DNA from: a virus
IMG/VR virus record: IMGVR_UViG_3300014838_000073
Coordinates: 1 to 26,045 of that record
DNA: 26,045 nucleotides
Strand: one strand, 5' to 3'
Shown here piece after piece: positions 1 to 26,045 of this stretch. Each line of letters starts with the position of its first letter. The stretch's first letter is position 1. The notes under the pieces were generated by a model, which saw nothing but the letters and a program-made list of their open reading frames with translations, made no database searches and was not told the DNA's origin. Made by a program: the position numbers and the translations under genes.

Positions 1-105
1 CGCCTGAACGGAAGCCGAGTAAGGTGAAATGAATACCACCCCGACAAGCACGCCAATGGCTATAACGGCCAATCCTAGCTGAAGCGCGTTAACAAATGTT
101 CTCAT
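1..105 (-). CDS. Small membrane protein, N-terminal part (runs off the left edge)
   Basis: The first 35 codons are visible; the gene continues beyond the left edge. The protein starts MRTFVNALQLGLAVIAIGVL and has one long hydrophobic stretch (about residues 6-27), so it is probably a single-pass membrane protein with a short cytoplasmic N-terminus or an uncleaved signal anchor. A good ribosome binding site, AAAGGAGG at 117-124 on the minus strand, lies 11 nt before the ATG and supports this start. It is downstream of, and co-directional with, the small minus-strand genes to its right, but a gap of about 210 nt holding one arm of an inverted repeat separates them. Function unknown; possible roles such as lysis or envelope interaction cannot be distinguished. 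Confidence 0.6.
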   Translation of the reverse strand, partial: MRTFVNALQLGLAVIAIGVLVGVVFISPYSASVQA

Positions 106-150
106 AGCTGTAAATGCCTCCTTTGGTGGCTGCTAATTGCCTATTTGCTA

Positions 151-407
151 AGTGTCCACAGAATTGAAACGTCGGGCAACGCTACTGGTTAGAGAGACAG
201 GTTGTTTGTAATGAGCAGGCAGTGGATAAAGTGCTGGCGGCTGATGAAGCATTATTGCGTGCCTACGGTTCTTGTGCATGACTTTTTCAATCCACTGCTA
301 TCGAGCATGTGCTCATAGCTCAGTTCCACATTATTCCGCTGGTGGCATACAAACAACCTGTCTCTCTAACCAGTAGCGTTGCCCGACGTTTCAATTCTGT
401 GGACACT
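151..407. repeat. 60-bp perfect inverted repeat, arms 151-210 and 348-407
   Basis: Positions 151-210 are the exact reverse complement of 348-407, separated by 137 nt. The right arm is coding sequence near the 3' end of the 320-655 minus-strand gene. The left arm is a 19-codon fragment of the same reading frame (VSTELKRRATLLVRETGCL) on the opposite strand, bounded by stop codons at 149-151 and 209-211, so it is not a gene. The 106-319 stretch holds no other convincing coding sequence. The repeat could be a genuine inverted duplication, a foldback recombination product, or an amplification/assembly chimera. Confidence 0.95.
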
Positions 408-655
408 GCCTTGAAGGTAGCCGGGCCGGTATATACGGTGAGCAGACTTTCCGCTACCTGTTGTGAGCCCATCACAGTTAAGTTAGAAGGAGCAGCTGAG
501 ATATTCTCTGGCTGAGCAGGAGTGTACCCCAACGCTTTCAAATCAACATCAATCTGCGCTCTCTGCTCAAGCAACTTAGCAATCGCGGCATTCTTCAAAG
601 TCGTAGCTTGCTGAAATGCAGCAATGGCGGCTTTCACTTCGTCGGATGCAGTCAT
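320..655 (-). CDS. Hypothetical protein, 111 aa
   Basis: The family is not recognised. The protein begins MTASDEVKAAIAAFQQAT and has a helical, probably coiled-coil N-terminal half (about 1-45) and a Pro/Ala-rich linker. A basic C-terminal part (FKAVSTELKRRATLLVRETG) could be a helix-turn-helix-like end. The start at 655 is chosen because its ATG overlaps the stop of the 652-885 gene by 4 nt (ATGA), the arrangement used throughout this operon; an upstream in-frame ATG at 709 would overlap that gene by 58 nt. The last codons (348-407) form one arm of the 60-bp inverted repeat. The final residues ATSGIMWN lie just past the repeat boundary, so the natural C-terminus may have been replaced. Confidence 0.6.
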   Translation of the reverse strand: MTASDEVKAAIAAFQQATTLKNAAIAKLLEQRAQIDVDLKALGYTPAQPENISAAPSNLTVMGSQQVAESLLTVYTGPATFKAVSTELKRRATLLVRETGCLYATSGIMWN

Positions 656-885
656 TTCTTCCCCATCAACCATGCCAAACGCATCATCCCCACACCAGCG
701 CTCACCCAAGCTAGTGGCGGGTACACACCGTATATGCCGTAGCAGGTAACCGCCCCTCCAGCAACCAGCAGCAAGTCCCTAAACGGAATAAGCCAGTTCA
801 GTTCATACCAATGAGACGTAGTTCCTACTGCGACGTTGGCCTTCCTCAAACTAGGGTCAACTTGAATTGGGTCCTGCGGTGTCAT
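652..885 (-). CDS. Small two-helix membrane protein, 77 aa
   Basis: The N-terminus is polar (about residues 1-30). Two hydrophobic segments follow: WLIPFRDLLLVAGGAVTCYG and a second around residues 54-72, then a basic tail WLMGKK. This predicts a two-pass inner-membrane protein. It overlaps both neighbours by ATGA (882-885 and 652-655), so translation is probably coupled along the small-gene row. A holin-like role is conceivable for a small two-helix phage membrane protein, but no lysin gene is visible nearby and I do not assign it. Confidence 0.6.
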   Translation of the reverse strand: MTPQDPIQVDPSLRKANVAVGTTSHWYELNWLIPFRDLLLVAGGAVTCYGIYGVYPPLAWVSAGVGMMRLAWLMGKK

Positions 886-1031
886 GACCTTCGTCGATCC
901 ACTTGCGGCTGTTGGATATTTTTCTCAGTCACCCAGAAGCGTGCAGAATGCTCACCCCACAGCTTGCGCCTTTCATAGATGTGCTTGGGAACGGAAACTC
1001 CGTCGATCATGTACAGATATTGGATTGTCAT
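882..1031 (-). CDS. Hypothetical protein, 49 aa
   Basis: This short ORF runs from an ATG at 1031 to a TGA at 882-884. It fills the gap between two neighbouring genes exactly and overlaps each by the 4-nt ATGA arrangement, which is the main evidence that it is translated. The product starts MTIQYLYMIDGVSVPKHIYE and contains a charged segment (YERRKLWGEHSARFW) and a basic C-terminus (QPQVDRRRS). It has no membrane segment or cysteines. Function unknown. Confidence 0.6.
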   Translation of the reverse strand: MTIQYLYMIDGVSVPKHIYERRKLWGEHSARFWVTEKNIQQPQVDRRRS

Positions 1032-1249
1032 GCAACGGCCTCAGCCAGCATTTTGATGCTAGTGTTGACTTCAGACTCCAAGATGTCAAACTTGGCAAAC
1101 GCAATCTGAGCTGATGTCAGTTCCGCGTCAATTCGACTATTTCCGTCTCGCAAGCTGAGTACCAGACCCGAATTGGAACTACTGATACTCCAAGAACTAT
1201 TCGGGGTGTCCCACTGCCACGCTGCTAATCTGCTAATCACGTTCGTCAT
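1028..1249 (-). CDS. Hypothetical protein, 73 aa
   Basis: The ATG at 1249 is preferred over an upstream in-frame GTG at 1273 because a purine-rich GGTAGGG lies 3-4 nt before it. The product begins MTNVISRLAAWQWDTPNSSW and ends with an amphipathic helix (about residues 40-70) rich in Ala, Glu and Lys. No known domain is recognised. It overlaps the 49-aa gene downstream by ATGA. Role unknown. Confidence 0.5.
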   Translation of the reverse strand: MTNVISRLAAWQWDTPNSSWSISSSNSGLVLSLRDGNSRIDAELTSAQIAFAKFDILESEVNTSIKMLAEAVA

Positions 1250-1294
1250 AATCCCTACCTTCACATTTTCCACAGGGTCTTTGAGGAGTCCCTT

Positions 1295-1468
1295 TTACTG
1301 CACCCACCTACCATACTGGTCACGGTTAGCCCCCAACTGACCGGCCCATGCCCCCTTCAATCGTTTACTCTCCTCAGCACATTGCTTATGGTAACGGTTT
1401 AGCGCAATGAACATTACGCCCGCTACACCAGCAACTACACCAACCAGTACCCCACAAAGAAATATCAT
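1295..1468 (-). CDS. Single-pass membrane protein, 57 aa, paralogue of the 1963-2592 gene start
   Basis: The product begins MIFLCGVLVGVVAGVAGVMF, a strongly hydrophobic glycine-rich anchor, then a charged segment NRYHKQCAEESKRLKGAW and ends GRWVQ. Its first ~35 codons are nearly identical in DNA to the start of the 209-aa protein gene at 1963-2592 (repeat 1370-1476 versus 2503-2600), with a 9-nt in-frame difference. AGGGG lies just upstream of the ATG as a ribosome binding site. The C-terminal halves are unrelated, so this is either a truncated paralogue or a modular swap onto one membrane anchor. The Cys-rich part of the larger paralogue is absent here. Confidence 0.65.
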   Translation of the reverse strand: MIFLCGVLVGVVAGVAGVMFIALNRYHKQCAEESKRLKGAWAGQLGANRDQYGRWVQ

Positions 1469-1476
1469 TCCATGCC
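1370..1476. repeat. Direct repeat copy 1 (partner 2503-2600)
   Basis: This 107-nt segment matches 2503-2600 (98 nt) almost exactly. The main difference is a 9-nt in-frame insertion plus a few substitutions about 30 nt from its left end. Both copies carry the membrane-anchor start of a minus-strand gene together with its upstream ATTCCATGCC context. Confidence 0.9.
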
Positions 1477-1477
1477 C

Positions 1478-1693
1478 CTAGTGAATAAACCCTTCATCAG
1501 GAGGAAGACCGCCATTAAAAAAGGAGTAGAATTCACTCTCTACTCTACCCCAATCATCGGCGTATACGCTGAACTCCCGACCATCAATAGTTCTAACCCG
1601 GAAAGGATCAGCCAAAAGTAGTATCGTGCTAACTCTCAACTTAACCAGCCCTTCAGAAGTTCGCACTACAATTACGTAGTCAGTCTTCCCCAT
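1478..1693 (-). CDS. Hypothetical protein, 71 aa
   Basis: A small, soluble-looking protein starting MGKTDYVIVVRTSEGLVKLR. It alternates short hydrophobic beta-like strands (VIVV, VSTILLLA, FRVRTI, FSVYA) and has an acidic/aromatic C-terminus, which suggests a compact beta-rich fold. The ATG at 1693 directly follows the stop of the upstream 90-aa gene (TGAATG), consistent with coupled translation. Its own stop is about 10 nt before the 57-aa membrane gene. No family recognised. Confidence 0.55.
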   Translation of the reverse strand: MGKTDYVIVVRTSEGLVKLRVSTILLLADPFRVRTIDGREFSVYADDWGRVESEFYSFFNGGLPPDEGFIH

Positions 1694-1966
1694 TCAGACC
1701 TTCCTTCGTTTCGATATCTTCTTTACAACGCGATGCAGCCTCTGCTGCGCCCGGTCCATGTGACTGCTACACTTACGAAAGTTCTTACTATCATCAATCC
1801 AGACCCATGCTTCGTCGAGCGCCGTCTGAACCCTTTTCATTTCGGCTTCCAGCGCTTTCAGATAAGCAACAGACGCGCTATGGTTGGGTGCCTCGCTGCC
1901 ACGCTGCCGTGTATTCTTCAGGTCCTCATGTTGCTGCCGCAAAGCTGCACCGCGCTGCGCTGTCAC
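1694..1966 (-). CDS. Basic helical/coiled-coil protein, 90 aa
   Basis: The start is a GTG at 1966 that overlaps the stop of the upstream 209-aa gene (GTGA). The product is almost wholly alpha-helical in appearance: MTAQRGAALRQQHEDLKNTR, then a long heptad-like section (SVAYLKALEAEMKRVQTALD), ending in a very basic tail VVKKISKRRKV. This could be a DNA- or nucleic-acid-binding or oligomerising helper protein, but no family is recognised. Confidence 0.5.
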   Translation of the reverse strand: MTAQRGAALRQQHEDLKNTRQRGSEAPNHSASVAYLKALEAEMKRVQTALDEAWVWIDDSKNFRKCSSHMDRAQQRLHRVVKKISKRRKV

Positions 1967-2592
1967 TGGGAAACCCGGCCACGCGACATTATGTCCCGCT
2001 CAAATCGAATATTAGAATGCCTTACAGCGGTAGCATACTCATCCTGACGCTGTTGTGTAACGGCTAGATTTCCCTTGGCGTCACGCGGAAGATGGTGAGT
2101 GTAGAACTTGATGCCGCCTTCCATGGCATTACGAACACCCGGTTGGTGAATGTAAACCTTGTAGCTCTTGTCACTAGGCTCCACTTCAATCACGGAGTTA
2201 TAGGGTGCTTCAAGCGGTGCCTCAGAACTCTGCTTCACCAAATCAAACAGATCATCGGGGTGAAGTGATCCACAATAGGAACACACTCGATTACCATTAG
2301 TCTTGAACTTGTTCCAGTGATCAAGGTTAGGACCGCTCGTCTCATGTCGCCGCCCACACGTCATCAACTCTGGCAGTTCAACGGTAACGTCAGAAAATTT
2401 TGGTTGCTCAGTAATCACCCCGTCACAGCCGGGGGTACGGCACATGCCGCCAAGCACATCATCACTTCGACTGCATAAACATTTTTGACAAGTAAGATCA
2501 AACTCCTCAGCACATTGCTTATGGTAATGATTGAACATTACGCCCGCTACACCAGCAACTACACCAACCAGTACCCCACAAAGAAATATCAT
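1963..2592 (-). CDS. Membrane-anchored zinc-ribbon-like phage protein, 209 aa
   Basis: An N-terminal transmembrane anchor (residues 1-20) precedes a cysteine-rich region (CQKCLC, then MCRTPGC at about 34-57) that could bind zinc. A second motif, RVCSYCGSLHPDDLF (around residues 102-116), and EPSDKSYKVYIH (about 138-149) resemble a short conserved module I associate with uncharacterised phage proteins; that association is from memory and unnamed. The ATG at 2592 is preceded by GAGG 6 nt upstream. The first 98 nt are duplicated at 1370-1476. Its last 4 nt overlap the next gene. Function unknown; the anchor suggests action at the inner membrane. Confidence 0.6.
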   Translation of the reverse strand: MIFLCGVLVGVVAGVAGVMFNHYHKQCAEEFDLTCQKCLCSRSDDVLGGMCRTPGCDGVITEQPKFSDVTVELPELMTCGRRHETSGPNLDHWNKFKTNGNRVCSYCGSLHPDDLFDLVKQSSEAPLEAPYNSVIEVEPSDKSYKVYIHQPGVRNAMEGGIKFYTHHLPRDAKGNLAVTQQRQDEYATAVRHSNIRFERDIMSRGRVSQ

Positions 2593-2600
2593 TCCATGCC
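2503..2600. repeat. Direct repeat copy 2 (partner 1370-1476)
   Basis: See copy 1. This copy encodes the first ~30 residues of the 209-aa membrane/zinc protein. The 9-nt shortfall removes three codons, so both copies keep an open reading frame. Confidence 0.9.
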
Positions 2601-2611
2601 TCGTTTTTGCC

Positions 2612-2635
2612 CTACCCGGTTTTTACGCCGGGTAG
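2612..2635 (-). other. 8-bp stem hairpin between the Ig-like gene and the membrane gene
   Basis: CTACCCGG (2612-2619) and CCGGGTAG (2628-2635) form a perfect stem with an 8-nt loop. It lies about 30 nt after the stop of the Ig-like gene and shortly before the GAGG ribosome binding site of the 2592 start. No T-run follows on either strand, so it is not a classical intrinsic terminator; it may be an mRNA-processing, attenuator or stability element. Confidence 0.5.
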
Positions 2636-2665
2636 AGGATTAAAATATGCTACCGCTGTAAGGTC

Positions 2666-3193
2666 CTACGCTTCTGCGATCTGAACCCCAGCCGGTCCAC
2701 CAGCAATCACGTCGATGGGGTCGCCCGTCGCCGTGAAAGGTCCAAGCACGCTAGCGTCGGCATTGGTAACCGTAACCACTGCCGTAATCACAACACCCTT
2801 GGACAACGAAGCACCAGGGCTCACAATGGCATTAAGCGCCGCGCTCATTCCATCTGCGCTTCCAACGACGCCAATTTCCGGGTCGCTCGAAGTCCAGGCG
2901 GTTGAAACCGTCGCGCCGATCTGGAGCACCGTGGGTTCGCTCAGCGCATCAACAAATGAAAGGGTTGCTGTCGCGGTGCCATTATCCAAAATCGTGAAAT
3001 CAACTGCTGCTCCTACTGCTTTCTTTGCCATAAGTTTTACTCCTTCTGTAAATGCAATTACCACACCGACGGGTGTGGCGGGTCCTGCAACTGCGTTAAA
3101 GATCAGCTGCAAAGTCTGCGTGATCAAGTCTAACTGCGCTTGTTGCGCCGTTTGATTAGCCAAGATTTGCGTTGCTACTTCGAGTACTGTCAT
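2666..3193 (-). CDS. Ig-like (BIG2-type) domain protein, 175 aa, with nested in-frame start at 3031
   Basis: The N-terminal 55 residues are helical (MTVLEVATQILANQTAQQAQ). The remainder is a Thr/Val/Ala-rich beta domain with alternating strands (FTILDNGTATATLSF, VVITAVVTVTNAD, AGGPAGVQIAEA) resembling bacterial Ig-like folds used in phage structural or decoration proteins. The start at 3193 follows AGAGGG and a GTATAAT promoter box. A second ATG at 3031 (MAKKAVGAAVDF) has a better ribosome binding site, AGAAGGAG 8 nt upstream. A 121-aa Ig-only product may therefore be made from the same frame. The open frame extends upstream into terL, but that part is probably untranslated. Virion decoration is an inference from fold and position next to terminase. 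Confidence 0.6.
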   Translation of the reverse strand: MTVLEVATQILANQTAQQAQLDLITQTLQLIFNAVAGPATPVGVVIAFTEGVKLMAKKAVGAAVDFTILDNGTATATLSFVDALSEPTVLQIGATVSTAWTSSDPEIGVVGSADGMSAALNAIVSPGASLSKGVVITAVVTVTNADASVLGPFTATGDPIDVIAGGPAGVQIAEA

Positions 3194-3218
3194 TGTTTCC
3201 CTCTGCAACAACCACCTA

Positions 3219-3225
3219 ATTATAC
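3219..3225 (-). promoter_or_regulatory. GTATAAT promoter box, minus strand
   Basis: GTATAAT reads on the minus strand at 3225-3219, inside the gap between terL's stop and the Ig-like gene. Standard spacing gives a start near 3212 and a 19-nt leader carrying AGAGGG before the ATG at 3193. No -35 consensus is seen 16-18 nt upstream, as at the other GTATAAT boxes in the window. Confidence 0.5.
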
Positions 3226-3239
3226 TGGAAACCAGCCAG

Positions 3240-4637
3240 CTAATAGCCGCCTTGATCCGGCCCATTGCTCCATCGGCTAAGAAGCGCCGAGGAGCCATCA
3301 TTCCATTTGGAATGCTCACCAGAGTCGCTTTCAAAGTCACCGCGAGTCACCAAGCCAAGTTCAAACAGATCGTGCTTAGCAATACCGGCCAACTCAGTCA
3401 GCCCAAATACCAGCGCATCAACTCTGTTTGGAGAGCCTTCACCAAGGTAGCTGCCATTGATGAAACTCAACATCTCCTCTTCAAGATTAGGCAGGTAACC
3501 AACATGATGAACAAGGCCACGCTCGTATAGCGCCGCTACAGGTTCAGCACGCAACACTTTACCTTTGGATGATGTAGTCTCCTTATAGGCATACCCCTTC
3601 TTGCCCCACTGGATAACTGCACGCACCATATCCCCACCGTAATTGCGTTCACCAACCACACGGTCAGCCGCAAGCCGGTCGTAAGTATCGCGGACAATCT
3701 TACCCCACTGCTCTGGGCTGTATATGCCGGTCAAGTCCTCAAGAACGTAGAAGTGTCCATTCATGCCTTCAGCCACCGGCACAATCCCGATAGCGTCAGC
3801 CTTCACATCGTTGACACTCCTGGCTCCCGAAGGATCAACAGGAATCACGATACGCTTGAATGGGGGCAGGTTGTCTTTGGAAATGCGACCTGTTTCAATG
3901 TCCTCAATCCGCCACAACTGGCCGGGCAGCTCGCTAACATACTTGCCCTCGTAAAAACGTTGGCGGTAGCGCGTGGGAGCGTTCTTCATGCTCTGCAAGA
4001 ACTCAGGGGACAGGTTTGCCTTGTTATCCTCCGGGTTCATGTGGGCGAAAGCGTAATTCTCAGGATCAGGCACGCTCTCGTTGTTGTGAGGATATTTCTT
4101 CTGCTCAAACAGCTTATAGGTCCAATGAACAGTGGTGGTGGGGTTCAAATCGTAGTAAGCACGCTGAATGATGTGGGGGGATGTCTGGGCCAAACGTGTC
4201 AGGCCGGTCAGGACTGACGAGTAGGAAATCTGGCTGCACTCATTGAAGAAAATCGTAGAGTACTGTTTGCCAAGAATGCGCTCCACTCTTTCCTTATCAT
4301 CTAGCCCGCCCACCCATATCTCTGATCCATTGCTCAGCCGGTGGTAGCAACCTTCACATGGGGTGAACCGGACGCCGCTGAAGAACTTCCGCTCTACCCA
4401 TGGCAACGTATCCAGCCAGATTGCTTCATGAGCATGGATAGCTTTCAGCCGTAATGCAACGTGCCGCGTCTGCTTAGCCTTCAATGCCCGCATGATCATG
4501 GCGCGGATGAACAGAACAGTCTTACCAGAGCGAGCACCGCCCACCAGCTTGGTATGGCGTTGCGGGCCGGATAGCAACGCATTCACTTCACGCTGCCGCT
4601 CAGTAAGCAGACTTTCTGTTTCAGGGATTGTGGGCAC
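3240..4637 (-). CDS. terL: Terminase large subunit (packaging ATPase/nuclease), 465 aa
   Basis: This is the motor that packages phage DNA into the prohead and cuts the concatemer. The N-terminal ATPase has a Walker A GGARSGKT (residues 33-40) and Walker B plus catalytic Glu in TIFFNE (128-133), followed by a coupling-type motif around DLNP (163-166). The C-terminal RNase H-like nuclease has candidate metal-binding acids in VIPVDPSGA (Asp268), Asp281, Glu330, Asp336 and NRVDALV (Asp407). Length and order fit a full-length large terminase. The start is a GTG at 4637, 2 nt after the stop of the small subunit, so the two are almost certainly translated together. Confidence 0.95.
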   Translation of the reverse strand: MPTIPETESLLTERQREVNALLSGPQRHTKLVGGARSGKTVLFIRAMIMRALKAKQTRHVALRLKAIHAHEAIWLDTLPWVERKFFSGVRFTPCEGCYHRLSNGSEIWVGGLDDKERVERILGKQYSTIFFNECSQISYSSVLTGLTRLAQTSPHIIQRAYYDLNPTTTVHWTYKLFEQKKYPHNNESVPDPENYAFAHMNPEDNKANLSPEFLQSMKNAPTRYRQRFYEGKYVSELPGQLWRIEDIETGRISKDNLPPFKRIVIPVDPSGARSVNDVKADAIGIVPVAEGMNGHFYVLEDLTGIYSPEQWGKIVRDTYDRLAADRVVGERNYGGDMVRAVIQWGKKGYAYKETTSSKGKVLRAEPVAALYERGLVHHVGYLPNLEEEMLSFINGSYLGEGSPNRVDALVFGLTELAGIAKHDLFELGLVTRGDFESDSGEHSKWNDGSSALLSRWSNGPDQGGY

Positions 4638-4639
4638 GG

Positions 4640-5128
4640 TTAAAGTGTTTCATCCGATTTGGTCAGCTTCAACAGAATGGGCGTGCCATCCTCTGATCCT
4701 TCAACCTTCGTAGGTGCGTCAAGGCCCAATAGCTTTCTGCGGCTCTCACCAATCTTCAACAGCCGATCATGCAGGAACAAATCATTTGGAGTGGCGTCTA
4801 ACCGTTCCCACAGTTTGTTGTGCTGCTTCTCCAACCGCTCCAACTCAATCTGTCTTAGGTGAGGCCGCTTCTCCGCTAGGTTTGTTTCGATATGATCGAG
4901 GGCGCGTTGAACCATCTTCATTGCGCCAACATCGCTTACACCCAGCTTATCTCCAATTGCGCGGAACGATAGCCCGGCAATCCTCAACTGCACTGCTTCA
5001 TCTTCACGCAGTTTGGATTTCACGTCTATCGGGTGCCGGGTGCTTCGCCCTCGCTTATCCTGCCTAACGCTAACGACCTTTGGTTGAACTGAAGAAGAAG
5101 GATTTGATTTCTTAAGCTTTGCTGACAT
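4640..5128 (-). CDS. terS: Terminase small subunit-like DNA-binding protein, 162 aa
   Basis: Its position immediately before terL and its helix-turn-helix (AGLSFRAIGDKLGVSDVGAM, about residues 51-70) fit a small terminase subunit, which recognises the packaging site and loads the large subunit. The N-terminus is Lys/Arg/Ser-rich and probably disordered. After the HTH comes a long charged helical segment (residues 70-135) suited to oligomerisation. The C-terminus ends LTKSDETL. The family is assigned mainly from context and the HTH, since small terminases diverge strongly. Confidence 0.8.
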   Translation of the reverse strand: MSAKLKKSNPSSSVQPKVVSVRQDKRGRSTRHPIDVKSKLREDEAVQLRIAGLSFRAIGDKLGVSDVGAMKMVQRALDHIETNLAEKRPHLRQIELERLEKQHNKLWERLDATPNDLFLHDRLLKIGESRRKLLGLDAPTKVEGSEDGTPILLKLTKSDETL

Positions 5129-5135
5129 AAGGTGC

Positions 5136-5492
5136 TTAATATGTAGGTTCAGGCAGTGCCCATACTATCGCCTGAAACAAACTATCTTTAATTTGCTGCT
5201 CAACAGGTAGTTCACGATAGGGCACCATGCACGGATGCTCCTTCTTAGCCACATCCTTTACCGGCCCATACGTCCAACCGTCAAGCTGTTTCGCCTGTAA
5301 CCATGCCTCATGCTGAGCAGATGCCGGTGCGTCGATATGATTGAGCGCGTACTCCACACCTTTAATAGCTGATATCACCTGCCAAGGCTCGGCATCCTGC
5401 CAGTGCTTTTGTGTATAGTCCCCAATAGACTCACAGTAAGCCTTGTTTGCCTCATGACAGACGTATGCTATAAGCTCAATCCTCATTTTCAT
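5136..5492 (-). CDS. RyR-domain protein, 118 aa
   Basis: The C-terminal half (residues 72-105: DGWTYGPVKD, then EHPCMVPYRELPVEQQIKDS) matches the RyR domain, a short module named from the ryanodine receptor and frequent in bacterial and phage proteins. The N-terminal half is an alpha-helical segment (IELIAYVCHEANKAYCESIG) often seen before this domain. It sits 7 nt upstream of terS and co-directional with it, so it is probably in the packaging operon. The biochemical role of phage RyR proteins is not established; nucleotide-derivative ligand binding is one idea from the wider family. Confidence 0.8.
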   Translation of the reverse strand: MKMRIELIAYVCHEANKAYCESIGDYTQKHWQDAEPWQVISAIKGVEYALNHIDAPASAQHEAWLQAKQLDGWTYGPVKDVAKKEHPCMVPYRELPVEQQIKDSLFQAIVWALPEPTY

Positions 5493-5555
5493 TTTTTCTC
5501 GTAATGGTCAAATGTGTAAAGATCCGCAGCGAATTTTGTCGGCTGATTTCCGGCG

Positions 5556-5936
5556 TTAGAGGAACTTCAGCGCCAAGCAATTGATGGTCAGGTGCAACGT
5601 GTTGTCAGCGATGATGAGAAGCCACACGGCCATCCACGCCGGGACTCCAGGCGGGTAGCCGGTGCCATTGCACTCTTCCCATCGCGGCTTCAGGTAATCG
5701 AAACATCCAATCCAGTTCTTTGCGAACACGACGTACTTCGCCAGCCGGAAGCGGTCGATACAGAAGTGCGTCCACCAGATAACGAACACCGCGAGTGGGC
5801 TTCCAATCAAAAGGAACGGAAGCGCGTAGACGGTCGCGTGCATGATCGCCGCTACGTTGCTGTGCATCTTGTTCCGCGCCATCCAGTCGGACTGGGTGAT
5901 GTAGTCGCCGATCAAGTGGAGGATAAGCTGGATCAT
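5556..5936 (-). CDS. DUF3307-like integral membrane protein, 126 aa
   Basis: The sequence LILHLIGDYITQSDWMARNK at the N-terminus, the following MHATVYALPFLLIGSPLAVF segment, HFCIDRFRLAKYVVFAKN and the C-terminal DNTLHLTIN motif match the DUF3307 family of small membrane proteins found in phages and bacteria. Three or four hydrophobic segments are visible (about 30-50, 50-62, 100-115). The conserved His/Asp residues in HLIGD and DNTLH suggest a metal or substrate site in the membrane, but the function is unknown. GTAGGG upstream of the ATG is the likely ribosome binding site. Two other open frames on this segment are shadows. Confidence 0.75.
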   Translation of the reverse strand: MIQLILHLIGDYITQSDWMARNKMHSNVAAIMHATVYALPFLLIGSPLAVFVIWWTHFCIDRFRLAKYVVFAKNWIGCFDYLKPRWEECNGTGYPPGVPAWMAVWLLIIADNTLHLTINCLALKFL

Positions 5937-6024
5937 TTACAGACCCTACCACAATTGCCCATTGCTGGCTGTTCTGTGGCTCTGGTTGCGTCGAACGGCG
6001 CGATTGGCTATATAGCCGGTGGTT

Positions 6025-6384
6025 TCACGGGGCAGCCGTTACAGGGGTTCTTGCCGCAGGCCAGTAGTTCTTCCCTTCACATACGGGGAACTTATCCCGA
6101 TAGCTGTGTGAGCCCCAATACTTGATCACTGCCCGGTCATCCCAGTAGCTAAACTGAGCCACTGCTGGTATACGAGTGTCGATTTCCCGAATGAACCGGA
6201 TGCGCCCTCCGCGAAAGCTGCCTTCATACACACCACTCTTCACCATGAGCAGAGCCTGCCCTGCGCTTAAAATGTGATGGGACTGAAAAGAGTCAGAAGC
6301 AAACTTCACAGGAAGTGAAGAAAATTGAAGCGCGGCAATCAGCTCAGAACCGCGAAGGAGGGTTGATTTTATTTTTTTAGACAC
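6025..6384 (-). CDS. Hypothetical protein, ~119 aa
   Basis: An unrecognised protein with a basic N-terminus (SKKIKSTLLRGSELIAALQF). A mixed beta region follows (GQALLMVKSGVYEGSFRGGR, then FIREIDTRIPAVAQF) and a Trp/Tyr-rich end (SYWDDRAVIKYWGSHSYRDK). The start is uncertain: a GTG at 6384 is chosen, a TTG at 6393 is possible, and neither has a good ribosome binding site. It is the first gene after the strong 6447-6475 promoter, so it is probably transcribed at a high level together with the packaging genes. Confidence 0.5.
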   Translation of the reverse strand: MSKKIKSTLLRGSELIAALQFSSLPVKFASDSFQSHHILSAGQALLMVKSGVYEGSFRGGRIRFIREIDTRIPAVAQFSYWDDRAVIKYWGSHSYRDKFPVCEGKNYWPAARTPVTAAP

Positions 6385-6443
6385 GGGGGGCAAGGGTGAC
6401 TAAGGAACCTGGGCACCAATAAGACGCCGTAGCCTGTAGCTAA

Positions 6444-6511
6444 TTTGTTATAGAACATACGAAAAACTATGTCAAGAGCCGGGTAGTTTGTTATAGAGCA
6501 TACGAAAAACT
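6444..6511 (-). promoter_or_regulatory. Strong minus-strand promoter with duplicated 25-bp box
   Basis: On the minus strand, TTGACA (6475-6470), a 17-nt spacer and TATAAC (6452-6447) form a near-consensus housekeeping promoter, with a start near 6440. The spacer and -10 lie in a 25-bp box (6444-6468) repeated at 6487-6511 with one mismatch, 43 bp (about four helical turns) away. The upstream box keeps a -10 (6495-6490) but no TTGACA. Such spacing suits a repressor or activator binding both boxes. This is the only notable content of the 200-nt gap at 6385-6584. Confidence 0.7.
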
Positions 6512-6584
6512 CATGGAGCTTCAGCGCCGCCTCCAGCTTCAGCCCCTGGGCGCGAGTCGGCGGTAACGCCTGCTAGGTCTTGGC

Positions 6585-7256
6585 TCATATCGAGCGCCCG
6601 ATACCTTCCACCATGGCGCTGAACTCTGGCAGATAAAGCCCGTTGTCCTCGTCACATCGGGACCATATGTGAAGGCAATGGCTGTGGATATTTACGTAGT
6701 TTTCCTTGGGAGGATAGACCGCATACGCGTACCTGTCTCCGAGGAAGTCCTGCTTGACCTTGCAGGCGTCCTCATGCGATGGGGTCCAATTCTTCCGTGA
6801 AAAGCTCACGTGGACCCAGTACGCGCCGTCGGTCTTCTGCTCACAATCAATCAGGACGCGGACTCCGCCACATTGCAATGCGTATCCGTTCCCGTAAGGC
6901 TGGATAATTTTCCACCCCTTCGGAGGGAACGGTATCCCGGATGGCTCCACCCCCACTTCCAAAAGTCCTGCATCTAAAGGGCTCCTTTCGCCTCCTCCGC
7001 AAGTAGAGCCCGACCTTCCATGCTGTCGTACTTCACCCCTTTCGACCTTGCCATCCGCTCCCAGTATCTTCGCTCCCACTAGCCCGTCTAACAGGTTCTC
7101 CATCATATTGATCCGATACTGTTTGACACGATAATAGTCCGTGTCACTGGGGTCGAGCTTGAATTCTGGCTGGGTGAAACATAATTCCGCCATCCGCACA
7201 GCCGTCAACTGTTCCGGTTGCAGTACCTTCGTTATCAGCATCGTTTGTTCCTTCAC
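6585..7256 (-). CDS. Phage protein with DUF7694-like C-terminal part, 223 aa
   Basis: The first 70 residues are helical and charged. A Gly/Ser-rich linker follows (about 75-110). The C-terminal domain contains YWVHVSFSRKNWTPSHEDAC and, near 195-210, ENYVNIHSHCLHIWSRCDED. A pattern of HxS...P...D...YVNIH..CLHxW is one I associate with the phage-associated DUF7694 family; this identification is moderate and from memory. The start is a GTG at 7256 that overlaps the VWA gene stop (GTGA); an ATG at 7241 with AAGGA upstream is a good alternative. It is the last gene of the 8468-6585 operon. Function unknown. Confidence 0.55.
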   Translation of the reverse strand: MKEQTMLITKVLQPEQLTAVRMAELCFTQPEFKLDPSDTDYYRVKQYRINMMENLLDGLVGAKILGADGKVERGEVRQHGRSGSTCGGGERSPLDAGLLEVGVEPSGIPFPPKGWKIIQPYGNGYALQCGGVRVLIDCEQKTDGAYWVHVSFSRKNWTPSHEDACKVKQDFLGDRYAYAVYPPKENYVNIHSHCLHIWSRCDEDNGLYLPEFSAMVEGIGRSI

Positions 7257-7855
7257 AACGCTATTGGCCCTTTCTTCCCCACAGGCGCGGGAAGCCCCAA
7301 ACGCTGAGTAATAGCTTGCCCCAGTTCTTTAATAGCGGATAGACTGGCGCTTCCATACTCACCACCTGTTTGCTTTGCCAAATCACGAAGAAATTTTGGT
7401 ACCGGGTCTGGCCCAACGTAAAACACGTCGATCTTAAGCCCAATAGCCGCCAGCAAAGCTTTTGGCGGGTCATCCGCGCCGCCATCGGTAATCATAACGC
7501 AATGAGTGATGCCCGCTTTCTTCAAAGTGTTGAAAGCTAGGGGCTCATTGTTATCCCCGTCTGCGTCCCCAATTTCATCATCTGGCCGAAGTTCCTGAAT
7601 GTAACCGTTATACTGAAATCGGCGCACACCAGGAAACTGTTTGGATAGCTTACGAAGCTCCTCAATCCTGGTAGATCGGAAGGAACGATCACCAACCGGG
7701 CAACACATTGATCCACTTCGGTCGAGTAGCAAACAAGAAGTAGATGGGTAAGACCCAGCACTCCTAGACGGGGCAAACTTATCCAACATGGCACGCCGTA
7801 GTTTATCCATCTGGGCTGGGCTAGATGCCCGCGTAGTCAAATCGTCAGTCATCAT
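7253..7855 (-). CDS. von Willebrand factor A (VWA) domain protein, 200 aa
   Basis: A single VWA domain spans most of the protein. The MIDAS metal-ion motif DxSxS is present as LLLDRSGSM (Asp45, Ser47, Ser49), with the second conserved aspartate in MITDGGADD (Asp124). Such domains mediate metal-dependent protein-protein contacts, and in bacteria often act beside AAA+ ATPases or as binding adaptors. No signal peptide is seen, so it is cytoplasmic. The C-terminus is GLPAPVGKKG. It overlaps its upstream neighbour, a J-domain protein, by ATGA. No MoxR-type ATPase is visible nearby, so its partner is unknown. Confidence 0.85.
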   Translation of the reverse strand: MMTDDLTTRASSPAQMDKLRRAMLDKFAPSRSAGSYPSTSCLLLDRSGSMCCPVGDRSFRSTRIEELRKLSKQFPGVRRFQYNGYIQELRPDDEIGDADGDNNEPLAFNTLKKAGITHCVMITDGGADDPPKALLAAIGLKIDVFYVGPDPVPKFLRDLAKQTGGEYGSASLSAIKELGQAITQRLGLPAPVGKKGPIAL

Positions 7856-8166
7856 TTTTCCTCCACAGAAGCTTTGACCGCGTTCATAACATCCTTCAAC
7901 TGGTCATAGCTGGCCTTAAGTTCCTGAAACTGAACCGTACTGCCGCCCTTATCAGGGTGTAAACTCATTGCTAACGCCTTATAGCCAGCGGTAATTATCT
8001 TTTCAGACATCGACAGACTGGCTTCCTTTGCCATAGCACGACGGTCCAGCTCATCCTGGTAGCCTTTGATTTCTTTGAGCTTGGCGTCAATCATCCATTG
8101 CAGATACTCTTCATCGGCTTCGCTATATTCCAAGCCTTTATATTTCCCGAATGCAAATATCGGCAT
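7852..8166 (-). CDS. J-domain (DnaJ-like) cochaperone, 104 aa
   Basis: The C-terminal part (about 53-98) is a J-domain: helix II KIITAGYKALAMSL, then the diagnostic HPD (residues 70-72, in LHPDKGG), then helix III FQELKASYDQLKDV. J-domains stimulate the ATPase of DnaK/Hsp70. The N-terminal segment FGKYKGLEYSEADEEYLQWM resembles a short module found in exonuclease/phage proteins of the FGKYKG type. It lies 5 nt downstream of the 8172-8468 gene and overlaps the VWA gene. It probably recruits host DnaK to a phage process, perhaps the VWA partner complex; the target is inferred only from adjacency. Confidence 0.85.
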   Translation of the reverse strand: MPIFAFGKYKGLEYSEADEEYLQWMIDAKLKEIKGYQDELDRRAMAKEASLSMSEKIITAGYKALAMSLHPDKGGSTVQFQELKASYDQLKDVMNAVKASVEEK

Positions 8167-8171
8167 TTTAG

Positions 8172-8468
8172 CTACAAAGCACCAATTTGTACTGCAATTT
8201 TAGCCAGCAGTGCGGCCTCCCTGCTTAACTGATTCTTAGCTTGCACCAAGGCTTCCTCCGGGTGATACCCACCAGCGGCAGTAAGCAGCAGACTGCGAAC
8301 ACGTAGCAGGCTGCTAATGATGTGATCAAGGTTTTGAATCTGCTCATGAATTGTCGGAGTGGCGGCTTCTTCGTAGTCGGCACGATGGCTTACACACAAC
8401 GTCTCCACACGAATGTATGGTTGATCGTTGGGAGCGCATAGGTCACAAACGGTTTCAAGGTTTTCCAT
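8172..8468 (-). CDS. Small helical protein, ~98 aa, predicted leaderless
   Basis: The start at 8468 (MENLETVCDLCAPNDQ) is preferred over an upstream ATG because TATAAT (8480-8475) ends exactly 6 nt before it, which would place the transcript start at the A of the ATG. The N-terminus holds a CxxC (VCDLCAP) and a second Cys/His pair (TLCVSHRADY), so a small zinc site is possible. The rest is a long helical region (IQNLDHIISSLLRVRSLLLT). It heads the operon with the J-domain and VWA genes. The family is not recognised. Confidence 0.6.
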   Translation of the reverse strand: MENLETVCDLCAPNDQPYIRVETLCVSHRADYEEAATPTIHEQIQNLDHIISSLLRVRSLLLTAAGGYHPEEALVQAKNQLSREAALLAKIAVQIGAL

Positions 8469-8474
8469 GGCTTT

Positions 8475-8481
8475 ATTATAC
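8475..8481 (-). promoter_or_regulatory. GTATAAT promoter box, leaderless start
   Basis: GTATAAT on the minus strand (8481-8475) is followed by AAAGCC and then ATG at 8468, so the -10 hexamer ends exactly 6 nt before the start codon. With the usual -7 geometry the mRNA begins at the start codon. No -35 match is seen at 16-18 nt upstream. Confidence 0.7.
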
Positions 8482-8568
8482 GGATTTTGAAACATCGGCA
8501 CATGTTGAACTTGCTTAGACGCACACCACCCTCCCCTGTCAATAGGCCCTGCCAGCCCGCTTAAAAGT

Positions 8569-8621
8569 TAAATCCAATACAAGATAGAGAAAGCAGTTAT
8601 TTCTATCTTGTATTGGATTTA
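8569..8621 (-). terminator. 20-bp perfect inverted repeat at the end of the tnpB operon
   Basis: Positions 8569-8588 and 8602-8621 are exact reverse complements (TAAATCCAATACAAGATAGA) with a 13-nt loop. The stop codon of the 8603-9037 gene lies inside the stem. On the minus strand the stem is followed by AACTTTTAAGC, a weak T-rich stretch, so it may act as a terminator separating the tnpB operon from the promoter at 8481. The long AT-rich stem could equally be the hairpin end of an IS200/IS605-type element or the 3' structure of a guide RNA. Confidence 0.55.
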
Positions 8622-9037
8622 GAAGCGTTGGGAAAGAGATTCTTAGACAGTTCAGACCAGCCTACGTGGAACATGATCGAAGGATTCTTGCATAAAGCCC
8701 CAGACTTAGTATCTATAAGCCTATTGACGTGGACCTGGACGCGGGTGGTGATTGACGCATCGACTAGCGTCTCGTTGCCAGGACTGAAGGGAATGATCCT
8801 CCAGTTGTTTTCGTCTGCGGCTAGGTATGCTTCCCTGCCTATGTGGGTAATCCTGTACAGCAACGGGCCGTTGTTTTCACTCGGTAAAGCTGTCCCGTGA
8901 AGCAACCGTCGAGAAGCCCTTAAGCCGCTCGATATCATGTTTTCAGCTGGAGCCGCACAGATCCCTAATCGGTGCTCCGCGCAGATCCCTTCCCCATAAG
9001 CTCTGTAGAACCCATGGAGGTATGGGTAGTGGGTCAC
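8603..9037 (-). CDS. Possible winged-helix protein downstream of tnpB, 144 aa
   Basis: A GTG at 9037 overlaps the tnpB stop (GTGA); MISSGLRASRR at about residue 34 is an alternative start. The segment SSGLRASRRLLHGTALPSEN, then PLLYRITHIGREAYLAADEN, has the helix plus beta-wing look of a small winged-helix DNA-binding domain (LYRITHIGREA resembles the wing strand of ArsR/MarR-like regulators). The C-terminal part (NNWRIIPFSPGNETLVDASI onward) is not recognised. If tnpB moved alone, this stretch should instead be the element's right-end/guide-RNA region, so coding status is moderate. The opposite-strand frame looks like a shadow. Confidence 0.5.
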   Translation of the reverse strand: MTHYPYLHGFYRAYGEGICAEHRLGICAAPAENMISSGLRASRRLLHGTALPSENNGPLLYRITHIGREAYLAADENNWRIIPFSPGNETLVDASITTRVQVHVNRLIDTKSGALCKNPSIMFHVGWSELSKNLFPNASKSNTR

Positions 9038-10134
9038 TTTGACCCTTCTGCCAAAACTTCGACAGCACTCCTACCAAGCGCTAAAACATTTAGTGCCGCA
9101 TTGTGATCACGGTTCAATGACAGGCCGCAGTGTGGGCACTCATGCCAGCGATCTGCAAGCCCCTTTGGTACGATTTCACCGCAGCGGCTACATCTCTGTG
9201 TCGTACCCCTTGGGTTTACTGCCACAATATAACGCCCGGCGCATTCTGCCTTGTACGAAAGTTGAAACAGAAGTTGTCCCCAAGCAGCGTCCAAAATACT
9301 CTTGGCAAGGTTTCCCTTAACCATATTTGTGATCTTCAAGTCTTCGTGCGCGATCAAGTCGTAGCGCCCAACCAATGCTTTTGAAACGTGGTGGCAGAAG
9401 TTCTTGCGGGCATCGGACATACGTTGATATGCACGCCGCGCCTGTTCTTTCGCCCTGATCCGGTTCTTGCTGCCGCGCTTCTTTCGCGCTAGGTTCTTTT
9501 GCGCCCGTGCAATCCGTTGCGCGTGCTGCCTTACGAAACGTGGATTCTGGACCTCACTGCCATCCGACAATGTAGCGAACGTGGTCAATCCAAGGTCTAT
9601 TCCGACTGGACGCGAGACAACGCACTTCTCTGGAGCAGGGCCAATATCGCACACCACGCGCCCAACCCACTTCTTGCCGTTCAGCTTAATTGTCACCTGC
9701 TTGGCTGTGCCTGTGATCTCCCGGTGTGCTTTGAATCGCACGTGCCCAAGATTCGGGATTAGAACCGAATCTCCATGAAGTCTAGGCGAGTGCCAAGCGA
9801 AAGAAGTATAGCGGTCCCTAGATCTGAAGCGTGGAAATCCGGGCTTATCGCCAGATTTGCAACGGCGGAAGAATGCTTTAAAAGCGCGGTCAACCCGGCG
9901 CAGCGGCTCACGTTGGATGTCCACTGCAATCGTGGCGAACTGCACATCCTTGCGTAATTGTGTTAACTCCGCGCACTGATCGTTGTATGTGACGCTCTTA
10001 TGTTGGAGCTTCCACGCTTCTTTCCGCTCCTGAAGACAGGCGTTATAGGTTTCCTGCGAATCGAGTAGAATCCTTGCGAAGGCTTCCTTTTGCGCTCGCG
10101 TCGGCTTCAACCGCAACTCGTAGGACCGCATCAT
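9034..10134 (-). CDS. tnpB: TnpB (IS200/IS605-type RNA-guided DNA endonuclease), 366 aa
   Basis: This is a full-length TnpB. The N-terminal part (MMRSYELRLKPTRAQKEAFA) is typical. The RuvC catalytic triad is intact: Asp180 in PVGIDLGLTT, Glu264 in IAHEDLKITN, Asp343 in NRDHNAALN. A zinc finger lies in the last RuvC segment (Cys315/Cys318 in RCSRCGE, Cys333/Cys336 in ECPHCGL). Characterised TnpB proteins use an omega RNA from the 3' end of their own gene to cut DNA. No TnpA transposase is present. The gene sits in an operon behind a 52-aa ORF (ATGA overlap) and ahead of the 144-aa gene (GTGA overlap), with its own promoter. It may be a domesticated nuclease or the remains of a mobile element. 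Confidence 0.93.
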   Translation of the reverse strand: MMRSYELRLKPTRAQKEAFARILLDSQETYNACLQERKEAWKLQHKSVTYNDQCAELTQLRKDVQFATIAVDIQREPLRRVDRAFKAFFRRCKSGDKPGFPRFRSRDRYTSFAWHSPRLHGDSVLIPNLGHVRFKAHREITGTAKQVTIKLNGKKWVGRVVCDIGPAPEKCVVSRPVGIDLGLTTFATLSDGSEVQNPRFVRQHAQRIARAQKNLARKKRGSKNRIRAKEQARRAYQRMSDARKNFCHHVSKALVGRYDLIAHEDLKITNMVKGNLAKSILDAAWGQLLFQLSYKAECAGRYIVAVNPRGTTQRCSRCGEIVPKGLADRWHECPHCGLSLNRDHNAALNVLALGRSAVEVLAEGSK

Positions 10135-10289
10135 TTTTGCTTCTCAATCGTCGTGAGGGCCAATCGACGCAGCCACTGCGAAACGGTTTCAGGAGCCACA
10201 CGTCGGGTGACGGGCTCAACTGCGGTAGGAGAGTTTTTGGTTTTGATTTGCTGCGTGTCGGGGAGGCGGGTTAGCTTTTTTGAGTTCAC
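10131..10289 (-). CDS. 52-aa ORF leading the tnpB operon
   Basis: A GTG start at 10289 (preceded in frame by TAG at 10298-10300) opens a 52-codon frame ending in TGA at 10131-10133, which overlaps the tnpB ATG. The product begins MNSKKLTRLPDTQQIKTKNS, has a Pro/Thr/Val-rich middle and an amphipathic basic C-terminal helix (PETVSQWLRRLALTTIEKQK). It is basic overall. No family is recognised. The exact ATGA overlap with tnpB and the fitted promoter and leader support translation, but no Shine-Dalgarno sequence is visible. Confidence 0.5.
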   Translation of the reverse strand: MNSKKLTRLPDTQQIKTKNSPTAVEPVTRRVAPETVSQWLRRLALTTIEKQK

Positions 10290-10297
10290 TTTAAGCT

Positions 10298-10343
10298 ACT
10301 CAGGGGCGTGTGGCGGGTCAAGCCCTGAGTTGCAGGACCCGCC
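10298..10343 (-). ncRNA. Predicted H-type pseudoknot in the tnpB-operon leader
   Basis: Two 8-bp perfect stems are interleaved: 10298-10305 pairs with 10323-10330 (ACTCAGGG/CCCTGAGT), and 10312-10319 pairs with 10336-10343 (GGCGGGTC/GACCCGCC). The order stem A, stem B, A', B' is the geometry of an H-type pseudoknot, with joining segments of 6, 3 and 5 nt. On the minus-strand transcript starting near 10378 it lies about 9 nt before the GTG of the 52-aa ORF. It is therefore placed to control translation. Confidence 0.6.
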
Positions 10344-10377
10344 CTCACAGCTAAGCACCAGGGAGCTACCCCGGTCT

Positions 10378-10414
10378 GATTGGAATCATAACCCCAATCC
10401 GGTATTCATGTCAA
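10378..10414 (-). promoter_or_regulatory. Minus-strand promoter of the tnpB operon, with operator-like inverted repeat
   Basis: TTGACA (10414-10409), an 18-nt spacer and TATGAT (10390-10385) on the minus strand form a near-consensus promoter with a start near 10378. The -10 is framed by GATTGG (10378-10383) and CCAATC (10394-10399), a 6-bp inverted repeat that could be a repressor site. It is divergent from the plus-strand GTATAAT box at 10449. Confidence 0.65.
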
Positions 10415-10448
10415 CATAAGCTTTAGGGAGAGATTTTTAACTTTCGCC

Positions 10449-10461
10449 GTATAATCTATCC
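10449..10461 (+). promoter_or_regulatory. GTATAAT promoter box, leaderless start (plus strand)
   Basis: GTATAAT (10449-10455) is followed by CTATCC and then ATG at 10462, so the hexamer ends 6 nt before the start codon and predicts a leaderless mRNA. No -35 match. It is the leftmost promoter I see for the plus-strand arm and lies about 60 nt from the divergent tnpB promoter. Confidence 0.7.
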
Positions 10462-11163
10462 ATGACCCACGCCGACCATCGTAAACTCGCCTGTAGCCTG
10501 TTGGCAGATATTGTTCCTGCCCGCCTTTGTGGAGAAACGTATCGAGAGATTGGGTCACGATTGGGCATGAGCATTAGTGCAGTTAGAAACCTAATAGTCC
10601 AATCCTCGATGAAAGAACTGATTTTGGGCTCTGTCAATGGGAACAGGGAGAAAAATGTGGACACGCGCCTTGCAGATATTTTAGCAATGCGGCGTGACCA
10701 TCAGACTTTGCAAACCATTGGTGATAAGTACAGCATCTGCCGTGAAAGAGTCCGACAGATTATCAAGCGGGCTCCAGCCGAAATGATTATTGATGTTCCG
10801 CGCCAGTCGCGTGTAAAGAAGGCGCGAATCGTAGCTTACCCGCTTAATTCCGCAAAAGTACGGAAATGGCTTGCTGAAATAAATCACGGGTATTGCTCTC
10901 GATGCCACCAAGCAGTTCCAGCAATGGCTATGCAAGCCAATAATATAGCTGCACGCCGGTGTCGTGCATGCAATACTAAAGCTCACAAGGAGTATTGCGA
11001 TAAACATATTGATCACAGTCGTGCCGTTCAGAAAGCTTGGGTAACCGCGCACCCAGACAAGGTGAGGGAATATGCTTCGAGGTGGCAGGCAAAGAACCAG
11101 GATAAATTAAAGGAATATCGGCGGGCGTATCAGGAGCGCCAGTTACAGCGGCAGCGTGAGTAG
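10462..11163 (+). CDS. Sigma-region-4-like double-HTH and zinc-cluster protein, 233 aa
   Basis: The protein has two helix-turn-helix units: TYREIGSRLGMSISAVRNLI (about 26-45) and TLQTIGDKYSICRERVRQII (82-101). The second closely resembles region 4.2 of sigma-70 factors (the ERVRQI signature), which reads the -35 or contacts the RNA polymerase beta flap. A four-cysteine cluster follows (Cys145, Cys148, Cys167, Cys170, in YCSRCHQ and RRCRACN). A charged C-terminal repeat helix (EYASRWQAKNQDKLKEYRRA) of a kind seen in phage zinc/HNH proteins ends it. It is the first gene of the plus-strand arm and predicted leaderless. A transcription regulator or sigma partner is likely; an inactive or unusual HNH protein is the alternative. 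Confidence 0.65.
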   Translation: MTHADHRKLACSLLADIVPARLCGETYREIGSRLGMSISAVRNLIVQSSMKELILGSVNGNREKNVDTRLADILAMRRDHQTLQTIGDKYSICRERVRQIIKRAPAEMIIDVPRQSRVKKARIVAYPLNSAKVRKWLAEINHGYCSRCHQAVPAMAMQANNIAARRCRACNTKAHKEYCDKHIDHSRAVQKAWVTAHPDKVREYASRWQAKNQDKLKEYRRAYQERQLQRQRE

Positions 11164-11272
11164 CCTTCCATTCCCAGAATGTTTGGCAAGAGAACAGGAT
11201 AACAAGATCGGATTCTTGTGTGCTCGATACCAAACGGGTTCCTGCGCGGTAAGGGCGAGAAACTTATAAACG

Positions 11273-11285
11273 GTATAATCTTACA
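11273..11285 (+). promoter_or_regulatory. GTATAAT promoter box, leaderless GTG start
   Basis: GTATAAT (11273-11279) is followed by CTTACA and GTG at 11286, the same 6-nt spacing seen at 8481 and 10449. No -35 consensus. This sits in the 122-nt gap after the HTH gene, which holds no other feature I can support. Confidence 0.7.
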
Positions 11286-11867
11286 GTGAACATACGTTTG
11301 GAACTGAGAGCTGAGATACGCCAGTGGCACGCGCAGATCAAACAGGCTTTACTTCAGGTGGAGAATCAGCAGCTTGCTGAGAAGAATCTTCCTCCATGGC
11401 CTCCCGGCACTATAGTCTACATTCCTGGTGAGTTTGCACAGGAGCGTCCGGGCCAGCAAACCAGCCGCGCAATCCCCGCGCCAGCATTCCAGTTGTACAA
11501 CCTTAAAGTGTGGTGTGAACGCTACTGTGTTTCACTTACCTTCATTTTGTCTACCTTACTACGCACCTATCGCTTTCAAAGACGGCGCAATCCTCTTGTT
11601 ATCACCTTGGGTCTGCCAGCTGCTATGATTACGGGGGAAACCGCCCGGCGCAGGCTTGAAGAAGCCATCATTCATGAATTCCCCAACCAGGAGAACTTCC
11701 GCGCAGCCCGGCAGCGCCAGCCAGAGCCCCCTATCAAGCACATTGACTATGAAAACCCCGCGCAGTTTGTAGCTCGTTACAATCAGGCTATATTGTTGCG
11801 GCGCAAGGCTTACGAATCCGTACCGGAATGCAATCGAAACTTCAGAAAGCTAAAGACGCATATATGA
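11286..11867 (+). CDS. Hypothetical protein, 193 aa, predicted leaderless
   Basis: The GTG at 11286 is chosen because TATAAT ends exactly 6 nt upstream. The N-terminal ~35 residues form a charged helix (LRAEIRQWHAQIKQALLQVE). A Pro-rich section follows (LPPWPPGTIVYIPG), then a central segment YNLKVWCERYCVSLTFILST that looks folded. The C-terminus is basic (NFRKLKTHI). It overlaps the next gene by ATGA. No family recognised; its place just before the helicase suggests a replication accessory role (inference only). Confidence 0.6.
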   Translation: MNIRLELRAEIRQWHAQIKQALLQVENQQLAEKNLPPWPPGTIVYIPGEFAQERPGQQTSRAIPAPAFQLYNLKVWCERYCVSLTFILSTLLRTYRFQRRRNPLVITLGLPAAMITGETARRRLEEAIIHEFPNQENFRAARQRQPEPPIKHIDYENPAQFVARYNQAILLRRKAYESVPECNRNFRKLKTHI

Positions 11868-12016
11868 ATTATCCTGCATCGCCCATCGAACATAAGCATA
11901 ATTGGGTGTTCCTGAGAACAGAAAACCGAGGACGTCTATTCAAAGCGGTAGACATATTCTACTGCTCTATATGCTGTGAGCACTTTGAAAAAGTTGTTTG
12001 GCAGGGCACGAGATAA
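11864..12016 (+). CDS. Small Cys/His protein, 50 aa
   Basis: The start at 11864 is chosen because its ATG overlaps the previous stop (ATGA); an ATG at 11828 is possible but would overlap by 40 nt. The product begins MNYPASPIEHKHNWVFLRTE and contains HKH near the N-terminus and YCSICCEHFEK near residue 35-45, which could bind one zinc ion. Its stop directly abuts the helicase ATG (TAAATG). Function unknown. Confidence 0.6.
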   Translation: MNYPASPIEHKHNWVFLRTENRGRLFKAVDIFYCSICCEHFEKVVWQGTR

Positions 12017-13363
12017 ATGGAGCCAGCCGAGAGATGGTGGGACGACGAGGAGTTTCAAGACCGTTTGACTACGTTGCTGGTCAGCGACTACAAGACACTT
12101 AAGGACTGCGCTGGTCTTCTTACAGCCAATGATTTCAATCCGGTGAGTGGCATGAAAAATGGCCGTTCCCGTCGCATTATTGCAGGGAGGGCTCTGGAAT
12201 ACTATTCCAAGTATCACAAGCCTATCGGGTCGCTGCTCCGTGCTGACACCTTGGAGTACGCCGAGCAAATAAGCTTGGGGGCAAGCCATGTAGGGCAGCT
12301 GAAGTTGTACATGGCATACTTGTCTAAAATCGTTCCTGAATCAGCCGACGCATTGGTTGAAAAGGTAGTTCGGTTCAAAGGGCAGCGGCTAATTGCAGCC
12401 TCCGTACAGGATCTGGTTGACCTACTGAGCACCGATCAGTTAACCCCGGAGAAGTGGCGGGAGGTTAGCGCCAAGGCACTTTCAGCTACAAATGGTGGTG
12501 TTACCACGGTAAGCTTCCTCGAAACAGTTGGGGACCGCAACGCCCGGCGCAAACGGGAAGCGTTGCATACCCGCTCAATTTGGACTTTGATTGACCCGCT
12601 CGATTCCATGGTTAAAACTGTCGGCCCCGGAGAATTGGGATTGGTGCTGGCCCCTTGGAAACGTGGCAAAAGCTTCTTCCTGTTATGGCTGGCTGTAGCC
12701 TACGCGATTCAGCGCCTGAAAGTTTTGTATGTCACCCTGGAAGACCCTCGTAAGCGTGTTGAGGACCGGCTAGACTCTATCATATCCGGCGTTCCTATCA
12801 AGAACCTGCATATCAAACCGGAGACGCTTCGCAAGAAGATTGCTGCGTTTGGTGACATGGCGCAGAACATCGAAATTTACGATGGTACAGAGGGCGGCAC
12901 TACTTGGTCTAAGATTGAGCAGATATGGCTTACGTTGCGGGATAAGGGGTTCATTCCCGACGCAACCATTGTGGACTACGATGCTGAGATACGCCCGGCC
13001 CGGCAGTATAAGGAAAAACGCTTTGAGCTGGATGAGGTCTACCGTGACGGCAGGGCTTTCATGGCGCAATATAACCAGTATGGCTGGACCGCAGCGCAGA
13101 CCCAACGCGGTACACGTACGGCCAAGATTTTGACTGGGGATCGGATCGGTGAAGACATCACCAAAATTCATAAGGTGTCTTGCGCTCTGTCTCTAGGTAA
13201 GGGGGACTGGACGGACAACAGCTATTATCTCTACGTGGCCGCACACAAGAATGACATTATGGACGTGGGTTGTGAGTTGGTGCCAGATTTATCAAGGGCT
13301 CTGGTCTACGATAGGGACGCCACTTACGCAGAAGCTAAAAATCATGTTGTGGATGTGATATGA
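12017..13363 (+). CDS. RecA/DnaB-type replicative helicase-like ATPase, 448 aa
   Basis: The N-terminal ~170 residues are helical, as in DnaB-like helicases. A RecA-fold ATPase follows with Walker A LAPWKRGKSF (212-219; Ala replaces the usual first Gly), a post-strand catalytic acid in YVTLEDP (Glu242), Walker B ATIVDYDAEIRP (318-324) and a GWTAAQTQRG motif (357-365) corresponding to the DnaB/RecA glutamine sensor. It probably unwinds the phage fork, given the primase, clamp and polymerase downstream. The stop overlaps the methyltransferase start (ATGA at 13360). A phage RecA-like recombinase is a less likely alternative, because of the helical N-terminal domain and primase linkage. Confidence 0.8.
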   Translation: MEPAERWWDDEEFQDRLTTLLVSDYKTLKDCAGLLTANDFNPVSGMKNGRSRRIIAGRALEYYSKYHKPIGSLLRADTLEYAEQISLGASHVGQLKLYMAYLSKIVPESADALVEKVVRFKGQRLIAASVQDLVDLLSTDQLTPEKWREVSAKALSATNGGVTTVSFLETVGDRNARRKREALHTRSIWTLIDPLDSMVKTVGPGELGLVLAPWKRGKSFFLLWLAVAYAIQRLKVLYVTLEDPRKRVEDRLDSIISGVPIKNLHIKPETLRKKIAAFGDMAQNIEIYDGTEGGTTWSKIEQIWLTLRDKGFIPDATIVDYDAEIRPARQYKEKRFELDEVYRDGRAFMAQYNQYGWTAAQTQRGTRTAKILTGDRIGEDITKIHKVSCALSLGKGDWTDNSYYLYVAAHKNDIMDVGCELVPDLSRALVYDRDATYAEAKNHVVDVI

Positions 13364-14046
13364 AACCATACTACGACGATGGCAAGGGAATTGTAATCTA
13401 CAACTGTGACTGCCGAGCAGCTATCCTTACGCTTCCTAAAGTAAACCTGATTTTGACAGACCCGCCGTATGGGATAAATTTTAGGTCTAACTCCCGTACT
13501 GCTACTTCCAAGTTTAACAAAATTCAGAATGATGCTGTAATTGACACTGCTTGGATTGGTCAGGCTGTTGATCGTTTGGAAGACGGCTGCGCGGCCTATA
13601 TTGCAACCCGGTGGGACGTGTGGCCCTATTGGGAGCAAGCTGTGGGGGAGTTATTGCACGTTAAGGACTGTATTGTATGGTTTAAGCCCGGTGGGGGTAT
13701 GGGTGACTTGAAAAGTGGCTACTCTCCTAGCCATGAGTTTCTCATTTATGCAATAAAAGGTAGGCATAAGCTACGAGGCAAACGAATCGGGAATGTCTGG
13801 AGCGTTCCTACAGATCCTCCATCTACATACGAGCATCCGACGCAGAAGCCAGTGGCACTGATGCTGCTGGCAATTCAAAAGTCTACAGACCCTGGAGACT
13901 TAGTGTTAGACCCTTACATGGGCTCTGGCACCACTCTGCTAGCTGCTAAGCAAGCTGGTCGCCGGGCCATTGGCATCGAGATTGAGGAAAAATTCTGTGA
14001 GCTAGCGGTTCGCCGGTTAAAACAGAAGCAGGTAGCTCTTTTATGA
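13360..14046 (+). CDS. Beta-class DNA methyltransferase (N6-adenine or N4-cytosine), 228 aa
   Basis: The catalytic motif IV is TDPPYGIN (Asp34-Gly38) and the SAM-binding motif LDPYMGSGTT follows near the C-terminus (184-192), then GIEIEEKFCELA. Motif IV before motif I defines the beta class. DPPY fits methylation of an exocyclic amino group. The N-terminus YYDDGKGIVIYNCDCR is paralogous to that of the second methyltransferase at 21067 (YYDDSAGIQIYLGDCK). It starts on the ATGA that ends the helicase and ends on the ATGA that starts the 36-aa ORF. No restriction enzyme is adjacent, so it is probably an orphan protecting or marking phage DNA. Confidence 0.92.
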   Translation: MKPYYDDGKGIVIYNCDCRAAILTLPKVNLILTDPPYGINFRSNSRTATSKFNKIQNDAVIDTAWIGQAVDRLEDGCAAYIATRWDVWPYWEQAVGELLHVKDCIVWFKPGGGMGDLKSGYSPSHEFLIYAIKGRHKLRGKRIGNVWSVPTDPPSTYEHPTQKPVALMLLAIQKSTDPGDLVLDPYMGSGTTLLAAKQAGRRAIGIEIEEKFCELAVRRLKQKQVALL

Positions 14047-14153
14047 AATTAGGAATTCAACAAGGTGGTTACGCTGGAGTCACTTGGCGCAGCAATCTCC
14101 AATTCATTTGGACAGAGATACTCCGTGTTTATTACCGGATGTTTTTGAAATGA
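14043..14153 (+). CDS. 36-aa ORF bridging methyltransferase and primase
   Basis: The ATG at 14043 overlaps the methyltransferase stop (ATGA) and its TGA at 14151-14153 overlaps the primase ATG at 14150 (ATGA), so the ORF exactly bridges the two genes. The product begins MKLGIQQGGYAGVTWRSNLQ and continues with a Trp/Ile/Tyr-rich, basic helical end. It may be a small protein or only a translation relay. No family recognised. Confidence 0.5.
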   Translation: MKLGIQQGGYAGVTWRSNLQFIWTEILRVYYRMFLK

Positions 14154-15040
14154 CATTTGAACAGTCCCTTCTAAAGCGTCATATTCCCTATCGCATATCA
14201 GGTGACCGGCTCAAGGTAAGCGTGTGTTGCCCGTTCTGCCCTGGAGGGGACAATAAATTCCGTTTGGCTATCCACGTCAAACTAGGGTGGGGAAAATGCC
14301 TTCACTGTAACTGGACTCGCCGCCAAGGGGTATTTGCTGTCCTTCGGCAATTTGGCATTACTGAGGCCGTGGAAGGGTTTGATAAGTATGAGGCCGCGCC
14401 GGAAGAACGGGTTGAGCTGCCAACGGACTTCCAAACATTGACTCATGCTACTGACGACTTGGACCGGCAGGCACTTCAGTATATTTTGAAGCGAGGCATC
14501 ACCAAAGAGCAGATCCGTGACTACCGAATTGGGGTAAGCTACACCGGACGATACGCCTATCGTATCGTGTTTCCGTTATATGCAAAAGGTAAGCTAGTAG
14601 GCATCAATTCCCGCGACTTTACTGGGCACGGAGAGCCAAAATACTTAACCAGCCACGGGGACAAGTACCTCTACGGGTTTGACCCACAGGCACACACCGT
14701 AATTCTCAGCGAGGGCACCGTCAAAGCACTTCGCATCCAACAGGTCACAAAGCACAACTCAGCGGCGTTGCTAGGGCACAGCCTAACAGAATCTCAGGCA
14801 GCGCAGCTGCGTGACAGTAAATGTGAGCGGGTGATCCTGTACCCGGATATAGACAGTGTAGGCCGTAAGGGGTTCGCCAAGATTGCAGAGGACCTGGATA
14901 TGCCCGTAAGTGTTGTTTGGCCGGTGGATCAGCCTGCTGACGACGCCCCACTGGAGCAGATTCAAAACCTCTTGCTTAGGCCGGTTTCCTGGTCATTCAC
15001 CATGCGGCAAAATTTAATTGTTGGCAAGCGTGAATTATGA
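14150..15040 (+). CDS. DNA primase with zinc-binding and TOPRIM domains, 296 aa
   Basis: The N-terminal zinc site is formed by CCPFC (Cys26/27 and Cys30) and GKCLHCNW (Cys50, Cys53), as in bacterial and T7-type primases that read the priming trinucleotide. The TOPRIM catalytic domain has Glu188 in ILSEGTVKAL and the DxD of ILYPDIDSVG (Asp233, Asp235). It would make RNA primers at the fork with the helicase encoded just upstream. There is no fused helicase domain, so primase and helicase are separate polypeptides. The frame opens earlier at a TTG (14084), but the ATG at 14150, on an ATGA overlap, is the better start. Confidence 0.85.
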   Translation: MTFEQSLLKRHIPYRISGDRLKVSVCCPFCPGGDNKFRLAIHVKLGWGKCLHCNWTRRQGVFAVLRQFGITEAVEGFDKYEAAPEERVELPTDFQTLTHATDDLDRQALQYILKRGITKEQIRDYRIGVSYTGRYAYRIVFPLYAKGKLVGINSRDFTGHGEPKYLTSHGDKYLYGFDPQAHTVILSEGTVKALRIQQVTKHNSAALLGHSLTESQAAQLRDSKCERVILYPDIDSVGRKGFAKIAEDLDMPVSVVWPVDQPADDAPLEQIQNLLLRPVSWSFTMRQNLIVGKREL

Positions 15041-15056
15041 TATCATTAAAACCGCT

Positions 15057-15242
15057 ATGGCAACTGCTAAAAAACGAGATGTGGTCAGCCCCATTGCGCG
15101 GCTGACAATGGCTCAGGCACGAAAAATCCGTAGCCTGCATCGGCGCGGATGGACGCAGATGGAGCTTTCCTGGGCATACGAAATTTCCCAAACGACTATT
15201 TCCAAAATCGTCAACAACCAGATTTACCGGGGTGCGGCATGA
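15057..15242 (+). CDS. Small homeodomain-like HTH protein, 61 aa
   Basis: The protein starts MATAKKRDVVSPIARLTMAQ and carries a helix-turn-helix (QARKIRSLHRRGWTQMELSW, then YEISQTTISKIVNNQ) similar to the short HTH modules found at the end of phage HNH/zinc proteins and in small regulators. It is basic. An upstream TTG at 15018 is less likely. TATGAT/TATCAT boxes overlap at 15036-15046, so it may have its own weak promoter. A DNA-binding regulator is probable; the target is unknown. Confidence 0.65.
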   Translation: MATAKKRDVVSPIARLTMAQARKIRSLHRRGWTQMELSWAYEISQTTISKIVNNQIYRGAA

Positions 15243-15493
15243 TGACCAAGGATACAGTTGAAGCTGGTCTGTTTACGCTTTTGGTTGCGTCTGTGCTGCT
15301 TCGCTGCCTATGGGGGCATACACCGATTCGACTTCTGGTGATGACCCTCATTTTTGTTGAGTCGGTGATACAACAGGCAATCCAAAGCATCGGGGCCGGG
15401 GCTGCACACTACAGGGAAAATTTCACGGCTACCCTTTCGAGGGAACGGCGTACTATCCACGATCCAGATATCAAGATCGTTCGAAGGGCTTGA
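15239..15493 (+). CDS. Small two-helix membrane protein, 84 aa
   Basis: The ATG at 15239 overlaps the stop of the HTH gene (ATGA), followed immediately by a second ATG. Two hydrophobic segments are seen: AGLFTLLVASVLLRC (about 9-23) and IRLLVMTLIFVESVIQ (about 30-45). A polar/charged C-terminus follows (RENFTATLSRERRTIHDPDI). This is a likely two-pass inner-membrane protein. It lies within the replication arm, so it could tether replication to the membrane, but nothing else supports that. Confidence 0.6.
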   Translation: MMTKDTVEAGLFTLLVASVLLRCLWGHTPIRLLVMTLIFVESVIQQAIQSIGAGAAHYRENFTATLSRERRTIHDPDIKIVRRA

Positions 15494-15519
15494 CTCAAAA
15501 TAAGGAGAGCAAACATTCA

Positions 15520-15714
15520 ATGAGCGATACAGAGCTTCTCGACGCAATGGCTGATGCCGCCGCCAATAGCCCCCATATTCAGCGCAGCGCCGACGCCTTG
15601 CTTTTAGAATGGAACATTGTTGCTGAGACACCAGAGCTGCGTCTACGGGCAATTCGGTTTGCCTACCGAGACATTATGACTCAAATGGTTAACGAGGAGA
15701 CTGCCAACGTCTAG
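15520..15714 (+). CDS. Small acidic helical protein, 64 aa
   Basis: The ATG at 15520 follows AAGGAG (15502-15507) at a slightly long spacing of 12 nt. A TTG at 15490, overlapping the previous stop (TTGA), is an alternative start that adds ten residues. The product (MSDTELLDAMADAAANSPHI onward) is helical and acidic, with a conserved-looking tail RFAYRDIMTQMVNEETANV. No family recognised. Confidence 0.5.
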   Translation: MSDTELLDAMADAAANSPHIQRSADALLLEWNIVAETPELRLRAIRFAYRDIMTQMVNEETANV

Positions 15715-15724
15715 CTCCCCGGTT

Positions 15725-16720
15725 GTGCTCATTGACGCCATGAACCTTGTGTTCAGGATGCACTTCTCTCATCAGCATCTTAGCGACAGTTACGATAGAC
15801 CTACTGGTGTCATCCATGGTGTGTTGAACACCATACACAACTTGCGCGAGTCTGTCTCTAAGAAACTGGTAGTGGTGTGGGATCATGGCATCCCGGTTCT
15901 TAACGCCGCCAAACCGCACAACTGGCGGGAGAGCTTCCTGGATGGATACAAAGCGACCCGTATCCACAACAACGAGGAATGGCCTAAAATTGTAAGCCAA
16001 TTGAAGCCACTTCATGACGCTATCAACATGCTTGGGTACAGCAACAGGGCGGTAATGGGACTGGAGGCCGATGACACAATTGGCATTCTGGCGCATGAGA
16101 TTCCTGGTGACATTTTGATTCTGTCTACCGACAAGGATTTCTACCAGTTGCTTAGCAACCGCGTCAGCATTTTAGCCCCCAAAAAGTCCGGTGGGAAATT
16201 CCTTACTATTACTCAATCCGGCGTGGAGAAAGAGTTTGGCATACCCATACAACTGTGGAGCCGCTATCTGGCCCTGGGTGGTGACAAGAGCGACAATATT
16301 AAGCCGATGAAAGGCATGGGGCCAAAAACCGCGCTTAAACTGGTGAAGGCCGGTGTCTCCCCATATTTGGAATGGGAGGACCAGCCGGAGGACTTCCGCG
16401 CCAAGAATGAAAAGTACAAACCTGTTTGGCGTGCAATTCAGAGGTCCTACATGGCCGCTGACCTACCCCACACTCGTAAAGATTTTCGCTTTGCCGGTGC
16501 GTCCCTTGATTTCTCTAGCCTTGATGGTTCGGCAACGCAGGGCTGGCTTGATAAACAGTTAAGCAAGCATAACTTTGAAAAGTTCTGCGCCGTATATGGT
16601 TTGAATTCGCTCCTATCCTTGAGTGGGAGCTTCTTTACTGGAGAACAACCGTGCCCCGCCCTGAGAAACGTAATCCCGACACCGCTCCCAGTCAGCAAAA
16701 TGAGGACGCCGCTTGTCTAG
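15725..16720 (+). CDS. 5'-3' exonuclease / flap endonuclease (PIN-like FEN family), 331 aa
   Basis: Metal-binding and DNA-binding motifs of the FEN family are in order: VLIDAMNL (Asp4), VVVWDHG (Asp53), GYKATR (74-79, basic arch), EADDTIG (114-120), LSTDKDFYQL (134-143), GGDKSDNIK (185-193) and the helix-hairpin-helix GMGPKTALKL (197-206). It would remove RNA primers and flaps, the role of the Pol I N-terminal domain, which the phage polymerase here lacks. The start is a GTG at 15725, very close to the first beta-strand, so a slightly earlier non-ATG start cannot be excluded. The last 70 nt overlap the sigma-like gene in another frame. Confidence 0.9.
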   Translation: MLIDAMNLVFRMHFSHQHLSDSYDRPTGVIHGVLNTIHNLRESVSKKLVVVWDHGIPVLNAAKPHNWRESFLDGYKATRIHNNEEWPKIVSQLKPLHDAINMLGYSNRAVMGLEADDTIGILAHEIPGDILILSTDKDFYQLLSNRVSILAPKKSGGKFLTITQSGVEKEFGIPIQLWSRYLALGGDKSDNIKPMKGMGPKTALKLVKAGVSPYLEWEDQPEDFRAKNEKYKPVWRAIQRSYMAADLPHTRKDFRFAGASLDFSSLDGSATQGWLDKQLSKHNFEKFCAVYGLNSLLSLSGSFFTGEQPCPALRNVIPTPLPVSKMRTPLV

Positions 16721-17238
16721 CTCATAAACACTTATCCTGCATCGCTCAGCGTTGCCTGAGCTACTGGAAATGCCTGCCGACTCACGTAAAGTCTTCCTAC
16801 GATTTGGATGACATGATCAGTGATGTAGTGATGCACGTCTGGAAAGTGCAGGCTAGATATGACCCCAAAAAATCCAAGGAGGTGACTTGGGTGTATTGGG
16901 TGGCAGATCGTAAGTGTCAAACTATCACTGCCCGGTTCCGTGTGCAGAAGCGAACTATGGAAATGGTTGAAGGTGACGCCCTAACAGGTGATAGCCAAAA
17001 GTCTACGGTATTGGACAGGTACGCCGCTCCCAACAGTAGCGAGGAGCTTCGTGCCGCCAAAGATGCAGTCGAGCACGTGATCGAATTTGGTTCAGATGCA
17101 ACGCGAGACTTCCTGGATCGGCTGTTCAACGGTAAGCCGGTTAAGACTGTCCCGGCTTATGAGTTACGAGCAACGGCCAAAGCCTGTGGTGCCACCTATC
17201 GGGATTTCCAGCTGGTGTATCGCGGGGTGGTGGCATGA
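16651..17238 (+). CDS. Sigma-70 region-2-like protein, 195 aa
   Basis: Residues about 50-95 (DLDDMISDVVMHVWKVQARY, then EVTWVYWVADRKCQTITARF) look like sigma-70 region 2, the part that binds the RNA polymerase beta-prime clamp and the -10 element. An obvious region 4 is missing; the C-terminal ~60 residues (RATAKACGATYRDFQLVYRG) might be a weak HTH. The GTG start at 16651 follows GGAG at 7 nt and overlaps the exonuclease gene by 70 nt. It may be a phage-encoded sigma subunit that redirects host polymerase to phage promoters. Its possible region-4 partner is the 10462 protein. Confidence 0.65.
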   Translation: MPRPEKRNPDTAPSQQNEDAACLAHKHLSCIAQRCLSYWKCLPTHVKSSYDLDDMISDVVMHVWKVQARYDPKKSKEVTWVYWVADRKCQTITARFRVQKRTMEMVEGDALTGDSQKSTVLDRYAAPNSSEELRAAKDAVEHVIEFGSDATRDFLDRLFNGKPVKTVPAYELRATAKACGATYRDFQLVYRGVVA

Positions 17239-17330
17239 CGCCTAATTTCCTGGCCCTACGGAGCCCCAGGATCAATTGGAATGGGGTAGCTGGTGTAAAA
17301 CCATCCCCTCTCTACACCGGATGGTGCTAG
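17235..17330 (+). CDS. 31-aa ORF after the sigma-like gene
   Basis: The ATG at 17235 overlaps the sigma-like stop (ATGA), and the TAG at 17328-17330 is one nt before the GTG of the next gene, so it fits the operon's tight packing. The product (MTPNFLALRSPRINWNGVAG onward) is basic and short, with no recognisable fold. It could be a relay peptide rather than a functional protein. Confidence 0.4.
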   Translation: MTPNFLALRSPRINWNGVAGVKPSPLYTGWC

Positions 17331-17331
17331 C

Positions 17332-17634
17332 GTGGCTGGTGGAAATAACCCGCAGGCTAAGACGCTCGAATGTCTGCTTTGCGCCGTTCGGTATAGCGAG
17401 GAAGACATCCTGCAAGGGGAGTACCAACTGGACACTCTTGTATGCAGTAGTTGCTATCGGAAGATGCAGTTGCAGCCACGGGCTAAATCCTGTTTTGGTA
17501 AACCGGAAGAGCTGCATGTGCTAGCCCAGGTAAAGCTGCACGGGTACAATCCAAACGCTCCTGAGTGCAGCCGCTTATGCCCCGACAGACTGCCGTGCCG
17601 AAGATTGAATCAGTATAATATTGGTGATCAATGA
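17332..17634 (+). CDS. Cys-rich (zinc-binding) protein, 100 aa
   Basis: A GTG at 17332 starts a protein with a CxxC...CxxC zinc-ribbon pattern: ECLLCAVRY (Cys14, Cys17) and VCSSCYRKM (about Cys38, Cys41). More cysteines follow in ECSRLCPDRLPCRRL near the C-terminus, which may form a second site. Small zinc proteins of this kind are common in phage early operons and often bind nucleic acid or RNA polymerase. The GTATAAT box for the clamp gene lies inside its last codons. Confidence 0.55.
   Translation: MAGGNNPQAKTLECLLCAVRYSEEDILQGEYQLDTLVCSSCYRKMQLQPRAKSCFGKPEELHVLAQVKLHGYNPNAPECSRLCPDRLPCRRLNQYNIGDQ
17613..17619 (+). promoter_or_regulatory. GTATAAT promoter box before the clamp gene
   Basis: GTATAAT at 17613-17619 predicts a start near 17626 and a leader of about 54 nt to the clamp ATG at 17680. 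That ATG has GAGCGGGG as its ribosome binding site. The leader contains a six-codon ATG mini-ORF (17631-17651). A GTG at 17624 opens a 19-codon frame ending in ATGA on the clamp start. No -35 is evident. Confidence 0.5.
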
Positions 17635-17679
17635 AAAATGGCTGTGGGTAAGCAAAATAAAGGATGATGAGCGGGGAAC

Positions 17680-18714
17680 ATGAAAATATCTATCGAAGAA
17701 GCTCGTGCTGCGCTGGCCGTTTGTTCCAACGTAGCCGTTAGCCCTAGTGCCGAGAGTAGTCAGTATGTCCGCTTGCGGGTGAATAAGTCGGAACTCACTA
17801 TGACGCTGACCGGGCTGATTTGGGCTGAGGCAAGAGTGACCGGAAATGAAGGTGGTGTCTGGACAGCGTTTGCAGAGCGCCGGGCATTTAAGGCATTCCT
17901 GGATACGGCAACCGGCAAGGATCTGGAGCTGTTTTACAAAGATAAGCTCGTACTACGATCTGGGCAACGACTTGAAGTTGCGCCACACACTCCGATTACA
18001 GGCTACGAGTCATGGGTGCCGAAGAGCGTAATCAGCTTAACGGCAGAGCACAAGATCGCGCTTAAGACTGCGGTCAAATATCTGCCCGACATGGCCGGAT
18101 CGGATCATGTGAATGCTATTTGGTTTTCCAAAGAACTCGGTGTTGTTTCCACCGATACGCTTTTTATGATGCGCGTGGGAGGGCCGGTTACGTCTGATTT
18201 CTTCCTTCCGGCGTCCGTTGCTAGTGTACTGGCAAACGACGGGCAGGTTGGGGTTGATACTAGTGGTATAGGGGCTGTGCTCAATAATGGCGTTGTCTAT
18301 GAACCATTGGTAGCTGACCTGGACAAGTACCCCAAAGATGGATGCGTCAAAATGTTGACAGCGGGGGGTAAGGTCAAGCCCCTGGCTACGGTCAAAGCCT
18401 GCGATCTACTGGAAGTACTGCGAACAGCCAGTATGTTTTTGCTCGACAACAACGCGGTAGTTACTATGGAAACAACCAAAGGGAGGCTGAGCGCCACGGT
18501 CAACTTGACTACAGGTAAGTTCCAACGGACCATTGCTGTGATCGGCGCGGGGCCGGGGCTCGACGGGCCTACCAACTGGTTGGCAAAGAAGATTATCCCC
18601 TGGTTGGAGTACGTCGTGTTTGCGAACGCCGCCGCAGAAGTCAAGATTGCTAAAATCCCTGGTGCTGGTGTTTTAAGAGCAGACGCCAGCACTCTGGTTT
18701 TCTCAGACTTGTAA
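17680..18714 (+). CDS. Beta-sliding-clamp-like (DnaN-like) protein, 344 aa
   Basis: Length and pattern fit a beta-clamp: repeated beta-alpha-beta units such as SQYVRLRVNKSELTMTLTGL (27-46), DHVNAIWFSKELGVVSTDTL (about 142-161) and LLEVLRTASMFLLDNNAVVT followed by GRLSATVNLTTG. The protein would encircle DNA and hold the polymerase on the template. Several segments are only weakly DnaN-like, so this is a fold-level call. It lies between exonuclease and polymerase genes, where a processivity factor is expected, and has its own promoter box. Confidence 0.65.
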   Translation: MKISIEEARAALAVCSNVAVSPSAESSQYVRLRVNKSELTMTLTGLIWAEARVTGNEGGVWTAFAERRAFKAFLDTATGKDLELFYKDKLVLRSGQRLEVAPHTPITGYESWVPKSVISLTAEHKIALKTAVKYLPDMAGSDHVNAIWFSKELGVVSTDTLFMMRVGGPVTSDFFLPASVASVLANDGQVGVDTSGIGAVLNNGVVYEPLVADLDKYPKDGCVKMLTAGGKVKPLATVKACDLLEVLRTASMFLLDNNAVVTMETTKGRLSATVNLTTGKFQRTIAVIGAGPGLDGPTNWLAKKIIPWLEYVVFANAAAEVKIAKIPGAGVLRADASTLVFSDL

Positions 18715-18715
18715 A

Positions 18716-19237
18716 ATGCCTGCTTTAGTAACAACTATCGCTCGTGCTGCGCAGGGGACCGAACTACGTAAGGGCGTTGTGTACTACGACACCCCAGCGC
18801 TATCGCTTAAGAGGCAGGATTTGGTTCGCCTGTTGGCCTGGTACGGGGCTATCCGCGCCAAGAGCGGAAGGCCAAATCCGATGCCACTTGTGAATCGATC
18901 CATCCGCTTCTCGAAGGAAGATCGATCCGGCCCAGACTTTCACCACTCAAATCCGAATAGCCAAAAAATGAAAGCAGGAAAGGTTGGACTCGTGTACAAC
19001 AAAGTGACAAGGCGTAATCAAACCATTGCGCAGAAGGGATTCGACTGCGTTAGTGTCGTTGACGGTATCACGTTTGGAGTCTTGGACGGCAAGAGATTCC
19101 ATTCAGCGCGGCGAGACTGGTTGGATGAAGACATTAAGGCGTGGGCCGAATCAAACGCTATTTTCTTCGAGAGGCTGGCGAATAATCTTAGAAACTTCGC
19201 ACATGCTAAGCCAATCAAGCTAGAGGAGGCTCATTGA
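18716..19237 (+). CDS. Hypothetical protein containing a 47-bp repeat segment, 173 aa
   Basis: The ATG at 18716 lies just after the clamp stop. The N-terminal half (MPALVTTIARAAQGTELRKG onward, basic, with NRSIRFSKEDRSGPDFHH) and the C-terminal half (GFDCVSVVDGITFGVLDGKR, then HSARRDWLDEDIKAWAES) are joined by MKAGKVGLVYNKVT. That segment is encoded by a 47-bp stretch duplicated at 25832-25878. An internal ATG at 18968 opens the repeat segment and could start an 89-aa product. No family recognised. The repeat suggests this gene, or its C-terminal half, has been copied or recombined. Confidence 0.55.
   Translation: MPALVTTIARAAQGTELRKGVVYYDTPALSLKRQDLVRLLAWYGAIRAKSGRPNPMPLVNRSIRFSKEDRSGPDFHHSNPNSQKMKAGKVGLVYNKVTRRNQTIAQKGFDCVSVVDGITFGVLDGKRFHSARRDWLDEDIKAWAESNAIFFERLANNLRNFAHAKPIKLEEAH
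18963..19009 (+). repeat. 47-bp perfect direct repeat, copy 1 (partner 25832-25878)
   Basis: Positions 18963-19009 are identical to 25832-25878 and encode MKAGKVGLVYNKVT in both places (ATG at 18968 and 25837). Flanking DNA is unrelated apart from a GGCG that aligns after a one-base gap. In copy 1 the segment is inside a long gene; in copy 2 it begins a 23-aa ORF. Confidence 0.95.
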
Positions 19238-19258
19238 GCATAATTCCAGGAAGGCTCC

Positions 19259-21070
19259 TTGGGGAGGCTTCGGTTGCGGTCTAACTTATTCGGCCAGCGC
19301 GTCACGCACAGAGGGGAAATTCTTGGTTGTGATGTCTGCCCACTCGATAAATCCCCTGGCATCCGCAAGGTAAAGGGGCTGGTACGGATCAGTAAGCAAA
19401 AGGCAATGCTCTGGGCGCAGTGCCCTGGCGACCACGAGAATGCTAAAGGGCTGGAATTGGTGGGGCCTGCCGGGGACTTGTTGTGGCGAACGCTTAGACC
19501 TTTCGGGCTAGCGCGTCCAGATTTCGATGTGCAGAACGTTGTACGGTGCAGGCCGACAGATGCGGCTGGTAGAAACCGCGACCCGGAGCCGCGAGAGCTT
19601 CAGTGTTGCTCTGTATTTAATGACGACGCACTTAAACTTAATGCTGGCAACGCTCGCGTCCACGTGATCCTTGGTGATATAGCCGCCACGCAGCTTTTAG
19701 GGAAGGGTTATAAGAAAGACGCGCCGGTCCAATGGTATGAACCGTGGGACTCCTACGTTGTTCTTAACTGGCATCCAAGCTATATATTACGGCAGGGCGG
19801 TGAGAATGCCGGGTGGGATTACCTGACATGGCGTGATCGTTTTCGGGCCGTTCGCGCCATCATTGACTACCCAAGGCGTTGGGGCTACGTCAAGTCACGA
19901 GGCTACAAAGCAGTTCGTACCCTAGCTGAGTTTGACGAGATGGAAAAGGCCCTTCGGTTGGAGCAGTCCCGTAAGCGCAGAGTCAGCTTCGACATTGAAG
20001 ACGGCGTTGTAGACGGCCAGCCGGTCATGCTAATAGCAGGGTTTGGCACCGGCCACTATGAGGACCCGAAGGACTGGAAATCCTGGAAGGGGCAATCCTA
20101 TTGTGTGGTGCTTGACCATCCCCAAGCTGGATATGAGCCCGCGCATCTGGAGGAGCTAAAACGTCGCACACGAAAACTGGTTGAAGACGAGAGCTTGAAA
20201 AAGAGTCTTCAGAATGGTTCTTACGACGGTGTTCAGTGCCAGCAGTTACTGGGGGCTAAGCGGCTGGCAGGCTATGATTACGACACCCAGTATGGGACCT
20301 TTATTCGATTTAGCTTCCTGCGTAGTTGTGGCCTGGAGCCGCTGACCTACCGATTTTTCCCTGAGTTTGCCGACTACAAGGACACGGTGATGGAGTGGTC
20401 AGGCAACTTCGCCAACGCACCCATTGACCGGCTGGTGCTTCGCAATGGCGGTGACTGCGAAATCACGCAGATGCTGGAGCAGCGGTTTAGCCCGCAGATC
20501 AAACAGCCACTGGTTAAGGTTTATGTCCATGCGGGCATGACGCTCGACAAGATGGAGAACCGTGGCCCGATACTCGACTGGGAGAACTGGAAGAAGGCCA
20601 AGGCAGTTGTACCCGACATGATTAAGCGGATAGACAGCATGCTGCTAGACATCTGCGGTAACCCCAACTTTCGATGTTCCTCGGACATCGACGTTGCTTG
20701 GCTGATTTATGACTATCTAAAGCTGGCTAAGCCGGATGAGAACGGTAAACGGCCAACCGGCAAAGAAATCCTGGAAAATCTGATGGAGAGTACTGGCAAT
20801 CAGGTGCTGGAGCTGATAATGAAACGCCGGGCTCTGGGTGTCCTGGATTCAACCTCGCTCAATGGGTATGCCAATAGCGCCAGACTGCACAGCGATGAAC
20901 TGAGAACGATCTGGTGGCTAACAGGGGCTATTACAGGCCGTCTACGCAGTGGTAAGGGGCGTGACTCTGTTGAGGAGGGAATTATCAACTTCCAAAACTT
21001 CGGTAAGAACCCCTTGTTGCAAAATCTTTTAGTTAGCGACAGGAACTGGCGGGAGGCAATGAAAGAATGA
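19259..21070 (+). CDS. UDG + 3'-5' exonuclease + N-terminal half of split family A DNA polymerase, 603 aa
   Basis: Residues 1-210 are a family 4-like uracil-DNA glycosylase: Fe-S type cysteines Cys24, Cys27, Cys97, Cys116/117, a motif-A region AQCPGDHENAKGLELVGPAG and the HPS motif WHPSYIL (172-176). The usual GEAPG is AQCPG here, so the catalytic acid is changed. Residues 240-390 are a DnaQ-type exonuclease (Asp245 and Glu247 in SFDIED, Asn319 and Asp323, YDTQYG, DYKD). Residues 400-603 are the polymerase thumb and palm start, ending after TGRL (559-562). The protein stops before palm motif A, which is in the 21873 gene. The TTG start follows AGGAAGG; an in-frame TAA lies upstream. UDG-polymerase fusion is known in SPO1-type phages. 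Confidence 0.88.
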   Translation: MGRLRLRSNLFGQRVTHRGEILGCDVCPLDKSPGIRKVKGLVRISKQKAMLWAQCPGDHENAKGLELVGPAGDLLWRTLRPFGLARPDFDVQNVVRCRPTDAAGRNRDPEPRELQCCSVFNDDALKLNAGNARVHVILGDIAATQLLGKGYKKDAPVQWYEPWDSYVVLNWHPSYILRQGGENAGWDYLTWRDRFRAVRAIIDYPRRWGYVKSRGYKAVRTLAEFDEMEKALRLEQSRKRRVSFDIEDGVVDGQPVMLIAGFGTGHYEDPKDWKSWKGQSYCVVLDHPQAGYEPAHLEELKRRTRKLVEDESLKKSLQNGSYDGVQCQQLLGAKRLAGYDYDTQYGTFIRFSFLRSCGLEPLTYRFFPEFADYKDTVMEWSGNFANAPIDRLVLRNGGDCEITQMLEQRFSPQIKQPLVKVYVHAGMTLDKMENRGPILDWENWKKAKAVVPDMIKRIDSMLLDICGNPNFRCSSDIDVAWLIYDYLKLAKPDENGKRPTGKEILENLMESTGNQVLELIMKRRALGVLDSTSLNGYANSARLHSDELRTIWWLTGAITGRLRSGKGRDSVEEGIINFQNFGKNPLLQNLLVSDRNWREAMKE

Positions 21071-21876
21071 AAAACAACAAGCTCTACTATGATGATAGCG
21101 CTGGCATTCAAATTTATCTAGGCGATTGTAAGGAGATCCTGCCACGCTTACCCGACTCTAGTATAGACTTCATATTTTCTGATCCACCCTACGGCCACAA
21201 CAACAACAACAACGGAGACTTAATTCAACGGTGGGAATCCGCGCTTGGCCGTGGGCCTCATGGTGAAGCCCGTCCGATAGCTAATGATGGCGTAGACGCC
21301 AACGATCTTATTCAATGGTCATTCAAAGAGTGGAAACGCTTGCTTAAGCCAGGATCGTGCTGCTGCTGCTGCGGCGGCGGCGGCGGGCCTGACCCTCAAT
21401 TTGCCAGATGGTCTTTATGGCTTGATAATGTCATTGGATTTAAGCAGATGGTAGTGTGGGACAAAGGACCGATGGGAATGGGCTGGCACTATAGGCGTTC
21501 CTATGAGACGGTACTTGTAGGGGAGAACCCAGGTGCAGCTTGTAAATGGTATGACACGAGCAATAAGATTGAAAACATCATTCGGCGCATCCCCAAAATA
21601 ATTCCTACTAAGAATGAGCACCCAACTTTGAAGCCAGTAAACCTTGGAGCACATTTTATTAATCTCCACACACAGCCAAGAGAGCTGGTACTTGACCCAT
21701 TTATGGGATCTGGAACTACTCTAGTTGCTGCTAAATATCTTAACCGAGCTGCCATAGGGATTGAGATGGATGAAGGCTATTGTAAAGAAGCAGTAAAACG
21801 ACTCAAGGCAACACAGCGGTCATTGCTGGTAGAAGTTACTTCAGTCAAACCATGCAAGTCAAGGCCGCTGATATGA
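21067..21876 (+). CDS. Beta-class DNA methyltransferase inserted in the split polymerase, 269 aa
   Basis: Motif IV SDPPYGHN (Asp39-Gly43) precedes the SAM motif LDPFMGSGTTLV (209-220), the beta-class order. It shares the YYDD..GIQIY N-terminus with the 13360 methyltransferase but has a longer central target-recognition region (about 50-190), including ARPIAND and DKGPMGMGWHYRRS. A run of five Asn (45-49) and a Cys5-Gly5 run (98-107) are encoded by AAC, TGC and GGC repeats. From memory, related phage methyltransferases also carry a Cys/Gly run, so this may be functional. Both ends overlap the polymerase halves by ATGA (21067, 21873). No nuclease domain is visible. Confidence 0.92.
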   Translation: MKNNKLYYDDSAGIQIYLGDCKEILPRLPDSSIDFIFSDPPYGHNNNNNGDLIQRWESALGRGPHGEARPIANDGVDANDLIQWSFKEWKRLLKPGSCCCCCGGGGGPDPQFARWSLWLDNVIGFKQMVVWDKGPMGMGWHYRRSYETVLVGENPGAACKWYDTSNKIENIIRRIPKIIPTKNEHPTLKPVNLGAHFINLHTQPRELVLDPFMGSGTTLVAAKYLNRAAIGIEMDEGYCKEAVKRLKATQRSLLVEVTSVKPCKSRPLI

Positions 21877-22751
21877 ACCCCCTCAACCTTATGGTGTTTC
21901 TGACGGCTGACTTCAGCCAAATGGAGATTCGCGTCCTGGCTGAGATATCCGGCGACAAGTTGCTGATCTCCCAGCTTCAATCCGGTCAGGACATACACTG
22001 TCTGATTGGCAATACCCTGACCGGCCTGCCTGTAGATCGTATCAAATCCGAAAAGAACCTCCGCAAGATGATTAAGGGTCTTGTATTTGGCATCATCTAT
22101 GGTAAGGGCCGCAACAACCTGTATCCCTATGTAGTGGCTGGCATCCGCCATGTCGATGGTAAGCACGCCGATCTGACTGGGATCAGCGCTCAGCGGCTGG
22201 CTAAACTGTATGATGCTTTCTTTGCTAAGTATCTCGGCGTCAAGGCATACATTGACCGGATGCACCGGATGGCGGTTGATCTTCATTACGTGGAAACCAT
22301 GTTTGGGTTTCGCCGGGAGATTCGAGAGAATGATGAGCGGGGAACATTTTTCCTTAATCAAGCCGTGAACAGTCCAATCCAGGGATCTGCTCACACCTTT
22401 TTGTTAATTGCACTGGCGCTACTAGATATCAAGCCACGCACCTATAGCCTACTGCAAAAGTGTCTCATGGAGGAGCATGATGCTTTGTTTTTCAGTGTCA
22501 GACTAGGAGATTTGGTTGCAGCCTTCACACAGCTTAAAGCACTGTTTGCAGACGCCTATCGGTACGCACAGGTTAAGTTCAAAATTACATTGCGTGTTCC
22601 CCTGCTAACTGAGGCATCAGCTGGATTCACTATGGGAAGCATGGTGGCTTATGACGGGCAGGCAGTTGAAGAGTTTCTTCCGGCTTGGCGTGCTAAGCAG
22701 CGTGAGGTGGAAGCGAAGGATTGGGAAGATTTGATGCCACAGGTGGTGTAA
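21873..22751 (+). CDS. C-terminal half of split family A DNA polymerase (catalytic palm and fingers), 292 aa
   Basis: Palm motif A is FLTADFSQMEIRVLAE with the metal-binding Asp13. The fingers O-helix (motif B) is RKMIKGLVFGIIYGKG, with the conserved Arg, Lys, Phe and Tyr-Gly. Motif C is CLMEEHDALFFSV, where the catalytic Asp is present but the usual following Glu is Ala (HDA rather than HDE). The product must associate with the 19259 protein to form a working polymerase, since neither half has all the palm. The ATG at 21873 overlaps the methyltransferase stop (ATGA); an ATG at 21852 gives seven extra residues. The end ...DLMPQVV is typical of a complete C-terminus. Confidence 0.9.
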   Translation: MNPLNLMVFLTADFSQMEIRVLAEISGDKLLISQLQSGQDIHCLIGNTLTGLPVDRIKSEKNLRKMIKGLVFGIIYGKGRNNLYPYVVAGIRHVDGKHADLTGISAQRLAKLYDAFFAKYLGVKAYIDRMHRMAVDLHYVETMFGFRREIRENDERGTFFLNQAVNSPIQGSAHTFLLIALALLDIKPRTYSLLQKCLMEEHDALFFSVRLGDLVAAFTQLKALFADAYRYAQVKFKITLRVPLLTEASAGFTMGSMVAYDGQAVEEFLPAWRAKQREVEAKDWEDLMPQVV

Positions 22752-22754
22752 CTA

Positions 22755-23312
22755 ATGAAACGAGACGGCGACTGGATGCAAACATTTACAGGGGTTCAAT
22801 TCTGGCCCCTAGACCCCAAAGTAGATGAGATACGGTTGGAAGATATTGCTCACTCGCTTTCTCTCCAGTGCCGGTTCGCCGGTCACTGCACTGAGTTCTA
22901 CTCAGTGGCGCAACATTCCGTGTTGGTGAGTCAAAACGTCCCCCCGGCTGACGCTTTGTGGGGGCTGCTGCATGATGCGGCAGAAGCATACTTAGTTGAT
23001 TTGCCCCGCCCGGTCAAGAGATACAGCACGATGGGGACGCTGTATCGCCAAATTGAGGAACGGGTTATGCTTGTAATTTGTGCCAAGTTTGGCCTTGGGG
23101 AAATGATGCCTGATAGTGTACACACTGCCGACGACGTAATTTTGATGACTGAAAAGCGTGACTTGATGCCTAATTGCCCAGCTAAGTGGAGAGAAACCGC
23201 CGCCCCACTTGACGCTTGCATTATCCCTTGGCCCCCACGGGTGGCTGAATACAAATTCCTATACTACGCCGAGAGGTTGCTGAAAGGAGAATTGAAAAAT
23301 GAACATCGTTGA
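22755..23312 (+). CDS. HD-domain phosphohydrolase (YfbR-like), 185 aa
   Basis: An HD-superfamily metal-dependent hydrolase: IEDIAH-like LEDIAHSLS (His33), CTEFYSVAQHSV (His54), the HD dyad in WGLLHDAAEAYLVD (His73-Asp74) and a later Asp in HTADDVIL (126-127). Relatives include YfbR-type 5'-nucleotidases and phage dNTP hydrolases such as DatZ, which removes dATP in phages with 2-aminoadenine DNA. The gene is beside thyX and the split polymerase, so a role in adjusting nucleotide pools is likely; substrate cannot be told from sequence. No PurZ is visible in the window. It overlaps thyX by 14 nt. Confidence 0.85.
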   Translation: MKRDGDWMQTFTGVQFWPLDPKVDEIRLEDIAHSLSLQCRFAGHCTEFYSVAQHSVLVSQNVPPADALWGLLHDAAEAYLVDLPRPVKRYSTMGTLYRQIEERVMLVICAKFGLGEMMPDSVHTADDVILMTEKRDLMPNCPAKWRETAAPLDACIIPWPPRVAEYKFLYYAERLLKGELKNEHR

Positions 23313-23979
23313 GCCGTATTCCCGACTGATTCACTTCAACGAATTCGGGGATCAAGTAGAGTTCACCAAGCAGACAGGAGTTGGTCTGCTTCGTAAGATT
23401 GAATGGAATGCACGCATCAGCCACGGAAGTGAGGATGCACAGACCCCAGACTCCTGGGAGAGATTCATCAAGTTCGTCGTGATGGGGAAAGGGGACTGGT
23501 CGGTAGTTGAACACGCGACGGCTACCGTGGACACCTTAGTGGACCGTGGCATCACCCATGAATGGGTTCGGCATCGGCTGTTTTCATTCACACAATCCAG
23601 CACCCGGTTTATCAACTATGCCAAAAAGGTTTTGCCGAGTTTCATCAAGCCGACTTTGCCAGATTCTGTCCCACCTCTGTACTGGAATGGGGCAATTGCG
23701 GAGTTGGAGAAGCACTATAGCCAGCTAATTGCTTGGGGGTGCACCCCGCAGATTGCAAGGTCACTCTTCCCCAATGCGTTGGCGTCCCGAATTTCAACCA
23801 CGGGGAATCTTCGCAACTGGCGGCACTTCTTCATCATGCGCACCACCAAAGAAGCGCACCCACAGATGCGGCAAGTAGTAATCCCCCTGTTGGAAGAGTT
23901 TAAGTCCAAAATCCCTCTGCTGTACGACGATATCATTCCCCTGTCGCGGCAAATTGACAACATGAGGCTTCCAAGATGA
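23299..23979 (+). CDS. thyX: Flavin-dependent thymidylate synthase ThyX, 226 aa
   Basis: The signature RHRxxS motif is present as EWVRHRLFSFTQSSTRFINY (Arg91-His92-Arg93, Ser100/101). ThyX makes dTMP from dUMP using methylenetetrahydrofolate and FAD/NADPH. The C-terminal segment TTGNLRNWRHFFIMR and EAHPQMRQV matches the family. It works with the uracil-DNA glycosylase domain and HD protein to keep uracil out of phage DNA. The ATG lies within the end of the HD gene, and the stop overlaps the next gene by ATGA. Confidence 0.95.
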   Translation: MNIVEPYSRLIHFNEFGDQVEFTKQTGVGLLRKIEWNARISHGSEDAQTPDSWERFIKFVVMGKGDWSVVEHATATVDTLVDRGITHEWVRHRLFSFTQSSTRFINYAKKVLPSFIKPTLPDSVPPLYWNGAIAELEKHYSQLIAWGCTPQIARSLFPNALASRISTTGNLRNWRHFFIMRTTKEAHPQMRQVVIPLLEEFKSKIPLLYDDIIPLSRQIDNMRLPR

Positions 23980-24230
23980 GTATCTCGTATCCAGACTTAG
24001 CGGGCAAAAAGCCGCAGAAACAAGTGCATGACCCGGTAACCCCGGCCCACTATAAGGGGGATTATGTCATGCGGATCATTGAAGACTTCAATCTGGATTT
24101 TCTTAAGGGGACTGTAGTCAAATACCTGCTCCGCGCCGGGAATAAACCCACCGATGCGGAGGTACAGGATCTGAAGAAGGCGAGATGGTATCTGGATCGT
24201 AAGATAAGCAATCTGGAGAAGCCACAATGA
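23976..24230 (+). CDS. DUF3310 / T7 gp1.7-like protein, 84 aa
   Basis: The core VTPAHYKGDYVMRIIEDFNL, then GTVVKYLLRAGNKP and DLKKARWYLDRKI matches DUF3310, the family of T7 gp1.7, a nucleotide kinase that phosphorylates dTMP and dGMP. Here it is next to thyX, so it could pass dTMP on to dTDP. The protein is shorter than T7 gp1.7, so enzymatic activity is an inference. It overlaps both neighbours by ATGA. Confidence 0.85.
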   Translation: MSISYPDLAGKKPQKQVHDPVTPAHYKGDYVMRIIEDFNLDFLKGTVVKYLLRAGNKPTDAEVQDLKKARWYLDRKISNLEKPQ

Positions 24231-24412
24231 CCAAAGACGCTTCTGTAATAGCTGGGTGGATTGAACAGATCCAATGCCACGGGCGCGGATTGACTAAGTG
24301 GGAGGAAGACTTTTTAGAGTCTATCGCTGATCAGTTTAAGGAGTCGGGCTCAATCAGTGACCGCCAAGAAGAAATCCTTGAGCGTGTCTACTCAAGCAAA
24401 ACGCCGCTCTAA
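24227..24412 (+). CDS. Small phage protein, 61 aa
   Basis: The protein (MTKDASVIAGWIEQIQCHGR, then TKWEEDFLESIADQF and ISDRQEEILERVYSSKTPL) is all-helical and acidic. A pattern of FLESIxxQF...LSxRQxxILERxY is one I associate with many short phage proteins of unknown function, often in replication modules. It overlaps the DUF3310 gene by ATGA and is the last gene before the 24428 promoter. Confidence 0.7.
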   Translation: MTKDASVIAGWIEQIQCHGRGLTKWEEDFLESIADQFKESGSISDRQEEILERVYSSKTPL

Positions 24413-24426
24413 GAGAAACCAAAACA

Positions 24427-24433
24427 GTATAAT
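24427..24433 (+). promoter_or_regulatory. GTATAAT promoter box inside a CAGTAT/ATACTG palindrome
   Basis: GTATAAT (24427-24433) lies in CAGTATAATACTG (24425-24437), a 6-bp inverted repeat around one central base. It predicts a transcript starting near 24440, at the first base of GTAGGC. The palindrome could be an operator. No -35 is evident. Confidence 0.55.
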
Positions 24434-24439
24434 ACTGAC

Positions 24440-24596
24440 GTAGGCAAAACGAGGGGCTGAAACCCGAAAGGGAAGTAGGCTCCACCAAAAAGTTTAAGTT
24501 GGAGAAAATCAGCCTACGCCATCGTGGTAACTACGAACGATTGCGATAGATCGGTCATCATCCCCATCAACGGCCGGTAAAGTAATAGAGGAATCC
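24440..24596 (+). ncRNA. Candidate structured leader RNA with competing stems
   Basis: The gap 24413-24596 carries a dense set of pairing elements. GCCTACG (24512-24518) can pair with CGTAGGC (24439-24445) or, less one pair, with GTAGGC (24475-24480). CCC (24463-24465) can pair with GGG at 24454-24456 or, across a GAAA tetraloop, with 24470-24472. CTCCA (24480-24484) pairs with TGGAG (24500-24504). Two mutually exclusive folds are therefore possible. It precedes the gene at 24597 (leader about 157 nt), so a cis-regulatory, riboswitch-like role is possible; a free small RNA is an alternative. No T-run terminator and no known riboswitch consensus is recognised. Confidence 0.45.
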
Positions 24597-24872
24597 ATGA
24601 AAAACACGAACGGCATCACAATCGAACTCCCCGGAATTTCGAAGGACGAACTTCTGGAAGCGGCACTAGTTGGATTTGGATACCGGCTGTCGGTGATCCA
24701 GAACGCCGTGGCGTCGATCCAGGAGCGTCTGGGTCCTGACATCGGCACAGTACCGCCGGATTCAACCAGCGGCCCCAGAATCGCAAAGAAGGGCAAGCGG
24801 ATCGTCTCCCCGGCAGTCCGAAAGGCGATTTCCAAGGCACAGAAGGCCCGGTGGGCTAAAATCCAGCCATGA
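24597..24872 (+). CDS. Hypothetical protein with basic C-terminal tail, 91 aa
   Basis: The ATG at 24597 follows AGAGGA. The N-terminal part (ITIELPGISKDELLEAALVG, then RLSVIQNAVASIQERL) is helical. A Pro/Ser-rich linker leads to a basic tail (KKGKRIVSPAVRKAISKAQK, then ARWAKIQP) of a type seen at the C-terminus of many phage and bacterial nucleic-acid-binding proteins. The stop overlaps the next gene by ATGA. A DNA/RNA-binding role is plausible. Its expression may be controlled by the upstream structured leader. Confidence 0.6.
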   Translation: MKNTNGITIELPGISKDELLEAALVGFGYRLSVIQNAVASIQERLGPDIGTVPPDSTSGPRIAKKGKRIVSPAVRKAISKAQKARWAKIQP

Positions 24873-25309
24873 ATGCCAAATCGGATTCTAGTGTGGTCTA
24901 CACAGACGAAACAACTATCTGCGAGTGGATGGAGCCGGATGCCCCGAAGGACGGCACCGGAGGGGGAAGGCTGCAAAAGTTAAGTCCGATGGGCTGGTGG
25001 CGATACTCCATGCTTTCGTGTTTGTGGAAGCAGCCTGTACTTCACACTTGCCCTAAGATTGAGAAACTTGGCCGCATCTACCTAGTGGAAGAACGACTTA
25101 CGGACGATCAATGGATTCAGTACTCCGTTTGCTGCTGGAAGTGGTACACCGAAGCGGCCACGGCCAACGACTACGAAATCAGCCATATCAACCGCTGGCG
25201 CAAGGTGCTGATGCACCTGACCGCTGACCAGAAGATCAAAGCTCTGGCTGCGACCATCCGGGCAACGAATCCACACTCAGCAAAAGTCGATGGAGATGGC
25301 CGTGAATGA
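24869..25309 (+). CDS. Hypothetical Trp/Cys-rich protein, 146 aa
   Basis: The protein begins MNAKSDSSVVYTDETTICEW and has a Trp-rich core (SPMGWWRYSMLSCLWKQPVL, then YSVCCWKWYTEAATANDYEI), with a helical C-terminal third (HINRWRKVLMHLTADQKIKA). Length and composition suggest a folded, soluble protein. It overlaps both neighbours by ATGA. No domain or family is recognised. Confidence 0.6.
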   Translation: MNAKSDSSVVYTDETTICEWMEPDAPKDGTGGGRLQKLSPMGWWRYSMLSCLWKQPVLHTCPKIEKLGRIYLVEERLTDDQWIQYSVCCWKWYTEAATANDYEISHINRWRKVLMHLTADQKIKALAATIRATNPHSAKVDGDGRE

Positions 25310-25380
25310 GCAAAATACACACTGGGGCGGGGAAGGCTGCGGCTGGGAAGGCTCCAGCGGGGAAGCGGGTGAAGGCGTAG
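25306..25380 (+). CDS. 24-aa Ala-Gly-Lys-rich basic peptide
   Basis: The ATG at 25306 overlaps the previous stop (ATGA) and the frame ends at TAG 25378-25380. The peptide is MSKIHTGAGKAAAGKAPAGK followed by RVKA, with a repeated (A)GKA unit like the tails of histone H1-like bacterial or phage DNA-binding proteins. It could be a genuine small DNA-binding peptide or a relic of a longer gene. Confidence 0.4.
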   Translation: MSKIHTGAGKAAAGKAPAGKRVKA

Positions 25381-25392
25381 AATCCGGGAGGC

Positions 25393-25433
25393 GGGGAGTC
25401 CCAGTCTTCAAGCCTTGAAGGTTGGGATTCCCC
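25393..25433 (+). other. 19-bp RNA hairpin with GCC loop
   Basis: Positions 25393-25411 and 25415-25433 can pair over 19 consecutive positions as RNA, using three G-U wobbles, with a GCC loop. The pattern reads GGGGAGTCCCAGTCTTCAA, loop, then its mate. It lies just after the 24-aa ORF. No T-run follows, so it may be a transcript 3' end, a processing site or an attenuator before the 25527 promoter, rather than a standard terminator. The rest of 25381-25561 holds only that promoter. Confidence 0.55.
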
Positions 25434-25526
25434 TGATGGCGGAACTCTGGGGTATGCGGAAAGTAGTGTGGAGTTTCGCCCCTTGTTCTCCTGAACTGTT
25501 AAAGTATTGAACTTCGGATTATAGTG

Positions 25527-25561
25527 CTGACAACCACACTGGAATCCGATATCGTGAAGTC
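25527..25561 (+). promoter_or_regulatory. Promoter with -35 and leaderless start
   Basis: CTGACA (25527-25532), a 17-nt spacer and TATCGT (25550-25555) form a promoter. The hexamer ends exactly 6 nt before the ATG at 25562, so a leaderless mRNA is predicted. This is a TANNNT-type -10 rather than GTATAAT, and it has a recognisable -35. Confidence 0.65.
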
Positions 25562-25840
25562 ATGACAAAGACTGAGAAACGGGAACTCAAGCGGTTGATT
25601 TCTTTGCTCGAAAAGGCGGCTGATATCGCAGATCGGCTAGAGATCAACCTTTCCAATGGTGCAGAGATCGGATCTATGGTTGGTGGCATTGCTGATGAGT
25701 TGTCACTGCGGATGGGGAGCCCCATGGATCACGGAAAATGTCCGTACTGCGGCTTGATGTGTGGTTGCTCTTTCGATCCAAACAATAGGAACGACTACTG
25801 CCCGACACATCGGCCCAAACATTCGGTGGTGAAAAAATGA
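25562..25840 (+). CDS. Small protein with coiled coil and Cys-rich end, 92 aa
   Basis: The first ~35 residues form a helical segment (MTKTEKRELKRLISLLEKAA, then DIADRLEINL). A glycine-rich turn follows, then CPYCGLMCGCSFDPNN and YCPTHRPKH: six or so Cys/His that could bind zinc. The ATG is 6 nt after TATCGT and has no Shine-Dalgarno sequence, consistent with leaderless translation. The last bases lie in the 47-bp repeat. Family unknown. Confidence 0.6.
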   Translation: MTKTEKRELKRLISLLEKAADIADRLEINLSNGAEIGSMVGGIADELSLRMGSPMDHGKCPYCGLMCGCSFDPNNRNDYCPTHRPKHSVVKK

Positions 25841-25878
25841 AAGCAGGAAAGGTTGGACTCGTGTACAACAAAGTGACA
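25832..25878 (+). repeat. 47-bp perfect direct repeat, copy 2 (partner 18963-19009)
   Basis: Identical to 18963-19009 over 47 bp. Here it spans the end of the 25562 gene and the beginning of a 23-aa ORF. Confidence 0.95.
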
Positions 25879-25908
25879 GGCGGCGCAGGTGCCGGGGAGG
25901 ATCGGTAG
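25837..25908 (+). CDS. 23-aa ORF beginning with the repeat (possible truncated paralogue)
   Basis: The ATG at 25837 overlaps the 25562-gene stop (ATGA). The product is MKAGKVGLVYNKVT followed by GGAGAGEDR. The first 14 residues are the repeat shared with the 18716 protein, and the rest is unrelated. It may be a decayed copy of the 18716 gene's C-terminal half, or a short functional peptide. Confidence 0.35.
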   Translation: MKAGKVGLVYNKVTGGAGAGEDR

Positions 25909-25909
25909 C

Positions 25910-26045
25910 ATGGCAACACAGTTTGATCGAGACCAGATACGCGCGGCGCTTCGGCGGTCGGATATGCGCCTGAATGCAAAACTGACGGCAAGACTTAATC
26001 AGGCGCGGATGGACATCCTCAATTTGATGGCCGAGTTTGATGCCG
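25910..26045 (+). CDS. Partial helical protein at the right edge
   Basis: The ATG at 25910 follows GGGGAGG, a clear ribosome binding site. Forty-five codons are visible before the window ends (MATQFDRDQIRAALRRSDMR, then LNAKLTARLNQARMDILNLM). The visible part is amphipathic and charged. No family can be assigned from so short a piece. Confidence 0.55.
   Translation, partial: MATQFDRDQIRAALRRSDMRLNAKLTARLNQARMDILNLMAEFDA

Follow-up and report, generated by a model that had tools for sequence, protein, structure and literature searches.

The T4-like replicative polymerase of Aeromonas phages 44RR and 25 is made as two polypeptides, gp43A and gp43B, and the halves from phage 25 co-purify and are active (PMC2988022). 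Another gene may have entered the polymerase gene after it had been split; the polymerase belongs to family B, and the inserted DNA is either a seg homing endonuclease gene or untranslated sequence (PMC2988022). Free-standing genes also lie between the two halves of NrdA (mobE, phage Aeh1) and of the T4 topoisomerase (mobA). In both cases the products of the halves form a working enzyme, and the inserted gene encodes a homing endonuclease and is considered to have caused the split (PMC2988022). The polymerase B gene of MIJ3 is fractured around an endonuclease gene, with split intein halves flanking the break (PMC6892783). A split family A polymerase has been published for the Methylophilales phage MEP401 (PMC10580990; OP830906). 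In MEP401 and MEP402 the cut falls after the TGRL...QN segment and before motif A, the halves are separated by a gene, and the split is kept across the phage group; the authors considered the 77-aa ORF in the MEP401 gap a possible intron (PMC10580990).

We analyzed a 26,045-nt stretch of viral metagenomic DNA (the window) in which a UDG–exonuclease–family A polymerase chain is broken immediately upstream of palm motif A and the two halves, polN and polC, are separated by an intact beta-class methyltransferase (MTase) gene. The locus shares with gp43A/gp43B a replicative polymerase in two polypeptides, with NrdA/mobE and T4 topoisomerase/mobA a free-standing gene between two halves, with MIJ3 a polymerase gene fractured around a gene, and with MEP401/MEP402 the position of the cut, the intervening gene and a split kept across a group. 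Unlike mobE and mobA, the insert in the window is neither a homing endonuclease gene nor held to have caused the split, and the intein halves seen in MIJ3 are absent. MEP401 and MEP402 carry a different polymerase family without a UDG domain, and MTase, dCTP deaminase (DCD) and ThyX cargo is absent from their description (PMC10580990). Bacterial Pol I (Klenow) has domains homologous to those of the window polymerase but is unsplit, as is Pol I of Mycobacterium phage NoShow; the window halves align on either side of one point in that single chain. Our literature search found no paper describing a UDG-Pol fusion family. Split family A polymerases are already known, and it is the recurrent split together with swapped non-homing cargo that appears to be new to description. 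We consider it quite probable that the family A polymerase of the window has two subunits, that their joint is a gene slot with turnover, and that the MTase is an occupant, or cargo, of that slot and not the cause of the split.

Organization of the split polymerase locus

The ORF list and Pfam matches agreed with the first-pass annotation, which had described a polymerase split before motif A with an intact beta-class MTase gene between the halves, and its ATGA overlaps at both joints and three different reading frames for polN, the MTase gene and polC were confirmed in the sequence. The features of the locus are as follows.

12017..17238, plus strand: upstream replication block common to the relatives, with helicase, (MTase1), primase, a separate 5'-3' exonuclease and a sigma70-r2-like protein
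17680..18714, plus strand: beta-sliding-clamp-fold protein, upstream of polN within the same syntenic replication block
19274..21070, plus strand: polN, with UDG domain, 3'-5' exonuclease and thumb, through TGRLRSG...NWREAMKE (PF03167 and the N-terminal part of PF00476)
21067..21070, plus strand: left joint, an ATGA stop/start overlap, the edge where the next gene begins in relatives
21067..21876, plus strand: slot gene, beta-class N4/N6 DNA methyltransferase, 269 aa, with a 4-nt ATGA overlap with both polN and polC
21873..21876, plus strand: right joint, ATGA overlap of the MTase end and the polC start
21873..22751, plus strand: polC, 292 aa, with palm motif A TADFSQMEIR, fingers motif B RKMIKGLVFGIIYG and motif C EEHDAL

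The polN stop codon is the TGA at 21068-21070. polN matched the UDG family (PF03167, 1.7e-14) and positions 6-123 of the DNA_pol_A model, and polC matched positions 152-376 of the same model (1.5e-38), such that the thumb/TGRL segment and motifs A, B and C of PF00476, which mark a family A polymerase, are found across the two halves. Alignment of polC with E. coli Pol I paired residue 8 with V700 and D13 with the catalytic D705, which places the break at about residues 697-700. polN ends ...WREAMKE and polC begins MNPLNLMVFLTADFSQ, and neither sequence inspection nor Pfam revealed an extra domain at the break. The gap between the halves is closed in both polymerase reading frames. No other DNA polymerase was seen in the window, which is a 26-kb fragment.

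The longer polN ORF begins at TTG 19259, the start chosen in the first-pass annotation. However, TTG 19274 is the likelier start, judging from an SD sequence (GGGGAGG at 19261-19267) six bases upstream and from the resulting N terminus, MRSNLFGQ, which resembles the MKNLFNQ of the related contig L003. The SD core of the MTase gene sits within polN. Since an SD core was not found upstream of the polC start in the stretch scanned, polC is probably translated by coupling to the MTase gene through the ATGA overlap.

Split and whole relatives

The family was retrieved from viral contigs with two degenerate, hand-made patterns, NSPIQG(S/T)AH and WWxxG..TGRL, and profile searches over all pattern loci provided the census of split and whole members. 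Eleven members were split (the window, L003, L061, L063, L069, L072, L074, L077, L084, L086 and L089). The first-pass annotation had suggested looking for unsplit homologues, and 15 members proved to be whole (L062, L064, L065, L066, L067, L068, L070, L071, L073, L079, L082, L083, L087, L088 and L090); some of the sampled contigs end elsewhere, and these 15 were judged whole across the joint itself. The intact homologues, among them L073, L070, L062 and L079, point to a single ancestral gene. All close relatives of the window are metagenomic contigs. Membership of the window in the UDG-fused PolA family is indicated by its N-terminal UDG domain and by the helicase-primase-exo-clamp-pol synteny, and its gene order is common, in part or in full, to L003, L086, L084, L089, L073 and L077. 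Single-sequence and pairwise-profile scans of viral contigs with polN and polC returned L003 only, and the polN/polC scans of genome contigs returned no relative. The pattern search of genome contigs gave mostly Pseudomonas loci, none of 30 loci matching the polymerase profiles, and the plasmid search gave only bacterial-type Pol I relatives of low identity.

A maximum-likelihood tree of both halves resolved two separate split clades in this family. One contains the window, its nearest relative L086, L084, L003 and L089 (support 96/92), and the other contains L077, L072, L074, L061, L063 and L069 (support 100/99). Each split group adjoins whole polymerases on the tree (L070 and L073; L062 and L079). 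Constraining all split members to one clade was rejected, the constrained tree being 202 log-likelihood units worse (p-AU 4.3e-88). One old split followed by several re-fusions is compatible with this test but needs more steps than independent splits.

The polymerase is also split at the same place in a third lineage, which has a different polymerase family. In MEP401 the first half ends ...NLQNFDGEIKTLFLSRYGE and the second begins MILNADAKALEWV, so that its break has the same position relative to motif A as that of the window; two relatives of this lineage, HTVC033P and HMO-2011, have a whole polymerase.

Contents and turnover of the joint

Within the window's split group, the gap of L003, a 40-kb viral contig broken at the same residue as the window, is occupied by thyX, a MazG-type gene and small ORFs. 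L089 has three ORFs, the last of which encodes an SNF2 helicase-MTase fusion, and L084 has one 64-aa ORF. The L086 gap contains nothing; WRQAL-stop overlaps the ATGA start of MKDVSDLL. This empty joint is one small indel from an open frame and its start codon matches that of L003. In L086 alone a frameshift error is possible, and the empty joint may be either the ancestral state or a loss. In the second group, the L063 and L069 gaps begin with DCD and continue with differing ORFs, L061 has 99-aa and 160-aa ORFs, L072 a 188-aa ORF and L074 a 112-aa ORF, while the 149-nt gap of L077 has a 66-aa ORF whose reality is doubtful. In the MEP401-like lineage, MEP402 has an annotated ORF equal in length to the 77-aa ORF of MEP401, ctOsX528 has an R67-type dihydrofolate reductase (PF06442, 2.7e-22), and ct2os315 has seven genes that include a cytosine MTase. 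A cytosine MTase is among the genes between the polymerase halves of the deposited genome MW202796. Alcaligenes phage QDWS535 has an empty joint at which the halves overlap by 1 nt.

Exchange at gene borders is directly visible in the comparison of L063 with L069, in which homology breaks at gene edges. They share 82% identity through polN and the deaminase gene, ending 2 nt beyond the deaminase stop, and 88% identity in polC from 6 nt past its start, and the DNA between is unrelated. SD cores were found at 8 of 10 next-gene starts and at 9 of 11 polC starts, compared with 14.5% of random positions. The joint is most likely a recurrent gene slot with changing contents.

We also considered whether the conserved Trp-Arg codons (TGGAGR) act as a built-in SD sequence that predisposes this site to splitting. 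This idea is weak because any real gene start would show such an excess of SD cores; moreover, the Arg codon beside the conserved Trp is not consistently AGR, even among split members.

One refinement of the slot explanation, not exclusive of it, is that the slot is functional, its cargo acting on the substrate or product of the polymerase and being expressed at a fixed ratio. The identified occupants are mostly enzymes of nucleotide metabolism or DNA modification (ThyX, MazG, DCD, R67 DHFR and MTases), and a slot preference for nucleotide-supply or DNA-modification genes is suggestive only. However, such genes are abundant around the locus anyway, several occupants have no assigned function, and the slots of L086 and QDWS535 are empty, such that we regard a functional slot as unlikely. 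thyX follows polC in the window and lies inside the gap in L003, which has an MTase gene directly upstream of polN. From these differing positions it appears that the split stayed and its neighbors changed places. It is possible, and we propose it only tentatively, that the pre-motif-A loop of phage family A polymerases in general is a recurrent slot that arose by at least three independent breaks, with the halves as subunits and with cargo, enriched for dNTP-supply and DNA-modification genes, that is swapped and translated in step with the polymerase.

Function and structure of the polymerase halves

Every split genome seen has both polN and polC, and the halves retain the Asp of motif A, the R-K-F-Y-G frame of motif B and the His-Asp of motif C. 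Motif C reads HDA, with the Glu (the second acidic residue) replaced in all members scanned. Since this replacement is found in whole and split members alike, it is not a sign of decay. For L063 and L069, the one testable pair, dN/dS was 0.062 for polN and 0.022 for polC; in comparisons with the window, synonymous sites are saturated. Both halves are under strong purifying selection in this pair, although synonymous divergence is unequal between the halves, making recombination likely.

These findings bear on the alternative that there is no joint polymerase, in which case polN would be a lone UDG/exonuclease and polC a relic or the partner of another protein. The UDG and exonuclease domains could act alone, and the exonuclease III tyrosine is replaced by Arg in the window, L003 and L084. 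Nevertheless, the constant pairing of the halves, the retention of the thumb and palm motifs, and the selection acting on the testable pair make this alternative improbable. By analogy with gp43A/gp43B of Aeromonas phage 25, polN and polC most likely assemble into one working polymerase.

An AlphaFold2 model of the whole relative L073, with the window and relative halves included in its alignment, had a pLDDT of 88.8 and a pTM of 0.87, and its best structural match was Klenow. The joint corresponds to residues 612-618 of this model, between two short helices and just before the motif A strand (623-630), and the block mean of the model confidence falls to 83 at this point. In whole members the linker at the joint is about 18 residues long at its shortest and exceeds 60 at its longest, indicating that the loop tolerates changes in length.

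The methyltransferase gene

The product of the intervening gene matched PF01555 (3.3e-29), and its motif order, SDPPYG followed by DPFMGSGTT, is that of the beta-class N4/N6 enzymes. The MTase family is widespread in phage: 52 viral contigs encode relatives, with identities reaching 69%, and 49 of them also have the Cys-run/Gly-run loop of the window MTase; in none of the 52 is the relative beside a polymerase of the window's family. GC3 of the MTase gene was 0.46, the lowest of the replication-region genes measured, versus 0.61 for polN and 0.56 for polC. The low GC3, the 52 relatives that are never beside this polymerase and the empty L086 joint argue that the MTase is cargo.

The title of the first-pass annotation implied that the MTase gene had split the polymerase gene. 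According to this explanation, insertion of the MTase gene itself broke an intact gene and made two subunits, as free-standing homing endonuclease genes do. Although the MTase gene occupies the entire gap with 4-nt overlaps, and although its GC3 is unlike that of either half, relatives cut at the same site have other genes (L084, L003 and L089) or, in the case of the nearest relative, L086, none. Moreover, Pfam searches identified no endonuclease domain in the window MTase, and no homing family matched any annotated slot gene of the relatives. It is therefore decidedly improbable that the MTase caused the break. Because same-site splits occur with other genes or with none, the MTase is better viewed as a passenger in a split that is independent of it. 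The split being common to the whole clade, the MTase gene most likely arrived in, or displaced another gene from, an already existing stop/start joint. The view that an MTase is unusual as the intervening gene held in its details, but it must be qualified by the helicase-MTase fusion of L089 and the cytosine MTase of MW202796.

Splicing and assembly artifacts

Phage polymerase genes often contain introns or inteins. Inteins also occur in this family, a complete one within motif A of L003 polC and others at N-T-P-I-Q-G in the whole members L066, L067 and L079. However, rejoining of the window halves into a single polymerase by a group I or group II intron or an intein is highly improbable. An Rfam search at the gathering threshold gave no RNA match in the window or in ten relatives. 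An intron type outside the Rfam models could escape such a search, but an ORF takes up the whole of the gap, so that a ribozyme would have nowhere to fit. Neither sequence inspection nor Pfam showed intein sequence on either side of the joint, and the gap sequences are unrelated between most relatives, one gap being absent altogether. These results support the earlier description of two separate polypeptides with tight translational packing and no intein at the joint. The window is a single metagenomic record, but an assembly chimera, a concern in the first-pass annotation, or a sequencing error is scarcely conceivable. Ten relatives share the position of the split, both window halves resemble their counterparts in L003 to an equal degree (58% identity for polN and 62-63% for polC), L003 is cut at the same residue, and the overlaps are gene-like, so that the split is not due to chance.

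Discussion

In our model, the polymerase chain is cut in a loop that tolerates changes in length and that follows the thumb/TGRL segment and precedes palm motif A. polN (UDG, exonuclease and thumb) and polC (palm and fingers) would be translated separately and would then most likely associate. The stop/start overlap at the joint would admit another gene without disturbing either half, and the contents of the slot would turn over, with the beta-class MTase as the present occupant. The MTase gene would be part of the same coupled translation string, with its SD sequence inside polN and with polC probably reached through the ATGA. The split, its common site, the separate split clades, the varied slot contents, the intact motifs and the purifying selection in one pair are observations; the assembly of the halves, the translational coupling and the direction of the insertions we infer.

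Our model implies that breaks can recur at one structural point of an essential replicative enzyme, and that such a break can open a place for genes to be exchanged with no homing endonuclease involved. Whole, split-empty and split-with-cargo members would provide a natural series for studying assembly of a two-chain polymerase, and the joint would be a convenient position at which to divide polymerases that are to be engineered as split enzymes. There is also a warning for annotation, as half a polymerase next to an unrelated gene need not be a pseudogene or an intron. In Pol theta, Insert 2 is a palm insertion with R2254, upstream of the catalytic D2330 (PMC9962433).

A clamp-fold protein and other genes around the split polymerase

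The following genes of the window were noted alongside the split polymerase.

9034-10134, minus strand, IS605 OrfB/TnpB-like protein (OrfB_IS605, Cas12f1-like TNB)
13360-14046, second beta-class methyltransferase (phrog_67, the same PHROG as the methyltransferase between the polymerase halves)
15725-16720, stand-alone 5′-3′ exonuclease
16651-17238, sigma-70 region 2-like protein (PF04542, 2.6e-7)
17680-18714, DnaN-like clamp-fold protein (AlphaFold model and structure match)

The 17680-18714 protein had no sequence match in PHROG or PDB. Its AlphaFold model (pLDDT 87) matched bacterial beta sliding clamps in structure, the best match having an E of 6.6e-18, a TM of 0.77 and 13% identity. Orthologues lie 5′ of the polymerase in five viral contigs whose polymerase is split at the same joint (L003, L074, L084, L086 and L089). 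In the window and these relatives the family A polymerase is paired with a DnaN-like clamp, as predicted from the structural model.

In bacterial Pol I the 5′-3′ exonuclease is fused as the N-terminal domain, whereas in the window, L003 and others it is a gene of its own. The sigma-70 region 2-like gene also sits within the replication block.

Methyltransferases of the window

The methyltransferase at 21067-21876 contains the loop PG-CCCCCC-GGGG-PDPQFARWSLW, in which a Cys run is followed by a Gly run; this loop is kept in 49 of 52 related phage methyltransferase loci. The second methyltransferase overlaps the helicase gene by 4 nt, and its GC3 (0.48) is low, like that of the first.

Variation within the polymerase family

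Where Pol I carries a Glu in motif C (HDE), every scanned member of the UDG-Pol family has Ala, Ser, Asn or Gln instead; in the window's C-terminal half this motif reads EEHDAL. The exonuclease III Tyr is replaced by Arg in the window, L003 and L084. Inteins also occur, inside polymerase motif A in L003 (9798-11549; AADQ|C...N|SQIEVR) and at N|TPIQG in L066, L067 and L079, whose polymerases are whole across the joint.

When two other split-polymerase contigs were compared (L063 3355-7619 versus L069 90-4025, oriented), dS was 1.75 for the N-terminal half, 0.35 for the C-terminal half and 0.24 for the deaminase. Because the first value is far above the other two, this sequence comparison indicates that the polymerase block has likely recombined internally.

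Elsewhere in the window, the IS605 OrfB/TnpB-like gene is solitary in this phage record.
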